A stretch of DNA of 64,000 nucleotides from an uncultured Eubacteriales bacterium. Its GTDB lineage: Bacteria; Bacillota; Clostridia; Oscillospirales; Acutalibacteraceae. The translations under genes and the position numbers were made by a program. The first letter of the stretch is position 1. Each line of letters starts with the position of its first letter. Where the stretch lies: positions 50,862-114,861 of the forward strand of contig ONLA01000004.1 in assembly GCA_900318495.1 (NCBI GenBank), in the 5' to 3' direction. Shown here piece by piece: positions 1 through 64,000 of the stretch. The notes under the pieces were generated by a model, which was not told the origin of the DNA, did not search any database, and was given only the letters and a program-made list of their open reading frames with translations.

Positions 1-71
1 CAAGGGCAGTGGCTCTGTTCTGCGACGATAAAATAAAAGTAAACGGTAACATTACCGAAATTCTCGATTAG
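1..71 (+). CDS. purN: Phosphoribosylglycinamide formyltransferase, 3' end only
   Basis: Only the last 22 codons are present, in the frame that starts at base 3 and ends with TAG at 69-71. The translated tail reads ...AVALFCDDKIKVNGNITEILD, which resembles the C-terminus of PurN (the family ends in a strand around 'LF..G.LKIEGR.V.IL'). PurN makes formylglycinamide ribonucleotide in de novo purine synthesis. The next gene's Shine-Dalgarno (AGGAGG, 70-75) overlaps this stop, and all following genes to 3270 are purine genes, which supports the assignment. The catalytic part lies outside the window, so the call rests on the tail and on context. Confidence 0.7.
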   Translation, partial: RAVALFCDDKIKVNGNITEILD

Positions 72-80
72 GAGGCAAAT

Positions 81-797
81 ATGAAAGCTGTATCATTAAC
101 ACAGGAAATCGCGTCAACAAGCTATCCCGGCAGAGGAATTGTGCTCGGCAGAAGCGCCGACGGCACAAAGGCGGTTATCGCTTACTTCATTATGGGCAGA
201 AGCGAAAACAGCCGCAACAGAATTTTTGTTGAAACAGAGGACGGAATCAAGACCGAGGCATACGATCCCTCAAAGCTTACCGATCCTTCGCTCATCATCT
301 ACGCTCCCGTGCGCGTGCTCGGAAACAAAACAATCGTAACAAACGGCGACCAGACCGACACAATCTATGATTTGATGAATCAGCAGCTCACCTTTGAGCA
401 GTCGCTGCGCACGCGTGAATTCGAGCCGGACGAGCCAAACTACACCCCGAGAATTTCGGGTATCGTAAAATGCAGCGGCGGCAAGATGAATTACGCAATG
501 TCAATTCTCAAAAGCGCCGACGGCAACCCCGAATGCTGCGAACGCTACACCTTCTCTTATGACGCTCCGCTTGCAGGCAAGGGCAGATTTATCCACACCT
601 ATATGGGCGACGGAAATCCGCTTCCCAGCTTCGAAGGCGAGCCGACTCTTGTGGAAATCGGCGACGACGATATCGACGCTTTCGCCGCAAAGGTTTGGGA
701 AGCTCTTGACAGCGACAACAAGGTTTCTCTCTTTGTTCGCTATATAGACATTGCCACAGGCGAGGCAGATTCAAGAATAATTAATAAAAACAAGTAA
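81..797 (+). CDS. purO: IMP cyclohydrolase, PurO-type
   Basis: 238 residues. It resembles the IMP cyclohydrolase family named for archaeal PurO (PF07826-type), which closes the ring of FAICAR to give IMP, the last step of purine synthesis. Visible family features are an early 'SYPGRG' segment and the 'MGRSENSRNR' motif near residues 38-47. In most bacteria this activity is the N-terminal domain of bifunctional PurH; here it is a separate protein and the next gene carries only the formyltransferase half. The start is fixed by AGGAGG seven bases upstream. It sits between purN and the AICAR transformylase with gaps of 9 and 33 bases, so one purine operon is likely. Confidence 0.85.
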   Translation: MKAVSLTQEIASTSYPGRGIVLGRSADGTKAVIAYFIMGRSENSRNRIFVETEDGIKTEAYDPSKLTDPSLIIYAPVRVLGNKTIVTNGDQTDTIYDLMNQQLTFEQSLRTREFEPDEPNYTPRISGIVKCSGGKMNYAMSILKSADGNPECCERYTFSYDAPLAGKGRFIHTYMGDGNPLPSFEGEPTLVEIGDDDIDAFAAKVWEALDSDNKVSLFVRYIDIATGEADSRIINKNK

Positions 798-830
798 TTT
801 ATTATAATAATATATCGAAAGGATGACATT

Positions 831-1983
831 ATGTACGAACTGATGTTAAAGTACGGCTGCAACCCCAATCAAAAGCCGTCAAAAATCTTTATGCAGGACG
901 GCTCCGATCTCCCCGTTGAGGTGCTCAACGGCAAGCCGGGCTATATCAATTTTCTTGACGCGTTCAATTCATGGCAGCTCGTGCGCGAGCTCAAAAAAGC
1001 AACCGGACTTCCCGCGGCGGCTTCCTTTAAGCACGTAAGCCCTGCCGGCGCTGCCGTAGCCTGCGAGCTTTCCGATACCTTAAAGAAAATCTATTTTGTA
1101 GACGATCTCGAGCTTTCTCCCATAGCTTCCGCTTACGCTATGGCAAGAGGCGCGGACAGAATGTCATCCTACGGTGACTGGGTTGCGCTTTCCGACACCT
1201 GCGACGTTCAGACAGCCAAGCTTTTACAGCGCGAGGTTTCCGACGGAATTATCGCCCCCGGTTATACTCCCGAAGCTCTCGAGGTGCTCAAAACCAAGAG
1301 AAAGGGCAACTATAATGTTGTTAAAATAGATCCGGACTACGCTCCCAATCCGATTGAGCACAAGGATGTTTTCGGAATCACCTTTGAGCAGGGCAGAAAC
1401 GAGCTTGTTATCGACGACGCAATGCTTCTTCAGAACATTGTTACAGAAAACAAAGAGCTTACCGACGAGGCAAAGCGGGATCTTCTTATCGCTCTCATCA
1501 CCTTAAAATACACCCAGTCAAATTCGGTTTGCTACGCCAAGGGCGGCCAGGCAATCGGCGTAGGCGCAGGTCAGCAGTCAAGAATCCACTGCACACGTCT
1601 TGCCGGCAACAAGGCTGACATCTGGTTCCTCAGACAGCATCCGAAGGTAATGAATCTTCCGTTTGTTGACGATATCCGCCGTCCCGACCGCGACAACACA
1701 ATCGACGTTTTCATCTCTGACGACTACGAGGATGTTTTGGCTGAGGGTACATGGCAGCAGTTCTTCAAGACCAAGCCCGAACCCCTTACTAAGGAAGAAA
1801 AGAAGGAATGGCTTTCAGGACGCGTTCTTCCCGTTCGGCGACAACATTGAAAGAGCAAAGCGCTCGGGCGTTGAGTTTGTGGCTCAGCCCGGCGGCTCAA
1901 TTCGTGACGACAATGTTATTGACACCTGCAACAAGTACGGTATGACAATGTGCTTTACAGGCATCCGCCTTTTCCACCACTGA
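831..1983 (+). pseudogene. AICAR transformylase (PurH formyltransferase domain), frameshifted
   Basis: Encodes the enzyme that formylates AICAR with 10-formyl-THF. The first 329 codons are intact and include 'SFKHVSPAGAAVA' near residue 65 and 'YTQSNSVCYAKGGQAIGVGAGQQSR' conserved in pieces near 230. At about 1817-1819 the frame breaks: the original frame runs to a stop at 1848-1850, while the true C-terminus (DAFFPFGDNIERA... GGSIRDDNVID... FTGIRLFHH) continues in the +1 frame to TGA at 1981-1983. Compared with the family, a short block (about 8-10 residues, usually ending in Gly-Ser before DAFFPF) is also missing, so a small deletion not divisible by three fits better than a single-base slip. 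Either a real mutation or an assembly error; the genes on both sides are intact, and a purine operon without this step would be crippled. Confidence 0.85.
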
Positions 1984-2004
1984 TAACGTCGCGAGGTAAC
2001 AAAT

Positions 2005-3270
2005 ATGAATATATTAATGATAGGCTCGGGCGGCAGAGAGCACGCGCTAATTAAAAAGCTGCTTGAAAGCCCCAAATGCACTAAGCTTTACTGCGCTCCC
2101 GGAAACGGCGGAATTTCGCGCGACGCCGAGGTTGTAAACATCAATGTAATGGACAAAGAGGGTATGGTTAATTTCGCTAAGGAGAACAATATCGACCTCG
2201 CCTTTGTCGCTCCCGACGATCCTCTTGCGGACGGTATGGTTGACGCCTTTCAGGCGGCAGGCATCCGTGCCTTCGGTCCCAACGCGAACGCGGCAATTAT
2301 TGAAGCTTCAAAGGTTTTCTCGAAAAATCTTATGAAAAAGTACGGTATTCCAACCGCTAAATACGAGGTTTTTGACGATCCCAAAAAGGCAATCGAATAT
2401 GTTAAAGCCGAAAACACAGTCCCGGTTGTTGTAAAGGCGGACGGTCTTGCTCTCGGCAAGGGTGTAATCATCGCTCAGACGATCGACGACGCCGCAGCCG
2501 CGATTAAATCCATAATGGAAGACAAGCAGTTCGGCGATTCCGGCAACAATATTGTAATTGAGGAATTCCTTACAGGTCCCGAGGTTTCCGTCCTTGCGTT
2601 CACCGACGGCAAGTGCGTGAAGCCTATGGTAAGCTCAAAGGATCACAAAAGAGCTTACGACAACGACGAGGGACTCAACACGGGCGGTATGGGCACCGTA
2701 AGCCCCAATCCTTACTACACTGACGAGCTTGCTCAAGAGTGTATGGACACAATCTTTAAGCCAACAATTGAGGCAATGAACAAAGAGGGCAGACCCTTCA
2801 AGGGCTGCTTGTACTTCGGACTGATGATGACTCCCAACGGTCCCAAGGTAATCGAGTACAACGCGCGTTTCGGAGATCCCGAGGCTCAGGTTGTTCTTCC
2901 CAGACTTAAAACCGATTTGGTTGACATTTGCGAAGCCGTAATTGACGAAAAGCTCGGCGATTTGGACATCGAATGGTATGACGGCGCGGCTGCCTGCGTT
3001 GTAATGGCAAGCGGCGGCTATCCTGTGTCCTACAAAAAAGGTATCGAAATGTCAGGACTGGACGACAAGGGCGGCGTTGACGGCGCTATTGTTTATCATG
3101 CCGGCACCAAGTACGAAAACGGAAAGTTCTACACCAACGGCGGCAGAGTTCTCGGCGTAACCGCAAAAGCGGATACACTTGACGAGGCGCTTGAAAAGGC
3201 GTACGCCGCGGTTAAGAAAATCAGCTTTGAAGGAGCGCATTACCGCACCGACATAGGCAAAACCAAATAA
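2005..3270 (+). CDS. purD: Phosphoribosylamine-glycine ligase
   Basis: 421 residues, full length for PurD, the ATP-grasp enzyme that joins glycine to phosphoribosylamine in the second step of purine synthesis. N-terminal 'MNILMIGSGGREHALIKKL' is the family signature, followed by the ATP-grasp core (VVVKADGLALGKGV near 142; GGMGTVSPNPYY near 227; 'EYNARFGDPEAQ' near 282, carrying the metal ligands). The start lies 21 bases after the end of the broken AICAR transformylase, with GAGGT upstream. It is the last gene of the purine operon and is followed by a strong hairpin terminator. Confidence 0.97.
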   Translation: MNILMIGSGGREHALIKKLLESPKCTKLYCAPGNGGISRDAEVVNINVMDKEGMVNFAKENNIDLAFVAPDDPLADGMVDAFQAAGIRAFGPNANAAIIEASKVFSKNLMKKYGIPTAKYEVFDDPKKAIEYVKAENTVPVVVKADGLALGKGVIIAQTIDDAAAAIKSIMEDKQFGDSGNNIVIEEFLTGPEVSVLAFTDGKCVKPMVSSKDHKRAYDNDEGLNTGGMGTVSPNPYYTDELAQECMDTIFKPTIEAMNKEGRPFKGCLYFGLMMTPNGPKVIEYNARFGDPEAQVVLPRLKTDLVDICEAVIDEKLGDLDIEWYDGAAACVVMASGGYPVSYKKGIEMSGLDDKGGVDGAIVYHAGTKYENGKFYTNGGRVLGVTAKADTLDEALEKAYAAVKKISFEGAHYRTDIGKTK

Positions 3271-3300
3271 TTAGTAAAACCAAATAATGAGTATAACAAA

Positions 3301-3330
3301 AGAGAGAAGCCGGCTGACTTCTCTCTTTTT
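3301..3330 (+). terminator. Intrinsic terminator after purD
   Basis: A 9-bp perfect stem (AGAGAGAAG, 3301-3309, with CTTCTCTCT, 3318-3326) and an 8-base loop, followed by a T run. The A-rich left flank means it can also work for the convergent rodA gene. Confidence 0.85.
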
Positions 3331-3337
3331 GCGGTTG

Positions 3338-4507
3338 TCAAATTCTCATTCTTGACCTGCTGCGGCTTTTTCTGTTTATCCTTGCGGTGTCCATATCATC
3401 ATCGTTGTGATTGCACACGCTCTGAACCAAACCTATGCAAATCAGCGTGCTCAGCGCCGAGGTTCCGCCCGCGCTGAACAGCGGCAGCGTAATTCCGATT
3501 ACAGGTAAAAATCCGAGCACCATTCCGAGGTTAATAATAGTCTGCGCCGCAATTGTGGCGAAAACTCCGGTGCAAATATACCTTCCGTCGCTGTTGTTGG
3601 CTTTTTTTGCGTCGATAATCAGGCGGATAATAATACCGAAAAGTATCGCCATTAAAATAATACAGCCGATAAAACCAAGCTCCTCGCCGGCTACCGTAAA
3701 AATAAAGTCGTTTTCCTGTTCGGGAACAATTCCGTACTCAACCCGCGAGCCGTTGTAAAGTCCTGTGCCCGACAAGCCTCCGCTTGCCATACTGATTTTG
3801 CCCTGAAACTGCTGCCAACCGTAGTTTGTCATCGCGTTGCCGTCAATGTCAAATAACGCCAAAAACCGGTTGCGGTGTTCATCGTTGAGAAAAAAATTCC
3901 AAATTATCGGAATCCCGACAAGTAAGGCAATTCCCAGAATTACAAAATACCTTAACTGAACTCCGGCGATGTATGACATAATCAGAAAAATAAAAGCAAA
4001 AATCAGCACGGTTCCGTCGTCGCCCTGAAAATGAATCAGAATCATAGGAATCAGCGCGTGAACCAAAAGCGTAAGCACACCGAAAAAGCTTTGAATCATC
4101 TTTTTTTCGTTCAAATATGAAAGGTGCTTTGAAAATGTAATAATAAAACAGATTTTCATAAATTCCGACGGCTGAACCGTAAAGCCGCCCGGAAGCTGCA
4201 GCCACGCCGTATCGTCGGTGCCGCTTATGTTTATTCCGAATAAAAACACAAGCACAGACAGCAGAATTCCGATAAGCGCGGAAATGTACCATTTTTTCAA
4301 AAAAAACCTGTAATCAGCGTTTGCAATCAGCAAAGCTGCCGCTGTTCCGAGCAGCACAGCCGCAATTTGCGGACGCAAAAAGTTGTAGTCGCCGGCGCGC
4401 TGCATACTTGAAATCAGCAGAAAGCTGTAAATAACAGCCGAAAGCGTCAGCAGCCAAAGCAAAATATCGGTTCTCCTGAAAAAATCAGTGAGTGAACTTT
4501 TACTCAA
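3338..4507 (-). CDS. rodA: SEDS-family peptidoglycan polymerase RodA/FtsW
   Basis: About 389 residues with roughly ten membrane segments. SEDS proteins polymerise glycan strands from lipid II with a partner class B PBP. Conserved points are 'QPSEFMKI' near 135, the long extracellular loop after the middle of the protein ('GGLSGTGLYNGSRVEYGIVPEQENDFIFTVAGEELGF' in pieces) and 'LPLFSAGGTSAL' near the C-terminus. The loop wording is nearer RodA (elongation) than FtsW. The frame is open back to 4567, but that first TTG is the -35 box of a promoter (4539-4567), so the protein starts at the TTG at 4507, eight bases after GTGAGG. It is monocistronic and divergent from fhs. Confidence 0.9.
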   Translation of the reverse strand: MSKSSLTDFFRRTDILLWLLTLSAVIYSFLLISSMQRAGDYNFLRPQIAAVLLGTAAALLIANADYRFFLKKWYISALIGILLSVLVFLFGINISGTDDTAWLQLPGGFTVQPSEFMKICFIITFSKHLSYLNEKKMIQSFFGVLTLLVHALIPMILIHFQGDDGTVLIFAFIFLIMSYIAGVQLRYFVILGIALLVGIPIIWNFFLNDEHRNRFLALFDIDGNAMTNYGWQQFQGKISMASGGLSGTGLYNGSRVEYGIVPEQENDFIFTVAGEELGFIGCIILMAILFGIIIRLIIDAKKANNSDGRYICTGVFATIAAQTIINLGMVLGFLPVIGITLPLFSAGGTSALSTLICIGLVQSVCNHNDDDMDTARINRKSRSRSRMRI

Positions 4508-4538
4508 ATACAACGCCTCACAATTATTATTCAAATTT

Positions 4539-4567
4539 ATTATATTAAATTCTCGCCATAATATCAA
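4539..4567 (-). promoter_or_regulatory. Sigma-A promoter for rodA
   Basis: On the minus strand: TTGATA (4562-4567), 17-base spacer, TATAAT (4539-4544). The predicted transcript starts near 4532, which leaves a leader of about 25 bases before the TTG start at 4507. Confidence 0.75.
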
Positions 4568-4661
4568 TAGAGAATAATATAAAACTTTAAATTTGTTATA
4601 ATTAAATTTAAACGTGGCAAATACAAAAATATAAAACCGAACTAAACACGGAGGTGCTTTA

Positions 4662-6332
4662 ATGATGTTATCAGATATTGAAATCGCCCAGCAGGCAAAG
4701 CTTTTGCCGATAAAGGACGTCGCGGCACAGCTCGGAATAACCGAAGACGAGCTGGAGTTTTACGGAAAGTACAAGGCAAAGCTTTCCGACGAACTCAGCG
4801 CGAGACTTCAAAGCAACAGCGACGGCAAGCTTATCCTTGTCACCGCTATCAATCCGACGCCGGCGGGCGAAGGCAAAACCACTACAACCGCGGGACTCGG
4901 TCAGGCAATGGCTAAAATCGGCAAGAAAGCCGTAATTGCTTTAAGAGAACCTTCTCTCGGCCCTGTGTTCGGAATAAAAGGAGGAGCCGCAGGCGGCGGC
5001 TACGCGCAGGTGCTCCCGATGGAGGACATTAACCTGCATTTTACGGGCGATATGCACGCCATTACGTCCGCGAATAACCTGTGCTGCGCAATGCTCGATA
5101 ACCACATTCAGCAGGGAAACGAGCTTGGCATTGACCAAAGAAGAATTCTTATTAAGCGCTGTCTTGATATGAACGACAGAGCGCTCAGAAATATAGTAGT
5201 AGGTCTCGGCGGAAAGGTGAACGGCGTTCCGCGCGAGGATCATTTCATTATCACAGTTGCCTCCGAGGTTATGGCGATTCTTTGTCTTGCCTCGGATATC
5301 GAGGACTTAAAACGCCGCCTCGGCAATATTCTTGTTGCCTACAATTACAGTGGCGAGCCTGTATTCGCCCGTGATATTCAGGCGGACGGCGCGATGACCG
5401 CCTTGTTAAAGGACGCAATCAAGCCTAACCTTGTGCAGACTCTTGAAGGAACACCGGCTGTTATGCACGGCGGACCGTTCGCAAATATCGCCCACGGCTG
5501 CAACAGCGTAAGAGCAACAAAGCTCGCGTTAAAGCTCGGCGATTACTGCATTACCGAAGCAGGCTTCGGCTCTGACCTCGGCGCCGAAAAGTTCCTTGAC
5601 ATCAAATGCCGCTATGCAGGCTTAAAGCCCAACGCTATTGTGCTTGTGGCAACCTGCCGCGCGCTTAAATACAACGGCGGCGTTCCCAAAGCAGATGTTA
5701 GCAGGGAAAACCTCGAAGCTCTTAAAAAGGGCATAGCAAACCTCGGCGTACACATTGAAAATATGAGAAAATACAATGTTCCCGTTGTTGTCGCTATCAA
5801 CCGCTTCGGCACCGACACCGAAGCCGAGCTCTCGTTCATCGAGGAATACTGCAAGGCAAACGGAGCCGACTTTGCGCTTTCCGACGTATTCGGCAAGGGC
5901 GGCGAAGGCGGAATCGAGCTTGCGAACAAGGTTGTTGAAGCCTGTGAAAAGCCTTCGGATTTCGCGCCGATATACTCGCTTGATCTGACCGTTAAAGAAA
6001 AAATCGAGGCAATCGCTAAAAAGATTTATGGAGCTTCAAAGGTGAATTACACTACCGCCGCGGAAAAGGCAATTGCCGAGGTAACAAAGCTCGGCGCGGA
6101 CAAGCTGCCGGTTTGTATCGCGAAAACACAGTATTCTTTGTCGGATAACCCTGCCTTGCTCGGTGCTCCGAAGGATTTTGAAATCACTGTAAGAAACGTT
6201 TCGCTTTCAAACGGAGCAGGCTTTGTTGTGGTTTATACGGGCGACATAATGACAATGCCCGGACTTCCGAAAAAGCCTGCCGCGCACAGTATTGACGTAA
6301 ACGCCGAAGGCAAAATTACGGGATTATTCTGA
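4662..6332 (+). CDS. fhs: Formate-tetrahydrofolate ligase
   Basis: 556 residues, standard length. Joins formate to THF using ATP to give 10-formyl-THF, the one-carbon donor for PurN and AICAR transformylase and an entry to the Wood-Ljungdahl methyl branch. The P-loop-like '[15 protein letters not shown]' near residue 67, '[24 protein letters not shown]' (in pieces) and '[15 protein letters not shown]' are family signatures. GGAGG lies seven bases before ATG 4662; ATG 4665 is an alternative start. It begins an apparent operon: tsaE starts one base after its stop. No THF riboswitch-like structure is visible in the 95-base leader. Confidence 0.97.
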
Positions 6333-6333
6333 T

Positions 6334-6759
6334 ATGACACGGTTAATCTCAAACAGCGCCGCGGATACCGAAAAAATCGGCGCGCTCATTGCGCAAAAGC
6401 TGAGCGGAGCAGAGGTTATCGCTCTGTTTGGCGGCTTGGGTATGGGTAAAACAGCTTTTACACGCGGACTTTCGGCGGCGCTTGGTGTAGAAAGCGGTGT
6501 TTCAAGCCCGACCTTTTCGCTTGTAAATGAGTATTCGGGAAAGTATAATATCTACCATTTCGATATGTACCGTGTCGGCACTTGGGAGGATTTATATTCC
6601 ACAGGCTTTTTTGACTACATAGGCAACGGAATCCTTGTAATCGAGTGGAGTGAAAACATCGAGGGCGCTTTGCCTGACAACTGTGTAAGAATCAATATTT
6701 CCAAGGGCGAAAACGATAATCAGAGAATATTTGAAATTGAAGGTCTTGATTTGAATTGA
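6334..6759 (+). CDS. tsaE: tRNA threonylcarbamoyladenosine biosynthesis ATPase TsaE
   Basis: 141 residues, usual size. TsaE is the P-loop ATPase that works with TsaB and TsaD to place t6A at position 37 of ANN-decoding tRNAs. Walker A 'GGLGMGKTAFTRG' (near 34), 'SPTFSLVNEY' and 'HFDMYRV' are diagnostic. It starts one base after the fhs stop, and its TGA (6757-6759) overlaps the TTG start of tsaB, so translation is probably coupled. A conventional Shine-Dalgarno is not evident because the site falls within the fhs end. Confidence 0.93.
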   Translation: MTRLISNSAADTEKIGALIAQKLSGAEVIALFGGLGMGKTAFTRGLSAALGVESGVSSPTFSLVNEYSGKYNIYHFDMYRVGTWEDLYSTGFFDYIGNGILVIEWSENIEGALPDNCVRINISKGENDNQRIFEIEGLDLN

Positions 6760-7466
6760 AAATTTTGGCTATAGATACCTCCGCTAAAGCGGCGTCAGTC
6801 TGTATAGCGCAGGAGGATAAAATCATAGGTGAGTTTTTTATAAATACCTCGCTGACGCACAGCCAAACGCTGATGCCTATGATAGAACAGCTTTGCAAAA
6901 ACGCGCAGACACCGATAAGTGAAATAGGGGCGGTCGCGGTTAACGCCGGCCCGGGTTCGTTCACAGGCGTGCGCATTGGCGTAGCGGCGGCAAAAGGACT
7001 TGCCTTCGCCCACAGCCTGCCTTGCGCGGCGGTTTCAACGCTTGAAAGTATGGCGTATAACGCTATAGGCTCCGACTGTATTGTTTGTGCTGTAATGGAC
7101 GCAAGGTGTTCGCAGGTGTATAACGCTGTGTTCCGCGTCAGGGACGAAAAAATTGAGCGCCTTTGCGATGACCGTGCGTTATCGCTGGCGGATTTGGAAC
7201 AGGATTTAAAATCGTACAGCGGCGAAAAAGTAATGTTAATCGGAGACGGAGCTGAAATAAGCTTTGAATTTCTTCGAAATTCGCTTCCTAACGTGATTTT
7301 AGCTCCTGCCAATATACGAATCCAAAAATCATCTTCAACCGCCTTAGCGGCGTTTAAAAGCATAAACGAAGGCGGATTGACAACCGATGAAAAACTGATG
7401 CCTGTGTACCTTCGGCTGCCGCAGGCTCAAAGAGAGTTAAATAAAAGAATGGGAGTAGCAAAATGA
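6756..7466 (+). CDS. tsaB: t6A complex component TsaB
   Basis: 236 residues. TsaB is the inactive ASKHA-fold partner that scaffolds TsaD and TsaE. 'KILAIDTSAKAASVCI' at the N-terminus and 'NAGPGSFTGVRIGVAAAKGLA' (near 62) are the TsaB signatures. It starts with TTG inside the tsaE stop region (TTGA overlap) and has no good Shine-Dalgarno, consistent with coupled translation. Its own stop overlaps the start of rpiB (ATGA, 7463-7466). The rimI gene that often follows tsaB is absent here. Confidence 0.93.
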   Translation: MKILAIDTSAKAASVCIAQEDKIIGEFFINTSLTHSQTLMPMIEQLCKNAQTPISEIGAVAVNAGPGSFTGVRIGVAAAKGLAFAHSLPCAAVSTLESMAYNAIGSDCIVCAVMDARCSQVYNAVFRVRDEKIERLCDDRALSLADLEQDLKSYSGEKVMLIGDGAEISFEFLRNSLPNVILAPANIRIQKSSSTALAAFKSINEGGLTTDEKLMPVYLRLPQAQRELNKRMGVAK

Positions 7467-7912
7467 TAGCACTGGGATGTGACCACGGCGGATATAACCT
7501 GATTTGCGCCGTAAAAAAGTATCTTGACGAAAAGGGAATAGAGTACCGTGAGTTCGGTACGTTCAGCGAAGAAAGCGTTGATTATCCCGTTTATGCCTAT
7601 AAGGTTGCCAAGGCTGTAACCGAAGGCGACTGCGAGTTTGGAATACTCTGCTGCGGAACCGGAATCGGTATATCTATGGCGGCAAACAAGGTTAAGGGTG
7701 TTCGCGCCGCGGTGGTAAACAACGAATTCGGCGCCGAAATGACGCGCCGCCATAATCACGCAAATATTCTTTGTATGGGCGGCAGAGTTATCAGCGGGGA
7801 GGACGCGGTAAAGTTTACCGATATTTTCCTGAATACACCCGAGGAGGGCGGCAGACACGACAAGCGTGTCGCAATGCTGAAGCAAATTGAGGACGGAACC
7901 TTCGCGGAATAA
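7463..7912 (+). CDS. rpiB: Ribose 5-phosphate isomerase B
   Basis: 149 residues, normal for RpiB/LacAB. Interconverts ribulose 5-phosphate and ribose 5-phosphate in the pentose phosphate pathway. 'ALGCDHGGYNL' at the N-terminus, 'GILCCGTGIGISMAANK' near 66 with the catalytic Cys, and 'RRHNHANILCMGGR' near 95 are visible. ATGA overlap with tsaB and GGGAG upstream. It ends the fhs-tsaE-tsaB-rpiB cluster; a terminator follows within 30 bases. Confidence 0.95.
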   Translation: MIALGCDHGGYNLICAVKKYLDEKGIEYREFGTFSEESVDYPVYAYKVAKAVTEGDCEFGILCCGTGIGISMAANKVKGVRAAVVNNEFGAEMTRRHNHANILCMGGRVISGEDAVKFTDIFLNTPEEGGRHDKRVAMLKQIEDGTFAE

Positions 7913-7940
7913 TCATAAAAAATAATTAAATATAAAGACA

Positions 7941-7970
7941 AAGACGGCTTAAACAGAGTCGTCTTTTTTT
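7941..7970 (+). terminator. Intrinsic terminator after rpiB
   Basis: Nine-pair stem (7941-7949 with 7957-7965, one G-T pair), seven-base loop, then a run of T. Confidence 0.85.
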
Positions 7971-8235
7971 GGCACGTCGTGTAATTATTTTGTAATCTTT
8001 TGTAGTAAATAACTCAAAAAACCTGATTTTTAACATATTAAACATTCTTTAACAACTGAGCGGTTGAGTTTTAACAGAGTTAACAAGTTTAAACATAGGT
8101 TAAAATACTGTTAATAATTAATATAAAATGACGAAATAATTACCGAAATAATAATAATTATACACAATTGGTTTTCGCGTTGTAATTATTTTCGTGAAAA
8201 AATTTCATTTTTTTAAATTTATTTACAAAAAACAC

Positions 8236-8264
8236 TTGTTTTTTTTCTAATAAAGTATTATAAT
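8236..8264 (+). promoter_or_regulatory. Sigma-A promoter for the XRE gene
   Basis: TTGTTT (8236-8241), 17 bases, TATAAT (8259-8264). It predicts a 5' leader of about 109 bases that contains the 13-bp tandem repeat. Confidence 0.65.
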
Positions 8265-8281
8265 AGTCCCATAATGTTTTT

Positions 8282-8318
8282 GAAGAATTTTTTTGAAGAA
8301 TTTTTTTGAAGAATTTTT
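8282..8318 (+). repeat. 13-bp tandem repeat in the XRE leader
   Basis: Unit GAAGAATTTTTTT, two perfect copies (8282-8294, 8295-8307) and a third that decays after 11 bases; weaker GAATTTT echoes continue to about 8357. All lie between the promoter and the start codon. Confidence 0.85.
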
Positions 8319-8379
8319 ATAAGGAATTTTCGAAAAGAATTATCAAAAAGAATTTTATTGGATATGGAGAGAGTAAAAA

Positions 8380-8631
8380 ATGAGATTAAGAAAACAAGAA
8401 CTTGGGGACAGAAACCTTGTAGGAAACCGTGTGGAGCTTGTCAGAAAGCAAAAGGGTATGAAGCAAAAAGAGCTTTTGGCGCAGCTTCAGGTTAACGGAG
8501 TTGATATGAACGCATCCGGACTGTCCAAGCTTGAAGGACAAATCAGATTTGTGACCGACGTTGAACTGGTTGCGCTGGCGGATATCCTTGAAGTATCTGT
8601 TGATTATCTTCTCGGAAGAGAAAAAAAGTAA
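8380..8631 (+). CDS. Small XRE-family HTH regulator
   Basis: 83 residues, essentially a single helix-turn-helix domain. 'VGNRVELVRKQKGMKQKELLAQLQV' (in pieces), 'NASGLSKLEGQIRFVTDVELVALADILEVSVDYLLG' cover the XRE helices and the characteristic C-terminal 'VSVDYLLGREK'. The N-terminal 'MRLRKQELGDRNLVGNR' extension is unusual and basic. GGAGAGAG precedes ATG 8380. It stands alone between an AT-rich leader and a terminator, next to the repeat and noncoding-RNA region. The target is unknown; self-regulation through the long leader is possible. Confidence 0.85.
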   Translation: MRLRKQELGDRNLVGNRVELVRKQKGMKQKELLAQLQVNGVDMNASGLSKLEGQIRFVTDVELVALADILEVSVDYLLGREKK

Positions 8632-8666
8632 GCACGATACAAGCTGTGTTTAAATTTCAAAATTCA

Positions 8667-8690
8667 GGGGAGCTGTAAAGCTCTCTTTTA
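8667..8690 (+). terminator. Intrinsic terminator after the XRE gene
   Basis: Stem GGGAGCT/AGCTCTC around a GTAA loop, followed by TTTTATTTT. Confidence 0.7.
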
Positions 8691-8699
8691 TTTTGCCTT

Positions 8700-8840
8700 A
8701 TACTAATTCCTGATAGAAAGTAGACTTATATTTTGCGAGGATATTTTTCGCAAGACAAGGCGAAGGACGCGGCAAGGCTGGCGCCTTGCAAGCGGAAAAT
8801 AGACCGCAAAGATTGGCTACTTTTTATTAGGTATTAGTAT
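8700..8840 (+). mobile_element. MITE-like element, copy 1 (141 bp)
   Basis: Ends are inverted repeats: ATACTAATTCCTGATAGAAA on the left and the complement of ATACTAATACCTAATAAAAA on the right (about 21 of 24 bases match). The interior forms hairpins (TTGCGA...TCGCAA; GCAAGGC-TGGC-GCCTTGC). No coding capacity. Compared with copy 3 (57512-57661) it lacks about nine interior bases. It sits between two terminators downstream of the XRE gene. Confidence 0.8.
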
Positions 8841-8858
8841 TATTCCGTACAAAAAACA

Positions 8859-8893
8859 AACAGGGCGGAACCCGTATTCCGTCCTGTTTTTGT
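8859..8893. terminator. Strong hairpin terminator
   Basis: AACAGG-G-CGGAA (8859-8870) pairs with TTCCG-T-CCTGTT (8877-8888), about 12 pairs including one G-T, with T-rich sequence on the right and A-rich on the left. It probably was the outer terminator of the XRE transcript before the element inserted. Confidence 0.75.
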
Positions 8894-8981
8894 CAGCTCA
8901 CATATATTATTATATCATATTTTAAAGTGATATTCAAGGTGTTTTTTAAAAATAAAATTTAAATTATTTTTATAAAAAGTA

Positions 8982-9010
8982 TTGACAATGTGGATAATCG
9001 GATGTATAAT
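8982..9010 (+). promoter_or_regulatory. Perfect consensus sigma-A promoter
   Basis: TTGACA (8982-8987), 17 bases, TATAAT (9005-9010). It is one of only a few perfect consensus promoters in the window and is followed by no recognisable protein gene. Confidence 0.85.
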
Positions 9011-9047
9011 ATAGACAAAGAAAAGGAAAGACAAGGAGGTCTTTAAT

Positions 9048-9146
9048 ATGAAAGTTAATATTCTATATAAGCACCAGATTAAAGACTATCTGCGGAGCTT
9101 ACCACCCAATGTATCAGGCCCGGTGCTTGGGGCTGAAGTATCATAA
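9048..9146 (+). CDS. Possible 32-residue peptide at the 5' end of the RNA
   Basis: ATG 9048 to TAA 9146, preceded by a near-perfect AAGGAGGT seven bases upstream. The peptide, beginning MKVNILYKHQIKDYLRSLPP, is not one I recognise; it lacks a signal peptide or membrane segment. The bases just before the ATG (9039-9047) pair perfectly with 9078-9086 within the frame, and other coding bases join the 9069-9075/9122-9128 pairing, so the sequence looks constrained as RNA. It may be a leader peptide, or the ribosome site may be chance within a structured RNA. Confidence 0.3.
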   Translation: MKVNILYKHQIKDYLRSLPPNVSGPVLGAEVS

Positions 9147-9604
9147 GCTTGTTTTGTTGAAGCAACATACTTTTTCAGTGTTATTAAACATATTTCTATT
9201 TTCTTATGATTAGCGTTCATTCGTAAACATCTTCCTATAAGCTAAAAAATCTACTTTCATTGTTTACATAAATGAGGATGTTTACCTGAACAGGCAAGTG
9301 AGCTAATGTTTTAAGTGATCGGGGTTTCGGCTTTATCACAATTTAATATTAAGAAGTCTATAAAACCTTTGACTAAAATGGCGGGCAGTCCAATGAGAAG
9401 TTAAGTTTTTCTATTAAATCGACACATTATCCGTTTATATAGTTTCTAATTATTTGAAGGGAGTTTTTCCCATGTATGGTTTAATCTGATTTACGGTATC
9501 TTAACGATCGGAGAAGGTCCAATGTAATACTCAGTTTTTTCTTTAAACCAATCTATTATCGGAGTTGAGTCCAAAGTACAGTTAAGATTTTTATAGGACA
9601 TTCA

Positions 9605-9633
9605 GAGGCGGCAGCGTTTGCCGCCTCTTTTTT
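9605..9633 (+). terminator. Intrinsic terminator of the candidate RNA
   Basis: Nine perfect G/C-rich pairs (GAGGCGGCA, 9605-9613, with TGCCGCCTC, 9619-9627), five-base loop, then six T. Confidence 0.9.
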
Positions 9634-9689
9634 CGTTTGCTTATTCTTTGAGCTGTAAGCCGAGGTTCTACGCTTAAATTTCACAATTG

Positions 9690-9745
9690 ATACTAATTCC
9701 TGATAGAAAGTAGACTTATATTTTGCGAGGATATTTTCCGCAATA
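9690..9745 (+). mobile_element. MITE-like element fragment, left end (copy 4)
   Basis: The first 53 or so bases match the left end of copies 1-3 (ATACTAATTCCTGATAGAAA and the GCGAGGATATTTT hairpin), then diverge; no right-hand repeat is found. It lies 57 bases after the terminator of the candidate RNA. The remaining bases up to 9850 show nothing coding. Confidence 0.75.
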
Positions 9746-9857
9746 CTGCGTTGTCGGTATGAGTCTGTGATTAATAACAAAGCGTCGGCGGGGGATACCT
9801 CGCGCCTTGTGAAAGTCACATTTATGTTCTCAGAGAATAGTGAAAATTACATAAAAT

Positions 9858-9900
9858 AAAAAAAGACCGGCTCAAACCCTTGCGCGGAGAATGAGCCGGT
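9858..9900 (-). terminator. Intrinsic terminator after phosphoglucomutase
   Basis: On the minus strand, ACCGGCTCA/TGAGCCGGT (9 bp) around a 17-base loop, followed by seven or more T. Confidence 0.85.
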
Positions 9901-9914
9901 AAAGCTTATTAAAA

Positions 9915-11633
9915 TTAAAGTCCTAAAATTTCTTTAGAAGAAGCGACAATTTTTTCGCAAATCTCGTTTGCGTCATCCTTGTCTTTGCCTACAGCGGTAA
10001 TGTAGAGCTTAATTTTCGGCTCTGTGCCGCTGGGACGGATAATCACGCCGTTGTCGCCCTCAAGGTGAAGCGCGATAACATTGGAGGTTGGGAGGGTGAT
10101 GCCGGCGGTTTCGCCTGTAACAAGGTCGGTTTCCTTTTTCAGCTCATAATCGCTCACCTTAACAACCTTGTAACCCGCGATTTCCTTGGGCAAATCTTTT
10201 CTTACGCCCGACATAAGGTCTGCCATCTTCTGCATACCTGCGGCGCCTTCAAATTCGAACGCGAAGGTTTTGTTAAGATAATATCCGAACTCCTCATACA
10301 GTCCGTCAATTACCTGAGCAAGCGACTTGCCCTGCTTCTTGTAGTAGGCAGCCATCTCGCAAACAAGCATAGAAGCGACAACCGCGTCCTTATCTCTTAC
10401 ATAAGTTCCGGAAAGGTAGCCGTAGCTTTCCTCAAAGCCGAACAAATAGCGGTTCTCCTCGCCTTTTTTCTCAAGGTTAAGAATTACCTCTCCGATGTAT
10501 TTAAAGCCTGTCAGCACGTTTTTAAGTTCACAGCCGTACTTTTCACAGAGCTTGTTAACAAGCTTGGTGGTAACGATTGTTTTAACAACAACGGGCTTGT
10601 CGGGCAGAGTGCCTGCGGCCTTCTTGCACGATAAAATGTAGTTTGTAAGCATAGCGCCGTCCTCGTTGCCGGTAATCAGGCGGTAGCTTCCGTCATAATC
10701 CTTAACGGCAATGCCCACGCGGTCGGCGTCGGGGTCGGTAGCCAAAAGCAAATCGGGCTGTTCTTTTTCGCAAAGCTCAAGTCCCTTTTGCAGCGCTTCC
10801 TTGATTTCGGGGTTGGGGTAGGGGCAGGTAGTAAAGTTTCCGTCGGGAAGCTCCTGCTCCTTAACAATAACGGTTTCCTCAACGCCTATTTTTCTCAAAA
10901 TCTTTCTTACAAGCTTGTTGCCGCAGCCGTTAAGCGGAGTGTAAACAACCTTTAAGCCGGCGCCTTCGCAAATTCCGGGATTAACCTGCTGTTCCATAAC
11001 CTTGTCAAGATAGGTGTCGTAAACGCTTTCGTCAACATATTCGATAAGACCTGCCTTTATTGCCTCGTCAAAATCCATGGTCTTAACGTCGTTAAAAATA
11101 TCGAGCTTTGTAATCTCGTCATAAACAGCGGCGGCGGCGTTGTCGGTCATCTGACAGCCGTCCTCGCCGTAAGCCTTGTAGCCGTTGTATTTAGCCGGGT
11201 TGTGGCTTGCTGTAACCATAATTCCGGCTTGACACTTAAAGTATCTTACAAGGTAAGAAAGCACCGGTGTAGGCTGAAGTTCTGTTGTGATGTACGCCTT
11301 GATACCGTTCGCGGCAAGAACCTTGGCGGCCTCAATCATAAACAGGTCAGCCTTGATTCTGCTGTCGTGAGAGATTGCAACAGCGCCCTTGCCGTACTTG
11401 TTAAGAACATAGTTTGCAAGACCCTGTGTAGCCTGACGGACAACATAAATATTCATTCTGTTTGTACCTGCGCCAATAACTCCTCTGAGTCCCGCGGTTC
11501 CGAATTTAAGCGCGGTATAGAAACGCTCGTAAATCTCGTTTTCGTTTCCTTCAATACCGTTGAGCTCGCTTACTAAGTCAGCGTCTTCAACAGCCTTTTC
11601 ACGCCATTCGTTGTAAAGCTTCATTGTGTCCAT
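9915..11633 (-). CDS. pgcA: Phosphoglucomutase/phosphomannomutase (alpha-phosphohexomutase)
   Basis: 572 residues. Interconverts glucose 1- and 6-phosphate (and probably the mannose forms), feeding UDP-glucose and wall polymers. Phosphoserine loop 'VTASHNPAKYNGYKAYG' near 142, metal loop 'LATDPDADRVGIAV' near 298, sugar loop 'GFEESYG' near 398 and phosphate-binding 'RPSGTEPKIKLY' near the C-terminus are all present. The length matches the PgcA/YbbT type of Firmicutes. GAGGTGG precedes the ATG. A promoter at 11696-11724 and terminator at 9858-9900 suggest it is transcribed alone; the polysaccharide enzymes upstream may use its product. Confidence 0.95.
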   Translation of the reverse strand: MDTMKLYNEWREKAVEDADLVSELNGIEGNENEIYERFYTALKFGTAGLRGVIGAGTNRMNIYVVRQATQGLANYVLNKYGKGAVAISHDSRIKADLFMIEAAKVLAANGIKAYITTELQPTPVLSYLVRYFKCQAGIMVTASHNPAKYNGYKAYGEDGCQMTDNAAAAVYDEITKLDIFNDVKTMDFDEAIKAGLIEYVDESVYDTYLDKVMEQQVNPGICEGAGLKVVYTPLNGCGNKLVRKILRKIGVEETVIVKEQELPDGNFTTCPYPNPEIKEALQKGLELCEKEQPDLLLATDPDADRVGIAVKDYDGSYRLITGNEDGAMLTNYILSCKKAAGTLPDKPVVVKTIVTTKLVNKLCEKYGCELKNVLTGFKYIGEVILNLEKKGEENRYLFGFEESYGYLSGTYVRDKDAVVASMLVCEMAAYYKKQGKSLAQVIDGLYEEFGYYLNKTFAFEFEGAAGMQKMADLMSGVRKDLPKEIAGYKVVKVSDYELKKETDLVTGETAGITLPTSNVIALHLEGDNGVIIRPSGTEPKIKLYITAVGKDKDDANEICEKIVASSKEILGL

Positions 11634-11695
11634 TTAGTTCCACCTCGTTTTATATTTTTTATTAAATAAATTTTGTATAAAATCTACCTGTATAT

Positions 11696-11724
11696 AATAT
11701 AACACAAAACGGCAAAAAATACAA
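11696..11724 (-). promoter_or_regulatory. Likely promoter for phosphoglucomutase
   Basis: Minus strand: TTGTAT (11719-11724), 17 bases, TATATT (11696-11701). It overlaps the end of the preceding gene's terminator hairpin. Confidence 0.5.
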
Positions 11725-11753
11725 GTCAGTTTACTCATACTTTTCGCCGTTTT
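11706..11753 (-). terminator. Hairpin after the acyltransferase fusion gene
   Basis: AAAACGGC (11706-11713) with GCCGTTTT (11746-11753), extended by A/T pairs, 30 bases beyond the stop at 11785. The 3' T tract on the minus strand is short, and the hairpin shares bases with the next promoter. Confidence 0.5.
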
Positions 11754-11784
11754 TAATGCAATACCGCTCTGCCTTAATATGCAG

Positions 11785-14769
11785 TTATTTTGTCGGTTGT
11801 TTTTCGTATCTGATACTCCACGCGGTATCTGTTCTTGCGTATCCTTTTTCAAGCGCGAGACTGTTAATTTCGTCCATATCCCATTTTGCGCTTTTGGGAA
11901 CATAGATGTACTCGGGCTGTTTTTCGGGATTCATCTGATAGAAGGTTTTAAGACGTTCGATTGTCGAAGGCTTTTCACCTGAAAGCCAGGCTGAGTAGGT
12001 GCCGTAGGAATAGTCCTCAACATCAAGGTAGAACCAGGTGTTTTCCGACATAAACAAAATATTTCCGGGACGTGAGTTATTGTAGCTCTGCAAGTCGTTA
12101 TAGAAGTTTTCGTATTCCGTACACCGCGCCTGATTTGTGTAAATGCCCTTTGCCGCGCCGTTTTCAATCTGACTTGTCAGCGAGGAAGGCTCGCCTTCCC
12201 AGAACACGTGCCTTGCCTTTGAGCCTATTTCAAAGGTGCCCTGCAAAACAAGCATAAGAACCACAAAGCCAAAGCTTACGCGCTTAATAACAACCGCGTA
12301 TTCAATATTGTCGGGAGCTTCACGCATTTCTCTGATAAGCTGCGAAAGGAACACATAGCTTGCTATGTTTGTAACAGTCATCGCCATAGAAATAACATAG
12401 AAGTACTGGTTTGACGTGCAGTGAATACAGAACGAGTAAATAATTCCGGGGATAAATACCGCCGTGAAAAATTCGCGCGGCTTATCCTTACAGAGAATGT
12501 AGGATGTTACGCCGATAAAGAGCATCGGGAACATTATCGAGTTGTAGGTTGATTTTCCGAGCTCGGGGAGAATAAGCACATAGCTGAATATTACAACTGC
12601 GATAGTAATAAGCAGGTAAACCGAACGGTGCAGCCTTCTCTTTTTGTCTATAATCATCGCGATCATCATAGCGCCGTACGCGTAAACTGCGTACTTGAAA
12701 TGAGGCTGCATATTGAAAATCGACCTGAAATAGCTGAAGAATTTATCAGGAAGCGGAATGTTTGGATGCTCGGGATCCTTAAGCATCTCGGGAATGTTAT
12801 TGAGGATATCGCCTATACCGACTCTTGTAAGCGTAAAGATAAGGAACACTGCCGCCAGCCCGAAAACTCCGGCGCTGAAAAACAGGAAGCTCTTAGGTTC
12901 AAACATTCTGCTTTTAAGAGCAAAGTCAGTTTCTTTGTTTTTAAGCAGTCTGTTTACAACAACACATATCGCGTACAAAAGATAAAGCACCGCAAGGTAC
13001 GGACAGCACAGCACCGCGCCGGCAAGGCAAAGTCCGCTGAAAATAAGCTGAAGCTTTTTGTCGTAATTCGCGGTAGCCAAAAGTACTCCGGAAAGCACAA
13101 GAAGCTCGACGCCCATTGAGTCATAGCTTAAAGCCATAATGTTGTAAGGCGTGTAAATAAAGTAGAAGAAGCTTGCGAACACAGTGATAATGCCGTGCTT
13201 TCTGAGCTTAAGATAAATTACGGTTGCCGCCCCGGCGTGAACAAACACATAAAATACTCTTGCGGCAAGCACGATTCCTTCGGTTGAGCCGGTAAATGTG
13301 GTGAATACCCACACAAACGGCAAAAGCAGGAAGCTTGAAAGCTGCGAAAGGTGCCACTCGTCGCTGAACATCGCGTCACCCTTAATCAGCCTGTGCGGAA
13401 TAGTGAGGTAGAACGCCTCGTCAGAGCCGCCGAAACCGTAGTTTGTTTTCCACAGCGCGAATATAATACCAAACGCAAGCAGTCCGAAGAACAGGTAATC
13501 CTGCCAGTTTTTACCCTTATTATTTTCACGCTGGTTTTTGACAAATTCCTTAATTTTCTCATAAAGAAATATAATTAACTTCTCGAGCTTGTTCATCAAA
13601 TATGAAGTCAGCGCCGCGAGGATAAACGAAAGCGGAACCGTTATGAAGTAATACGGAAGTCTGTATACCATAACCGGAACGCTGTCCCTGAGTGTCTGAT
13701 AAATCATTTCGTCAAATACATATGACATCAGATAAATACCGAGCGCAAGGTCGGAAACCTTCCACAGAGCAAGCTTAACGCCGGGCTTCCAGTTGTCCGA
13801 CTTGATTCTGCTCAGCAGCGTGAATATAAGCGTTGACAGCACATAGGGTTCAAAGCCGTACCAGTAAACATATATTCCTGACTTAAAGCCGCCGCCGTAG
13901 CTTCTGAACCAGTTAAACGCCGAAAACAGGAACAGCGACACACAAAGAACGCCGACCATTGAGCGTGTTCTCAGCTTGATACCGTATTCGCGGATATAAC
14001 TTCCGGTAAAGTAGAAGGTGATAGGGTAAAGGCTCATCCAAAACGCCGGAATCAGCTTTTGGAACGTATCGTTTTCCGTAGGAGTAACCCACCATGTGGC
14101 TGTATCAAAGTTAAAGATATTGAATAAAGTCGGGATAGCGGTAATAAAAATAAATGTCGCAAGCAAAATTTGCTTGTTCTTTTTTGATTCAAGCTTATGA
14201 TAAGCCAAATTCAAAAACGGAGCCATCAAAAACAGTCCTATGTACATTTCGATATACCAGGAATAGTTCGCGCCCGTAAAATCAAAAATACTCAGCAAAT
14301 AGGTTTTAAAGCTGTACGCTCCGTCCTTGTGAATTGCCGCGAACATCGACGGCAGGTCAAAGTTATAAAACGCGGTTTTCGCAATTTGATTTTCGTGAAC
14401 AGCCTTAAACGCCATACATAAAAAGGTTGCTATCACAAAAATAATAAGTGTTTTGCGAATACCCTTGTAATAGCCCTTGCTAAGCGTTTTTTTTGACATC
14501 AGGTAGCCCGTGAGTATCAAAAACATCGGTACGCAAATCGAAAACAGCGTCCTCATCGTTACCATTATAAACATTAACGGTCCGTGAAGCGCGTCTGAGT
14601 TATGCGTGGTGAAATAACTGATTATGCCTTCTATCGGTCCCAATCCCGTAACGCCTTCGCTGTAAAAGCCGTTGTGAAGGAAAAAGTGAACCGAAAGCAC
14701 AGAGAAAACCGCAACGATTCTTATCAAATCAAGAGTACTGTTGCGCCGCTCAAGTTTTTTGACGTTCAT
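11785..14769 (-). CDS. Acyltransferase-3 / glycosyltransferase-like membrane fusion protein
   Basis: 994 residues. Residues 1-380 look like an acyltransferase-3 (OafA/YrhL) domain: 'RNSTLDLIRIVAVFSVLSVHFF' in pieces at the N-terminus with the His of the catalytic motif, then about ten membrane segments. Residues about 415-900 are a second polytopic domain starting 'YGFGGSDEAFYLTIPHRLIKGD', reminiscent of GT39/ArnT-type lipid-linked glycosyltransferases with an acidic 'DE' in the first external loop, then a soluble tail. Likely role: acylation and/or glycosylation of a surface polymer. The ATG at 14769 is chosen because GAGGAG lies seven bases before it; the frame extends five codons further without a ribosome site. 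It has its own promoter and follows a GT2 gene on the same strand. The function of the second half is inferred. Confidence 0.75.
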   Translation of the reverse strand: MNVKKLERRNSTLDLIRIVAVFSVLSVHFFLHNGFYSEGVTGLGPIEGIISYFTTHNSDALHGPLMFIMVTMRTLFSICVPMFLILTGYLMSKKTLSKGYYKGIRKTLIIFVIATFLCMAFKAVHENQIAKTAFYNFDLPSMFAAIHKDGAYSFKTYLLSIFDFTGANYSWYIEMYIGLFLMAPFLNLAYHKLESKKNKQILLATFIFITAIPTLFNIFNFDTATWWVTPTENDTFQKLIPAFWMSLYPITFYFTGSYIREYGIKLRTRSMVGVLCVSLFLFSAFNWFRSYGGGFKSGIYVYWYGFEPYVLSTLIFTLLSRIKSDNWKPGVKLALWKVSDLALGIYLMSYVFDEMIYQTLRDSVPVMVYRLPYYFITVPLSFILAALTSYLMNKLEKLIIFLYEKIKEFVKNQRENNKGKNWQDYLFFGLLAFGIIFALWKTNYGFGGSDEAFYLTIPHRLIKGDAMFSDEWHLSQLSSFLLLPFVWVFTTFTGSTEGIVLAARVFYVFVHAGAATVIYLKLRKHGIITVFASFFYFIYTPYNIMALSYDSMGVELLVLSGVLLATANYDKKLQLIFSGLCLAGAVLCCPYLAVLYLLYAICVVVNRLLKNKETDFALKSRMFEPKSFLFFSAGVFGLAAVFLIFTLTRVGIGDILNNIPEMLKDPEHPNIPLPDKFFSYFRSIFNMQPHFKYAVYAYGAMMIAMIIDKKRRLHRSVYLLITIAVVIFSYVLILPELGKSTYNSIMFPMLFIGVTSYILCKDKPREFFTAVFIPGIIYSFCIHCTSNQYFYVISMAMTVTNIASYVFLSQLIREMREAPDNIEYAVVIKRVSFGFVVLMLVLQGTFEIGSKARHVFWEGEPSSLTSQIENGAAKGIYTNQARCTEYENFYNDLQSYNNSRPGNILFMSENTWFYLDVEDYSYGTYSAWLSGEKPSTIERLKTFYQMNPEKQPEYIYVPKSAKWDMDEINSLALEKGYARTDTAWSIRYEKQPTK

Positions 14770-14801
14770 TTTTATTCTCCTCAAAATAATATATATATCT
14801 G

Positions 14802-14830
14802 ATTATATCATAAAAAAATGTCATATACAA
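14802..14830 (-). promoter_or_regulatory. Promoter for the acyltransferase fusion gene
   Basis: Minus strand: TTGTAT (14825-14830), 17 bases, TATAAT (14802-14807). Confidence 0.6.
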
Positions 14831-14840
14831 TGTTTTTTTA

Positions 14841-14871
14841 ATAAAAAATATCCCAAGGCAGAAGCCTTGGG
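14841..14871 (-). terminator. Intrinsic terminator after the GT2 gene
   Basis: CCCAAGGC/GCCTTGGG perfect 8-bp stem with a tetraloop (14852-14871), followed on the minus strand by a T-rich tract. Confidence 0.85.
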
Positions 14872-14877
14872 AAAATT

Positions 14878-15822
14878 TTAATCTTCAAGGAATGTTTCAA
14901 CAATAAATCTCGGACGGCGTTTTGATTCAAGGTAAATCTTGCCGATGTATTCGCCGATAATTCCGATAGCCAAAAGCTGAAGACCGCCGAGAGCCCAAAT
15001 TGAGCAAAGCGTGCTTGCCCAGCCGCTGACAGTTGCTCCGATAAAGAAGCGGACAATAGAGTAAATAATCATAATCAGGCTAATGAGGAAAATAATAAGA
15101 CCGAGCCAGGTAATGAGTCTTATCGGCTGAATACTCAGCGAAGTAATTCCCTCCCACGCAAGCGCGAGCATTTTCTTTAACGGATACTTGCTTTCGCCCG
15201 CAAGCCGTTCGCTTCTCTCGTATGTTACAATATCGGACTTGTAGCCGATAAGCGGAACCATACCGCGAAGGAAAATGTTTGTTTCCTTATAGTGCGAAAA
15301 AGCTTCAAGAGCGCGTTTGCTCATAAGACGGAAGTCCGCGTGGTTAAAGATAACCTTAGCGCCGAGCTTTTCGAGAATTTTATAAAACGCCTCGGCTGTA
15401 AAGCGTTTAAAGAAGGTGTCGGTTTCGCGCTTTGAACGAACGCCGTAAACAACGTCGCAGCCTGCTTCATACTTTTCAACCATCTCGTCAAACACGTTGA
15501 TGTCGTCCTGCAAATCGGCGTCAATCGAAATAACCGCGTCGGCCTTGTTTCTGAGCGTCATAAGTCCGCACAGCAAAGCGTTTTGGTGGCCTCTGTTGCG
15601 GCTGAGCTTAATACCCTGAAACACGGGGTTTTCGCCGTGAAGCTGAGTAATAATTTCCCAGGTTCTGTCTTTTGAACCGTCGTCGATAAAAACAATTTTG
15701 CTGTCGGCGGAAATTTTACCCGCCGCCATCATATCGCTGTATTTTTTTGCAAGCTTAGCGGCGGAATCCCTAAGCACTTCTTCTTCGTTGTAGCACGGAA
15801 TAGCCAAATATAACTTTGTCAT
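14878..15822 (-). CDS. Polyprenyl-phosphate glycosyltransferase, GT2 (GtrB/DPM1-like)
   Basis: 314 residues. An N-terminal GT2 domain ('LYLAIPCYNEEEVLRDS', 'VFIDDGSKDRTWEII' near 45, 'ISIDADLQDDINVFDEM' near 98 with the DxD) is followed by two membrane helices (about 230-255 and 270-295). This layout fits enzymes such as GtrB or CsbB that transfer a sugar from a nucleotide to undecaprenyl phosphate, providing the donor for a membrane glycosyltransferase such as the second half of the neighbouring fusion protein. AGGAG precedes the ATG. It has its own consensus promoter and terminator, so co-operation with the neighbour is inferred from position. Confidence 0.88.
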   Translation of the reverse strand: MTKLYLAIPCYNEEEVLRDSAAKLAKKYSDMMAAGKISADSKIVFIDDGSKDRTWEIITQLHGENPVFQGIKLSRNRGHQNALLCGLMTLRNKADAVISIDADLQDDINVFDEMVEKYEAGCDVVYGVRSKRETDTFFKRFTAEAFYKILEKLGAKVIFNHADFRLMSKRALEAFSHYKETNIFLRGMVPLIGYKSDIVTYERSERLAGESKYPLKKMLALAWEGITSLSIQPIRLITWLGLIIFLISLIMIIYSIVRFFIGATVSGWASTLCSIWALGGLQLLAIGIIGEYIGKIYLESKRRPRFIVETFLED

Positions 15823-15856
15823 ATTATTCTCCTAAATACATAAAGTTTCAACTATT

Positions 15857-15885
15857 ATAATAATACTAATTTTTGTAAATGTCAA
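15857..15885 (-). promoter_or_regulatory. Promoter for the GT2 gene
   Basis: Minus strand: TTGACA (15880-15885), 17 bases, TATTAT (15857-15862). Confidence 0.6.
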
Positions 15886-15934
15886 GAAACACCGGGCTGA
15901 ACGTAAAAATGTTGTAAGAAATTTAAAAATTCTC

Positions 15935-15963
15935 TTGTAAATACAGCCCTTTTGTATTATAAT
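15935..15963 (+). promoter_or_regulatory. Promoter for pfkA
   Basis: TTGTAA (15935-15940), 17 bases, TATAAT (15958-15963); the leader to ATG 15998 is about 28 bases. Confidence 0.65.
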
Positions 15964-15997
15964 TAAAGCGGAAATTTACTCTAACGGAGGTTTTTAT

Positions 15998-16966
15998 ATG
16001 GCACAAAAAGCAATTGCGGTATTAACCAGCGGCGGCGACGCTCCCGGTATGAACGCTGCGGTGAGAGCTGTTGTTCGTTCGGGCATTAACAGAGGAATGA
16101 AGGTTTTCGGAGTATACCGCGGATTTAACGGTCTGTTAAACAAGGAAATAGAAGAGATGACGCTTCGCAGTGTTTCCGAAATTATCGGCAACGGCGGAAC
16201 AATGCTTTATACCGCCAGAAGCGAGGAGTTTAAAAAGAAAGAGGCTCAGCTAAGAGCAGCAGATTTTTGCCGCGACAAGGGCATAAGCGGCGTTGTTGTA
16301 ATCGGCGGCGACGGTTCCTTCCAGGGCGCGAGAGCGCTTACCGAGGCAGGCATCAACTGCATCGGCGTTCCCGGAACAATTGATAACGACATTGCCTGCT
16401 CGGAATATACAGTGGGATTTGATACAGCCATGAACACCGCGCTTGAGATGGTTGACCGTATCCGTGATACCGCTCAGTCACACGACCGTTGCTCAATTGT
16501 TGAGGTTATGGGCAGACGCTGCGGCGACATCGCTCTGCAAACAGGTATCGCAACCGGCGCTACCGCGATTTTGGTTCCCGAAATTGAGTATAACATCGAA
16601 AGAGATGTAATAGCCAGAATAATTAACACCCAAAAAACAGGCAAAAAGCACTTTATTATTGTTGTTGCCGAGGGCGTAGGCAAGGTTAATGATTTGGCGA
16701 AGTATATAGAGCAAAGACTCGGAATTGAAGCCAGAGCAACTATACTCGGCCACGTTCAGCGCGGCGGTTCACCTACTCTCCGTGACAGAGTTGTCGCAAG
16801 CCAGATGGGTTACAAGGCTGTTCAGCTTCTTTCGCACGACATCGGAAACCGTGTTGTGGCTATGCGCGACGGCAAAATTATTGACCTTGATATCACAGAA
16901 GCTCTCGGTATGAAGCGTGTATTTGACGAAGAGCTTTATAAGATTGCTATGACAATTTCTATCTGA
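15998..16966 (+). CDS. pfkA: ATP-dependent 6-phosphofructokinase
   Basis: 322 residues, usual for bacterial PfkA. Phosphorylates fructose 6-phosphate, the committing step of glycolysis. 'VLTSGGDAPGMNAAVRA' at the N-terminus, 'GGDGSFQGA' near 104 (the Gly after Asp marks ATP rather than pyrophosphate use), 'GVPGTIDNDI' near 125 with the catalytic Asp, and 'EVMGRRCGDIAL' near 165 are intact. ACGGAGG precedes ATG 15998. It is transcribed alone. Confidence 0.97.
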   Translation: MAQKAIAVLTSGGDAPGMNAAVRAVVRSGINRGMKVFGVYRGFNGLLNKEIEEMTLRSVSEIIGNGGTMLYTARSEEFKKKEAQLRAADFCRDKGISGVVVIGGDGSFQGARALTEAGINCIGVPGTIDNDIACSEYTVGFDTAMNTALEMVDRIRDTAQSHDRCSIVEVMGRRCGDIALQTGIATGATAILVPEIEYNIERDVIARIINTQKTGKKHFIIVVAEGVGKVNDLAKYIEQRLGIEARATILGHVQRGGSPTLRDRVVASQMGYKAVQLLSHDIGNRVVAMRDGKIIDLDITEALGMKRVFDEELYKIAMTISI

Positions 16967-16987
16967 TTACAGATTAGTATTTACAAT

Positions 16988-17010
16988 AAGGGCGGACAGT
17001 GTTCGCCCTT
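16988..17010 (+). terminator. Hairpin after pfkA
   Basis: Ten pairs (AAGGGCGGAC with GTTCGCCCTT, one G-T) around a 3-base loop. The T tract is poor (AAATCTTAAATTTT), so read-through into the MORN gene is possible. Confidence 0.55.
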
Positions 17011-17049
17011 AAATCTTAAATTTTATATTTCCTGAAAGGAATTATAATT

Positions 17050-18585
17050 ATGCGTTCCGATTTACAAAAGATTTCAAAGGATTTAATAATATATTCCGCG
17101 CTCGTGTCGGATTTTGAGCTGCTTGACTTCAAAAACGACGCGCTTGCGGGGGTAAGAGCTAACTATTTCAATTCCGGAAATTTACAGCAGACAGAAAAAA
17201 CCGAGCTGATGCTTGATTCAAAGCCGCTCAGCCTTTCGTATTCAATGAAGAAAGGCGAGCCTCTGTCGTGGAAAGCTATTTACAACAACCAGCCGTACCA
17301 GACCGTCAGGCGCGAAACAAACGGCAAATACTGTGTTTTGTCCTATAACAGCGACGGAAACGTTTACAAGCGGATGTTTTTTGACTCCGCTCATAACTGG
17401 TTCCGTACGGAATATTACAGCGCGGAAAACAGCACTTCTCCCAAGGCGGCTGTTTATCCCAAGCTAAGCAACGGCATAATGCTACTTATTTATACGGAAT
17501 ATGAAGAAACCAAAAAGGTAAGCACGCTTTTTCCGTCGCTTAATCCGTCCGGCAAAAAATGCCGCGCTCTTGTCTACAGCAATTCCGGGATGATTTGGTA
17601 CGATACTTCGTTTATGCCTTCGGACTACAGCGAAGAATCCCTGAAGGAGAATAAGGGCTTTAATTTCAAGCCTGAGGATTTTACCTACGATATCTACGGC
17701 AAGGTCAGTTCAAAGCTTGACACCGCGCCGTATCTCACTGAAAACGATATTCCAAACCCGCCCTCTGACGAGCCGGAGCCTCAGGAAACCGAACCGGTGC
17801 AGTATTCCGCTTATGATAAAATCGCGAGTATTCTTTTTGAGGCTCATAAAACAAATAAAAATATATTCGGCGAGCTTGCCAACGAAGGTAAAACAGCCGG
17901 ATCCGTTGAAAAGGGCGAACAAAAATCCGCGGATAAAAAGAAAACCGAAGCAAACGAACCGGCTTTGGAAAAAGCAAAGGAAAAAATAAAGGAAACCGAA
18001 GAAGAAAACGAAAGCAGCGTTGACGCCGCGGCGCTTGAAATGGTTGAAGCGTTCGGCGGAAATCCCGGCTGTAATCACAGCGAGCCGCCGCGCGCGCAGG
18101 CTGACTATAAACCTGCCGCCGAAGAAAAACCAGACAAGGCTTTTGAGACAAAATCCGGCAGCTATCTTTATTACGGAGCGCTTGATTCAAACAACCGCAG
18201 AACGGGAAGGGGAAGAACTGTTTCCGAAAAGGGCATAACCTCTTACGAAGGAGACTACTCTGACGACAAGCGTAACGGCTTCGGCATTTGTTATTATAAG
18301 GAAGGCAGCGTAAACTATGTCGGAACATGGAAAAACGGAAACCGTGACGGCGCCGGCGTGGGTTACCGTCTGAGCGACGGAACCATGCACGCGGGCGGCT
18401 GGAGCAACAACGCCCCGAGCGGCTTCGGAGCAAGGTTTGACAAGAACGGCGGCTTTCTCGATGTATGCACCTATGTTGACGGCAAGCGAAACGGCAAAAG
18501 TCTATCCTTTGACGAGGACGGAAACATTGTTGTAAGGCTGTGGAGCAACGGCGAGCTGGTATCGGAAAAAATAATAGCCGACTGA
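17050..18585 (+). CDS. MORN-repeat protein, N-terminal half unrecognised
   Basis: 511 residues, no signal peptide. Residues 1-220 form a compact domain I do not recognise; 220-360 is a low-complexity charged linker rich in Glu, Lys, Pro and Ala. From about 378 there are four or five MORN-type repeats ('YEGDYSDDKRNGFGICYY', 'YVGTWKNGNRDGAGVGY', 'HAGGWSNNAPSGFGARF', 'DVCTYVDGKRNGKSLSF'), a fold that in other proteins mediates lipid or protein contacts. AAAGGA precedes the ATG. The stop lies ten bases before the MscS gene, suggesting co-transcription and perhaps a membrane-linked role. Confidence 0.7.
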   Translation: MRSDLQKISKDLIIYSALVSDFELLDFKNDALAGVRANYFNSGNLQQTEKTELMLDSKPLSLSYSMKKGEPLSWKAIYNNQPYQTVRRETNGKYCVLSYNSDGNVYKRMFFDSAHNWFRTEYYSAENSTSPKAAVYPKLSNGIMLLIYTEYEETKKVSTLFPSLNPSGKKCRALVYSNSGMIWYDTSFMPSDYSEESLKENKGFNFKPEDFTYDIYGKVSSKLDTAPYLTENDIPNPPSDEPEPQETEPVQYSAYDKIASILFEAHKTNKNIFGELANEGKTAGSVEKGEQKSADKKKTEANEPALEKAKEKIKETEEENESSVDAAALEMVEAFGGNPGCNHSEPPRAQADYKPAAEEKPDKAFETKSGSYLYYGALDSNNRRTGRGRTVSEKGITSYEGDYSDDKRNGFGICYYKEGSVNYVGTWKNGNRDGAGVGYRLSDGTMHAGGWSNNAPSGFGARFDKNGGFLDVCTYVDGKRNGKSLSFDEDGNIVVRLWSNGELVSEKIIAD

Positions 18586-18595
18586 CGGAGGTATA

Positions 18596-19408
18596 ATGGA
18601 AAAGTTCAATGAATATATGATAGAATTCGGACAAAAAATTCTTATCTTCGCAATAGTGCTTATAGCCGGAATTGTAGTTGTCAAGGTGATTACGGCACTC
18701 GCGAAGAAGGCGATTTTGAAAACAAAGCTTGACCACACGGTAAAAACCTTTTTGTATTCAATCCTCCGCGTGCTTTTGTACGCGCTCGTGGTTCTCATAT
18801 CGCTGAACACAATCGGCATTAAGGTTGACTCGATTATCGCTGCAATCGGAGCGGCGGCGCTGACAGCCGGACTTGCCCTTCAGGACACAATCAAAAACTT
18901 TGTAAGCGGTATGATAATTATATTCAGCAAACCCTTTACCGCGGGCGATTTGATTGAATTTGAGGGCGTTGAGGGCTATGTTCAAAGCATACGTGTTTTT
19001 TACTCCACTATAAGAACTTACGAAAACAAAATGGTTCAAATTCCAAACTCGCGTCTTACCTCTAATAACGTCACCAACTGCTCGGCAGGGGATTACCGCA
19101 GGGTTTCGCTCAAATTCACGGTTAGCTATGAAGATAAGCTGTCTATGGTGAAAAGCGTAATCTACGGCGTAATTTCCAAGAACGATAAAATTCTCGCCGA
19201 CCCCGAGCCGAAGGTTTACATCGGCAGTCACCTTGACAGCGGAGTGGAGATAATCGTGTTTGTCTGGGGAGTTCCCGATGATTATTTTCCCATATACTTT
19301 TCAATGCAGGAGCAGATTAAGCTCGCGTTTGACGAAAACGGAATTACAATTCCGTATCCGCATTTGGAAATAGCAAATCCAAAACAGGAAGATTTAAGCA
19401 ATAAATAA
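18596..19408 (+). CDS. mscS: Small-conductance mechanosensitive channel, MscS family
   Basis: 270 residues, close to E. coli MscS. Opens under membrane tension to release solutes on osmotic downshock. Three membrane helices (about 14-36, 55-77, 82-112), the Gly/Ala-rich pore helix 'AAIGAAALTAGLALQDTIKNFVSG' in pieces, and the beta domain with 'PFTAGDLIEFEGVEGYVQSI' and 'MVQIPNSRLTSNNVTN' match the family. ACGGAGG lies eight bases before ATG 18596. It follows the MORN gene by ten bases and ends at a clear terminator. Confidence 0.95.
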   Translation: MEKFNEYMIEFGQKILIFAIVLIAGIVVVKVITALAKKAILKTKLDHTVKTFLYSILRVLLYALVVLISLNTIGIKVDSIIAAIGAAALTAGLALQDTIKNFVSGMIIIFSKPFTAGDLIEFEGVEGYVQSIRVFYSTIRTYENKMVQIPNSRLTSNNVTNCSAGDYRRVSLKFTVSYEDKLSMVKSVIYGVISKNDKILADPEPKVYIGSHLDSGVEIIVFVWGVPDDYFPIYFSMQEQIKLAFDENGITIPYPHLEIANPKQEDLSNK

Positions 19409-19430
19409 TTCAATAAAATCTTCATATAAT

Positions 19431-19462
19431 AATGGTGTCGGTTTTCGACGCCATTTTTATTT
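19431..19462 (+). terminator. Intrinsic terminator after mscS
   Basis: Ten pairs (AATGGTGTCG with CGACGCCATT, one G-T), loop GTTTT, then T-rich sequence. Confidence 0.85.
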
Positions 19463-19480
19463 TATATGAGGATGAAAATA

Positions 19481-19795
19481 ATGAAGAAGATAATAGCGCT
19501 TGCCGCCGCTTCAATAATGATGGCAGCGGCATTTACAGGCTGCGGAGAAAACGCTGTTTCAACCGCGTCACAGGCAGCTTCCGACGCTGTTTCCGGCGCG
19601 GGAAGGGTAGTTGACGACGTGGGCAGCGGCGTATCACAGGCGGCGTCAGAGGCTAACAGCGCGATGGAAGAAACAAACAGCGAAACAAAGAACAACGGAG
19701 AGGTTGACGACGGCGACGGCTTTATCGGCGACAGCGAGGACACAACTCAAAGCGACACCGAGGCGACTGTTACCGCGTCCGATGTTTCCGAATAA
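19481..19795 (+). CDS. Small lipoprotein, function unknown
   Basis: 104 residues. A lysine-led signal peptide ends in the lipobox 'FTGC' (Cys near residue 21). The mature part is almost entirely low complexity, rich in Ala, Ser, Asp, Glu and Thr, with many 'SDAVSGAG'-type segments and no folded domain that I can see. It was probably exported and lipid-anchored. ATG 19481 is chosen because GAGGA lies eight bases upstream; two earlier in-frame ATGs overlap that site. It is a stand-alone gene between two terminators. The codon positions are rich in GC compared with nearby regions, as expected for the amino-acid bias. Confidence 0.75.
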   Translation: MKKIIALAAASIMMAAAFTGCGENAVSTASQAASDAVSGAGRVVDDVGSGVSQAASEANSAMEETNSETKNNGEVDDGDGFIGDSEDTTQSDTEATVTASDVSE

Positions 19796-19798
19796 ACA

Positions 19799-19828
19799 AA
19801 AAGCGGTGGGATGTCCCATCGCTTTTGC
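19799..19828. terminator. Bidirectional terminator between lipoprotein and sigE
   Basis: Twelve pairs (AAAAGCGGTGGG with CCCATCGCTTTT, one G-T) around ATGT, with A and T tracts in the arms; serves both convergent genes. Confidence 0.85.
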
Positions 19829-19848
19829 TGTGTTTCCGTAAAAGAATA

Positions 19849-20541
19849 TTATACCGCTTTTTCAAGCTCGTCACGCAAACGGCTGATTATTTTCTTTTCA
19901 AGCCGGGAAATGTATGACTGAGAAATCCCGAGCCTGTCGGCGACCTGTTTTTGCGTGTGTTCTTTTTTGCCGTTCAGACCAAACCTTAGCTCCATAATTT
20001 TACATTCCCTGCGGCTGAGCTTTCCGACTTCCTGCAAAACAAGGCTCCTTTCAAGCTCGTTTTCAAGGTTGTCGTTAATTTCGCCGGGGTCGCTTCCCAA
20101 AATGTCGCACAAAAGCAGCTCGTTTCCGTCCCAGTCGGTGTTCAGAGGCTCGTCAATGCTCACCTCGTTTTTCAATTGTGATGATTTGCGCAGAAACATC
20201 AAAATTTCGTTTTCGATACAGCGCGAAGCATATGTCGCGAGCTTAATGTTTTTTTTCGGAGAAAAGGTGTTTACAGCCTTAATCAATCCGATTGTACCTA
20301 TGGAAATCAAATCCTCTGCGCCTGCGCCGGGCGATTCAAACTTCCTTGCTATGTACACCACAAGCCTGAGATTATGCACAATCAGCGGTTCGCGCGCTCC
20401 CTCGTCGCCCTCGGCAATACGGTTCATTATAACGGCTTCTTCGGCTTTTGAAAGCGGCGGGGGAAGGGTGTCGCTTCCGTTAATGTAAAAAACTTCGTTT
20501 TCGCTCATAAAGAGCATTTTGATTTTCAGCAGTAAATTCAT
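19849..20541 (-). CDS. sigE: Sporulation sigma factor SigE
   Basis: 230 residues. SigE drives early mother-cell transcription in endospore formers. A short pro-region (about 1-16, '[15 protein letters not shown]') precedes '[20 protein letters not shown]', as in pro-SigE; region 2 '[19 protein letters not shown]' and '[19 protein letters not shown]', the SigE-specific '[15 protein letters not shown]', and region 4 '[22 protein letters not shown]' follow. ATG 20541 is chosen: the in-frame GTG four codons earlier is part of the Shine-Dalgarno GAGGTGAGG. It lies 13 bases after spoIIGA, the classic pair. Confidence 0.95.
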
Positions 20542-20554
20542 TTTAAACCTCACC

Positions 20555-21355
20555 TCATATGTTATTTACCGGTTCTGACGGAATAATCGCCCTTACATCT
20601 CCCTTCAAAATATTTTCGCAAATTCCTATGTATAAGCTTTGCTGTGCCGGCTTGCCGTCAATTTCAACACTGTCCGGCAAAAAGCCCTTTATCATTCCTT
20701 TGCCGCCAAGACTGCCAAAGGGAATCACCCTCATTACATTCTCTTCGGGCTTTAAACCGGACACAAGCGATTTTTCGGCTATGATAACATAATCTCCCGA
20801 AAACGGCTCTTTAACCCGGCATCCGGTGTCAACCAGCGCGTTAAAGCTTGACGAGCGCCCGCGGTAAACAACATTTACTCCGCAAACGCGTTTTCCTATT
20901 GATTTACCTGAAAATCTCGAAGCAAGCTTTAATAAATAATAGCACACCAGCGTGAGAATAATCAGCAAAAACGGTGATATATTAAAATATATAACGTCAT
21001 TATATATTTCCATTCCTTTAGGCTTGAACGATGTGTAAACAAAAATCATTATTCCGCAAAAGAAAAATGAACAGAAAAAATACACAGCCGCTCTTTTAAG
21101 GAATACCCTTGCCGAGTAAAAGCCGAAAGAAACCAAAATAACCGGGGCGGCAAGCACGGCGTCAAAAATGATGTTCAGACCAAACGGAATTCTCGGCAAA
21201 AGCGCCGCCAAGCTGAAAAATCCTCCCAGAACGGCTCCCAAAATCAGCCGTGAAAGCTTTTGGCTGATATGAAGCAGAGTTTTGGTGCATAGTATTAAAA
21301 AGAAATCAATAAAAATATTTACCGTAATCAGAACGTCAATATAAACAGTAGCCAC
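20555..21355 (-). CDS. spoIIGA: Pro-SigE processing peptidase SpoIIGA
   Basis: 266 residues. Five or so N-terminal membrane segments (to about 145) and a C-terminal aspartic-protease-like domain with '[15 protein letters not shown]' near 178, the catalytic Asp motif (DTG). SpoIIGA cleaves the SigE pro-peptide at the division septum after a signal from the forespore. It starts with GTG after GGTGAT and lies directly upstream of sigE in one operon. Later motifs '[18 protein letters not shown]' match the family. Confidence 0.93.
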
Positions 21356-21427
21356 ACAATCACCACGCTATTATTATCGCATATTGTATTAATAATAATT
21401 GTCAAAAAAGGACGGAGGCAAAAATTT

Positions 21428-21517
21428 ATGGTGCTCGGAATAATTATAGGCGTATTCGCAGGCGCTTTTTTGGGCGTTTGTATGATGTGTCTTCTGTTTT
21501 ACAGCAGAGACAGATAA
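21428..21517 (+). CDS. 29-residue membrane microprotein, DUF3789-like
   Basis: ATG 21428 to TAA 21517, preceded by GGACGGAGG. The peptide, beginning MVLGIIIGVFAGAFLGVCMM, is one hydrophobic helix with small-residue spacing and a short charged tail (YSRDR). It resembles DUF3789 microproteins ('GxFxGAFxGVxxMCLL'), which are known from Firmicutes and phages and have no assigned role. It is divergent from spoIIGA and convergent with degV, and a strong terminator follows within five bases, which supports a real short gene. Confidence 0.7.
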   Translation: MVLGIIIGVFAGAFLGVCMMCLLFYSRDR

Positions 21518-21521
21518 GCAA

Positions 21522-21555
21522 AAAACGGTCGGCTTCATTTGAAACCGACCGTTTT
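21522..21555. terminator. Bidirectional terminator
   Basis: Eleven perfect pairs (AAAACGGTCGG, 21522-21532, with CCGACCGTTTT, 21545-21555); shared by the microprotein gene and degV. Confidence 0.9.
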
Positions 21556-21580
21556 GTATTATTTATATTTATCTTGGTGT

Positions 21581-22456
21581 TTAAGCGTTATAGTTTCTGT
21601 CGCCGAGGAAAACAACGGCGAGCATTCCCGAACCAACGTGAGAGCCGATAACGGGGCCGATATCGCAAATCTGAACTTCCTTAAACATTCCCTTTACAGC
21701 CTTTCTAAGCTCCTTTGCTCCGGCAATATTGTCAGCGTGAGCGACAAAAGCAACCTGTTTTTTTGAATTCTTGTCGGCATCGCGCTTAGCGTATTTAACG
21801 AGTGTAGGGATAACATTGCTTTTGCCCCTGATTTTACCCACATTTACAAGCTTGCCTGTTTCATCGGCGCTGATAAGCGGCTTGATTTGCAAGGCTTTGC
21901 CGAAGGTTGCGGTCAGTGCTGAAATTCTGCCGCCTTTTTTAAGCAAATCAAGGTCGTCAACAACAAACCAGTGGCAAACCTTATCTCTTGTTTGTTCAAT
22001 ATATTCCTTCAGCTCGTCAATGCTTACGCCTTCCTTGTATTTTTTGCCCGCAAGATAAACCAGCAAGCCGAGTCCGGCGGAATCGCAACAGGAGTCGACA
22101 ATATATATTTTCCTCTTAGGGTACTTCTCCAAAAGCTCGTTTACGGCTATAAGACAGGTGTTGTATGTACCGCTCAAACCTGTAGCGATACCGGTAAAGA
22201 TAATATCCTTTCCTGCCTTAAGATAAGGCTCAAAGTAGTTTTTAAAGCTGTCAAAGTTAATTTGTGTGGTTTTGGGAACGGCGCCGTCCTTAATAGCCTT
22301 ATAAAAGTCCTCAAGCGGCATCATACGGCAGTCAGGATAATGAAGATAAATGTTGTCCTCAATCTGAAACTCCATCGGGAGCACTTCAACTCCGGCTTCC
22401 TCAACCTGTTTGGCTGTAAGGTCGCACGAAGCATCGGTCATAAATACATATTTCAT
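21581..22456 (-). CDS. DegV-family fatty-acid-binding protein
   Basis: 291 residues. DegV (FakB-type) proteins bind a fatty acid and, with a FakA kinase, present it for phosphorylation to acyl phosphate. 'MTDASCDLTAKQVEEAGVEVLPM', 'PKTTQINFDSF' near 80 and 'TGIATGLSGTYNTCLIA' near 110 (binding the carboxylate), and 'VDSCCDSAGLGLLV' are clear. No FakA gene is in this window. It starts with ATG after GGAGATG and ends at the shared terminator. Confidence 0.9.
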   Translation of the reverse strand: MKYVFMTDASCDLTAKQVEEAGVEVLPMEFQIEDNIYLHYPDCRMMPLEDFYKAIKDGAVPKTTQINFDSFKNYFEPYLKAGKDIIFTGIATGLSGTYNTCLIAVNELLEKYPKRKIYIVDSCCDSAGLGLLVYLAGKKYKEGVSIDELKEYIEQTRDKVCHWFVVDDLDLLKKGGRISALTATFGKALQIKPLISADETGKLVNVGKIRGKSNVIPTLVKYAKRDADKNSKKQVAFVAHADNIAGAKELRKAVKGMFKEVQICDIGPVIGSHVGSGMLAVVFLGDRNYNA

Positions 22457-22572
22457 ATAAACATCTCCGTTAATAAAGATTTGTTTTCCGTATTAATAAT
22501 ATCAAATTTATAAGTAAAAGTCAATGAATATCGCCGCGGTAACTGACATATATTCTTACAAGAGGTGATATC

Positions 22573-22860
22573 GTGAAGTGCAGACTTAACGACCTGAGAC
22601 ACAAGGAGGTTATCAGCGCGGTTGACGGATCCCGAATTGGTTACGTAGATGATATAATTGTGGATACAAAAACCGCCTGCGTTGTAGCTTTTGTAATATT
22701 TGGTCGATTTTTCTTCTTTGGAATATTCGGTAAACGTGAAGATTTCATAATTCCGTGGGAGAAAATTACCCTTATAGGAGAAGACGCCATTATTATTTCA
22801 AGTAAAATTGAGAATAAAGAAAAAAAGCCCCAAAAACGGCTATTTTTCTGGAAAAATTGA
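22573..22860 (+). CDS. YlmC/YmxH-family PRC-barrel protein
   Basis: 95 residues, the usual size. 'RLNDLRHKEVISAVDGSRIGYVDDIIVD' is the YlmC/YmxH signature, a single PRC-barrel-like beta domain tied to sporulation in Clostridia and Bacilli, biochemical role unknown. It uses GTG with AGAGGTGAT upstream. The C-terminus is basic and lacks a membrane segment. It stands alone. Confidence 0.85.
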   Translation: MKCRLNDLRHKEVISAVDGSRIGYVDDIIVDTKTACVVAFVIFGRFFFFGIFGKREDFIIPWEKITLIGEDAIIISSKIENKEKKPQKRLFFWKN

Positions 22861-23200
22861 AATTTTTTCGATTTCTCACATTTCGGCACAATAAACTATA
22901 CAAACATATCTTTTTTGTTAAAAATGCACAAGTTATATTTTCTTTATGAAATTAAAAACCTTTTTATTACAAAACAATTACAAAAGTTACAGTTAATCCG
23001 AAATACTGTGACTTGCATTTTGACAGAAAGTATGTTTTACTATAGTTGAAATTGTGTGTTTGATAAAATTTTAACGACTAAAGACGTTGTGCTTTCGACA
23101 TACTAAAAGCCATCTGTAAATCTTATATAGTATACCCCGCGTGTACGATATACAATATATATGGTGTCTTAAGTGCAGAAATCACAGGGAGGATAAATTT
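22861..23200 (+). other. Intergenic leader upstream of the cell-wall hydrolase
   Basis: AT-rich and without a supported reading frame. A TTGACA at 23020-23025 followed after 15 bases by TATAGT (23041-23046) is the best promoter candidate, but the spacer is short; this would give a leader of about 150 bases. The paired elements of the c-di-AMP (ydaO) riboswitch, which controls many such hydrolases in Gram-positives, are not visible. Confidence 0.4.
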
Positions 23201-24112
23201 TTGAGAGCTACAAACAATAAGCATTTTGAAAACGGCGCGTCCGCTTCAAATGCACAGAAGAAAGTTACCAAGTCACGTAAATTCGTAAAAGTATTGTCAC
23301 TTGCAATTGCGGTTACAGCTTCGGCAGCTGCTCTTATAGTTCCGACAACCACACTTGCTCCGGGCGTTGACGCGTATACCGACAGCAGGATTGCTTCTTA
23401 TTCGGTAGGCGACATCGACAAGTTCTCCGCAGTTATCACAAATAACTGTGTTGAGGAAACAACGGTTCCCGTTACCGAGCCCGTAAAGGCGGCAAAGGAC
23501 ACTAAGGCTGCGGCAGCCAATACCGAAAAGGCAAAGACAAACGAAAAATCAAAGACAGAAAAAACCGCTTCTTCCGTTAAAAAAACCTCTGCTACCGAGG
23601 AAACAAAGCCTAAGGCTGCGGCGGAAAGTACTCAAAGCTCCGATACAGTCTCCGAGAGCAATGATTATGATAACGACTATTCATCAAACTCAGAAAGCTA
23701 TTCGGGCGGCGCTCTTGTTACAGGCGCAGTTGTAGATCCAAGCTACACACCTACACATGTTTCTCTTTCGGATTATGACAGAGCAAAAACCGAACGCCTT
23801 GTAATGGGCGAGGGCGGAATTATGGGTTACGAAGGCTGCGCGCTTATTGCCCAGTCAATCCGCGACGCGATGGTTCGCTCCGGCACAAGCTCAATCGACC
23901 GGATTATTTCAGAGTATCAGTACTTTGGTTCAACCGATTATGAACCCAATCAGGATGTTAAGGACGCTGTATCCTTTATCTTCGATCAGGACGGCGTAGC
24001 AATTCAGCACAGAGTACTTTGCTTCTACATAGGTTCAAGCGAATGGCATGAAACACAAACATACCTGTATCAAATCGGCGGAGTAAGATTTTTCGACTTG
24101 GTATCCGCTTAA
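23201..24112 (+). CDS. SleB-like cell-wall hydrolase with signal anchor
   Basis: 303 residues. N-terminal basic stretch and a membrane segment (about 30-52), then a Thr/Lys/Ala/Glu-rich linker (95-185), then a C-terminal SleB/hydrolase-2 type domain from about 203: 'LVMGEGGIMGYEGCALIAQSIRDAM' in pieces and 'STDYEPNQDVKDAVSFIFDQ' , with the catalytic Glu of 'GEGG'. SleB enzymes are lytic transglycosylases; here the domain could act in wall turnover or germination. The start is TTG 23201, eight bases after AGGGAGG; the frame is open 20 codons further but has no ribosome site. A terminator follows. Confidence 0.85.
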   Translation: MRATNNKHFENGASASNAQKKVTKSRKFVKVLSLAIAVTASAAALIVPTTTLAPGVDAYTDSRIASYSVGDIDKFSAVITNNCVEETTVPVTEPVKAAKDTKAAAANTEKAKTNEKSKTEKTASSVKKTSATEETKPKAAAESTQSSDTVSESNDYDNDYSSNSESYSGGALVTGAVVDPSYTPTHVSLSDYDRAKTERLVMGEGGIMGYEGCALIAQSIRDAMVRSGTSSIDRIISEYQYFGSTDYEPNQDVKDAVSFIFDQDGVAIQHRVLCFYIGSSEWHETQTYLYQIGGVRFFDLVSA

Positions 24113-24136
24113 TTTGAAAATTTAATATTAAAATAA

Positions 24137-24171
24137 ATCAAGTGTTTTGAAAAAAGCACTTGATTTTTTTT
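24137..24171 (+). terminator. Intrinsic terminator after the hydrolase
   Basis: ATCAAGTG/CACTTGAT perfect stem, 12-base loop, then eight T. Confidence 0.88.
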
Positions 24172-24187
24172 GTTTTTATGGTATAAT
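24160..24187 (+). promoter_or_regulatory. Promoter of rpsB-tsf and its leader
   Basis: TTGATT (24160-24165), 16 bases, TATAAT (24182-24187), overlapping the previous terminator. The resulting leader of about 114 bases has small hairpins, including GGTTTTAACC beside the Shine-Dalgarno, and may carry S2-dependent regulation, which I cannot confirm. Confidence 0.6.
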
Positions 24188-24307
24188 ATTAAAGCATTTC
24201 GCACGCTGATGTCTGCCGGCAGGGTGGCGGTATATTACGTTATGCCGTTTATTGCGCCGGTAAATCCACGGGCACAGCGGAGGTTTTAACCTAAGGAGGA
24301 AATAAAA

Positions 24308-25042
24308 ATGGCAGTAGTTTCTATGAAACAGCTTCTGGAGGCAGGCGTACACTTCGGCCACCAGACAAGAAGATGGAACCCTAAAATGGCTGAGTACATC
24401 TTCACAGAACGTAACGGTATCTACATCATCGACCTTCAAAAGAGCGTTAAGAAGCTCGAAGAAGCTTACAACTTTGTTCGTGAGCTTTCTTCCGAGGGCA
24501 AGAACATTCTTTTTGTAGGTACAAAAAAGCAGGCTCAGGATTCAATTAAGGAAGAAGCCGAGCGTGCAGGCGCTTTTTATGTAAACGCAAGATGGCTGGG
24601 CGGTATGCTCACAAACTTCGCGACAATCCGCAGAAGAATCGCACGTTTAAAGCAGCTCCGCGCTATGCAGGAGGACGGCACTTTTGATCTTCTTCCCAAA
24701 AAGGAAGTTATCAAGCTCAATCTTGAAATCGACAAGCTTGAAAAGTTTATGGGCGGTATCAAGGATATGACAGAAATGCCCGGCGCGCTTTTCATTGTAG
24801 ACCCCAGAAAAGAAAGAATTGCCGTATCAGAGGCAAAGAAGCTCAACATTCCGATTGTAGCTATTGTTGATACAAACTGCGATCCCGATGAAATTGACTA
24901 TGTAATCCCCGGCAACGACGACGCTATCCGCGCTGTAAAGCTTATTGCGGGCGCAATGGCTAACGCAGTTATCGAAGGCAAGGAAGGTCAAATGGGCGCT
25001 GCGGCGGCTGAGGAGCCCGCGGCGGAAGCAGAGGCTGAATAA
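24308..25042 (+). CDS. rpsB: 30S ribosomal protein S2
   Basis: 244 residues. '[22 protein letters not shown]' at the N-terminus, '[20 protein letters not shown]' near 75 and '[19 protein letters not shown]' near 160 are textbook S2. The C-terminus has an Ala/Glu-rich tail common in Clostridia. AAGGAGG precedes ATG 24308. Paired with tsf 35 bases downstream as in nearly all bacteria. Confidence 0.99.
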
Positions 25043-25077
25043 TATAACTGTAATCTATTTGAAAGGATGTTATTATA

Positions 25078-25989
25078 ATGGCAGCATTTACAGCTAAAGA
25101 TGTAAAAGCACTCAGAGAAAAAACAGGCTGCGGTATGATGGACTGCAAAAAGGCACTCACTCAGGCTGACGGCGATATGGATAAAGCAGTAGACTTTTTA
25201 AGAGAACAGGGACTTGCAAAGCAGGCTAAAAAGGCAAGCAGAGTAGCTGCCGAAGGCGTTGCTTACGCCGCTACATCAGACGACTGCAGCGTCGGCGTAG
25301 TTATCGAGGTTAACGCCGAGACTGACTTTGTAGCAAAGAACGATTCATTTATTGACTTCGTAAAGGCTTGCGCAAACACAGTTATCAAAGAAAATCCGGC
25401 AGACGTTGAGGCTCTCCTTGCTCTCAAGGCTGACGGCACAGACCAGACTGTTGCCGAGCTTCTTCAGGAGAAGGTTCTTACAATCGGCGAAAACATTCAG
25501 ATTCGCCGTTTCGAGCGTATGGAAGGCGCTTGCGTAGCTTATGTACACGCCGGCGGCAAAATCGGCGTTCTTGTAAATTTTGACACAGACGTTGCAGATA
25601 AGCCTGAATTCGTAGCTTACGGCAAGGATATCGCTATGCAGATTGCCGCGCTTAACACAGCTTATCTCACAAGAGACGATGTTCCTGCCGAGGTTATTGA
25701 CCACGAGAAGGAAGTTATGCGTCAGCAGGTTATCAACGAGGGTAAGCCCGAAGCTATCGCTGATAAAATTGTTATGGGTAAGATTAACAAGTACTACAAG
25801 GAGAACTGCCTTGTAGACCAGGAGTTTGTTAAGGACAACAAGCTTACTGTTGCTCAGTACACCAAGAATACAGCAAAGGCTCTCGGCGGAAAAATTGAAA
25901 TCGTTAAGTTCGTTCGTTTTGAAAAGGGCGAAGGAATCGAAAAAAGACAGGACGATTTCGCCGCTGAAGTTGCTTCAATGGTTAAATAA
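25078..25989 (+). CDS. tsf: Translation elongation factor Ts
   Basis: 303 residues, usual length. Nucleotide-exchange factor for EF-Tu. 'KALREKTGCGMMDCKKAL' at the N-terminus, and 'VIEVNAETDFVAKND' near 77 carry the EF-Tu contact (TDFV). AAAGGATG precedes ATG 25078. Co-transcribed with rpsB; a long hairpin terminator follows. Confidence 0.98.
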   Translation: MAAFTAKDVKALREKTGCGMMDCKKALTQADGDMDKAVDFLREQGLAKQAKKASRVAAEGVAYAATSDDCSVGVVIEVNAETDFVAKNDSFIDFVKACANTVIKENPADVEALLALKADGTDQTVAELLQEKVLTIGENIQIRRFERMEGACVAYVHAGGKIGVLVNFDTDVADKPEFVAYGKDIAMQIAALNTAYLTRDDVPAEVIDHEKEVMRQQVINEGKPEAIADKIVMGKINKYYKENCLVDQEFVKDNKLTVAQYTKNTAKALGGKIEIVKFVRFEKGEGIEKRQDDFAAEVASMVK

Positions 25990-26008
25990 TTAAATCTTCG
26001 TCTAAGTG

Positions 26009-26052
26009 GTGCGGTAAAACCCGGTTTTTATCAGGTTTTATCGCACTTTTTT
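26009..26052 (+). terminator. Intrinsic terminator after tsf
   Basis: Thirteen pairs (26009-26021 with 26034-26046, one G-T), then six T. Confidence 0.88.
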
Positions 26053-26353
26053 ATTTTCGATTTACGCAGTTTTTGGAAAAACAGCGTAATCAAAATATTG
26101 AATAATGAGCCAATAATGAGCTAAAAATTTAAATAAATCCCACGAATAAGTACCACGAGCAAAATACAAAAAGAAAAGACCTCAAAAACGGCTTGTTTAA
26201 GCCATTTTCAAGGTCATAGGGATGGTACGAGTGTTCATAACGGATTTATGATTCGTCTTACAATTCTGCAAGCAGGGAATTTGTACGGCAAATTCCGAAA
26301 GCTTGACTTAACAATCGCGTAGCGATATAATTATTAGTAAAGGAGGATATCAT
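26053..26353. other. Intergenic patch with inverted-repeat arm
   Basis: No supported reading frame. An imperfect 17-bp palindrome (about 26183-26219, GACCT...GGCTT-loop-AAGCC...AGGTC) lacks a T tract. It is followed by the left arm (26229-26250) of a 22-bp inverted repeat whose partner is at 26959-26980. Composition is lower in GC than the flanking housekeeping genes. Confidence 0.5.
26229..26250 (+). repeat. Left arm of a 22-bp perfect inverted repeat
   Basis: GAGTGTTCATAACGGATT plus four bases; exact reverse complement of 26959-26980, which is the 5' arm and loop (as read on the minus strand) of the terminator of the tRNA-like gene. The two arms enclose the membrane protein gene 26354-26890. 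Confidence 0.85.
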
Positions 26354-26890
26354 ATGAAGAAGAACATTAGATTATACAATATGATTTTACCGCCATATTT
26401 GCTGATGGTTTTTGTTCCTTGGCTTGCCGCCCTTTGTTTGATTGGTAATTTTATTATTGATTCGATTGTTTTGCTGATTATATCACTGATTGTTTTTAAG
26501 AAAGTAAACGGAGAGTTTTATAAGAAAAACATATTGAAAGTATGGTTGTTTGGCTTTGCTGGAGATTTTGTTGGAATACTCTTTTTATTCATAGGTTCAA
26601 ATATTGGCTACTTTTATATTAACTCACATAGTAATGAAAACGGATTGTTTTTCCAAATAATGGAAGGCTTAAATAATGTTACAAACCATGCTTATGCTGT
26701 CAATACATACAGCTATGTGTTTATAGCAATAGCGATTTTTGTAGCAGCAATAGCTATTTTTTTATTCGACTATTTTATAGCTTTCCGAAAAACAAAATTC
26801 ACAAAAAAACAAAAGTTTTTGTCATCTTTAGCGTTCGCTGTATTTACAGCACCATATACGTTCCTCATACCAAATAGTGTATTTTATTAA
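26354..26890 (+). CDS. Membrane protein of unknown function
   Basis: 178 residues with four predicted membrane segments (about 12-33, 36-48, 66-90, 120-140) and no motif I recognise. Low GC and Phe/Ile/Asn-rich compared with the neighbours, which suggests horizontal origin. AAGGAGG lies six bases before ATG 26354. Preceded by an untidy intergenic region, followed within two bases by an 18-bp perfect hairpin, and enclosed by the 22-bp inverted repeat, so it looks like a self-contained cargo gene. An immunity or accessory role is conceivable but unsupported. Confidence 0.7.
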   Translation: MKKNIRLYNMILPPYLLMVFVPWLAALCLIGNFIIDSIVLLIISLIVFKKVNGEFYKKNILKVWLFGFAGDFVGILFLFIGSNIGYFYINSHSNENGLFFQIMEGLNNVTNHAYAVNTYSYVFIAIAIFVAAIAIFLFDYFIAFRKTKFTKKQKFLSSLAFAVFTAPYTFLIPNSVFY

Positions 26891-26891
26891 T

Positions 26892-26933
26892 AACAAGCCT
26901 AAGATTTGATGCTTTTCAAATCTTAGGCTTGTT
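26892..26933 (+). terminator. Exceptionally long perfect hairpin
   Basis: Eighteen perfect pairs (26892-26909 with 26916-26933) around TGCTTT, directly after the membrane gene. The T tract is short (TTGTTTAA) but the stem is strong. Confidence 0.75.
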
Positions 26934-26939
26934 TAACGT

Positions 26940-26980
26940 AAAGAAAGAGTGTCCATAACATAAATCCGTTATGAACACTC
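26940..26980 (-). terminator. Terminator of the tRNA-like gene
   Basis: Minus strand: a 13-bp stem (26968-26980 with 26947-26959, one G-T-type mismatch) followed by TTTCTTT, five bases after the CCA end of the tRNA-like sequence. Its bases 26959-26980 are the right arm of the 22-bp inverted repeat. Confidence 0.75.
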
Positions 26981-26984
26981 ATAC

Positions 26985-27073
26985 TGGTGCAGGTAACAGG
27001 ACTTGAACCTGCATGAAATTGCTTTCACATGGACCTGAACCATGCAGGCGGAGCACTTAGCTTAATCCGCAGC
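26985..27073 (-). tRNA. Chimeric tRNA-Leu(CAG)-like gene
   Basis: The 3' two thirds are good class II tRNA-Leu: anticodon stem CATGG/CCATG around loop TTCAGGT (anticodon CAG, G37), variable arm TGAAA-GCAA-TTTCA, T-arm GCAGG-TTCAAGT-CCTGT, acceptor strand TACCTGC, then A and an encoded CCA. The 5' part is wrong: no strand complementary to TACCTGC exists where the acceptor should start, and the D-arm region is a 5-bp GCGGA/TCCGC hairpin without the usual GG. Total length from the first likely base is 86-89, as for real tRNA-Leu. A perfect promoter (27078-27106) and a terminator (26940-26980) bound it, so it is expressed in design. It may be a decayed or recombined tRNA, or a tRNA-mimic. Confidence 0.5.
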
Positions 27074-27077
27074 AATT

Positions 27078-27106
27078 ATTATAGCAGAAATATTTCTCTT
27101 TGTCAA
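27078..27106 (-). promoter_or_regulatory. Perfect promoter for the tRNA-like gene
   Basis: Minus strand: TTGACA (27101-27106), 17 bases, TATAAT (27078-27083). Transcription would start within a few bases of the tRNA-like sequence, the arrangement typical of tRNA genes. Confidence 0.8.
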
Positions 27107-27117
27107 TAAAAAACTTA

Positions 27118-28980
27118 TTATTTATTAAGTGTATCATATTTTCCTATGTCGCACCACAAAATATCATGGCAGCCGAGTCTGGTGCTCAGCGGAGCAAGCT
27201 CCATATAATCACCATACAAAAACTTCAGATATTCATCATAACGCTTTGGGACGGGCAGGGGATGACCCTCAAATTCGGTATAGATAACTTCATCGAGTAT
27301 TGAGGCGTCAAAGCTGCCGTTATAAACATTTCTGCCCATACCGTCATACAAATATTTTGCGTTCTTTTTTCTTTTAAAGAAACTAATTGTGTGATTCATC
27401 AGAAAATAACTGAAGCGAAGGGGGAGAAGCTTAACAAAAAAATTAGTGACAGCGCTTTGAATTCTGCTTCCGTTATCCGCTTTGCGATGATTCCATTTAT
27501 TTAATACCAAAGCGCGTGTAAAAATTGTCAGAGCAAGGTGGATTTTGCGACCGAGCTTCGAGTTTGCGGTTTTGTCGTGGCAAAAGATATCAAACGCGAT
27601 TCCAATGTTAATCGAACGATGTTCTTTTGCAAAATCAGTCGCGAAAACCGTTCCTTCAACCCTTAGCTTGTTAAATTCATAGAAGCAGTTTCTGTCTGTT
27701 TTCCCGGATTGGAAAGTCATATTTGCGGGAAGCTCGGTTTCGGCGATTTGAGCGAATTTATCATAATCCTCGCGCAGCATCATTATATCGGAGTCATCAT
27801 CCCACGGAATAAATCCCTTGTGCCTGATTGCTCCGAGAAGCGTACCTCCGCCGAGGAAATATTTGATATTATGTTTTCTGCAAATCCTGTCAACCTCAAG
27901 CAGATACGAAAGCTGCATTTTTTGTATAGCGTCAAGTCTGCCGTCGTGAGTGTTCGGAAGCTTCAAATCCGATAAATCGCTCATATAGCTCATAACGCAG
28001 AGTTCAAGCGCGGTTTCGAGCTTGATTGCCGGCGGACAGCCGAATGTTGTAATCTTGCTTGGACTTATTGCGCAGCAGTTTGGCTCGCTGCCATTTGTCA
28101 GCACAAGCTTTGATTTTTCGCCGTAAACATCACTCAGCATTGCCGCTAATGACGCAGTAGAAACTGTTGAGTCAACGCCTGTAACATTATATACATTATT
28201 TTCCTGCAAATTATTTACAGCATAAACAATTGCGCGAAACACATCTGTTATATATACAAATGAATATTTTTTGTCAGTTTTCACAAGCTCATATCTTTCA
28301 CCGCAGGCAACTGCTCTTAAAGCTCCGTCAATAAAGCTTTTTATTCCTGAAAAAGCACCGAGTACAACGCCTGTCCTCAGTGTAGTGAGGGAGAGGCCTT
28401 TTGCCTTTTTTTCACAGTTAAAATAGTTCTCGATTGTACGCAAAAGCTGGCTTTCCGCAAACCGTGGTTCTATGCTTATGATGTCTGTATACTCATTTTC
28501 AGCGTAAACTCTACCGTGCTTTGCTTCGCCGTAAACCCGGCTGTCGCTCAGTAAAATAACCTTAGCGTTGTTTTTGGCGGCAACCTCGCAAACAGCTTTG
28601 GCTGAAACAATCTCACGCTTCAAGGAATCGGGAAAGCTTTTAATTTCCTCACAGCATACTCCTGCGTGAACAATAATATCAATGCCTGATAATTTGTTTT
28701 TTAATTCTGGAAAAGAATCATAACTTTGACAAACAATATCCCTGCGGTCACTGAGAAAAAATCTTCGTTCAAGATTATAATAATCATCGCCGAAAAAAAC
28801 TATTTTATTGTTAAGCTTTTTTGAGTCGTTTAAATAAAGCAGGGCAATGCAAAGACAGCGGGCAATGCCTTGTCCGCTGATAAGTATAGTCTTATTGTTG
28901 AGCTTTGCAAGCTCATCTTTTTCCACCTGGGGCATAGCCGCCCAGTCGGCTTCAAATTGATTGAGCTTATTTTTTATCAT
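27118..28980 (-). CDS. SDR-like domain fused to LicD-family phosphotransferase
   Basis: 620 residues. Residues 1-340 resemble an extended NAD-dependent epimerase/dehydratase (SDR): a Rossmann-like start 'TILISGQGIARCLC', 'VILLSDSRVYGEAKHG' and 'FVYITDVFRAIVYAV'. The catalytic Tyr-x3-Lys appears to be replaced ('RFAESQLL'), so activity is doubtful. Residues 355-620 are LicD-like: 'YLLEVDRICRKHNIKYFLGGGTLLGAIRHKGFIPWDDDSDIMM' in pieces, with the GG...DDD nucleotidyltransferase core that adds phosphocholine or a similar phospho-group to wall or capsular glycans. GTG/ATG choice: ATG 28980 lies one base from the exporter ATPase stop, so translation may be coupled. Third gene of the exporter operon. 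Confidence 0.85.
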   Translation of the reverse strand: MIKNKLNQFEADWAAMPQVEKDELAKLNNKTILISGQGIARCLCIALLYLNDSKKLNNKIVFFGDDYYNLERRFFLSDRRDIVCQSYDSFPELKNKLSGIDIIVHAGVCCEEIKSFPDSLKREIVSAKAVCEVAAKNNAKVILLSDSRVYGEAKHGRVYAENEYTDIISIEPRFAESQLLRTIENYFNCEKKAKGLSLTTLRTGVVLGAFSGIKSFIDGALRAVACGERYELVKTDKKYSFVYITDVFRAIVYAVNNLQENNVYNVTGVDSTVSTASLAAMLSDVYGEKSKLVLTNGSEPNCCAISPSKITTFGCPPAIKLETALELCVMSYMSDLSDLKLPNTHDGRLDAIQKMQLSYLLEVDRICRKHNIKYFLGGGTLLGAIRHKGFIPWDDDSDIMMLREDYDKFAQIAETELPANMTFQSGKTDRNCFYEFNKLRVEGTVFATDFAKEHRSINIGIAFDIFCHDKTANSKLGRKIHLALTIFTRALVLNKWNHRKADNGSRIQSAVTNFFVKLLPLRFSYFLMNHTISFFKRKKNAKYLYDGMGRNVYNGSFDASILDEVIYTEFEGHPLPVPKRYDEYLKFLYGDYMELAPLSTRLGCHDILWCDIGKYDTLNK

Positions 28981-28981
28981 A

Positions 28982-29731
28982 TTACTTCTTCTTTTTTGCT
29001 TTTTGGCTTTCTTTATATTCCTGATAAACCTTTAGTGTTTCCTCTGTGGGACCGTCAAAAATCACGGTGCCTTTTCTGAGATATATAGAACGCGGACAAA
29101 TCTCTTTTACCGAGTCGGCGCTGTGGCTGACATAAAGAACAGTTGTTCCGTTGCTCATAATCTCTTTGATTTTATCCTTACATTTTCTCTTGAAGCTCGC
29201 GTCACCGACAGCCAGCGCTTCGTCAACAACCAAGACATCAGGCTCAATATTAACGTTAATAGCAAAGCCCAAACGCATTTTCATACCGCTGGAGTATGTT
29301 CTTACAGGCTGGTCGATATAATCGCCGAGCTGGGCAAATTCAATGATATTCTCCTCAATCTCTTTGATATAATCATCCTCAAGTCCGAGAATATAGCCTT
29401 TAAGATAAATATTTTCCCTGCCGGTCATCTCAAGCGAAAAGCCTGCTGTAAGCTCAAGGAGCGCCGCGACCTTTCCGTCAACAATAATATCGCCGCTGTC
29501 GGGGAAGGCAACGCCGGTAATCATCTTTAAAAGAGTTGATTTGCCCGCGCCGTTGTCGCCTACAATACCAACGGATTCGCCTCTTTTTATTTCAAAGGAA
29601 ACATTGTTTAACGCCTTATTGGTTTTAGGATTGCGCGGCTTGATAAACAGCGCCTTAAAGCGCGCCTGGTCGTTTTTATAAAGAATATAGGTTTTGCTTA
29701 CATTTTTAAAGGTAATAATTGTATCAGACAT
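28982..29731 (-). CDS. Polysaccharide/teichoic acid ABC exporter ATPase
   Basis: 249 residues, TagH/RfbE class. Walker A 'GDNGAGKSTLLKMI' near 59, signature 'YSSGMKMRLGFAI' near 152, Walker B 'DVLVVDEALAVGDASF' near 173 and the 'VSHSADSVKEIC' switch are intact. 'SFEIKRGESVGIVG' and 'GVAFPDSGDIIVDGKVAALLELTAGF' are typical of exporters of lipid-linked polysaccharides. It lacks the long C-terminal substrate-binding extension of TagH. Directly downstream of its permease (15-base gap) and upstream of the SDR-LicD gene. Confidence 0.93.
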   Translation of the reverse strand: MSDTIITFKNVSKTYILYKNDQARFKALFIKPRNPKTNKALNNVSFEIKRGESVGIVGDNGAGKSTLLKMITGVAFPDSGDIIVDGKVAALLELTAGFSLEMTGRENIYLKGYILGLEDDYIKEIEENIIEFAQLGDYIDQPVRTYSSGMKMRLGFAINVNIEPDVLVVDEALAVGDASFKRKCKDKIKEIMSNGTTVLYVSHSADSVKEICPRSIYLRKGTVIFDGPTEETLKVYQEYKESQKAKKKK

Positions 29732-29746
29732 TTAATTACCTCCCGG

Positions 29747-30577
29747 TTAAAGCACGTCAGGAAGCTTTTTCCTGAGTCTGTTATAGTTAAATATGCCGAG
29801 GAAGAACACCACCACAAATTCCGCAAGGAAAATCACAAGCTCTGTTTTGTATGTAAAGAATGACCTGTGATAGAGGAAACAGTTCCTGTATCCGTTGGCA
29901 AAAAAGTTAATGGGGTTCAACAGCATAGCATATTTAAGTCCGCCCGTAAAGCTGTATGAGTCATACATAATACCCGACAGCCAGAAAACTCCCGACATAA
30001 CCGAAACAATCAGGCTTTCAAAGTCTTTGCTGAACGCCGACATCGGGGCTGTTGACCATGATAGAGCAAGGAAAAACATAAACATCAGCGGACAATACAA
30101 AAAGAATTGCAGGTTATACCATGAAAAACCAATTCTGAAAATTACGTAAATGTACATTATGATTACAAGGAAAAGGTGTACAAACAGTCTTGAAAGTCCC
30201 GTATACGTCAAAATTGTGGATACAGGAAACTTAACCTTGGTAATAAACTGCCTGTTGTTCCTAAGTGTTTTTGCGCCCTGAACAATTTGATCCTGAATGA
30301 AAAACCACGGAACGATACCGATAAACATAAAGGTGAAAAAGTCGATTGAGAAAGCTTTATGTTCCATACCGTTAAGATGAACATTAACAGCTCTCAACGC
30401 TTTTATTCCGACCGAAAAAGCAAACCAGTATACAAAAATTGTAAACGCAGGCTTAACAACCGACCACAAAGGACCGATTACGGCGCCCTTGTAGGTTTTG
30501 ATCAATTCATTTTTCGCCAAAAGAAAAATCTGCTTGCCAAAGCCCTTGTGTTCCTTAAAAATTGATGTAAACAACAA
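29747..30577 (-). CDS. Polysaccharide/teichoic acid ABC exporter permease
   Basis: 276 residues, TagG/RfbD (ABC-2) type. Six membrane segments; 'LAKNELIKTYKGAVIGPLWSVVKPAFTIFVYW' near the N-terminus is the amphipathic entry helix and first segment of this family, and 'LNPINFFANGYRNCFLY' near 235 is also conserved. Works with the following ATPase to flip an undecaprenyl-linked glycan outwards. It is the first gene of the operon, 120 bases after a near-perfect promoter. Confidence 0.92.
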   Translation of the reverse strand: MLFTSIFKEHKGFGKQIFLLAKNELIKTYKGAVIGPLWSVVKPAFTIFVYWFAFSVGIKALRAVNVHLNGMEHKAFSIDFFTFMFIGIVPWFFIQDQIVQGAKTLRNNRQFITKVKFPVSTILTYTGLSRLFVHLFLVIIMYIYVIFRIGFSWYNLQFFLYCPLMFMFFLALSWSTAPMSAFSKDFESLIVSVMSGVFWLSGIMYDSYSFTGGLKYAMLLNPINFFANGYRNCFLYHRSFFTYKTELVIFLAEFVVVFFLGIFNYNRLRKKLPDVL

Positions 30578-30693
30578 AACACATCCTGTCTTTAAAATAT
30601 GTATATATTTATATTAAAGATAATAAAATGAAATTAAAAGCATAACAGATATCGCAAAGTTACGCAATAATCCATATTAACGCTTGTAATAAC

Positions 30694-30721
30694 ATTATAT
30701 AACATTTAAAATATTTGTCAA
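30694..30721 (-). promoter_or_regulatory. Promoter of the exporter-LicD operon
   Basis: Minus strand: TTGACA (30716-30721), 16 bases, TATAAT (30694-30699). Confidence 0.75.
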
Positions 30722-30775
30722 TCATACAAAGAGATAATTATATCGCTATATTAAAAAAATAATTGTAAAAATTGG

Positions 30776-30804
30776 TTGACAATTTAAAAATTAGCCGTTA
30801 TAAT
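30776..30804 (+). promoter_or_regulatory. Perfect promoter of rpsF-ssb-rpsR
   Basis: TTGACA (30776-30781), 17 bases, TATAAT (30799-30804). Confidence 0.85.
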
Positions 30805-30811
30805 ATTATCT

Positions 30812-30865
30812 GTCGCATTATGTATCTTGCGGCAATCCTTGCGGCAACAGCCGCCATAATGTCCA
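30812..30865 (+). promoter_or_regulatory. Probable S6:S18-responsive leader of rpsF
   Basis: A 7-bp stem CATTATG/CATAATG (30816-30822 with 30855-30861) encloses a GC-rich interior with repeated TTGCGGCAA and GCCGCC. Leaders of rpsF operons in many bacteria bind the S6:S18 pair through a CCG-containing bulge; the position and CCG content fit, but the exact fold was not checked. Confidence 0.45.
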
Positions 30866-30882
30866 GAAGGAGGTGCAAAGAA

Positions 30883-31179
30883 ATGGCAGTAACAGCAAAT
30901 TACGAAACCGTAATGATTATCTCAATGAAGAACGGCGAGGAAGGAATTCAGGCGCTCGTTGAAAAGTTTAAGACTCTCATTGAGGAAAAGGCCACTCTTA
31001 AAAATGTTGACGAATGGGGCAAGAGAAAGCTTGCTTACCTTATCAACAAGGAAAGCGAAGGCTATTACGTTCTCTTTGATTTTGAAAGCACAGCCGAGTT
31101 CCCCGCGGAGCTTGACCGCCGCTACAGAATTACAGAAGGCGTTATGCGTTCATTAATTATCAAAAAGGAAGACGAATAA
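30883..31179 (+). CDS. rpsF: 30S ribosomal protein S6
   Basis: 98 residues. 'YETVMIISMKNGEEGIQALVEKFK', 'NVDEWGKRKLAYLINKESEGYYVLFDF' (in pieces) and 'LDRRYRITEGVMRSLIIKKED' are the standard S6 fold. The start is ATG 30883 after AAGGAGG; the same frame is open upstream into the promoter but that part cannot be translated from this transcript. First gene of rpsF-ssb-rpsR. Confidence 0.97.
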   Translation: MAVTANYETVMIISMKNGEEGIQALVEKFKTLIEEKATLKNVDEWGKRKLAYLINKESEGYYVLFDFESTAEFPAELDRRYRITEGVMRSLIIKKEDE

Positions 31180-31221
31180 TCACATTGTAGGGCAAAGCCC
31201 GAATCACGAAAGGAAAAAGCT

Positions 31222-31746
31222 ATGTTAAACCGAGTAATTTTAATGGGTCGTTTGGTATCGGATCCCGAGTTAAAAACCACACCTTCGGGTGTAAGCGTAA
31301 CAACCTTCCGCATTGCGGTTGACCGCAATTATGTAAAAAGCGGAGAGGAACGCAAGGCAGACTTTTTTGACATTGTTTGCTGGAGGCAAACAGCCGAGTT
31401 TGTTTGCCGTTATTTCGGCAAAGGCGCGCTTATTGCCGTTGAAGGTCAGCTTCAAAGCCGCACGTATCAGGCAAAGGACGGCTCAAACCGCTACGTAGTA
31501 GAGGTTGTTGCCGACAACGTATCTTTCACAGGCGAGCGCCGCGAAAACTCAAACTCAGGTTATTCAAACCAAGGCTATAACCAGGGCTATCAAAACCAGA
31601 ATTACGGCGGTAACCAAGGCTATGGCAATCAAAGCTACGGCGGAAACCAGTCTTATCAGGAGCCTGCGCAACAGCAGACCTCTTACCAAAGCGGTACAAA
31701 CGCCGATTTTCAGGATATGCCTCTTGACGACGACCTACCGTTTTAA
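31222..31746 (+). CDS. ssb: Single-stranded DNA-binding protein
   Basis: 174 residues. OB-fold 1-110 ('MLNRVILMGRLVSDPELKTT', 'FFDIVCWRQTAEFVCRYFGKGALIAVEGQLQ' in pieces), then a Gly/Asn/Gln/Tyr-rich linker of repeated 'NQGYNQGY' type, and the acidic tip 'DDDLPF' that recruits repair and replication partners. AAAGGA precedes the ATG. Sits between rpsF and rpsR as in most Firmicutes. Confidence 0.97.
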   Translation: MLNRVILMGRLVSDPELKTTPSGVSVTTFRIAVDRNYVKSGEERKADFFDIVCWRQTAEFVCRYFGKGALIAVEGQLQSRTYQAKDGSNRYVVEVVADNVSFTGERRENSNSGYSNQGYNQGYQNQNYGGNQGYGNQSYGGNQSYQEPAQQQTSYQSGTNADFQDMPLDDDLPF

Positions 31747-31813
31747 CTTTAAGCGAACAATTTAATTTAAACAATAACTACTTTTATAATTCTCACTGAA
31801 AGGAGAACTTAAA

Positions 31814-32050
31814 ATGGCTGACAGACCAAATCGCGGCAGAAAGTCACGCAAGAAAGTTTGCGGCTTCTGCGTAGATAAAGTTGAGCATATTGACTACAAG
31901 GATATTGCGCGTCTCCGCCGTTATATGTCCGAGAGAGGAAAAATTCTTCCCCGCCGTGTAACAGGTACCTGCGCAAGACATCAGCGTGAGCTTACAACAT
32001 CAATCAAGCGCGCCCGTCACCTTGCTCTGCTTCCTTATTCGGCAGACTGA
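31814..32050 (+). CDS. rpsR: 30S ribosomal protein S18
   Basis: 78 residues. '[60 protein letters not shown]' in pieces is S18; it keeps a CxxC near the N-terminus (CGFC) and a Cys at 'TGTC', consistent with a zinc-binding form. GGAGAA precedes the ATG. Last gene of the operon, followed by two terminators. Confidence 0.97.
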
Positions 32051-32063
32051 TTTTTAATTTTTC

Positions 32064-32119
32064 AAGGAGCCTTCGCGGCTCCTTTTTTCTTTAAAAATGG
32101 CTTGTCTAAGCCGTTTTTT
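32064..32119 (+). terminator. Two tandem terminators after rpsR
   Basis: First: AAGGAGCC/GGCTCCTT (32064-32084) and T run. Second: AAAAATGGCTT/AAGCCGTTTTT with a GTCT loop (32093-32118). Confidence 0.85.
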
Positions 32120-32140
32120 ACGTTAGCAAGCAATGCTTTC

Positions 32141-32169
32141 TTTACATTTTGTTATCTCATAGTTATAAT
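32141..32169 (+). promoter_or_regulatory. Promoter of a small membrane protein gene
   Basis: TTTACA (32141-32146), 17 bases, TATAAT (32164-32169). Confidence 0.65.
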
Positions 32170-32191
32170 GAATGAGAAAGGATGTGATAAT

Positions 32192-32374
32192 ATGGGTTGG
32201 CTGATATTCATATTGTTGGCAATTGTAATTATTATTGGTATCGGAGCAGTGAGGGTTAATAACACAAATTACCGGACAGGTTCCGGAATGTTTAAAAACA
32301 GTGAGTATAACCTTGATGATAAGGACGATTTTTCCGATAAGGAATATTACGATAAAGACGGATTGTTTAAATAA
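32192..32374 (+). CDS. Small membrane protein, unknown
   Basis: 60 residues: one N-terminal hydrophobic helix ('WLIFILLAIVIIIGIGAV') followed by a polar, Asp/Lys/Tyr-rich tail ('NLDDKDDFSDKEYYDKDGLF'). No family recognised. ATG 32192 follows AAAGGATGTG; an upstream in-frame stretch has no ribosome site and lies before the promoter. Own promoter and own terminator (32384-32419) make a real gene likely. Confidence 0.6.
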   Translation: MGWLIFILLAIVIIIGIGAVRVNNTNYRTGSGMFKNSEYNLDDKDDFSDKEYYDKDGLFK

Positions 32375-32383
32375 AAAACATAG

Positions 32384-32419
32384 GAACCGGCTCATTTTAC
32401 TATTGAGCCGGTTCTCTTT
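32384..32419 (+). terminator. Intrinsic terminator
   Basis: Eleven perfect pairs (GAACCGGCTCA, 32384-32394, with TGAGCCGGTTC, 32404-32414), then CTCTTTTTATTT. Confidence 0.88.
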
Positions 32420-32504
32420 TTATTTTTGCCGCTCTTATTTTTATCACTTTTAATTAAACTGTGAATATAATAAAAATGTAAAGATTATTATGGTTGGTGT
32501 TGAT

Positions 32505-33371
32505 ATGAAAGCATTAAATTCCGTAAAAACCTTCGCGGTAATCGGCGGTGACAAACGTCAGCTTTTTTTGGCGGATTCACTCACAAAGGACGGCTACGGC
32601 GTAATTTTGGGAGGCTTTGATAATATAGTAAGTGTCGGCGCGATTACCCTTTCGGATATTTCAACGGCTGTCAGCTACGGCGACGCTGTTATTTTCCCGA
32701 TTCCGGGCGTAAGAGCCGACGGCAGCATAAACACTCCGTTTGCAGGCGACAAGCATTATTTAACGGCAAGTGAAGCGGAAATACTTTGTCAAAAGCCGGT
32801 TTTTACCGGAATGGCTGACAAGCTGCTTAAGGCTTGCCCCCGGCTTCAGGAAGGCTGTGTTTATGACTACGCAAAACGCGATGACTTTGCCGTTCTCAAC
32901 GCCGTTCCGACCGCCGAGGGAGCAATTGAACGCGCAATGACTGAGTACGAGGGTACAATTTTCGGCAGCCGTACAATGGTTGTCGGCTTTGGAAGAATCG
33001 GAAAGGTTCTGTCAAGGCTGTTGAAATCCCTCGGCTCCGAGGTAACCGTCTGCGCCAGAAGCAATACCGACAAAGCGTATATAACGGCACTCGGATATAA
33101 ATTTCAAAACACGGAAAAGCTTACCGGCGTGAAAAACCGCGATATTATTTTTAACACCGTGCCTTCACCGGTATTTACAGAAGATGTGCTTAAAAACACC
33201 TGCCGCAATACTCTTATCATCGACCTTGCGTCGCTTCCGGGAGGCGTCGATTTTGAAGCTGCCAACGCGCTTGGAATCGACGCCTGCAGGGCTCTGTCGC
33301 TCCCGGGTAAATGCAGTCCGAAAGCGGCAGGAGAAATTATTAAAAAAACAGTATATACAATTTTATCCTGA
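32505..33371 (+). CDS. dpaA: Dipicolinate synthase subunit A
   Basis: 288 residues. With DpaB it oxidises dihydrodipicolinate to dipicolinic acid, the spore-core calcium chelate, in the mother cell. 'FAVIGGDKRQLFLADSLTKDGYGV' at the N-terminus, and the Rossmann core 'TMVVGFGRIGKVLSRLLKSLGSEVTVCARS' near 155 (in pieces) match SpoVFA. The ATG at 32505 is preferred (GGTG five bases upstream); an ATG five codons earlier lacks a ribosome site. SigK, the expected regulator, is encoded at 52998-53693; a SigK-type promoter could not be fixed by eye. Confidence 0.92.
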   Translation: MKALNSVKTFAVIGGDKRQLFLADSLTKDGYGVILGGFDNIVSVGAITLSDISTAVSYGDAVIFPIPGVRADGSINTPFAGDKHYLTASEAEILCQKPVFTGMADKLLKACPRLQEGCVYDYAKRDDFAVLNAVPTAEGAIERAMTEYEGTIFGSRTMVVGFGRIGKVLSRLLKSLGSEVTVCARSNTDKAYITALGYKFQNTEKLTGVKNRDIIFNTVPSPVFTEDVLKNTCRNTLIIDLASLPGGVDFEAANALGIDACRALSLPGKCSPKAAGEIIKKTVYTILS

Positions 33372-33398
33372 AACACCTTATAAAAAGGAGGTGAACGG

Positions 33399-33971
33399 GT
33401 GAAAAAGGCAACTATAGGATTTGCCATGTGCGGTTCCTTTTGCACCTTTTCAAAAGCTTTTGAGCAAATGAAAAAGCTTGCGGACAGCGGTTTTGATATC
33501 ATTCCGATAATGTCTGACAATGCGTTCTCAACCGACACCCGCTTCGGCAAAGCTGAGGATATGGTAAAAAAGGCAGAAGAAATCAGCGGAAAAAAGGTTA
33601 TCGCTTCCGTCACCGGAGCCGAACCCATAGGCCCTAAAAATATGTGCGACCTTCTTGTAATCGCTCCCTGTACGGGCAACACTTTGGCAAAGCTTGCAAA
33701 CGGCGTAACAGACACCCCTGTTACAATGGCGGCTAAATCGCACCTCAGAGTATTAAAGCCCGTATTGCTGTGCGCGGCAACAAACGACGCGCTCGGCGCT
33801 TCCGCCCAGAATATAGGCAGACTGCTGAACACTAAGAACATCTATTTTGTACCGCTAAAACAGGACGACCCCGAAAAGAAGCCTAATTCGCTTGTGGCTG
33901 ATTTTTCCGGGCTTGAAGCCTGTGTAATAAACGCGTTGGCAGGCAAACAAACCCAGCCTGTTTTTTACTGA
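33399..33971 (+). CDS. dpaB: Dipicolinate synthase subunit B
   Basis: 190 residues, a flavoprotein-like (HFCD) fold. 'TIGFAMCGSFCTFSKAFEQM' at the N-terminus and 'LLVIAPCTGNTLAKLANGVTDTPVTMAAKSHLR' near 85 (in pieces) are the SpoVFB signatures. It uses GTG after AAGGAGGTGAACGG, 27 bases after dpaA. Together they form the usual two-gene unit. Confidence 0.94.
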   Translation: MKKATIGFAMCGSFCTFSKAFEQMKKLADSGFDIIPIMSDNAFSTDTRFGKAEDMVKKAEEISGKKVIASVTGAEPIGPKNMCDLLVIAPCTGNTLAKLANGVTDTPVTMAAKSHLRVLKPVLLCAATNDALGASAQNIGRLLNTKNIYFVPLKQDDPEKKPNSLVADFSGLEACVINALAGKQTQPVFY

Positions 33972-33980
33972 TTAAGCAAC

Positions 33981-34019
33981 AGCCGGTTCATAAACAAAAG
34001 GTTTTGAACCGGCTTTTTG
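33981..34019 (+). terminator. Intrinsic terminator after dpaB
   Basis: Ten perfect pairs (AGCCGGTTCA with TGAACCGGCT) and TTTTTG. Confidence 0.88.
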
Positions 34020-34063
34020 TTATGTAAATTTGTTATGTAATAAAATAAAATAATTAACGGGTA

Positions 34064-34092
34064 TTGATACAACAGTATTTTTGTGCTAAAAT
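34064..34092 (+). promoter_or_regulatory. Promoter of the zinc-ribbon protein gene
   Basis: TTGATA (34064-34069), 17 bases, TAAAAT (34087-34092). Confidence 0.6.
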
Positions 34093-34125
34093 AATTTTAT
34101 TATGATAACATAACGGAGAACAGAT

Positions 34126-34620
34126 ATGAAATATTGTAACAAATGCAAGCGCACCTATGATGATTCACAGGAACGCTGTACAAAATGCAAAAACAAAAGA
34201 CCATTATCAGAGATAACCGATGAAAACACTCCCGTTTATCTAATCTCAGCCGACGGCTTTGAACGCGAAAGAATTCAGGCAGCGCTGTCAGATAACGGAG
34301 TCCCAAACGACAGCGTAATAAGGGAAGAGGACGTTGCCCCGGAGGTAATAAAGGGCTACAGTTCATCGTGGAGGGATATTCTTGTTCCTTATTCGGCATA
34401 TGATAAAGCTTATGATATTTGCATAGGCATAGGCGCGATTAAACCCGAAGGCGAGGTCAAAATACTTGATGAAGAACCTCAGGAGGAATTCGAGGAAATG
34501 CCGCCCGCAAAGCGCGCCACGGTAAAGGTAATTTCTGCAATATTGTTTATAATAATAGCCGCGCTGGTCATTTTCGGTACGGATGCCATCACCGGCTTTA
34601 TTAAAGGTTTATTTCAGTAA
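34126..34620 (+). CDS. Zinc-ribbon membrane protein with DUF2007-like domain
   Basis: 164 residues. An N-terminal zinc ribbon (CNKC...CTKC, residues 4-21), a middle domain beginning 'PVYLISADGFERERIQAALSDNGVP' in pieces that resembles DUF2007/PII-like 'putative signal transducing' domains, an acidic linker, and one C-terminal membrane helix (about 134-155). The topology suggests a cytoplasmic sensor tethered to the membrane; no function is known. GGAG precedes the ATG. Followed after 26 bases by metY, with which it may be co-transcribed. Confidence 0.65.
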   Translation: MKYCNKCKRTYDDSQERCTKCKNKRPLSEITDENTPVYLISADGFERERIQAALSDNGVPNDSVIREEDVAPEVIKGYSSSWRDILVPYSAYDKAYDICIGIGAIKPEGEVKILDEEPQEEFEEMPPAKRATVKVISAILFIIIAALVIFGTDAITGFIKGLFQ

Positions 34621-34646
34621 AAATTTCCAGAAAGGAATTATAACAT

Positions 34647-35918
34647 ATGAAAGTTGAAACAAAATGCCTTCACGAAGGCTACGAACCTAAAAACGGCGAA
34701 GCAAGACAGCTTCCTATCTATCAGAGCACTACATGGAAATATGCCTCAAGCGATGCGATGGGCAGACTTTTTGACTTAGAGGACTCGGGGTATTTTTACA
34801 CACGCCTTCAAAATCCTACAAACGATTTGGTCGCGGCAAAAATCGCGGCTCTTGAAGGCGGCGTTGCCGGAATGTTAACCTCAAGCGGACAGGCGGCAAA
34901 CTTTTTTGCGCTGTTCAACATCTGTGAAAGCGGAAGTCATATCATCGCGTCTTCTTCAATCTACGGCGGTACATACAACCTTCTCGGCGTAACTATGAAG
35001 AAGATGGGGATTGACGTAACCTTTATTGACCAGGATATGCCCGAGGAAGAGCTTGATAAGCTCTTTAGGGACAATACCCGCGCCGTTTTCGGCGAGACAA
35101 TTACAAATCCCACGGTTTCGGTATTTGATATAGAAAAATTTGCGCGTATAGCTCACAAGCACGGAGTTCCGCTTATTGTAGACAACACCTTCGCCACTCC
35201 CGTAAATTGCCGCCCGATTGAATGGGGAGCCGATATTGTTACACATTCCACAACAAAGTATATGGACGGTCACGCCGTTGGCGTAGGCGGAGCTATTGTT
35301 GACAGCGGAAACTTTGACTGGATGGCGCACGCCGACAAATTCCCCGGACTTACAACTCCCGACGAAAGCTATCACGGACTTGTCTATGCCGAAAAATTCG
35401 GCAAGCTTGCGTACATAACCAAGGCAACTTCTCAGCTTATGCGCGACCTCGGTTCCATCCAGTCGCCGCAAAACGCGTTTTACCTTAACACGGGATTGGA
35501 ATCGCTTCACGTGCGTATGGACAGACACTGTGAAAACGCGCTTAAAATTGCAAAGTTCCTCAGCGGACACGAAAAGGTTGCCTGGATTGACTATCCCGAC
35601 CTTGAGGACAACAAGTATCATGAGCTTGCGAAAAAATATCTTCCCAACGGTTCGTGCGGCGTAATGGCTTTTGCGGTTAAGGGCGGCAGAGACAAGGCTA
35701 TTGAATTTATGGACAGCCTGAAGCTTGTCACAATCGCTACTCATGTTGCCGACGCTCGCACCTGCCTGCTGCACCCGGCAAGCCACACCCACCGTCAGCT
35801 CAGCGATGAGCAGCTGCGTGAAGCAGGCGTAGCGCCCGACCTTATCCGTCTTTCCGTTGGCCTTGAAAACGCCGACGACCTTATCGAAGACTTAACACAG
35901 GCGCTCGAAAAAATATAA
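34647..35918 (+). CDS. metY: O-acetylhomoserine sulfhydrylase (Cys/Met metabolism PLP enzyme)
   Basis: 423 residues, the length typical of MetY/CysD rather than the ~390 of cystathionine synthases. Makes homocysteine from O-acetylhomoserine and sulfide. 'LPIYQSTTWKY', 'YFYTRLQNPTNDLVAAKIAALEGG', and the PLP lysine in 'ADIVTHSTTKYMDGHAVGVGG' near 205 are in place, as is 'HPASHTHRQLSDEQLREAGV' near the C-terminus. AAAGGA precedes the ATG. No SAM riboswitch or T-box is visible in the short upstream gap. Confidence 0.94.
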   Translation: MKVETKCLHEGYEPKNGEARQLPIYQSTTWKYASSDAMGRLFDLEDSGYFYTRLQNPTNDLVAAKIAALEGGVAGMLTSSGQAANFFALFNICESGSHIIASSSIYGGTYNLLGVTMKKMGIDVTFIDQDMPEEELDKLFRDNTRAVFGETITNPTVSVFDIEKFARIAHKHGVPLIVDNTFATPVNCRPIEWGADIVTHSTTKYMDGHAVGVGGAIVDSGNFDWMAHADKFPGLTTPDESYHGLVYAEKFGKLAYITKATSQLMRDLGSIQSPQNAFYLNTGLESLHVRMDRHCENALKIAKFLSGHEKVAWIDYPDLEDNKYHELAKKYLPNGSCGVMAFAVKGGRDKAIEFMDSLKLVTIATHVADARTCLLHPASHTHRQLSDEQLREAGVAPDLIRLSVGLENADDLIEDLTQALEKI

Positions 35919-35948
35919 AAAAGCACCTATTGCCGGGGAGGAAAAACA

Positions 35949-36650
35949 ATGTCGAACCTTGTATCAGCAATCATCGTCGCTGCGGGAAGCTCAACGCGTA
36001 TGGGAACAGGCGACAGTAAACAGTTTATTCCGCTTTTGGGAAAGCCCTCAATCTTGTACACCCTAAAGGCTTTTCAGGACAGCGAACCGGTAGACGAAAT
36101 AATTGTTGTCTGCCGCGAGCAGGATTCTTTAAGAATTAAGGAGCTTGCCGGGCAAAACGGAATTACCAAGCTCGCAAACCTTGTAAACGGCGGGGACAGC
36201 CGGGCACAAAGTGTTAAAAACGGAATAAGCGCTGTAAGTCCTTATTCAAAATATCTTGCTATACACGACGGAGCGCGTCCGCTTATTTCTAAAGAAGAAA
36301 TAAATACTGTTATCGAAAAAGCTTTGGAAACCGGCGCCGCTACTCTCGGCACTCCGGTAACCGACACGGTTAAGATTGTTAACGAAGATAACATTATTGT
36401 CGGCACGCCTGCGCGCCATACACTCAGGGCTGTTCAAACTCCGCAGGTTTTCAACCGTGAAATGTATGAATTCGCGCTTGATAAGGCAGGGGATGAGCTC
36501 GACAAATTTACAGACGACTGTTCGCTGATTGAAAATATGGGCGTTCAAATTGAAATTGTCGGGGGAAGCGCCGAAAATATAAAATTAACCACACCGATTG
36601 ATATAATTATCGCGGAGGCAATATTAAAACGCAGAAAGCAGGAAATTTAA
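35949..36650 (+). CDS. ispD: 2-C-methyl-D-erythritol 4-phosphate cytidylyltransferase
   Basis: 233 residues. Third step of the MEP isoprenoid pathway. '[21 protein letters not shown]' is the CTP-binding loop with Arg and Lys, '[10 protein letters not shown]' near 103 and 'AVQTPQVF' near 163 are the family motifs. GGGGAGG precedes the ATG. Its stop overlaps the ispF start (TAATG), so they are translationally coupled. A gap of 30 bases from metY suggests a shared transcript. Confidence 0.96.
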
Positions 36651-37117
36651 TGAGAATAGGACACGGATACGACGTTCATAAATTTGCCGAAAACAGAAAG
36701 CTGATATTAGGCGGAACAGAAATCCCTTACGAACTCGGCTTGCTCGGTCACTCAGACGCGGATGTATTGCTTCACGCAATCTCCGACGCTTTGTTGGGCG
36801 CGGCTGCTCTCGGCGATATCGGTCAGCATTTTCCCGACACCGACGAAAAGTATAAGGGCGCTGACAGTCTTGTGCTTTTGAGCGAGGTTTGTAATATTCT
36901 TTCAAAGAATAATTATAGCATTGTAAATATTGATTCCACCGTTATCGCACAAAAGCCTAAGCTAATGGCTTATATACCTCAAATGCGCGCGAATATTGCC
37001 AAAGCCTGCGGAATTGATATTTCCCGCGTAAGCGTAAAGGCGACTACCGAGGAAAAACTCGGCTTCACCGGCAGACTTGAGGGCATCTCCGCTCACGCGG
37101 TTTGTCTTATTGAATAA
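36650..37117 (+). CDS. ispF: 2-C-methyl-D-erythritol 2,4-cyclodiphosphate synthase
   Basis: 155 residues, normal length. Forms the cyclic diphosphate of the MEP pathway. '[11 protein letters not shown]' carries the zinc-binding Asp and His, '[34 protein letters not shown]' (in pieces) and '[15 protein letters not shown]' are complete. Starts within the ispD stop. Downstream hairpin at 37127-37158. Confidence 0.97.
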
Positions 37118-37126
37118 CATAAAATC

Positions 37127-37158
37127 AACACCTCGTTCATAACATTGAATGAGGTGTT
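37127..37158 (+). promoter_or_regulatory. Hairpin that sequesters the Shine-Dalgarno of the carboxypeptidase gene
   Basis: Thirteen pairs (37127-37139 with 37146-37158, one G-T) around a 6-base loop. The 3' arm contains the GAGGTG ribosome site for ATG 37164, and the sequence ends ATTTT, so it can act as a terminator of ispDF, a translation block, or both. Confidence 0.65.
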
Positions 37159-37163
37159 ATTTT

Positions 37164-38303
37164 ATGATAAAAAAATCTTTTATTTCGGTGTTTTTGTCAT
37201 TGCTGCTGACGTTTATTCCTGCCATTACCGTCAGCGCTGCTGAAACCGTGTCGGTGTCCGCTCCTGCGGCGGTGCTTATGGAAGCTTCTACCGGTAAAAT
37301 TCTTTATGAGAAAAATCCGCACGAAAAGCGCCCTTGCGCTTCAATCACAAAGGTAATGACATTAATCCTTGTTTTTGAAGCAATTGACAGCGGCAAGCTA
37401 AAGCTCAGCGACACAATTACGGCTTCGGAACACGCGGCGTCTATGGGAGGCAGCGACATTTGGCTTGAACCGGGCGAAAGTATGACTGCCGGCGATATGA
37501 TAAAGGCAACTGTAGTTGCGTCGGCAAACGACGCGGCGGTCGCGTTGGCGGAAAAAATCAGCGGCAGCGAGGAAAGCTTTGTAAACCAAATGAATCAAAA
37601 GGCAAAAAAGCTGGGTATGAAGGACACGGTTTTCAAGAACTGCAATGGACTTGACGAGGAAGGACACATAACCTCCGCTTATGACGTTGCGGTTATGTCG
37701 CGCGAGCTCATAAAGCACAAAAAGGTGTTCGATTATACATCAGTTTGGCTTGACTGGCTCCGAAACGGAGAAACACAGATTGTCAATACCAATAAGCTGC
37801 TCAAAAGCTATAGCGGCATAACCGGACTTAAAACAGGCACGACCGACGACGCCGGCTGCTGCATTTCCGCAACCGCCGAGCGTGACGGGATGGGACTTAT
37901 TGCCGTTGTCCTCGGCGCAGACACAGGCAAACAGCGTTTTGCGGACGCGGCTGCTCTGCTTGATTACGGCTTCGCTAATTATGCTTATAAAGAATTAAAG
38001 CCCCCGAAAAACATTCCGGATTCAGTAAAAGTGAACGGAGGAATGGCTGCCAAAGCCCAAATTAACTGTACGGTCAGCGGCGGAATAATAATGAATAAAT
38101 CAAGTATGGATGAGGTTCAGATAAGTATAGATGTTCCCGGAGAGCTTGAAGCGCCTGTTAATAAGGATCAAAAAATCGGCTCTGTTAAGTATAAAGCGGG
38201 GAACGAAGAACGTTCGTTTGATATAACAACTGAGGAAGCGGTCAAAAAAACAGGATTCGGGCTGATATTTGCTGAAATTTTTGACTCTTTACTTACCTTG
38301 TAA
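37164..38303 (+). CDS. D-alanyl-D-alanine carboxypeptidase (serine-type PBP5 family)
   Basis: 379 residues. A signal peptide (1-24, ending 'VSA') then an S11 peptidase: 'CASITKVMTL' (SxxK) near 57, 'SAN' near 115 and 'LKTGTTDDAG' (KTG) near 220, then the C-terminal beta domain. Trims the pentapeptide stem of peptidoglycan; DacB/DacF-like, possibly spore-related but sequence does not decide. ATG 37164 is the start, seven bases after GAGGTG; five codons upstream another start in frame lacks a ribosome site. The C-terminus ends in a short hydrophobic/amphipathic helix ('FGLIFAEIFDSLLTL'). Confidence 0.9.
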   Translation: MIKKSFISVFLSLLLTFIPAITVSAAETVSVSAPAAVLMEASTGKILYEKNPHEKRPCASITKVMTLILVFEAIDSGKLKLSDTITASEHAASMGGSDIWLEPGESMTAGDMIKATVVASANDAAVALAEKISGSEESFVNQMNQKAKKLGMKDTVFKNCNGLDEEGHITSAYDVAVMSRELIKHKKVFDYTSVWLDWLRNGETQIVNTNKLLKSYSGITGLKTGTTDDAGCCISATAERDGMGLIAVVLGADTGKQRFADAAALLDYGFANYAYKELKPPKNIPDSVKVNGGMAAKAQINCTVSGGIIMNKSSMDEVQISIDVPGELEAPVNKDQKIGSVKYKAGNEERSFDITTEEAVKKTGFGLIFAEIFDSLLTL

Positions 38304-38356
38304 GCTGTATTCTCGGTATATTAAGACAGGTTAATAAAAAATATGCCGAAAACAGC

Positions 38357-38385
38357 TTGAAATTATCCGAGCTCTGTTGTATAAT
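38357..38385 (+). promoter_or_regulatory. Promoter of pgi
   Basis: TTGAAA (38357-38362), 17 bases, TATAAT (38380-38385). Confidence 0.7.
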
Positions 38386-38417
38386 AATACAATAAAGCAT
38401 TATGGAGGAAAGTGTAT

Positions 38418-39755
38418 ATGGCTACAAAGCTGACAGATAAGTATTTGAAAGATTTTATCGCCGAGCATGAGTACGCCGGAGTTGCCGAAGAAGTAAAGGC
38501 GGCTCACAAGGCGTTGCATAACGGCACAGGGCTCGGCAATGATTTTATCGGATGGCTCAACCTGCCGACTGACTATGACAAGGAAGAGTTTGCCCGCATT
38601 AAGGCAGCCGCGGATAAAATCAAGAAGAATTCCGACGTATTCATCGTAATCGGCATCGGCGGTTCTTACCTCGGCGCACGCGCCGCGATTGAATTTCTTA
38701 CATCGCAAAATTACAACCTTACCTGCAAGGACACTCCGCAGATTTTCTTCACCGGTAACTCAATCAGTTCATCGGCGCTTGCTGAAATTATGGAGCTTTG
38801 CGAAGGCAAGGATGTTTCGGTTAATATGATTTCAAAGTCAGGCACAACAACCGAGCCTGCAATCGCGTTCCGCGTATTCCGCGAAATGCTCGAGAATAAA
38901 TACGGCAAGGAAGGCGCCCGCGAGCGTATCTTCTGCACCACTGACAAGGCTCGCGGCACACTCAAGGCTCTTGCGGACGAGGAAGGCTACGAAACCTTTG
39001 TTGTACCCGACGACGTAGGAGGACGTTTTTCGGTTCTCACAGCAGTAGGACTTCTTCCGATTGCGGTATCAGGCGCCGACATCGACGCTCTTATGCAGGG
39101 CGCTCAGACTGCTCAGAAAGAGCTTGACAACGACGACGTAATGACAAATGACTGCTACAAGTACGCCGCGATCCGCAACATCCTTTACCGCAAGGGTAAA
39201 ACAATGGAGGTTATGGTTTCCTACGAGCCTGCCTATACAATGATGGCGGAATGGTTCAAGCAGCTTTACGGTGAAAGCGAAGGCAAGGATAACAAGGGCA
39301 TTTTCCCGGCAAGCGTTATCTTCTCAACCGACCTTCACTCGCTCGGTCAGTACATTCAGGACGGCAGACGAACAATGTTTGAAACTGTTGTTCTTTTTGA
39401 TAAATGTAAAAAAGAGGTTACTCTGGGTACAGATCCCACAAACGTTGACGGTCTTAATTTCCTTTCCGGAAAAACAATGGGCTTCGTCAACCAAAAGGCA
39501 TTTGAGGGTACGGTTCTTGCTCACAACGACGGCGGTGTTCCAAACGTTGTAATCAACGTTCCTGAAATGAACGAATCAGAGCTTGGTTACCTCATTTATT
39601 TCTTCGAGAAGTCCTGCGCAATTTCAGGCTATATGCTCGGTGTTAATCCGTTCAACCAGCCCGGCGTTGAAAGCTACAAGAAGAATATGTTTGCTCTTCT
39701 CGGCAAACCCGGCTATGAGGATCAAAAAGCGGCTCTTGAGGCAAGACTCAGCTAA
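38418..39755 (+). CDS. pgi: Glucose-6-phosphate isomerase
   Basis: 445 residues, the shorter Firmicute form. Interconverts glucose and fructose 6-phosphate. '[20 protein letters not shown]' near 74, '[14 protein letters not shown]' near 138, '[17 protein letters not shown]' near 195 and the catalytic region '[20 protein letters not shown]' near 300 are present. ATG 38418 lies eight bases after GGAGGA; the in-frame GTG two codons earlier would leave a spacing of two. Followed after 33 bases by a P-loop protein. Confidence 0.96.
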
Positions 39756-39788
39756 TCTCGCAATGTAAAAATTTCGGAGGTAATAATT

Positions 39789-40205
39789 ATGGTTACTTTA
39801 CTTATCGGTAAAAAAGGTACAGGCAAAACAAAAAAATTAATTCAGCTTGCTAACGAAGCTGTCGCGGCTTCCTCGGGCAATGTTGTAGTAATCGAAAAGG
39901 GAGCAAAGCTCACTTACGACGTAACCCACAAGGCAAGACTTATCGACACAGAGCAGTATGATATTTCAGGCTACAAAATGCTTTACGGCTTTATCAGCGG
40001 CATTTGTGCGGGCAACTACGATGTTACAGACATTCTTGTTGACTCAACCTTCAAGATTTGCAAGGAAGGCATCGACGGTCTTGAGGATTTCACAAAAGAG
40101 CTTCAAAATCTTTCCGAAACCACTTCAACAAATATTGTAGTGCTCATTTCGGCTGATGAGGCTGACATTCCCGAGTCAATTAACGCAATCTGCCAGAAGG
40201 TTTAA
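39789..40205 (+). CDS. Small P-loop protein of unknown role
   Basis: 138 residues. Walker A 'IGKKGTGKTKKLI' at the N-terminus and a Walker B-like 'DVTDILVDSTFKI' near 80; no helicase, kinase or secretion-ATPase motifs follow. Similar short proteins are common in Clostridia and sometimes carry a PilT-like annotation that the sequence does not support. TCGGAGG precedes the ATG. Behind pgi in a likely two-gene transcript, and before a strong terminator. Confidence 0.7.
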   Translation: MVTLLIGKKGTGKTKKLIQLANEAVAASSGNVVVIEKGAKLTYDVTHKARLIDTEQYDISGYKMLYGFISGICAGNYDVTDILVDSTFKICKEGIDGLEDFTKELQNLSETTSTNIVVLISADEADIPESINAICQKV

Positions 40206-40227
40206 TCAAATAATAACAGTATAATCA

Positions 40228-40265
40228 AAGCAACCGGTTCATTTTTGCTTGTGAATCGGTTGCTT
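40228..40265 (+). terminator. Intrinsic terminator
   Basis: Fourteen pairs (40228-40241 with 40252-40265, one G-T), then T-rich sequence. Confidence 0.85.
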
Positions 40266-40342
40266 ATTATTCTTTTTGAGAATTATAACACAATATATGC
40301 CGTAAAAAATGAAAAAACTCCGCAATTTATCGAATTTTTCGG

Positions 40343-40371
40343 TTGACAAAGGGGAAAACCTTTTGTATAAT
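40343..40371 (+). promoter_or_regulatory. Perfect promoter of yceD-rpmF
   Basis: TTGACA (40343-40348), 17 bases, TATAAT (40366-40371). Confidence 0.85.
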
Positions 40372-40435
40372 AATAAACAGCGTTTTAATATATGTGTATG
40401 CGTATCGGAGGTTTCCGTGAATTCGAGGTGCGGCT

Positions 40436-40933
40436 ATGCTTTTTGAATTAAAGTCTGTTTTCTTAAACGATGGAGAAGAAAAGGAGCTAACTTATCAGCT
40501 TGATATCTCGGACATTGAAATCGACGGAGCCTATCCTTTTAAAGCTCCGGTAACCGTTAACGCGGCTGCCTCAAACAGAGCAAGCCTTGTTACTCTTACG
40601 CTCAGCTGCAGCTTTGATTATCAGCGTAGCTGCGACCGGTGCGGTGAAGAGTGCAGCACAGTGCAAACTCCGGTTTTCACTCACAAGCTTGCGCAGACTC
40701 TGGTTGACGAAGGCAACGACGATTATATTGAAACACCTGATTTTTCAATTGAGCTTGATGAGGTTGTCATTTCCGACATCCTTCTGTCGCTTCCTCAAAA
40801 GTTTTTGTGCAGCGAGGACTGCAAGGGACTTTGTCCCAAATGCGGCAAAAACCTTAATTTTGGCGATTGCGGCTGCGACAAACGGGAAATTGACCCAAGG
40901 CTCGAGATCCTAAAACAGCTTATGGAAGATTAA
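40436..40933 (+). CDS. yceD: DUF177/YceD-family protein
   Basis: 165 residues. YceD proteins are coupled to rpmF in most bacteria; proposed to help 23S rRNA or ribosome biogenesis. 'YQRSCDRCGEECSTV' near 62 and 'FLCSEDCKGLCPKCGKNLNFGDCGC' near 122 (in pieces) give two Cys pairs typical of the family. A GAGGTG lies upstream of ATG 40436. First gene of the transcript with rpmF 25 bases downstream. Confidence 0.92.
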   Translation: MLFELKSVFLNDGEEKELTYQLDISDIEIDGAYPFKAPVTVNAAASNRASLVTLTLSCSFDYQRSCDRCGEECSTVQTPVFTHKLAQTLVDEGNDDYIETPDFSIELDEVVISDILLSLPQKFLCSEDCKGLCPKCGKNLNFGDCGCDKREIDPRLEILKQLMED

Positions 40934-40957
40934 CACACATATAAGGAGGTCTTTGTA

Positions 40958-41143
40958 ATGGCAGTACCTAAGAGAAAAACATCACACGCAAGAAAGAGCT
41001 CAAGACGTTCAACTGTATGGAAGCTCAACGCTCCCACACTTACAACTTGCCCCAACTGCGGCGAGCTTACTGCGGCTCATAAGGCTTGCAGCAACTGCGG
41101 TATGTATAACGGCAGACAGGTTATCGTTCAGAAGGACGCGTAA
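40958..41143 (+). CDS. rpmF: 50S ribosomal protein L32
   Basis: 61 residues. 'MAVPKRKTSHARKSSRRS' is the L32 start; two Cys pairs (CPNCG and CSNCG) make this the zinc-binding type. AAGGAGG precedes the ATG. Followed by a terminator. Confidence 0.98.
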   Translation: MAVPKRKTSHARKSSRRSTVWKLNAPTLTTCPNCGELTAAHKACSNCGMYNGRQVIVQKDA

Positions 41144-41163
41144 TCTTAAGTTATGAACAAGAT

Positions 41164-41192
41164 GGGCGACAGCTTGCTGTTGCCCTGTTTTT
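41164..41192 (+). terminator. Intrinsic terminator after rpmF
   Basis: GGGCGACA/TGTTGCCC (41164-41171 with 41178-41185, one G-T), loop GCTTGC, then TGTTTTTC. Confidence 0.75.
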
Positions 41193-41217
41193 CTATCTGT
41201 TTAAAGAAGGTGATAGC

Positions 41218-42540
41218 ATGAACAAACCCGTTGTTGCCATCGTCGGAAGACCAAACGTTGGCAAAAGCACCTTATTCAATAAGCTTATCGGTCAGCGAAT
41301 GTCAATCGTTGACGACACGCCGGGCGTAACGCGCGACAGAATTTACGGCGAGGCGGAATGGCTGGGCAAAAGCTTTTTTGTTGTTGATACCGGCGGAATC
41401 GAGCCAAAAAGCGATGATGTAATTTTATCTCAAATGCGCCGCCAAGCTCAGCTCGCTATCGACACAGCAAACGTTATTATTCTTGTGACCGACTGCAAAA
41501 GCGGTATGGTCGCTACCGATATGGACGTTGCCCGGATGCTTCAAAAATCCGGCAAGCCCGTTGTTGTCTGCGTAAATAAATGCGACACCGTAGGCGAACC
41601 TTCGATGGATTTTTACGAGTTTTACAACCTCGGAATGGGCGATCCCGTTCAGGTTTCGGCAATTCACGGCCACGGCACGGGCGACTTGCTCGACCGCTGC
41701 TTTGAGTATATGAGCTTTGACGATGAACCCGGCATTGACGAAACAGTTATCAACGTAGCTGTAATCGGCAAACCGAACGCGGGAAAATCTTCGCTGATCA
41801 ATAAAATTACAAACGAGGAACGCTGCATAGTTTCCGATATTGCGGGCACAACGCGCGACACTATCGACACACTTATCGAGAATGACTTCGGCAAGTTCAA
41901 TTTTACTGATACTGCGGGTCTTCGCCGTCAAAGCCGAATATATGACGATATCGAAAAATACAGCATAATCCGCGCAAAAATGGCAATTGAACGCAGCGAC
42001 GTGTGCGTAATAATGATTGACGCGACCGAAGGAATTACCGAGCAGGATACCAAGGTTGCCGGTCTTGCGCACGAAGCAGGGCGCGCGTGTGTAATCGCCG
42101 TTAACAAATGGGACGCAATTGAAAAGAATGACAAAACAATGAACGAGTTTCGCAAGAAGCTTGACACGGACTTTGCTTTTATGTCTTACGCTCCTCAGGT
42201 ATTCATTTCGGCAAAAACAGGCTTGCGCATTGATAAGCTTTTCGAAAACATCGTAATGGCTAACGAAAATGCTGCCCTGAGAATAAGAACAGGTATGTTA
42301 AACGAGCTTTTGGCTCAGGCGACAACGCGTGTTCAGCCTCCGTCCGACAAGGGCAGAAGACTTAAAATATTTTATATGACTCAGGCTTCGGTAAAGCCGC
42401 CGACTTTTGTTTTCTTTTGCAACGACGCCGAGCTTTTCCATTTTTCATACCGCCGTTATCTTGAAAACCGAATTCGCGAGGCGTTCGGACTTGAAGGAAC
42501 ACCCGTAAAAATTGTAGTAAGAGAAAGGGGAGAGAAGTAA
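41218..42540 (+). CDS. der: Ribosome-assembly GTPase Der (EngA)
   Basis: 440 residues with two tandem GTPase domains and a KH-like C-terminus: 'GRPNVGKSTLFNKL' with 'DTPGVTRDR' and 'NKCD'; 'GKPNAGKSSLINKI' near 182 with 'DTAGLRRQ' and 'NKWD' near 296. Der is needed for 50S maturation. AAGGTGA precedes ATG 41218. Its TAA overlaps the start of plsY (TAATG). Confidence 0.97.
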   Translation: MNKPVVAIVGRPNVGKSTLFNKLIGQRMSIVDDTPGVTRDRIYGEAEWLGKSFFVVDTGGIEPKSDDVILSQMRRQAQLAIDTANVIILVTDCKSGMVATDMDVARMLQKSGKPVVVCVNKCDTVGEPSMDFYEFYNLGMGDPVQVSAIHGHGTGDLLDRCFEYMSFDDEPGIDETVINVAVIGKPNAGKSSLINKITNEERCIVSDIAGTTRDTIDTLIENDFGKFNFTDTAGLRRQSRIYDDIEKYSIIRAKMAIERSDVCVIMIDATEGITEQDTKVAGLAHEAGRACVIAVNKWDAIEKNDKTMNEFRKKLDTDFAFMSYAPQVFISAKTGLRIDKLFENIVMANENAALRIRTGMLNELLAQATTRVQPPSDKGRRLKIFYMTQASVKPPTFVFFCNDAELFHFSYRRYLENRIREAFGLEGTPVKIVVRERGEK

Positions 42541-43274
42541 TGGATCCTGTACTGACAGTTTTATCAAACAGCTTTGGCGGATACTGGTATTGCTGGCTTT
42601 TAACTCCGGTAATCGCCTATCTTCTCGGCAGCATAAACCCTGCGGTTATAGTCACAAAAATTGCCACAAAAGGAAAAAAGGACATCCGCGAGATGGGAAG
42701 CGGTAACGCAGGCTTTACAAATGTTTTGCGTTCGGTTGGCAAGGTGCCGGCTGTTATCACCATTGTGTGTGACGCGCTTAAATGCGTAGCGGCAGCGCTA
42801 ATCGGCGGCTGGCTGTTTTCTTTGATTCCTGTTTCAAATGACTATTGGGGTTACAGCGAGATGGTTGTTAACTGCGGAAAATACCTTGCCGGCATTTTCT
42901 GTATTCTCGGTCATTCGTTTCCTTTGTATTTTCACTTTAAGGGCGGCAAGGGCGTTGTTTCCGCAGCGGCTCTTATGCTCACCGAAGACTGGAGAGTATT
43001 CCTTCTTGTTCTCGGAACCTTCCTTATTCTCTTCCTTATCACAAAAATAATCTCGGTAGGAAGCATCGCCGGCGCCGTGCTTTACGGACCTTACACATTT
43101 ATAGCGACGTTTTTCTTTGACCGGCTGTGTTACACTAACCACATATCAATAGGCTATGTTTGTATTTCTACCGTATCGGCACTGATAATCGGTGTTTTTG
43201 TGACGATAAAGCACAAGGATAATATTAAACGATTGCTTAGAGGCGAAGAAAAGAAAATACACGCTAAAAAATAA
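42540..43274 (+). CDS. plsY: Glycerol-3-phosphate acyltransferase PlsY
   Basis: 244 residues, longer than the ~200 usual, through an N-terminal extension and an insert near 90-110. Transfers acyl from acyl phosphate to glycerol 3-phosphate, the first step of phospholipid synthesis. 'YLLGSINPAVIV', 'DIREMGSGNAGFTNVLRSVGK' near 43, 'LGHSFPLYFHFKGGKGVVSAA' near 122 cover the three conserved loops. Coupled to der; a terminator follows. Confidence 0.93.
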   Translation: MDPVLTVLSNSFGGYWYCWLLTPVIAYLLGSINPAVIVTKIATKGKKDIREMGSGNAGFTNVLRSVGKVPAVITIVCDALKCVAAALIGGWLFSLIPVSNDYWGYSEMVVNCGKYLAGIFCILGHSFPLYFHFKGGKGVVSAAALMLTEDWRVFLLVLGTFLILFLITKIISVGSIAGAVLYGPYTFIATFFFDRLCYTNHISIGYVCISTVSALIIGVFVTIKHKDNIKRLLRGEEKKIHAKK

Positions 43275-43283
43275 TACTTTTAT

Positions 43284-43314
43284 GAGCAGATTTTTTATTA
43301 TCTGCTCTTTTTTT
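43284..43314 (+). terminator. Intrinsic terminator after plsY
   Basis: GAGCAGAT/ATCTGCTC perfect 8-bp stem with seven T. Confidence 0.88.
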
Positions 43315-43333
43315 GCCTTTGCGGCAGTTTTTG

Positions 43334-43362
43334 TTGATAATTGCATAAAACTGTGATATAAT
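43334..43362 (+). promoter_or_regulatory. Promoter of the first SGNH-like gene
   Basis: TTGATA (43334-43339), 17 bases, TATAAT (43357-43362). Confidence 0.75.
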
Positions 43363-43402
43363 ATCAAAGTTTGAAAACAAATCTTCGGGAGAGTTCCGTC
43401 AG

Positions 43403-44542
43403 ATGAAAAGAACACTAAACAGATGCTTAAAGATATTGTCGCTCTTAATTGCGGTGGGTATTTCACTGGGCGTATTGCAGGAATATATACTTTGCAACAG
43501 CGACCATAACCGCGAAAGAGTAAAAGGCTTTTATCTTGAAAAAGACAACTCAATTGACGTGGTTTTTATCGGCGCAAGCGAGGCTTATTCGGATTTTGCG
43601 CCGGGCTACGCTTATGATAATTACGGCTTTACAAGCTATCTTTACGCAACACAGTCAAGCTCTATTCTTACCTGTAAGTACCAGTTGAAAGAGGTGCTCA
43701 AAACTCAGAAGCCTAAGCTAATTGTAATTGAGCTTAACTCTGCGGTCTACGGCAGCGACGTAAGGGTTGTAAAGGAAGCGAATGTACGTCACTATATAGA
43801 TAACATACCGCTCAGCACCGACAAGCTTGAATTTGTTCACAACTACGCTCCAACGGATGAGTGGGAGTATATGTTTCCGATTATTAAATACCATGAAGTA
43901 TGGAAGAATATTCCCGAAAACACAGGGCTTATGGGAACGATTATTGCCGACAGGCTCAGAGGTTCAAATTTCTTAAAAGGAATTAAAAACGAAACCAAGG
44001 TTTACAGCCCCAAGCAAAAGCCGATGAATGAATCACTCAAAAACAAAAACACCAAAGCGCCTCTTACAAAGCTGAGCGAAACTACGCTTCGCGACCTTTT
44101 AAGCTTCTGCAGGCAAAACAAGCTCGATAACGTGGTCTTTGCGCGTTTTCCTCACGCGGTAGTCAAAAAAACAGTATCACGCTTTTCAAGAAGCAACACT
44201 GTTGCCGATATTGTGTCCGAATACGGTTATGATTACCTGAATTTTGAAAAAAACTATGCTCAGGCAGGTATCAACCTGACAAAAGATTTCTTTAATATGG
44301 ATCATCTTAACATTTACGGTCAGCGAAAATTCACCGATTTCTTCAGCAAGCTATTAACTCAGCGTTACGGAATAAAAAAATCCGGGCTTTCTCCGGAGCT
44401 TAAAAAAAGCTGGGAAACCTCGGCAAAATATTATAACGCCTATTACCGGTACAGCGATTCCCTGATAAAACAAGGGATAGACGTTGAGCTTGATGAAGGT
44501 GTTACCGATAATGATGATTTTAAAAAATATTTAAAAAGTTGA
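43403..44542 (+). CDS. Membrane-anchored SGNH/GDSL-like protein, paralog A
   Basis: 379 residues. One N-terminal membrane helix (about 9-28) with the rest outside. 'VVFIGASEAYSDFAPGY' near 53 resembles SGNH block I (Ser as nucleophile in place of GDS), and 'FFNMDHLNIYGQRKFTDFF' near 299 fits the Asp-x-x-His block V. The layout recalls DltD and exopolysaccharide O-acetyl enzymes, so esterification of a surface polymer is a reasonable guess. About half the residues are shared with the gene at 45357. AGAG precedes the ATG. Confidence 0.7.
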   Translation: MKRTLNRCLKILSLLIAVGISLGVLQEYILCNSDHNRERVKGFYLEKDNSIDVVFIGASEAYSDFAPGYAYDNYGFTSYLYATQSSSILTCKYQLKEVLKTQKPKLIVIELNSAVYGSDVRVVKEANVRHYIDNIPLSTDKLEFVHNYAPTDEWEYMFPIIKYHEVWKNIPENTGLMGTIIADRLRGSNFLKGIKNETKVYSPKQKPMNESLKNKNTKAPLTKLSETTLRDLLSFCRQNKLDNVVFARFPHAVVKKTVSRFSRSNTVADIVSEYGYDYLNFEKNYAQAGINLTKDFFNMDHLNIYGQRKFTDFFSKLLTQRYGIKKSGLSPELKKSWETSAKYYNAYYRYSDSLIKQGIDVELDEGVTDNDDFKKYLKS

Positions 44543-44553
44543 TAACTCAATAC

Positions 44554-44578
44554 AGCCGCGTATTTCCGCGGCTTTTTA
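44554..44578 (+). terminator. Intrinsic terminator after paralog A
   Basis: AGCCGCG/CGCGGCT, six-base loop, TTTTTA. Confidence 0.85.
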
Positions 44579-44659
44579 CTTGCCGTTATATATGATTGAC
44601 CGTATTCTAAAAAAATTTGTCAAAAATTAAACAATCTTATTTTTTGTTGACGATATTTA

Positions 44660-44688
44660 TTGATAAAACAGAATCATTGTGATATAAT
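44660..44688 (+). promoter_or_regulatory. Promoter of the lipoprotein gene
   Basis: TTGATA (44660-44665), 17 bases, TATAAT (44683-44688). Confidence 0.75.
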
Positions 44689-44764
44689 TACGGAGTAAGT
44701 ATTTAATTGAAACTAATTATTTGAAACTCAGAATAAACAAAGTTGTTTTGAAAGGAAGTTTATT

Positions 44765-45340
44765 ATGAAAAAGTTTTTCGCAATTACTCTTGCCGCGTTG
44801 ATTCTCACAAGCTCAGCCGCTCTTGCCGGCTGCGGTTCGTCCGGAGATTCAAAAACAAGCACAACCACCGCCGCGCAGTCAAGCGAGGCAAAGTCAGATA
44901 ACAGCAGTAAAAATACTCCTGCCTCTGACGGCGCGTTTTCCGAGTCAGACCTTGTTGCAAAAATCAACGGCAAAGATATTGAACTCGGAGAGAACATTGA
45001 TTCCGCGCTCGCAAAGCTCGGAGAAGCAAAAAATGTAACCTCAGAGCTTAGCTGCCGCGGAGAAGGCGAAGACAAAACCTATGAGTATGACGGCTTTAAT
45101 GTTTACACTGTTCCTTTTGACGGAGTTGACAAGGTAACCGCAATTACAATTACCTCAGGTATCAGCACACCCAAGGGAATAAGCATCGGCGACACAGAAG
45201 CAAAGGTAGTTGAAAAGTACGGCAGCGGATTTAAGAAAATCGGAAAGTTCATCAGCTATTCAATTGACGACAAGTCGCTTCAGTTCTTTATGAAAGACGA
45301 TAAGGTAACGGAGATTGACTATAACTACGACGTAATGTAA
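44765..45340 (+). CDS. Lipoprotein of unknown function
   Basis: 191 residues. Lipobox 'LAGC' at about 19-22, a Ser/Thr/Lys-rich spacer to 60, then a compact domain with 'LVAKINGKDIELGENIDSAL' and 'KGISIGDTEAKVVEKYGSGFKKIG' in pieces, a pair of similar alpha-beta units like those in other Firmicute lipoproteins annotated only as hypothetical. AAAGGAAG precedes the ATG. Its stop is 16 bases before SGNH paralog B, so the pair is probably one transcript and may work together at the membrane. Confidence 0.75.
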   Translation: MKKFFAITLAALILTSSAALAGCGSSGDSKTSTTTAAQSSEAKSDNSSKNTPASDGAFSESDLVAKINGKDIELGENIDSALAKLGEAKNVTSELSCRGEGEDKTYEYDGFNVYTVPFDGVDKVTAITITSGISTPKGISIGDTEAKVVEKYGSGFKKIGKFISYSIDDKSLQFFMKDDKVTEIDYNYDVM

Positions 45341-45356
45341 TTTTCGGGAGCATAAA

Positions 45357-46505
45357 ATGCGTGCAAAAACAGTAATAAAACAATCGGTAAAGGTTTTATC
45401 GCTTTTTATTGCGGTAATTATTTCCGCCTGTGTTTTGCAGGAGTTTGTTCTGTGTAACGCTGACCACAACCGCGAACGCATTAAAGGCTTTGATTTGGAA
45501 AACAAGAATTCTCTTGATGTAGTTTTCATGGGAGCCAGCGAAGTATATTCAGACCTTGCTCCCGGGTACGCGTATAAAAATTACGGCTATACAAGTTATC
45601 TTTACGCCTCACAGGCAAGCTCGATAATGAGCTACAAATTTCAGCTTCAGGAGCTTTTAAAAAAACAAAATCCAAAGCTGATTGTAATTGAGCTGAATTC
45701 CGCGGTTTACGCTAACGACGATAATGTTACCAAAGAAGAAAATGTACGCAACTACGTTGACAATACTCACCTCAGCTTTGAAAAAGTAGATTTTGTGAAC
45801 AGCTACACCGACAAAAACCGTGTGGAATTCTTTTTCCCTATAATTAAATATCACGACGCATGGAAAAGCCTCGGCGAAAATATGGGTATGATTTCAACAA
45901 TAGCAGCCAACCGCTTCCGCGGTTATAATTACCTAAAGGGAATGATGAACCAAACCGTTATTTTCCACTCCTCGCAGAGAACAATGAATGAATTTCTTGC
46001 CGACGCCAATGACAAAAAGCCGTTAACAGAGCTTTCCGAGCAAAAACTCAGGGAACTGCTGCAGTTTTGTAAGGATAATAACTTAAAAAATGTGGTGTTC
46101 GCCAGATTTCCGCATATCGTGGTAAGAAGAACCTACGACCGCTGCGAAAGAAGCAATATGGTTGAACAGATTGTTTCGGAATACGGCTTTGATTATCTTA
46201 ATTTTGAAAAAAATGACGAAGGTATAAGCATCGATTACAATAACGATTTCTATAATCTCGATCATTTTAATGTCTACGGACAAAAGAAATTTACCGACTA
46301 CATAAGTAGATATATCCGTGATAAATACGGTGTAACAGGCTCAACGCTTAGTGATTCACTGAAAAAGGAATGGGAAACCGCGTCTGATTATTATGACGCT
46401 TACTACAATTACAGCGACGCGTTAATCCGGGAAAACAAACAAAAAGAGCTTGATGAAAGTATTGTTAACAATCCCGAGTTCAAACAATACATAAAAGAGA
46501 GTTAA
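45357..46505 (+). CDS. Membrane-anchored SGNH/GDSL-like protein, paralog B
   Basis: 382 residues, same plan as paralog A: N-terminal helix (about 9-28), 'VVFMGASEVYSDLAPGY' near 54, 'VIELNSAVYANDD', 'VVFARFPHIVVRRTYDRCERSN' and 'FYNLDHFNVYGQKKFTDYI' near 300. Start ATG after GGGAG. High similarity to paralog A over the whole length points to duplication with the lipoprotein gene between them. No terminator with a clear T tract is seen after the stop. Confidence 0.72.
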   Translation: MRAKTVIKQSVKVLSLFIAVIISACVLQEFVLCNADHNRERIKGFDLENKNSLDVVFMGASEVYSDLAPGYAYKNYGYTSYLYASQASSIMSYKFQLQELLKKQNPKLIVIELNSAVYANDDNVTKEENVRNYVDNTHLSFEKVDFVNSYTDKNRVEFFFPIIKYHDAWKSLGENMGMISTIAANRFRGYNYLKGMMNQTVIFHSSQRTMNEFLADANDKKPLTELSEQKLRELLQFCKDNNLKNVVFARFPHIVVRRTYDRCERSNMVEQIVSEYGFDYLNFEKNDEGISIDYNNDFYNLDHFNVYGQKKFTDYISRYIRDKYGVTGSTLSDSLKKEWETASDYYDAYYNYSDALIRENKQKELDESIVNNPEFKQYIKES

Positions 46506-46522
46506 ATCTATAAGTAAAACTA

Positions 46523-46551
46523 TTGATTTTTCCAAAATTTAGATGTACAAT
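46523..46551 (+). promoter_or_regulatory. Promoter of the HIT-to-rnmV cluster
   Basis: TTGATT (46523-46528), 17 bases, TACAAT (46546-46551). A 6-bp hairpin (CCTCAT/ATGAGG, 46570-46588) sits in the leader. Confidence 0.6.
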
Positions 46552-46626
46552 ATTACTGTTAAGGCAACACCTCATAATTCAGATGAGGCTTGCGTAAAGT
46601 AAAAATATTTGATAGGGGATAAATTA

Positions 46627-46968
46627 ATGGACGACTGTGTTTTTTGCAAAATAATAGACGGTTCAATTCCGTCAAAAAAAGTATATGAGGACGAGCAAAT
46701 TATCGCGTTTCACGATCTTGATCCGCAGGCTCCCGTGCATGTTCTCGTTGTACCGAAACAGCACATCTGCTGCGCGGACAAAATTGACGAAAGTAACGCC
46801 GGTGTAATAGCGCACATTTTTACCAAAATTCCTCAGATAGCCAAATCGCTTGGACTTGAAAACGGCTACCGCATTGTTAACAACTGCGGTGAACACGCTT
46901 GTCAAAGCGTAAAGCACATACATTTCCACTTGCTCGGCGGTACACAACTCGGCGGCAGAATGGCATAA
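46627..46968 (+). CDS. HIT-family nucleotide hydrolase (HinT-like)
   Basis: 113 residues. 'DCVFCKIIDGSIPSKKVYEDEQIIAFHDLDPQAPVHVLVVPK' (in pieces) and the catalytic triad 'HIHFHLLGG' near 98 are HinT. These hydrolyse nucleoside phosphoramidates such as lysyl-AMP. ATG 46627 is chosen, eight bases after AGGGG; the open frame begins six codons earlier at a TTG that overlaps this site. First gene of a run reaching rnmV with gaps of 3-16 bases. Confidence 0.94.
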   Translation: MDDCVFCKIIDGSIPSKKVYEDEQIIAFHDLDPQAPVHVLVVPKQHICCADKIDESNAGVIAHIFTKIPQIAKSLGLENGYRIVNNCGEHACQSVKHIHFHLLGGTQLGGRMA

Positions 46969-46978
46969 GGAGGACAAA

Positions 46979-47515
46979 ATGGACACATACCATATTAACA
47001 TTGCGGGCGTTGAACGCGAACTAAAGCTTTATCCTGTAGATGAACACTTAAGCATTGCCGCTTTTATTATGTTCGGCGATGTAGAGGTAACCGAAAAAGC
47101 GGCAACTGAGCTTTTAAAGCGTTGTCCCGAACATGATGTAGTAGTTTCAGCGGAGGCAAAGGGTATTCCTCTCGGATACGAAATGGCGCGTCAGGGATGC
47201 CGTGAGTACGTAATCGCACGCAAAAGCGTAAAGGTTTATATGCGCAACTGCACTGAGGTTACCGTTAACTCAATTACCACTGCAAACGAACAAAAGTTAT
47301 ATCTTGGCGATGACGAGGCTGAGTATCTTAAGGGTAAACGTGTCCTTATTGTTGATGATGTTGTTTCTACAGGTGAAAGCCTGCTGGCTCTTGAAGAGCT
47401 TATGAAAAAATGCGAGGCTAATGTTGTAGGAAAAGCATGTGTTCTTGCCGAAGGAGACGCTAAAAACAGGAATGATATTATTTTCCTCGAACCCCTTCCG
47501 CTTTTTACAAAATAA
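46979..47515 (+). CDS. Adenine phosphoribosyltransferase-like protein
   Basis: 178 residues, type I PRTase. The PRPP loop 'VLIVDDVVSTGESLLALEEL' near 122 and 'VSAEAKGIPLGYEMARQG' near 57 are typical of Apt, which salvages adenine to AMP. It differs from housekeeping Apt in its N-terminal hood, so the base specificity is uncertain; Apt-like regulators such as those named PhosphoRibosyltransferase-domain proteins are alternatives. AGGAGG precedes the ATG. Confidence 0.85.
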   Translation: MDTYHINIAGVERELKLYPVDEHLSIAAFIMFGDVEVTEKAATELLKRCPEHDVVVSAEAKGIPLGYEMARQGCREYVIARKSVKVYMRNCTEVTVNSITTANEQKLYLGDDEAEYLKGKRVLIVDDVVSTGESLLALEELMKKCEANVVGKACVLAEGDAKNRNDIIFLEPLPLFTK

Positions 47516-47531
47516 TTAACGGAGAATAAAA

Positions 47532-49769
47532 ATGAAACGGCTGTTTGGATTGATTGGATTAGTTTACCTTTTCACCCTTGCAGCCGTGTTTTATTTTAAT
47601 TTATCAACTGTTATTATCTTCTTATCCTTTTCGGTAATTATCGCGGCATTAATTATAAAGCTTATTAAACATAATTTCAAATGCCTTTTGCTGTTAATTG
47701 CTTTGCCGTTATCTGCGTTGGCGGCAATTTTATCTTTATTTCTTTATCAGAATATTGTATATAAGCCTGTAGTTGAAAAATATTCTAATAAAGAAATAAA
47801 TTTTACAGCTTACGTTGCTGATGAACCTGTGATTACAGGAAAATCAGTCAGTTATGTACTTGCAGTTGATTCCGCTGACGGAGAAAAAGCTGATATAAAA
47901 ATATTACTCAAAACTTACCGTGAGCTCAACATTGATGAATTTGACAAAGTAACCGGCAGCGCTGTTATGTCAGACGCCGTTTCCGGTTACCTAAAAAGCG
48001 AGGGTGTTTTTCTTTGTGCTGATACCACCGTAGATTTTAAAGTTGACAAAACAGGGGAAACTCACATTAATCCGTATACTTTTATTGTGGAACTGCGAAA
48101 ATGGATTAAATCCGTATTAAACACATACTTTAACGGCAGCGAGCTCGGGATGGTATACGCGATAACTCTCGGTGAAAAATCCGCTTTGCCCAAAGCCGTA
48201 AGAAACGCCTTCGCTTCAACAGGCGCGTCTTATCTTATAGTAGTATCGGGAATGCACCTGACATTTGCGCTGTCTGTGTTCACTCTGATATCCAAAAAAT
48301 TCGGAATGAGACTTCCGCTGCTAATAATCTGCTATATCTTTATAATTCTTTATGTTGCGGTAACAGGCTTTGCTCCGCCGGTAATCAGAGCAGGAATAAT
48401 GCAGATTATTGTCCTCGGCGGAAGCTTTACGCGGAGGCAGCACGACAGTATCAATTCTCTGGGAATTGCCGCGCTCGCTCTTACAATAGGAAATCCTTTT
48501 TCCGTGGGCAACATAGGCATAATCCTGTCATTCACTGCGACACTCGGAATCTTACTGTGGGCTAACCAGATCAGTTATGCTATAACACGGATAATTCGAT
48601 TGGATAGGCTTAACAAAAAGGTTTTTGATATGAAGAAAAGCGGCAAATCCCCTAAGCTTTATCTGTTTTTATCGTTGCTTTTAAAAATCCCGAACTTTAT
48701 AATATCCCTGTTTTCAATCTCTGTTTCGGCAGCAGTTTGGGTTATGCCTGTTTCGGCAATGGCGTTTGGCAAAATATCGGTTCTTATCGTGCTGTTGTCG
48801 CTCATCGCCGAACCGCTTGCTGCCATTATTCTGTGGTGCGCTTTGCTGACAGTTGTCCTGTCACTTATTCCTTTTGTTCCGGGTATTATTGCGTTGGCAG
48901 GGACAATCTGCTGTAAATGGCTAATGAGTTCCGTGATGTTTTTCTCAAAGCTGCCGTTTTCAAGTTTAAACGCCGACAAGCCATATATTTACATCTGGCT
49001 TGCCGCAACCGCTTTGTTTGCCGTTTTTGGTTATATTATGTGGTATTACAGAAAAAATGGCGCGTTTTATCCGTTCTGTGTAATTTTTCTTTCCGCTTTA
49101 ACATTGCTGTCCGGATATACGGTAACATGGCTGTTCCGTGATAAAAATTGTTATCTTACAATATTCAACGACGGCGGCGGAATAACTGCCGGCGTAAGAC
49201 AGGAACGTTATTTTTCTCTTTTAAGCTGCGGAGGAAGTCTTAAAAATTACAGCGCAAACTTAAAAGCAATGAATACAGATTCCGGCAAAATTGATATGCT
49301 TGTAATCCCACGGCAGACGCGGAATTATACCGGTTTATTTTCCGATTTCAGCTCTGAATTTGACGTTAATAAAGTTTTCGTGTATGATAATACCGTATCT
49401 GAATCCAAATTCGACTATGAAGAATCAACGCCGTTCCCCGAAAACAGCACATTTTCTCTAAAACTTAATCCGACTGTAACCGACAGGGTTTTCGCTTCCG
49501 ACAGCTTCGCGTGCCAGTATATATACTCAAAAAGCAAAACCGTTCTTTTTCTGACAGCAGGAAGCGATATATCCAAGCTTCCCGAGGAACTCAGAACAGC
49601 GAATTATATTATTTCCGCTACCGCGCCAAAGCACGCGGAATTGCTTTCCTGTGATACGCTGTACTTTTTAGGGGACGAAAACAGTCTTAAAAAGCACACC
49701 AAAGAGTTTGATGAAGCAGCCGAAAATACTATTATAGCCAAGAATCAAACTATAACGATAAAAATGTAA
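47532..49769 (+). CDS. comEC: ComEC/Rec2-type DNA uptake channel
   Basis: 745 residues. An N-terminal membrane part with an OB-like external domain (about 75-170, 'NKEINFTAYVADEPVITGKSV'), then the Competence domain with 'AITLGEKSALPKAVRNAFASTGASYLIVVSGMHLTFALSVF' (in pieces) near 205-250 and 'GFAPPVIRAGIMQIIVL'. The C-terminal region (570-745) begins 'YLTIFNDGGGITAGV', the position of the metallo-beta-lactamase domain, but the HxHxDH metal motif is absent, so the nuclease half looks inactive. Conducts single-stranded DNA inwards in competent cells. No comEA or other late-competence genes are in the window. GGAGA precedes the ATG. Confidence 0.9.
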   Translation: MKRLFGLIGLVYLFTLAAVFYFNLSTVIIFLSFSVIIAALIIKLIKHNFKCLLLLIALPLSALAAILSLFLYQNIVYKPVVEKYSNKEINFTAYVADEPVITGKSVSYVLAVDSADGEKADIKILLKTYRELNIDEFDKVTGSAVMSDAVSGYLKSEGVFLCADTTVDFKVDKTGETHINPYTFIVELRKWIKSVLNTYFNGSELGMVYAITLGEKSALPKAVRNAFASTGASYLIVVSGMHLTFALSVFTLISKKFGMRLPLLIICYIFIILYVAVTGFAPPVIRAGIMQIIVLGGSFTRRQHDSINSLGIAALALTIGNPFSVGNIGIILSFTATLGILLWANQISYAITRIIRLDRLNKKVFDMKKSGKSPKLYLFLSLLLKIPNFIISLFSISVSAAVWVMPVSAMAFGKISVLIVLLSLIAEPLAAIILWCALLTVVLSLIPFVPGIIALAGTICCKWLMSSVMFFSKLPFSSLNADKPYIYIWLAATALFAVFGYIMWYYRKNGAFYPFCVIFLSALTLLSGYTVTWLFRDKNCYLTIFNDGGGITAGVRQERYFSLLSCGGSLKNYSANLKAMNTDSGKIDMLVIPRQTRNYTGLFSDFSSEFDVNKVFVYDNTVSESKFDYEESTPFPENSTFSLKLNPTVTDRVFASDSFACQYIYSKSKTVLFLTAGSDISKLPEELRTANYIISATAPKHAELLSCDTLYFLGDENSLKKHTKEFDEAAENTIIAKNQTITIKM

Positions 49770-49780
49770 AGGAGTACTCT

Positions 49781-50824
49781 ATGCCGAAAATTACTGAGGC
49801 AGAACTAAAAAAACATATTAAACAAAAAAATTTTTCACCGGTTTATGTAATATACGGCACAGAGCAAATGTTCATTAAGCGTTACACAGAAATGCTAACC
49901 GAAGCTGTTGCCGGGAAAAATCCATCCGACTTTAATTTTCACAGCTTTTCGGGTAATATAAATCTCGACGAGCTTGCGGCGTCGGTACAAATTGTGCCGT
50001 TTATGAGCGAACATAACTGCGTACTTTTAACCGATATTTTTCTCGATTCAATGACGGCAGATGAGATTGACCGATTAAAAACAATACTCGCGCAGAAAAT
50101 AAGCGGAACGGTAATTATAATTTCAATGCCGTCGTATATACCCAAAAAGAACACGGCAGCGTTAACGTCAATAATCAAAAAAGCTGAAAAAAACGGCTCT
50201 GTTTGCAAATTTGAGCAGCTCGACCAAAACACACTTGAGCGGTATATCGCAAAATGGGCTAATCAAAACGGAAAACTTATCTCACATATTAACGCCTCAA
50301 AGCTTATCGGCTATTGCGGAAGCGACTTGAATCTCCTTAAAAACGAAGTGGATAAAATTTCGGCTTACGCAAAGGGAGAAGAAATCACACTTGACGACAT
50401 ACAAAAGCTTGCGTCTGTTAATCTTGAAACAAGGATTTTCACATTATCCGACGCTGTAATCAACGGGCAGGGAGACAAGGCGTTTCAAACCTTAGACCGC
50501 CTGTTTTACCAAAAGGAAGAACCCGTAATGATGCTGTATGTGCTTTCCAATTCATTTATTGACGCCTACAGAATCAGAGTCGCGGACGAATGCGGGGTTA
50601 CCCAACAACAGGCAGCCGCTGAGTTTGATTATAAAAAACGCGCGTTCGCTCTAAAAAACGCCCGCCGTTCAACCTCGCACGTAAGTACCGAGGCGCTCAG
50701 AAAATGCCTTGACGCGCTGCTTGAAGCTGATATAAGCTTTAAATCCGTTTCGGTTAACCCCAGACTTTATCTTGAACAATTAATCGCGAGACTGCTGATT
50801 ATAGCTCAGGAGGGAAGAGTTTGA
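49781..50824 (+). CDS. holA: DNA polymerase III subunit delta
   Basis: 347 residues. Opens and loads the beta clamp. 'FSPVYVIYGTEQMFIKRYTEMLTEAV' (in pieces) at the N-terminus, 'LVLL'-type beta strands and 'YIAKWANQNGKLISHINASKLIGYCGSDLNLLKNEVDKIS' near 165-200 match HolA/YqeN. AAGGAG precedes the ATG. Follows comEC by 11 bases, the same order as in Bacillus (comEC-holA). Its TGA overlaps the ATG of rnmV. Confidence 0.93.
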   Translation: MPKITEAELKKHIKQKNFSPVYVIYGTEQMFIKRYTEMLTEAVAGKNPSDFNFHSFSGNINLDELAASVQIVPFMSEHNCVLLTDIFLDSMTADEIDRLKTILAQKISGTVIIISMPSYIPKKNTAALTSIIKKAEKNGSVCKFEQLDQNTLERYIAKWANQNGKLISHINASKLIGYCGSDLNLLKNEVDKISAYAKGEEITLDDIQKLASVNLETRIFTLSDAVINGQGDKAFQTLDRLFYQKEEPVMMLYVLSNSFIDAYRIRVADECGVTQQQAAAEFDYKKRAFALKNARRSTSHVSTEALRKCLDALLEADISFKSVSVNPRLYLEQLIARLLIIAQEGRV

Positions 50825-51420
50825 TGCTGAAAATAAAAGAAGCCGTTATTGTTGAAGGCAGGTACGATAAAATTAAGCTGAGCGGCATAATCGACGCGCC
50901 TATAATAGAAACTAACGGCTTCCGTATTTTTAAGGACAGGGAAAAACAAAGTCTTATCCGCCAAATCGCCAAAACACGCGGAATACTTGTATTTACCGAC
51001 AGCGACGGAGCCGGATTTGTGATTCGCAACTTCCTTAAAGGCGCTGTTTCCGAAGGTCAAATAAAGCATTGCTACATTCCTCAAATTGAAGGCAAGGAAA
51101 AACGCAAGCCTCAAAAAAGCAAGGAGGGCTTGCTCGGCGTTGAAGGCGTTACTGATGAAGTTATTATCAACGCGATAAAAAAAAGCGGTGCAGTAATCAT
51201 AGGGAAGGATGCTCCGGTTCAGTCCAAGATAACCAAGGCTGACTTATACTCACTCGGTCTCACAGGTACCGAAAACTCCTCAAAGCTGAGGCTCGCGCTG
51301 CTGAAAAAGCTTGGTATGCCGTCTTATTTGAGCACAAACGCTTTGCTGACTGCTTTAAACTGTTTATATTCCTTTGAAGAATTAAAATCGCTTATCGGAG
51401 AATTTTATACTAATTCCTGA
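50824..51420 (+). CDS. rnmV: Ribonuclease M5
   Basis: 198 residues. A Toprim nuclease that trims 5S rRNA precursors. 'EAVIVEGRYDKIKLSGI' (catalytic Glu), 'GILVFTDSDGAGFVIRN' (DxD) and 'EGLLGVEGVTDEVIINAI' are the Toprim and M5 signatures. ATG 50824 after GGAGGG is preferred over the TTG one codon earlier. The last four residues (YTNS) and the TGA are provided by a MITE-like element that starts at 51407, so the natural C-terminus has been replaced or extended. Confidence 0.9.
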   Translation: MLKIKEAVIVEGRYDKIKLSGIIDAPIIETNGFRIFKDREKQSLIRQIAKTRGILVFTDSDGAGFVIRNFLKGAVSEGQIKHCYIPQIEGKEKRKPQKSKEGLLGVEGVTDEVIINAIKKSGAVIIGKDAPVQSKITKADLYSLGLTGTENSSKLRLALLKKLGMPSYLSTNALLTALNCLYSFEELKSLIGEFYTNS

Positions 51421-51515
51421 TAGAAAGTAGACTTATATTTTGCGAGGATATTTTTCGCAAGACAAGGCGAAGGACGCGGCAAGGCTGGCGCCTTGCAAGG
51501 ATTAGGTATTAGTAT
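51407..51515 (+). mobile_element. MITE-like element, copy 2 (109 bp, internal deletion)
   Basis: Same left end as copies 1 and 3, but the interior between the GCAAGGC hairpin and the right repeat is missing (junction near 51499-51501), which leaves only 15 bases of the right repeat (ATTAGGTATTAGTAT). It overlaps the last codons of rnmV and lies just before a terminator. Confidence 0.8.
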
Positions 51516-51529
51516 TAATTCTATAAAAG

Positions 51530-51562
51530 AACAACCCGGCTTGATTAAGCCGGGTTGTTTTT
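51530..51562. terminator. Bidirectional terminator between rnmV and the transporter gene
   Basis: Thirteen perfect pairs (51530-51542 with 51547-51559) around GATT, A- and T-rich on the two sides. Confidence 0.9.
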
Positions 51563-52934
51563 ACCCTGTGTAATTTTTGGTAATCAAACCGTAAATTAAA
51601 ATAAAGCCGAGGAAAACGGGAAGTATGTACCTAAAATACACTCTTAGTCCTTTCCATATTTTCATACCCTTACCGGTGTTAACTTCCTTGATATAATTGT
51701 CAAAGCCCCAGCCGAACCGGGTTGTACAAAAGATAAGGAAAACAAGTGCCCCAACAGGAAGAAGTATATTGCTTACAACAAAATCTTCGGTATCAAGAAC
51801 CCCAAGACCGCCTATAATGTGCAAATCCTTCCAAATGTTGAAGCCGAAAACGCAAGGTAAACACGCAATCAGCATAAACAAACAGTTAATAACCGTTGAC
51901 TTCTTCCGTCCCCAGTTAAAGTTATCCATACAGCTTGAAATATGGTTTTCAAACACCGCTGTAACCGTCGAAAAGCTTGCGAAGCTCATAAATGTGAAGA
52001 ACAGCGTTCCCCAGATGCGGCCTCCCGGCATATGCAGAAAAATATTCGGAAGCGCGAGGAAGATAAGCGACGGGCCTTCGCTTGGCTCAACGCCGTAGCT
52101 GAAGCAGGCAGGAAATATAATAAGCCCGCTCATAATCGCTACAAAGGTATCCAGCGCGGTAATGCGAACAGATTCGCTTAAAAGCGTGTTATCCCTGCTC
52201 ATATAACTTCCGAATATTTCCATTGACGCTATACCGACGCTAAGCGTAAAAAACGCCTGGTTCATAGCAGCGCTGATTACATTTATCCAGCCGATTTCGT
52301 TAACCTTTTCAACGTTGGGAACAAGGTAGAACGCCAGTCCGTCACCCGCTCCGTTTAAGGTCAGGCTGTTCACCGCTAAAACTATGATTAACGCCAGCAA
52401 AGCAATCATCATAAACTTATTAACGCGTTCCAAACCGTTTTTCAGACCTATACTGCACACAAGGAATCCGCCTATAACCATAATTGCAGTGAACAAAAAC
52501 AGCTCCCACGGATTTGAAAGCATATCGTTAAAAATATTTTCCACGGTATTGCCGCCTTTTAAGCCTTCAAACTGCCCTGAAGCAAACTTCCAGCCATAAT
52601 CGACCATCCATCCGGAAACGGTTGAGTAATACATCATAAGCAGATAACAGCCTGCAATACATACCCAGCCGTGAATATGCCATTTGCTCTTTGGCGGTTC
52701 AAGCTTTTTATATGCGCTTACAATACTTTTACGGCTTGCTCTGCCTAAAGCAAGCTCCATAGTTAAAATCGGGATTCCCATAACCGCAAGAAAAAACAGA
52801 TAAATTAAAACAAATATTCCGCCTCCGTTTTGACCTGCCACATACGGAAATTTCCAAACATTTCCGATTCCGATTGCACAGCCGGCGCTTACAAGTATAA
52901 ACCCGAGCCGCGACTTAAAACTTTCTCTCTCCAT
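51561..52934 (-). CDS. Sodium-dependent neurotransmitter:symporter-family (NSS) transporter
   Basis: 457 residues, about 11-12 membrane segments (LeuT fold). 'SRLGFILVSAGCAIGIGNVWKFPYVAGQNGGGIFVLIY' (in pieces) in the first helix is the NSS signature with the Na+/substrate site, then 'GIPILTMELALGRASR'. Imports an amino acid or related amine with Na+; substrate not predictable. ATG 52934 is preferred (AAGGAG six bases upstream); the frame is open six codons further. Transcribed alone. Confidence 0.93.
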   Translation of the reverse strand: MERESFKSRLGFILVSAGCAIGIGNVWKFPYVAGQNGGGIFVLIYLFFLAVMGIPILTMELALGRASRKSIVSAYKKLEPPKSKWHIHGWVCIAGCYLLMMYYSTVSGWMVDYGWKFASGQFEGLKGGNTVENIFNDMLSNPWELFLFTAIMVIGGFLVCSIGLKNGLERVNKFMMIALLALIIVLAVNSLTLNGAGDGLAFYLVPNVEKVNEIGWINVISAAMNQAFFTLSVGIASMEIFGSYMSRDNTLLSESVRITALDTFVAIMSGLIIFPACFSYGVEPSEGPSLIFLALPNIFLHMPGGRIWGTLFFTFMSFASFSTVTAVFENHISSCMDNFNWGRKKSTVINCLFMLIACLPCVFGFNIWKDLHIIGGLGVLDTEDFVVSNILLPVGALVFLIFCTTRFGWGFDNYIKEVNTGKGMKIWKGLRVYFRYILPVFLGFILIYGLITKNYTG

Positions 52935-52997
52935 AAAATGCTCCTTAAACATATTGTTTCTATTATATATGTTTACGAAGCTTTTTTCAATATTTAT

Positions 52998-53693
52998 CTA
53001 CAAGTTTGAACTGTTTTCGAACCTTTTCCTTAATTTTTTCAGCGCTTTGGTTTCGATTCTGCTTACATATGAACGTGAAATATTCATCAGCTTGGCAATT
53101 TCCTTCTGAGTTACAGGTTTTTTGCCGTCAAGTCCGTATCTCATAACTATAATTTTTTTCTCGCGGCCTGTCAGCTCCTCGTTTATAAACTGACCGAGCT
53201 TTTTTATATTCAGCTTTTTGTCAAGGTTATCGAGAATATCGTCATCAACCGCCATAATATCAAGCAAGGTGAGCTGATTTCCGTCTTTATCGGTATCAAT
53301 CGTCTCATTTATCGAAACATCCTGCGCGCTCTTTTTCGCGCTTCTAAAGTGCATAAGTATCTCGTTTTCGATGCACCGGCTTGCATAGGAGCTTAATCTG
53401 ATGTTTTTGTCGGGCCTAAACGTGTTTATCGCTTTAATAAGACCTATTGTTCCGATTGACACCAAATCGTCCTGTTCGGAGCTTACTCCGTAGTATTTCT
53501 TTATGATATGCGCTACAAGACGCAGATTGTGTTCAATTAGTTTATTTTTTGCTTCGGCGTCACCCTGAGCCATTTTTTCAAGATATTCGCGCTCCTTTTT
53601 TTCGGAAAGCGGTTTTGGAAACGAACCGCTTCCGCACACGTGCAGAATAAAAAAGCATACATACTGTCCCAACATTCCCAAAATTTCAAGCAT
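52998..53693 (-). CDS. sigK: Sporulation sigma factor SigK, uninterrupted
   Basis: 231 residues. Late mother-cell sigma factor. A hydrophobic pro-region (1-22, '[19 protein letters not shown]') precedes '[22 protein letters not shown]', the layout of pro-SigK; '[13 protein letters not shown]', '[17 protein letters not shown]', '[15 protein letters not shown]' and region 4 '[26 protein letters not shown]' are complete. Unlike B. subtilis and C. difficile the gene is not split by a skin element here. The SigK-processing genes spoIVFB/bofA are not in the window. GAGGTGG precedes the ATG; divergent from exoA. Confidence 0.93.
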
Positions 53694-53725
53694 AAAACCA
53701 CCTCAACAAAATGTATTCAAAACAC

Positions 53726-53754
53726 TTGCCAAAAATTCTGTAATCAAGTATACT
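53726..53754 (+). promoter_or_regulatory. Promoter of exoA
   Basis: TTGCCA (53726-53731), 17 bases, TATACT (53749-53754). Confidence 0.55.
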
Positions 53755-53774
53755 TTAATGGAAGGAGTGGAATT

Positions 53775-54533
53775 ATGAAAAAGTTTATTTCATGGAATGT
53801 TAACGGATTGCGCGCGTGTGTAACAAAAGGTTTTATGGATTTCTTTAATGAGATTGACGCGGACATTTTCTGCGTTCAGGAAACAAAGCTTCAACAAGGG
53901 CAAATCGACCTTGATTTACCCGGTTACCATCAGTATTGGAACTACGCCGAGAAAAAGGGTTATTCGGGAACGGCGATGTTTACAAAGGAAGAACCTTTGA
54001 GCGTAGCTTACGGCATAGGAATAGAGGAGCACGACCGCGAGGGCAGGGTTATTACCGCTGAATTTAAAAACTTTTACGCGGTTACCTGTTATACTCCTAA
54101 TTCTCAAAACGAGCTGAAAAGACTTGACTACAGAATGACCTGGGAGGATGCTTTTCTTGGTTACCTCAATAGTCTGAGCGAGAAAAAGCCCGTTGTCCTT
54201 TGCGGCGACCTAAATGTCGCACATACGGAAATTGACCTCAAAAACCCAAAGACAAACCGCAAAAACGCGGGCTTTACGGACGAGGAACGTTCCAAAATGA
54301 CAACTTTGCTTGAAAACGGTTACACCGATACCTTTCGCTATTTTTACCCGGACGCCGAGGGGATTTATTCGTGGTGGTCATACCGTTTCCGCGCAAGAGA
54401 GAAGAACGCCGGATGGCGCATCGACTACTTTATCACTTCAAAAGCAATTGACGATAAGCTTAAAGGAGCCAAAATCCACACTGAAGTTTTCGGTTCCGAT
54501 CATTGTCCCGTTGAGCTTACAGCCGAGTTGTAA
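53775..54533 (+). CDS. exoA: Exodeoxyribonuclease III / AP endonuclease
   Basis: 252 residues. Cuts at abasic sites in base excision repair. '[19 protein letters not shown]', '[14 protein letters not shown]' (metal Glu), '[14 protein letters not shown]'-type loop near 145 (Asp-x-Asn) and 'SDHCPVELT' at the C-terminus are the Xth family motifs. ATG 53775 follows AAGGAG; the frame is open for 45 codons further, but those lie before the promoter and antisense to sigK. Confidence 0.96.
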
Positions 54534-54538
54534 ATGTA

Positions 54539-54559
54539 ATACTAATACCTAATAAAAAG
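54539..54559 (-). repeat. Solitary right-end repeat of the MITE-like element
   Basis: ATACTAATACCTAATAAAAA plus G: on the minus strand this is exactly the right end of copies 1 and 3. No left end or interior is nearby. It abuts the exoA terminator. Confidence 0.75.
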
Positions 54560-54593
54560 GTCGGGCAGCAAAGTTGTCCGACCTTGTTTTTTT
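54557..54593. terminator. Terminator between exoA and the flippase-like gene
   Basis: Eleven pairs (54557-54567 with 54575-54585, one G-T), then TTGTTTTTTTAA; also usable for the convergent gene. Confidence 0.85.
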
Positions 54594-55740
54594 AATCCGG
54601 TTCCGCCTTAACAGCAGCCGTATCAATATTTTTTTCAATCGCTTCATCTAATTCTTCTTCAAGCTCCTCTGTGAGCTTTTCTTTTTTATGTCCTTTTGTA
54701 TAATAAGAGAACGGCGCTGTAAGCAGCATTGCTCCGTAGTAAACTATAAATCTCCAAAGAAGGATAGCCGGTAAAATTCGCTTGTCGCCGAAATATCTTC
54801 CGAAGTACATCGAAAAAGCAAGCTCCGCGCCTCCGGAAGCGCCGGGGAGAGGGATAAGATTTGATGTAAACAGTACAAATGACTGAATACATATAAAGTC
54901 GAAAAGATTACCGGGCGGAAGCCCCTGAGCCGCTGCGTTTTTCGGCATATCAAAGGCAAGATAAATGAAGTAGGGCACCGATAAAATCATAAGTACCTGT
55001 ACAAAAACCAGCGCTACAATCACGGCAAACCGTTTCTTATCTGAGGATATAAGCTTATTTGCCTTGTGAAACTGAACAAACTCCTTTTTAAGCCGTCTTA
55101 TTTTTTTCTGAGGCTCTTTTATAAACTTAATTTTTCTTAAAACTTTGCCGGTAAACCGCAAAAGCAAAAATGTAACCTTTGACGAGTAACAAATAATCAA
55201 AAACATTGCCGTTACCAGAACCTGCGTCAAAAATCCGAGAACAATAAAAGCGGATGACCAAAAATTGGTGAAGGATTCCTGAAAAAAGCTAAACTTGGCA
55301 ATTATCGCGAAAATACTTATTGCCATAGTAACATACTGATAAACGATAAATTTTTGCGTCATACAAGCCGAACCAAAGCCGACATTGATGTTCTTCTTTG
55401 ACAAAACGTAAAGCTGCATAGGCTGACCGCCGGTATTCGACGGTGTAATAGCTCCGAAGAACACGCCTACAAACGCCACCTTTACCGCGTCAATCAGCTT
55501 AAAATCCTTGTAACGCATCCGTATATAAATCAGTGTAACAATTGCGTCAACAAACATATTCAAATCAAAAACAACAAGACCGGCAACAGCCCATCCGATT
55601 AAAAAGCTGTCTTTGGATTTAATAAGGTCAATTAAACCGTTTTCAGAAGTCAGGAACTGAATTAAAAGGAAAACAGAAATTCCCACTACAATCAAATTGA
55701 AAATAAAAGTCCCGTTAAACTTCCGCTTTTTTTCTGCCAC
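54592..55740 (-). CDS. LPG synthase-type transmembrane (UPF0104) protein
   Basis: 382 residues with about eight membrane segments. 'GAITPSNTGGQPMQLYVLSKKN' near 95 and 'NLIPLPGASGGAELAFSMYF' near 310 are the two conserved loops of the PF03706 flippase-like domain found in MprF and AglD. There is no aminoacyl-transferase domain, so it may only flip a lipid or polyprenyl intermediate. The start is GTG 55740 (AGGAG eight bases upstream); the frame is open 14 codons further, but those codons lie within the promoter spacer. Acidic C-terminus (ELEEELDEAIEKN). Confidence 0.82.
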   Translation of the reverse strand: MAEKKRKFNGTFIFNLIVVGISVFLLIQFLTSENGLIDLIKSKDSFLIGWAVAGLVVFDLNMFVDAIVTLIYIRMRYKDFKLIDAVKVAFVGVFFGAITPSNTGGQPMQLYVLSKKNINVGFGSACMTQKFIVYQYVTMAISIFAIIAKFSFFQESFTNFWSSAFIVLGFLTQVLVTAMFLIICYSSKVTFLLLRFTGKVLRKIKFIKEPQKKIRRLKKEFVQFHKANKLISSDKKRFAVIVALVFVQVLMILSVPYFIYLAFDMPKNAAAQGLPPGNLFDFICIQSFVLFTSNLIPLPGASGGAELAFSMYFGRYFGDKRILPAILLWRFIVYYGAMLLTAPFSYYTKGHKKEKLTEELEEELDEAIEKNIDTAAVKAEPD

Positions 55741-55770
55741 TAAATCGTCTCCTAAACTACAGATAACTCT

Positions 55771-55799
55771 ATAATATCGCATTTTAGCTATATATTCAA
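55771..55799 (-). promoter_or_regulatory. Promoter of the flippase-like gene
   Basis: Minus strand: TTGAAT (55794-55799), 17 bases, TATTAT (55771-55776). Confidence 0.55.
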
Positions 55800-55907
55800 C
55801 AACAAAAGAGTAACAATTTTGTTTATTTTATTTTAACACATTGCACGCTTTTATCTTGTAAAAAATTGTAGTTTGTGTTAATATAGTTTTAAAGGAAGGT
55901 AAGATAA

Positions 55908-56366
55908 ATGAATTTTCCAAATATATTCAACGGCTTCGGCGTGCTTTTTGCCGCCCTGCTCGTATTGCCGTACGTTTTATATATAAAAACACACAGTTAT
56001 GACAAAACTGTTTTCACAAACCGAGGTATGGTTTATATTGACAGAACCGGCAGATTTTCCAGTGTTTTCTTGATGGCTTTTAATATAGGAGTACTTGAAA
56101 AAGGCTTCACCGAACCCAAAGAGCTTATGGAACGGTTTTGGCTTATAACAACCGCCGTATTGATTGCGGCTTACCTGTTAATGTGGTTTTTATTTATACG
56201 CACAGGCAAAAAAGCGTTTGCTTACGCCGTTATTTTTACTTCCGCCGCCGCTGTAATGTTTACCGGTATTTGTCAGGTTAAAACGCTGCTTTTAACCGCC
56301 GGAATAGTTTATCTTATCGGCGAGCTTTATATGGCTTCAAGATTTTTTTCAAAGAAACAGTTTTGA
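55908..56366 (+). CDS. Small multi-pass membrane protein, unknown
   Basis: 152 residues with four or five membrane segments (about 8-24, 47-63, 78-98, 103-122, 128-142). A short conserved-looking 'NRGMVYIDRTGRFSSVF' follows the first helix. No family recognised. AAGGAAGG precedes ATG 55908, and a TTGTAA...TAATAT pair at about 55856-55884 may be the promoter. It is followed after 27 bases by the CBS-domain gene. Confidence 0.65.
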   Translation: MNFPNIFNGFGVLFAALLVLPYVLYIKTHSYDKTVFTNRGMVYIDRTGRFSSVFLMAFNIGVLEKGFTEPKELMERFWLITTAVLIAAYLLMWFLFIRTGKKAFAYAVIFTSAAAVMFTGICQVKTLLLTAGIVYLIGELYMASRFFSKKQF

Positions 56367-56393
56367 CCTTTATCGGTCGGAAAGGCACATTTT

Positions 56394-56795
56394 ATGAACG
56401 TTTTAATGTTGTTAAAACCAAAGGACACCGTGCAGTATATTTATGAAAGCAATACTCTGCGGCAGGGACTCGAAAAAATGAGAGCGCACAGCTACACGGC
56501 AATTCCCGTTATTACCGGCAACGGACAATATGCCGGAACCGTAAGCGAGGGCGACTTTCTTTATTATCTTGTGGATTTGCGCGAGGGCGAAATAAAAAAC
56601 CAGAAAAAACATCATATCAGTGATATTATCCGCAAAAATTTTAACCCTGCTGTAAGAATTGACGTTACCATGGACGAACTTCTCAAAAGAGCGGTAAACC
56701 AAAACTTTATTCCGGTTACCGACAGCTTGGGAACTTTTATCGGAATTGTAACAAGACAGGATATTATCCGTTATTTTATTGAAAATTCAAAATAA
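56394..56795 (+). CDS. CBS-domain pair protein
   Basis: 133 residues consisting of two CBS repeats ('IYESNTLRQGLEKMRAHSYTAIPVITGNGQYAGTVSEGDFL' in pieces; 'VTMDELLKRAVNQNFIPVTDSLGTFIGIVTRQDII'). Such pairs bind adenosine nucleotides; small stand-alone ones in Gram-positives include c-di-AMP-binding CbpA/CbpB/DarB types. The ligand cannot be told from sequence. The ribosome site is weak (GGTCGGAAAGG). A long hairpin (56806-56856) lies after the stop. Confidence 0.85.
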   Translation: MNVLMLLKPKDTVQYIYESNTLRQGLEKMRAHSYTAIPVITGNGQYAGTVSEGDFLYYLVDLREGEIKNQKKHHISDIIRKNFNPAVRIDVTMDELLKRAVNQNFIPVTDSLGTFIGIVTRQDIIRYFIENSK

Positions 56796-56805
56796 TCAGA
56801 AACCA

Positions 56806-56856
56806 AATTCCTCCTTTGCTTGTGTTATTAGTGAAAGCTAAATCAAAGGAGGAATT
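56806..56856 (+). promoter_or_regulatory. Hairpin that sequesters the Shine-Dalgarno of the dockerin gene
   Basis: Thirteen perfect pairs, AATTCCTCCTTTG (56806-56818) with CAAAGGAGGAATT (56844-56856). The 3' arm is the entire ribosome site of ATG 56861. Loop of 25 bases. May also end the CBS transcript. Confidence 0.7.
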
Positions 56857-56860
56857 ATTT

Positions 56861-57535
56861 ATGAAAAAGCTTTTATCATTAATTACAGCGGCGGTCATAA
56901 CATTGACCGCAATAACTTCAACAGCGTATGCCGCAGAGGAACAGCCTAAATACTTTTCAAGCTTTTGCCGTCAGTACAGCTGGAACAGCGATTATTCCGA
57001 TATTCTTACATACCGGGAATTGTATACTCATTACAATACTCAAAAGGAAGAGGACTGGGTGCTTGTTTACGCGCTGACCAATATGGTTTGTCCTATGGAA
57101 ACCTACGCCGTTTTGGGCGACCGCGTGTTTTATCAGAACAATGTTTATGTTCCGTTTTCGTTCGGTTATGCTGTTTACGACGTCCGCCAAGACAAATTTT
57201 ATGATTTTGTAAACTGCGTAACCGGAGAAACACTTGCGTCAAAAGGGCGGTTCAAGGATATTGAAAAGGTAACCGGCGCGCTTAATCTCGGCGTGGAAAT
57301 AGGGGATATGAACCGTGACGGAAAGTTGACGGTCAAGGACGCAACACAGATTCAAAGATGCCTCGCCGGAACAGTCGATTTCCCTATTGATGATGATTTA
57401 ACATCATATATCCCAAAAACCGAAGCTCTTTCATATGTTTCTGATATAACTCGGGACGGTCAGCGAAACATTTCGGACGCTACCGCGGTACAGCGAAAGA
57501 TTGCGGGGATTATACTAATTCCTGATAGAAAGTAG
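56861..57535 (+). CDS. Secreted dockerin-containing protein with element-derived tail
   Basis: 224 residues. Signal peptide (1-25, ending 'AYA'), a domain of unknown function with many Tyr and Asn (26-140), then a dockerin-like pair: 'DMNRDGKLTVKDATQIQRCLAG' in pieces and 'DITRDGQRNISDATAVQRKIAG'. Dockerins bind cohesins on scaffoldins, so cell-surface or cellulosome-type assembly is likely. The last eight residues (I-L-I-P-D-R-K and stop, 57512-57535) are encoded by the left end of MITE copy 3. GGAGG precedes the ATG but is locked in a hairpin. Confidence 0.85.
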   Translation: MKKLLSLITAAVITLTAITSTAYAAEEQPKYFSSFCRQYSWNSDYSDILTYRELYTHYNTQKEEDWVLVYALTNMVCPMETYAVLGDRVFYQNNVYVPFSFGYAVYDVRQDKFYDFVNCVTGETLASKGRFKDIEKVTGALNLGVEIGDMNRDGKLTVKDATQIQRCLAGTVDFPIDDDLTSYIPKTEALSYVSDITRDGQRNISDATAVQRKIAGIILIPDRK

Positions 57536-57661
57536 ACTTATATTTTGCGAGGATATTTTTCGCAAGACAAGGCGAAGGACGCGGCAAGGCTGGCGCCTTG
57601 CAAGGACGTATTGCGGAAAATAGACCGCAAAGATTGGCTACTTTTTATTAGGTATTAGTAT
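57512..57661 (+). mobile_element. MITE-like element, copy 3 (150 bp, most complete)
   Basis: Left repeat 57512-57535, right repeat about 57638-57661, imperfect inverted repeats. Three interior hairpins: 57545-57550 with 57560-57565; 57584-57590 with 57595-57601; 57611-57616 with 57625-57630. No coding capacity and no transposase nearby. Inserted into the end of the dockerin gene. Confidence 0.85.
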
Positions 57662-57690
57662 TAATTGAATTCCCTGTTAAAATATTTTTC

Positions 57691-57719
57691 TTGATAAAAT
57701 TATTCTTATATGATATAAT
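57691..57719 (+). promoter_or_regulatory. Promoter of the CotH-dockerin gene
   Basis: TTGATA (57691-57696), 17 bases, TATAAT (57714-57719), 30 bases after the element. Confidence 0.75.
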
Positions 57720-57748
57720 TTTAAAAAATATACAAAAGAAGTGATGAT

Positions 57749-59263
57749 GTGCATAAAAGAAAAATGTTCAACAAAAAAATCTTTGCTTTTGTGCTTAGTC
57801 TGGCGGTTATTATACCTGCACTATTCGGCACTGCGCTAACCGTTAACGCCGAAGAAGCAAAGCCTGTAGTTCCTGAAATCCGTGTTACAACGCAAGAAGG
57901 CAACGGCGTTACCCTTGAAAAAGCAGACGGTTATGTTTCAGCTGAAATCAACATCTCAGATACCGAAGGATTCAATCTGAGTGACAGAGTAAATTTCAAA
58001 GTACGCGGCAACACAACCGCTCTTTCGTGGGTTAAGAAAAAAGCCTTTACCTTTAAGTTCGAAAAGAAAAAGGATGTTCTCGGAATGGGCAAGGGCAAAA
58101 AATGGGCGCTTATAGCAAACGCATTTGACCCCACGCTTATGCGTAATTACATAGCCTTTAACACAGCTTATGAGCTCGATATCCCGTTTACATCCAATCA
58201 AAAATATGTTGAGCTTTGGGTAGACAATACATATATGGGCTGCTATGTTCTTTATGAACCTGTTCAGGAAGGAAAGGACAGGGTAGATATAGACATCGAA
58301 AGCAACGACGGCAAAAATGATTTCCTGATTGAATACGAGTATTCAAGAGAAGAAGATGATGTAACATATTTTCTTGCAAACGGTTTAAGGTTTATTTCCA
58401 GCGAACCTGAAACGCCGAATGAAGAACAGCTTGAATATATAAAATCCACAATGACAGACATAACCAACACCCTGAACAACGGCACTCAGGCGGATATCGA
58501 GGAGAAAATTGACATATCGTCTTTTGTAAAGTTTTATTTGCTTAACGAGTATGTAAAAACCTATGATTTTTCAATGAGCTCGGTATATTATTATTACAAA
58601 GACGGCAAGCTTTACGCCGGACCGCCGTGGGATTATGACCTTTCGGCAGGCAACGAATGTGACGGTTTATCTGCAAGATGCACCAATGCCGCGAATCCAA
58701 ACGGTGCTTTCATAAATTCAAACCTCTACCGTTATCTTTACAATAAGGATTGGTTCAAAAAGCTTGTAAAACAGGAATACGAGAAGCACTATGATTATTT
58801 TAAAAGCATCCATTCCGACAACGGACTTATGGACACAATCTATTCTGATTACGGTGATTTGTTCAATCGCAATTACACAGAAGCCGGTTGGTCGGTTTCC
58901 AAATGGTGGATTAACATCCAAAAGAAGCCCCTTGCAACATATAGGGAAAACTATGATTTCTTAAAAAACTGGTACAGTCAAAGAAATGTATGGTTTGAGG
59001 ATTACCTAAAGCCGTTCAGCAGGGACTATATTCTCGGCGACGCCAACAACGACGGCAAGGTCGATATAAGCGATGTAACAATGATACAAAAATATATTGC
59101 CAAGCTGATTGATGAGTCCGACGATACATTTTTGTACAGAGCAATAGTAACAGGACATTCCGGCATTTCCATCGTTGACGCCACATCAATTCAGCGTCAT
59201 TTGTCCAAAGCATCCGATTCAACTGAAATCGGCAAAGATAAAACCGTAATACTTCCGCATTGA
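57749..59263 (+). CDS. CotH-kinase-like protein with dockerin module
   Basis: 504 residues. Signal peptide (about 1-34), a beta-rich start, then CotH-type domain: 'VNFKVRGNTTALSWVKKKAFTFKFEKKKDVLGMGKGKKWALIANAFDPTLMRNY' (in pieces) near 80-140, 'YVLYEPVQEGKDRVDID', and the active Asp loop 'LYAGPPWDYDLSAGN' near 292. CotH proteins are atypical secreted protein kinases; in spore formers they build the coat, and dockerin forms occur in cellulosome-making bacteria. The C-terminus has a dockerin: first repeat 'GDANNDGKVDISDVTMIQKYIA' in pieces is sound, the second ('TGHSGISIVDATSIQRHLS') has lost calcium ligands. Start GTG 57749; GAAGTGAT upstream is weak. Confidence 0.88.
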   Translation: MHKRKMFNKKIFAFVLSLAVIIPALFGTALTVNAEEAKPVVPEIRVTTQEGNGVTLEKADGYVSAEINISDTEGFNLSDRVNFKVRGNTTALSWVKKKAFTFKFEKKKDVLGMGKGKKWALIANAFDPTLMRNYIAFNTAYELDIPFTSNQKYVELWVDNTYMGCYVLYEPVQEGKDRVDIDIESNDGKNDFLIEYEYSREEDDVTYFLANGLRFISSEPETPNEEQLEYIKSTMTDITNTLNNGTQADIEEKIDISSFVKFYLLNEYVKTYDFSMSSVYYYYKDGKLYAGPPWDYDLSAGNECDGLSARCTNAANPNGAFINSNLYRYLYNKDWFKKLVKQEYEKHYDYFKSIHSDNGLMDTIYSDYGDLFNRNYTEAGWSVSKWWINIQKKPLATYRENYDFLKNWYSQRNVWFEDYLKPFSRDYILGDANNDGKVDISDVTMIQKYIAKLIDESDDTFLYRAIVTGHSGISIVDATSIQRHLSKASDSTEIGKDKTVILPH

Positions 59264-59266
59264 AAA

Positions 59267-59294
59267 AACGGCAGACTCGTTTGAGCCTGCCGTT
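59267..59294. terminator. Bidirectional terminator between CotH gene and trxA
   Basis: AACGGCAG-A-CTC pairs with GAG-C-CTGCCGTT around GTTT, with one internal mismatch. Confidence 0.75.
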
Positions 59295-59306
59295 ATTTAT
59301 ATAGGT

Positions 59307-59618
59307 TTATTTATTTGAGTCAATAAAAGCCTGCATATCCGCTGCCTGTTTAAAACCGACAGACCTGTCAACAAGCTGTCCGCCCTTGAAAAATCCCACG
59401 TTCGGAATTGACATAACCTCGTATTGCTCGGCAATATCCTGGTTTTCATCAATGTTAATCTTGAAAAACTCAACGTCGTCGTTGTCTTTTTCGAGCTGTT
59501 CAAGAATAGGGGAAAGCATTTTGCAGGGACCGCACCAATCCGCGTAAAAATCCACCACTACAGGATGCTCCGCGTTTAAAACTCTTTGCTGAAATTCTTC
59601 TTCATATATTTTTTCCAT
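59307..59618 (-). CDS. trxA: Thioredoxin
   Basis: 103 residues. 'PVVVDFYADWCGPCKMLSPILEQLEKD' near 20 with the WCGPC redox site, and 'MSIPNVGFFKGGQLVDRSVGF' with the cis-Pro, are complete. AAAGGAG precedes the ATG. It has its own promoter overlapping the end of the thioesterase gene, so it can be expressed apart from that operon. Confidence 0.97.
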   Translation of the reverse strand: MEKIYEEEFQQRVLNAEHPVVVDFYADWCGPCKMLSPILEQLEKDNDDVEFFKINIDENQDIAEQYEVMSIPNVGFFKGGQLVDRSVGFKQAADMQAFIDSNK

Positions 59619-59660
59619 TTTCTTAGCACTCCTTTATTTTTAGTATTTCGCTTTTTTCAC

Positions 59661-59689
59661 AGTATATCACAACATATAATATATTTCAA
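59661..59689 (-). promoter_or_regulatory. Promoter of trxA
   Basis: Minus strand: TTGAAA (59684-59689), 17 bases, TATACT (59661-59666). Confidence 0.65.
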
Positions 59690-59692
59690 TCT

Positions 59693-60112
59693 TTATTGTG
59701 AAATATTTTCCTTTAATTTGGCATAGTATTCGGGAAATTTATGTCTTAAGCTTATGGGCTTAAATTCACTGTTAACAAAGCAGTGCTGTGTGTGACCGGT
59801 TGACGCTGTTTCGCCGCTGCCGGTAAACCTTGCGGTGTACTGAAACTCCATAACCGCGCCGGTAAATTTGGTAAGCCTAACCTCGATTTCAACCTCATCC
59901 TCAAACCGAATGGGCTTGCGGTATTTTGCGTACGCGTCAACGTTCGGAATAATTATACCGTAACGCTCCATTTCCCTTACATCACAGCCTATATTTCTCA
60001 TAAAGAATATTCTTGCTTCTTCAAAGTAACGGATATGGTTAGAGTGATGAACAATGCCCATCATATCGGTTTCATAATAATTTGCCTTGCGTATGTATTT
60101 GTTTTTTTCCAT
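59693..60112 (-). CDS. Acyl-CoA/ACP thioesterase, YbgC/FadM (4HBT) type
   Basis: 139 residues, hot-dog fold. 'ETDMMGIVHHSNHIRYFEEARIFFMRN' (in pieces) with the catalytic Asp is the 4HBT signature; 'KYRKPIRFEDEVEIEVRLTKFTG' follows. Hydrolyses acyl thioesters. ATG 60112 is chosen because TAAGG precedes it; the open frame runs ten codons further into the ligase gene. Last gene of the fabF-ligase-thioesterase operon, seven bases after the ligase stop. Confidence 0.9.
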   Translation of the reverse strand: MEKNKYIRKANYYETDMMGIVHHSNHIRYFEEARIFFMRNIGCDVREMERYGIIIPNVDAYAKYRKPIRFEDEVEIEVRLTKFTGAVMEFQYTARFTGSGETASTGHTQHCFVNSEFKPISLRHKFPEYYAKLKENISQ

Positions 60113-60119
60113 TATTACC

Positions 60120-61781
60120 TTACTTTCTAAGCAGCAAGCCATTCTTTAAGTCTTCCTTAGCCTGAGCTTTAATAACAAAATGTTGTTTTTTACCTGTGGC
60201 AGTATGCGGAAGCTCCTTAACAAAGCGAAAATACCTCGGAGTCTGGTATTTTGAAAGGTTGGGCGATTCGGCGCAAAAATCGAGCAGCTCGGCAACGGTA
60301 ATACTATCATCCTCGGGTATAATATACGCCGCAAGAGATTCTCCTCTTGTGCTGTCGGGGACGCCCGTAACAATGCACTCGCTAACCTTCGGGTGAAGAT
60401 TGAGAGTCTCCTCAATTCTCGCCGGATATATATTTTCGCCCTTGCTGATAATCATATCGTCTTTTCTGCCGGCAATGGTGATAAACTGTTTTTTGTCCCA
60501 TGTACCTATATCTCCGGTGTACATCCAGCCCTTATAGAACTTATCCTTGGTAGCCTGTTCGTTGTTAACGTAGCAGTAGGTGGATTTAGCCGGGCACTTT
60601 ATAATAACCTCGCCTTCGGTTTCGTTATCTGTCGGCACTGTTTCGTCGGGTTCGGCTTTTTTGTCATCGTAAACCTTAACAATTCTTACCTCGTCATCAG
60701 TGCAGGAACGTCCGGCGCTGCCTGACATCTCCGGCAAATCAAACGGACGAAGAAAGGTGTTCCAGAAGGATTCCGTAGTTCCGTATCCGTTGAAAATATT
60801 AGGGGTAAGAAGCTTTTGAAAGCGTATGCACGCTTCTTTTTCAAGCGGGCTTCCCATTGTAACGATGCCTTTTAATGTAGAAATATTCTTTGGATGCTTC
60901 TCCTGACGCGAGGCAAGCAGGGTAAGAATCGAGGGCACGCCTGTAATAAACGAAATGCCAAAGCGTTCAATGTAAGAAAGTGTTACCTTCGGGTTGAAGG
61001 TTCTCATAATAACCAAAGCAGCGCCGACGTAAAGGGTAGGTGTGGGGCCGCCCGAGTGGAGTCCGCCTCTGTGAAACCACGGCGTCATATTCATTGTAAT
61101 ATCGGTCACATTAAGCGGAAAATGCATAATAACGTCATGCGCCGACAGCACTTCGTTAATGTTGTTAAGCGGCACGCCCTTTGGAGTTCCTGTTGTTCCC
61201 GAGGTTTGAAGTCTTACAACCTCGTCATAGATATGCGGATTGAAATCTACAGGCGGATTATCTTCGCTTTGATTCTTTACATAATCACTGTATTCAACGG
61301 TGTTTTCGGGCGTTTTAAACGGCTTCTTAAGGCTGTTTACGGCGATAATCACCGACGGCTTGTTTTTGCACAGCTCAACTGCCTTTACGGCTGTTTCAAA
61401 AATTTCAGTGTCATAAGCATAAACAACAGCGTGATTATGGTCGATAATCTCAGAGGTTTCGCCGGGTGAAAAGTTAAAGTTCGCGGGGTTGAAGATTGCG
61501 TCGATTTTTTGACAGGCAACATAAAAATGCAAAAACTGCAGGCAGTTAAAAAGCTGAACAAAAACCACATCGTTCTTTTTTACGCCGCTGTTTTTCAGCG
61601 CATTGGCAAGCTTGTTGCAGTCACGGTTAAATTCTTCATAAGTCCACTGCTGTTTTGCGGTCGGGTCAATTACCGCAGGCTTGTAACCAAAGCGGCTGAC
61701 GTTTCTCATAAATCCGTTTAACCAAGTGAACTCGCTTTCAAAGGTTTCCTTAAACATTGCGCAGTCATATGTTAAGTTCAT
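60120..61781 (-). CDS. AMP-dependent acyl synthetase/ligase (ANL superfamily)
   Basis: 553 residues. 'VVRLQTSGTTGTPKGVPLNNINE' near 190 (P-loop), 'NIFNGYGTTESFWNTF' near 330, 'YTGDIGTWDKKQFITIAGRKDDMIISKGENIYPARIEE' near 440-475 (in pieces) and the C-terminal Lys of 'PHTATGKKQHF' are all present. Activates a carboxylic acid as acyl-AMP and loads it on CoA or an acyl carrier; substrate unknown, medium or long-chain fatty acid possible. GAAGGTG precedes the ATG. 15 bases after fabF. Confidence 0.92.
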   Translation of the reverse strand: MNLTYDCAMFKETFESEFTWLNGFMRNVSRFGYKPAVIDPTAKQQWTYEEFNRDCNKLANALKNSGVKKNDVVFVQLFNCLQFLHFYVACQKIDAIFNPANFNFSPGETSEIIDHNHAVVYAYDTEIFETAVKAVELCKNKPSVIIAVNSLKKPFKTPENTVEYSDYVKNQSEDNPPVDFNPHIYDEVVRLQTSGTTGTPKGVPLNNINEVLSAHDVIMHFPLNVTDITMNMTPWFHRGGLHSGGPTPTLYVGAALVIMRTFNPKVTLSYIERFGISFITGVPSILTLLASRQEKHPKNISTLKGIVTMGSPLEKEACIRFQKLLTPNIFNGYGTTESFWNTFLRPFDLPEMSGSAGRSCTDDEVRIVKVYDDKKAEPDETVPTDNETEGEVIIKCPAKSTYCYVNNEQATKDKFYKGWMYTGDIGTWDKKQFITIAGRKDDMIISKGENIYPARIEETLNLHPKVSECIVTGVPDSTRGESLAAYIIPEDDSITVAELLDFCAESPNLSKYQTPRYFRFVKELPHTATGKKQHFVIKAQAKEDLKNGLLLRK

Positions 61782-61796
61782 AATAACACCTTCTGA

Positions 61797-63020
61797 TTAT
61801 TTATATTTTCCAACTATAATACTTGAATTCTGTCCGCCAAAGCCAAAGGCGTTTGACATTGCGTAATTAACCTCAACCTTTTTGGCAGTGTTAGGAGCGA
61901 AATCAATTCCTTCACATTCGGGATCAACTTCGTTTAAGTTGATTGTGGGCGGAACAATTCCTGTTTCAATCGCTTTAATGCAGGTGATTGTTTCTGTCAC
62001 GCCGCCTGCGCCCATCATATGACCGGTAGCGCCCTTTGTGGAGCTTACAACCGGAAGCTTATCGCCGAACAGCGATTTAATGGCGTTAGTTTCAACCGTA
62101 TCGCCCTTGTGAGTAGCAGTGCCGTGGGCGTTAACATAACCGATGTCGGAGGGTTCAAGTCCCGCGTCGGCAAGCGCCTGTTTCATACAGGCAATAGCGC
62201 CTCTGCCTTCGGGATGAGGGGCGGTAACGTGGTGAGCGTCGCAGGTATTTCCGCAGCCTTTAAGCTCGGCAAAAATCTTTGCTCCGCGCTTAAGGGCATG
62301 CTCCTCGGTTTCAAGAACAAGCGCGCCGCCGCCTTCACCTATAACAAAACCGTCGCGCGTAACATCAAACGGTCTGCTGGCTGTTTTCGGGTCGTCGTTT
62401 CTTCTTGAAAGAGCTTTCGCGTTCGCAAGTGAATAAATAACAAGCGGACACAGCACACTTTCCGCGCCTACGGCAAGCATAATATCCGCCTTACCGCTTT
62501 GAATACACATAACAGCAGTATTTATCGCATCGCCGCCTGATGAACAGGCTGTGCTGACCGTAAAACTCGGTCCCTGAATATTGTAATCAATAGCAATGTT
62601 TGCGGCGGCAATATTTCCGAGGATTTTGGGGATAAAACGCGGACCTACCTTTTTGTTTGCCGCGCTCGATAACGCGTCCTGGGTAAATGCGGTGGTCGCA
62701 ACGCCGCTCATAGCCGTACCCATAGTAATACCGGTACGCTCGGGTTCAATTAATATTCCGCTTTGCTTAATTGCTTCTTCCGCAGCTATGTACGCGTACT
62801 GCATAAACGGATCTGTTTTGCGGATTAAATCCTTCGGCAAATAGTCGGTCGGGTTAAAGTTTTTAACCTCGCCGGCAATTTGAACCGCAAGCTCGCTCGG
62901 GTCAAAGCTTGTAATTTTATCAATACCCGAAACTCCGGCGGTAATATTTTTCCAGTATTCGTCTACGCCGATACCAACGGGGGTAACAGCTCCCATGCCT
63001 GTGATTACAATTTTCTTCAT
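61797..63020 (-). CDS. Beta-ketoacyl-ACP synthase II (FabF-like)
   Basis: 407 residues. Condenses acyl-ACP with malonyl-ACP. The Cys-His-His triad is intact: 'STACSSGGDAINTA' near 163, 'YVNAHGTATHKGDT' near 302 and 'STKGATGHMMGAGG' near 335, plus 'GFGGQNSSI' at the end. It is first in an operon with an acyl ligase and a thioesterase instead of the fab genes, so it may be a specialised synthase rather than the housekeeping FabF. AAGGAG precedes the ATG; a promoter lies at 63089-63116. Confidence 0.93.
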   Translation of the reverse strand: MKKIVITGMGAVTPVGIGVDEYWKNITAGVSGIDKITSFDPSELAVQIAGEVKNFNPTDYLPKDLIRKTDPFMQYAYIAAEEAIKQSGILIEPERTGITMGTAMSGVATTAFTQDALSSAANKKVGPRFIPKILGNIAAANIAIDYNIQGPSFTVSTACSSGGDAINTAVMCIQSGKADIMLAVGAESVLCPLVIYSLANAKALSRRNDDPKTASRPFDVTRDGFVIGEGGGALVLETEEHALKRGAKIFAELKGCGNTCDAHHVTAPHPEGRGAIACMKQALADAGLEPSDIGYVNAHGTATHKGDTVETNAIKSLFGDKLPVVSSTKGATGHMMGAGGVTETITCIKAIETGIVPPTINLNEVDPECEGIDFAPNTAKKVEVNYAMSNAFGFGGQNSSIIVGKYK

Positions 63021-63088
63021 GCTTTCATAACTCCTTACAAAAATTCAAATAGCTATTTACATTCTGCATACTGTTATGCTATATTTAA

Positions 63089-63116
63089 ATTATAGCAGAG
63101 AAAAAATTTTTTTCAA
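63089..63116 (-). promoter_or_regulatory. Promoter of the fabF-ligase-thioesterase operon
   Basis: Minus strand: TTGAAA (63111-63116), 16 bases, TATAAT (63089-63094). Confidence 0.7.
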
Positions 63117-63155
63117 TACATTTCATAATGCAAAAATAAACGGAAAAATGCCTAT

Positions 63156-63178
63156 GTATTTGTTTTCTGCATAAATAC
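63156..63178. promoter_or_regulatory. Probable LysR binding site between fabF and lysR
   Basis: GTATTT (63156-63161) and AAATAC (63173-63178) separated by 11 bases, the T-N11-A dyad of LysR-type operators, 26 bases before the lysR start and 40 bases from the -35 box of the fabF promoter. Confidence 0.55.
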
Positions 63179-63203
63179 AAAATCCGGCAGGGAGGATAAT
63201 AAA

Positions 63204-64000
63204 ATGGATATGAATCAGCTTAATTGCTTTATCTCGGTTGCTCAAACTCTTAACTTTTCCGAGGCTGCGCGCCGCAACTATGTTTCCCAGTCAACGGTCA
63301 GCCGTTACATAAGCGACCTTGAAAAAGAATTCGGCGTTAAGCTTTTTACACGCTCGCACCGCGATGTAATAATCACAAGCGAGGGCAAAATTCTTCTTGC
63401 GTACGCTCAGGAAATGGTAAACTCTCTTAAAAAGGCAAAAACTGTAATAAGCCAAATGCGTGACGGCGGACAGGGAAAAATCAAAATCGGATGCGACATA
63501 ACCTCAATGATATTCCCGTCGCAGTGTATAGCGGAATTTTCAAAGCAATATCCAAATATTTCAATCGACCTTTGCAGATTGTCCACCGACGATTTGCTTC
63601 ATTCAATCAGCGGAGGAGAATATGACTTTTGCTTTATGCCGCGCGATATGGTGCCCGAAAGCTCCGAAATTGAAACCTTATCAACCCACACCGATTCCCT
63701 CGCAATCGTAGCCGCAGCGGATAAAGGCAGGGGAGAGCTGAGCCTTTCGGATATATCCAGCGAGCATCTTTTATTAATGAGCGAAGCATCGGCGCCGATT
63801 TTGTATATGGAAATAATGGATTTGCTCCGCACATTTCACGTATCTCCCAAATCCGAGATAACCTTTGACGACTTGTCCTCTCTGTATATAGCGATTTCTT
63901 CGGGAATGGGAGTGTCGGTGCTTCCGCGCTCGGTCGCGGAATTTACATCCGACAAGCGTGTGCGGCGCCGCCCGGTCACCGAAGCTGACACGGGTATAGC
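63204..64000 (+). CDS. LysR-type transcriptional regulator, 3' end cut by the window
   Basis: 265 codons are visible with no stop. N-terminal winged helix 'NFSEAARRNYVSQSTVSRYISDLEKEFGVKLFTRS' in pieces, then the two-lobe effector domain from about 90 ('GKIKIGCDITSMIFPSQCIAEFSKQYPNISIDL'). About 290-300 residues are expected, so only the last part is missing. GGGAGG precedes ATG 63204. Divergent from the fabF operon with a T-N11-A dyad between them, so it probably controls that operon in response to a metabolite that cannot be named. Confidence 0.92.
   Translation, partial: MDMNQLNCFISVAQTLNFSEAARRNYVSQSTVSRYISDLEKEFGVKLFTRSHRDVIITSEGKILLAYAQEMVNSLKKAKTVISQMRDGGQGKIKIGCDITSMIFPSQCIAEFSKQYPNISIDLCRLSTDDLLHSISGGEYDFCFMPRDMVPESSEIETLSTHTDSLAIVAAADKGRGELSLSDISSEHLLLMSEASAPILYMEIMDLLRTFHVSPKSEITFDDLSSLYIAISSGMGVSVLPRSVAEFTSDKRVRRRPVTEADTGI

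Follow-up and report, generated by a model that had tools for sequence, protein, structure and literature searches.

Titrating RNAs such as CsrB and RsmZ are standalone transcripts that carry many short motifs resembling ribosome-binding sites (RBSs), in variable copy number, and TnaC and ErmCL are arrest or leader peptides. Minigenes with strong Shine-Dalgarno (SD) sequences have been reported to deplete tRNAs or to protect transcripts through SD occupancy (PMC8708949, in excerpt), and 5′ roadblocks, such as a stalled ribosome, stabilize long downstream RNA in B. subtilis (PMC3997798, in excerpt).

Like CsrB and RsmZ, the RNA described here, which is encoded within a 64-kb stretch of DNA (the window), stands alone and contains multiple copies of a short RBS-like motif in varying number; however, its module carries an AUG at the spacing of an RBS, a conserved open reading frame (ORF) lies at its 5′ end, and no CsrA was found in the 24 genus genomes searched. 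As judged from its sequence, this short ORF is similar to those of TnaC and ErmCL in its nearly fixed length, the conserved C-terminal residues near its stop and its terminal pausing motif, but no regulated gene is part of the same transcript, and a terminator-closed non-coding RNA follows the ORF instead. The modules resemble two-codon minigenes and SD-occupancy elements in that an SD and AUG are followed a few codons on by a stop, although such elements act in cis in mRNA leaders (PMC8708949, in excerpt), whereas the copies described here are in a separate RNA. As with 5′ roadblocks and STAB-SD elements, protection of a long untranslated RNA could come from a strong SD or from a ribosome paused close to its 5′ end, although the described elements belong to mRNAs (PMC3997798, in excerpt). 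Finally, OLE, GOLLD and ROOL are likewise large standalone bacterial RNAs with hosts that are in part from gut or rumen (PMC12286853, in excerpt), but our RNA has no Rfam match, folds with ordinary energy, is AU-rich and contains short repeated modules. Among the papers listed on R. bromii RNAs, SD or sponge RNAs and dual-function RNAs, titles and the beginnings of abstracts contained no description of it. To our knowledge, no other RNA combines, within a terminator-closed transcript, an ORF that is under coding constraint and predicted to pause ribosomes with a series of RBS look-alikes. The novelty of the RNA rests on this anatomy, and would be lesser if its mechanism were that of a plain protein sponge.

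Sequence comparison establishes the anatomy of the gene: a promoter, a terminator, a constrained ORF and RBS-like modules in variable number (Table 1). The preliminary description of this DNA, which had claimed an RNA of ~617 nt bounded by a perfect promoter and a strong terminator, proved accurate for both elements and for the independence of the gene, homologues of which have several unrelated neighborhoods. That the gene is transcribed is likely from its promoter and terminator. TTGACA is invariant across a 51-sequence alignment (A2) and present in all 80 loci that have sufficient upstream sequence; at one locus (L108) it directly adjoins the start codon and probably does not serve as the promoter. 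Of the 81 loci, 72 have a called terminator, and six of the nine without one have <820 nt of contig remaining. Where called, the terminator lies 344 to ~1300 nt from the −10 box (median 628), leaving aside a value of 1424 for L070 that may skip the true terminator. The preliminary description was also correct that the transcript contains no long reading frame, but it missed the conserved 32-amino-acid ORF at 9048–9146, with its perfect SD, as well as the RBS-like module, both of which are among the most conserved parts of the RNA. Within the transcript, the ORF list of the window has only a 44-amino-acid frame and, spanning the transcript 3′ end, an 87-amino-acid minus-strand frame; for the 87-amino-acid frame there is neither a relative at any of the other loci nor a Pfam match.

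Table 1. Coordinates of the RNA gene, its predicted features and the flanking repeat, numbered from the first nucleotide of the window
Feature	Position	Strand	Basis
Interspersed repeat CTAATTCCTGATAGAAAGTAGAC	8703-8742, 9693-9732, 51410-51449, 57515-57554		4 places in window
Sigma-70 promoter TTGACA-17-TATAAT, then ATAGACAA	8982..9010	+	12/12 consensus positions matched
Predicted transcript, ~617 nt	9017..9633	+	Promoter and terminator; start inferred near 9017
SD of short ORF, AAGGAGG	9033..9039	+	Sequence; GGRGG here in 79/80 loci
Short ORF, 32 codons and stop, MKVNILYKHQIKDYLRSLPPNVSGPVLGAEVS	9048..9146	+	Codon-level conservation
Predicted start-codon pairing AUGAAAGU/ACUUUCAU	9048..9055 with 9253..9260	+	94.0% paired (A3); nearly invariant, no both-side change
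GGAG within Arg-Ser codons	9094..9097	+	Nucleotide-level conservation (CGG/AGG and AGY)
Pro-Pro-Asn codons, predicted ribosome pause	9102..9110	+	Nearly fixed distance from Met (20 or 21 codons); E. coli PPN work
Predicted long-range helix CCCGGU/AUCGGG	9119..9124 with 9318..9323	+	88.7% paired; both-side changes in 2/6 pairs (16 cells)
Predicted covarying helix	9158..9162 with 9215..9219	+	85.4% paired; both-side changes in 5/5 pairs
Module copy 1, GGCGGGCAGUCCAAUGAGAAGUUAA	9380..9404	+	Sequence; weakest SD-like part
Module copy 2, GGAGUUUUUCCCAUGUAUGGUUUAA	9460..9484	+	Sequence
Module copy 3, GGAGAAGGUCCAAUGUAAUACUCAG	9510..9534	+	Sequence; AUG-UAA start-stop
Module copy 4, GGAGUUGAGUCCAAAGUACAGUUAAG	9561..9586	+	Sequence; AAG replaces AUG, which many relatives also show in their last copy
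Intrinsic terminator	9604..9633	+	Stem 9604-9628, 11 bp including G-T, then T tract

The homologues come from one genus. Judged by name, we take it for the Ruminococcus bromii group, which is considered to have a keystone role in starch degradation in humans and ruminants. Collecting homologues by blastn, as the preliminary description had proposed, gave relatives in 7 of 35 other genomes of the genus (8 of 59 genomes in all, counting that of the window). Eight loci (alignment A1) served to build a sequence model of the 5′ domain (R1), which matched 83 of 161 genus genomes at E ≤0.001, and a second model built from the 51 loci of A2 (R2) matched 80 of the 161 at E ≤1e-7; our 81-locus set consists of 80 of the 94 R1 matches together with the window locus. 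Since 78 of the 161 genus genomes, some of them incomplete, had no R1 match, the RNA is not essential across the genus. We also scanned genomes of 84,980 species with a degenerate pattern for the ORF end, which itself demands GGAG, and obtained 81 stretches. Among the 80 listed, 76 have TTGACA and an SD upstream, two more have the SD and too little DNA to show a promoter, and two (Lachnospiraceae and Prevotella) look like chance matches within genes. The carriers include Ruminococcus bromii YE282, ATCC 27255 and 5AMG and Ruminococcus sp. FMBCY1, the remainder being mainly metagenome-assembled genomes of uncultured Ruminococcus, Clostridia and Clostridiales, several of them ruminant-derived. 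As named R. bromii strains carry the RNA, it is directly testable.

The best candidates outside the genus did not hold up. R2 matched 282 of 394 genomes of the order at E ≤0.01; three of these belong to the genus (E <1e-22), and the best match outside it had an E of 2.4e-8. The 17 best non-genus loci, with one module match in total, resemble promoters and SDs of ordinary genes, or tRNA. We therefore take the other non-genus matches to be generic combinations of promoter and SD, a reading under which a diverged form could be missed. Collections of phages and plasmids gave zero blastn matches to the RNA, and 19 further matches in its own genome, considered as paralogues, were rejected (best E only 0.089). 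One genome (G102) holds two diverged copies of the gene (L103 and L107), each with promoter, ORF and terminator.

Codon-level comparison indicates that the short 5′ ORF is under coding constraint. From the Met to the Asn of Pro-Pro-Asn (PPN), both counted, there are 20 codons in 25 loci and 21 in 54 (79 of 81 loci), in a search that tried 18–25 codons and dropped one locus cut by a contig end (L106) and one without an SD (L108). The in-frame pN/pS is 0.27 for the 20-codon form (24 distinct sequences) and 0.38 for the 21-codon form (50 distinct sequences), variation being mostly at third codon positions; the other frames give values of 1.28–1.67 and have stops in from four to all of the sequences. 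The ORF ends in RS(L/F)PPN, beyond which its tail is variable in sequence and in length (0–14 codons): the frame stops immediately after the Asn in 16 loci, after one codon in 27 (together 43 of 79) and after 2–14 codons in the others. Codon choice at this end was tallied in 80 of 81 loci with a pattern requiring GGAG, CC, CC and AA, the sole failure being the contig-cut L106. The Asn codon is AAT in 40 loci and AAC in 40, the Arg codon before PPN is CGG in 77 and AGG in three, and Ser is AGC or AGT in 79 of the 80. The first Pro codon is CCA, CCG or CCC, never CCT, which may be avoided because CCT followed by CC gives CCTCC, the complement of the SD.

A nearly fixed length from Met to the predicted pause, a conserved end and a free tail are traits of leader or arrest peptides, among them TnaC and ErmCL. 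In E. coli work PPN is a pausing motif, the pause being relieved by EF-P and EfpL (PMC11611912, in excerpt); carried over to the different sequence context of this ORF, that result suggests that ribosomes would pause here. EF-P is encoded in all 13 genomes searched, nine of them from the genus. In 11 of 15 compact homologues (L122, for example), the SD sequence GAGGU is complementary to ACCUC within Asp-Leu codons of the ORF, and it is possible that this complementarity locks the ORF's own translation.

The second conserved part is a module with the consensus GGAGAUUAGUCCAAUG...GUUAA, mostly in 3–4 copies per RNA. Across 254 distinct copies, chosen by [AT]CC.A[AT]G preceded by a GG-rich stretch, the consensus reads GG-R-G-(A/G)-U-N-A-G-U-CC-A-A-U-G, then a less conserved stretch ending in U-(U/A)-A. 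Copies are often 50–57 nt apart, with irregular spacing in the longest RNAs. Among 67 distinct RNAs of ≤1000 nt the number of copies ranges from one to seven and is three or four in 55 (three copies in 35 RNAs, four in 20, five in five, two in three, seven in two, one in one and six in one). In one relative (L056, 3045–3318), a 101-nt unit that carries one module is tandemly duplicated to 2.7 copies, with the contig ending inside the duplication; this is a recent change in copy number.

Several properties of the module are those of a translation start. Among 232 distinct sites selected solely by CC[ACG]A[AT]G, a 4-nt complement of the anti-SD was present 5–18 nt upstream of 205; of 365 control windows taken within these RNAs, 61 had one, and the mean anti-SD duplex energy was −6.7 as against −1.1 for the control windows. 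The SD-like tetramer is most often 9 nt from the module AUG (92 of 162), and the ORF's own RBS has this spacing in 68 of 79 loci; unlike the ORF, the module AUG opens no long frame. The SD-like part shifts register (GGAG, GAGG, GGUG, AAAGGA) while keeping its complementarity. An in-frame stop occurs ≤3 codons after the AUG in 159 of 212 copies, the stop codon and its position varying, and 9 of the 212 have no stop within eight codons. Frames that end ≤4 codons from the AUG position make up 82% for frame 0, 65% for frame +1 and 13% for frame +2. A strict reading of the modules as mini-ORFs is weakened by the copies without an early stop and by those with AAG instead of AUG (42 of 231).

Other properties are less readily ascribed to initiation. 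In the 25-sequence alignment, three of the copies have an invariant CC ahead of the AUG and the fourth a nearly invariant one, and the AG before the CC is conserved. Predictions have the GG and CC mostly in pairs (unpaired probability 0.21–0.29, versus 0.40 overall), so that the SD of the module may be masked. We limit this hairpin to GG/CC, since a third pair (GGA..UCC or GGU..ACC), considered by eye, is A..A or U..U in many copies.

What might such an RNA do? The reading that we place first, tentatively and at clearly less than an even chance, is that it is a translation-engaged, multivalent decoy, whose ORF pauses the ribosome at PPN and whose modules bind ribosomes. A ribosome would translate the 5′ ORF and pause at PPN, perhaps assisted by the GGAG within the Arg-Ser codons, which resembles an SD, and the paused ribosome could shield the 5′ end and thereby set the folding and lifetime of the RNA. 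The downstream modules would act as RBS mimics, capturing 30S subunits, or ribosomes in the course of initiation, at start sites with immediate stops, and the level of the decoy might be tuned by the speed with which ribosomes clear PPN, which could depend on EF-P or on the supply of proline or asparagine. Translation, pausing, protection by the paused ribosome and capture by the modules are thus steps that we infer. Against the decoy we count the invariant or nearly invariant CC and the GG/CC pairing, because initiation needs neither, and also the AAG copies, an early stop that is not absolute and a frame +1 that is itself rich in stops. If the modules do bind ribosomes, the RNA would represent RNA-based global control of translation.

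The main rival to this decoy, which we consider somewhat unlikely, follows the logic of CsrB and RsmZ: the module would bind an RNA-binding protein that blocks RBSs, and the ORF would just stabilize or regulate the sponge. Multiple, often regularly spaced copies in variable number are what a protein sponge would be expected to have; the near-invariant CC and the conserved AG before it exceed what initiation needs, the GG/CC is predicted to pair, and AAG copies are easier to reconcile with a protein motif than with translation initiation. However, a protein motif would not need to retain SD complementarity while its SD-like part shifts register. In addition, as a target motif the module is without clear enrichment elsewhere in its own genome (15 matches, two of them in the RNA, versus 8 for a reversed control). 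CsrA (PF02599) was absent from all 24 genus genomes searched, and on that ground we reject a CsrA sponge; it was found in 3 of 15 genomes of other genera, and controls matched in 3 of 14. Binding of some protein by the modules would point to a CsrA-like regulator in bacteria without a detected CsrA.

It is also possible, though we consider it unlikely, that the RNA is a natural ribosome sponge in which the 5′ pausing peptide senses Pro-Pro elongation, as a gauge of EF-P or amino-acid status, and the tandem start-stop RBSs hold initiating ribosomes or deplete tRNAs. If so, a gut bacterial lineage could throttle translation with an RNA.

Also unlikely, in our judgment, is a small mRNA whose product is a basic peptide of 20–35 amino acids, acting as a regulator or inhibitor, with the rest of the transcript serving as a long 3′ UTR that is shielded by occasional ribosome binding. 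The strong coding constraint and the perfect SD fit such an mRNA, and a strong SD that precedes a mini-ORF and is occupied by a ribosome has been reported to guard a transcript from nuclease (PMC8708949, in excerpt). However, the variable ORF tail after PPN recalls a pausing peptide more than it does a folded product, and three members of the ORF-peptide family have no Pfam match. A small mRNA would also leave the conservation of the 3′ modules and the covarying helices unexplained.

As homologues occupy several unrelated gene contexts, the RNA is an independent gene with its own promoter and terminator. A small gene of the XRE type lies upstream in 30 of the 75 loci with ≥700 nt of flank; in the window it encodes an 83-amino-acid helix-turn-helix (HTH) protein (8380–8631) whose Pfam HTH matches are weak and below cut-off. 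Phosphoglucomutase (pgm) is downstream and convergent in 24 loci, 17 of which also have the XRE gene, trkA is downstream on the same strand in 18, and spo0A is nearby in six, the names of the latter two being confirmed by Pfam; many further neighbors are single cases. Fifteen of 16 chosen non-carriers have a full-length pgm, and neither a module nor an XRE gene was found in the 1500 nt adjoining it (the L255 stretch was shorter); the sixteenth (G035) gave just a weak pgm paralogue. The ORF-end pattern was absent from a single-contig non-carrier (G059). A cis-acting leader or attenuator, in which pausing on a leader peptide controls the downstream gene, would fit the leader-peptide-like ORF and the loci with trkA, but is very unlikely given that the downstream gene is convergent in the window, as it is across the pgm set, that a terminator closes the RNA, and that neighbors vary between species sets.

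Least likely is the proposal of the preliminary description that the RNA is a large ornate structured RNA of the OLE, GOLLD or ROOL kind, which the standalone ~600-nt transcript, its few covarying helices and the covariation of the proposed helices as a set would suit but which is scarcely plausible in view of ordinary folding energy, poor retention of two of those helices, the roughly fourfold range in length and the lack of an Rfam match. Far from showing more pairing than expected, as had been claimed, the 9017–9633 transcript has a minimum free energy of −137.3 versus −132.5 ± 5.4 for 20 shuffles (z −0.89), and four of the 20 fold at least as well. RNAalifold on 15 compact homologues returned the terminator and weak pairings. 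At gathering scores, Rfam 15 has no match in the whole window. A search of 8900–9760 at E up to 5 gave only six sub-threshold matches, none to the models for ROOL, OLE, GOLLD or HEARO that the preliminary description had suggested. At relaxed E-values all hits to the RNA stayed below threshold, isrD, for example, reaching 22.6 bits against a cut-off of 37. On 20 homologous loci, Rfam identified two tRNAs and two S-box riboswitches, leaving the RNA itself unmatched and again with no OLE, GOLLD, ROOL or HEARO. Of the two options left by the preliminary description, a known family or a new one, the second is correct: the RNA belongs to a family absent from Rfam 15.

The four helices originally listed with coordinates, out of at least seven counted, are all perfect Watson-Crick pairings in the window, and their covariation among homologues exceeds shuffles as a set and is uneven individually. 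In an alignment of 25 homologues, all from the 81-locus set (A3), they are paired in 83.6%, 34.9%, 66.2% and 52.3% of cells. Covariation of the set is 0.195, compared with 0.151 ± 0.010 in shuffles (0 of 500 as high) and 0.116 or less when the helices are slid, the signal coming mainly from the first and third. The first spans the SD and start region and codons I-K-D of the short ORF.

Our own helix set (Table 1) has a covariation of 0.271, versus 0.171 ± 0.012 for 500 shuffles, none of which is as high, and at most 0.220 after sliding by 1–3 columns, an excess that is partly expected because the helices were found on overlapping sequences. For pair count and pair type, the set is no better than shuffles, 73 and 420 of the 500, respectively, being as high. 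The start-codon pairing, since it involves the start codon of the ORF, would oppose ORF translation, which also counts against the decoy. In the window itself, the fifth pair of the 9158–9162/9215–9219 helix, G9162-G9215, is non-standard. A further helix of this set, 9147–9154/9288–9295, is left unclaimed: as a whole it is paired in 58.3% of A3, with one pair at 41.2%, and its inner five pairs are 91% paired on a 26-sequence alignment. On 26 sequences, a G-test of individual pairs against a tree-based null, which has almost no power, gave one canonical pair at E 0.87. The RNA thus probably has a modest structured core, not an ornate fold.

Two further elements were observed near the gene. S-box (SAM) riboswitches flank two homologous loci (L101, 14–110, minus strand; L102, 3043–3138, plus strand). 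In the window, the gene is flanked on both sides by an interspersed repeat (Table 1) of up to ~136 nt, which has 42 matches in its own genome and looks like a miniature mobile or REP-like element.
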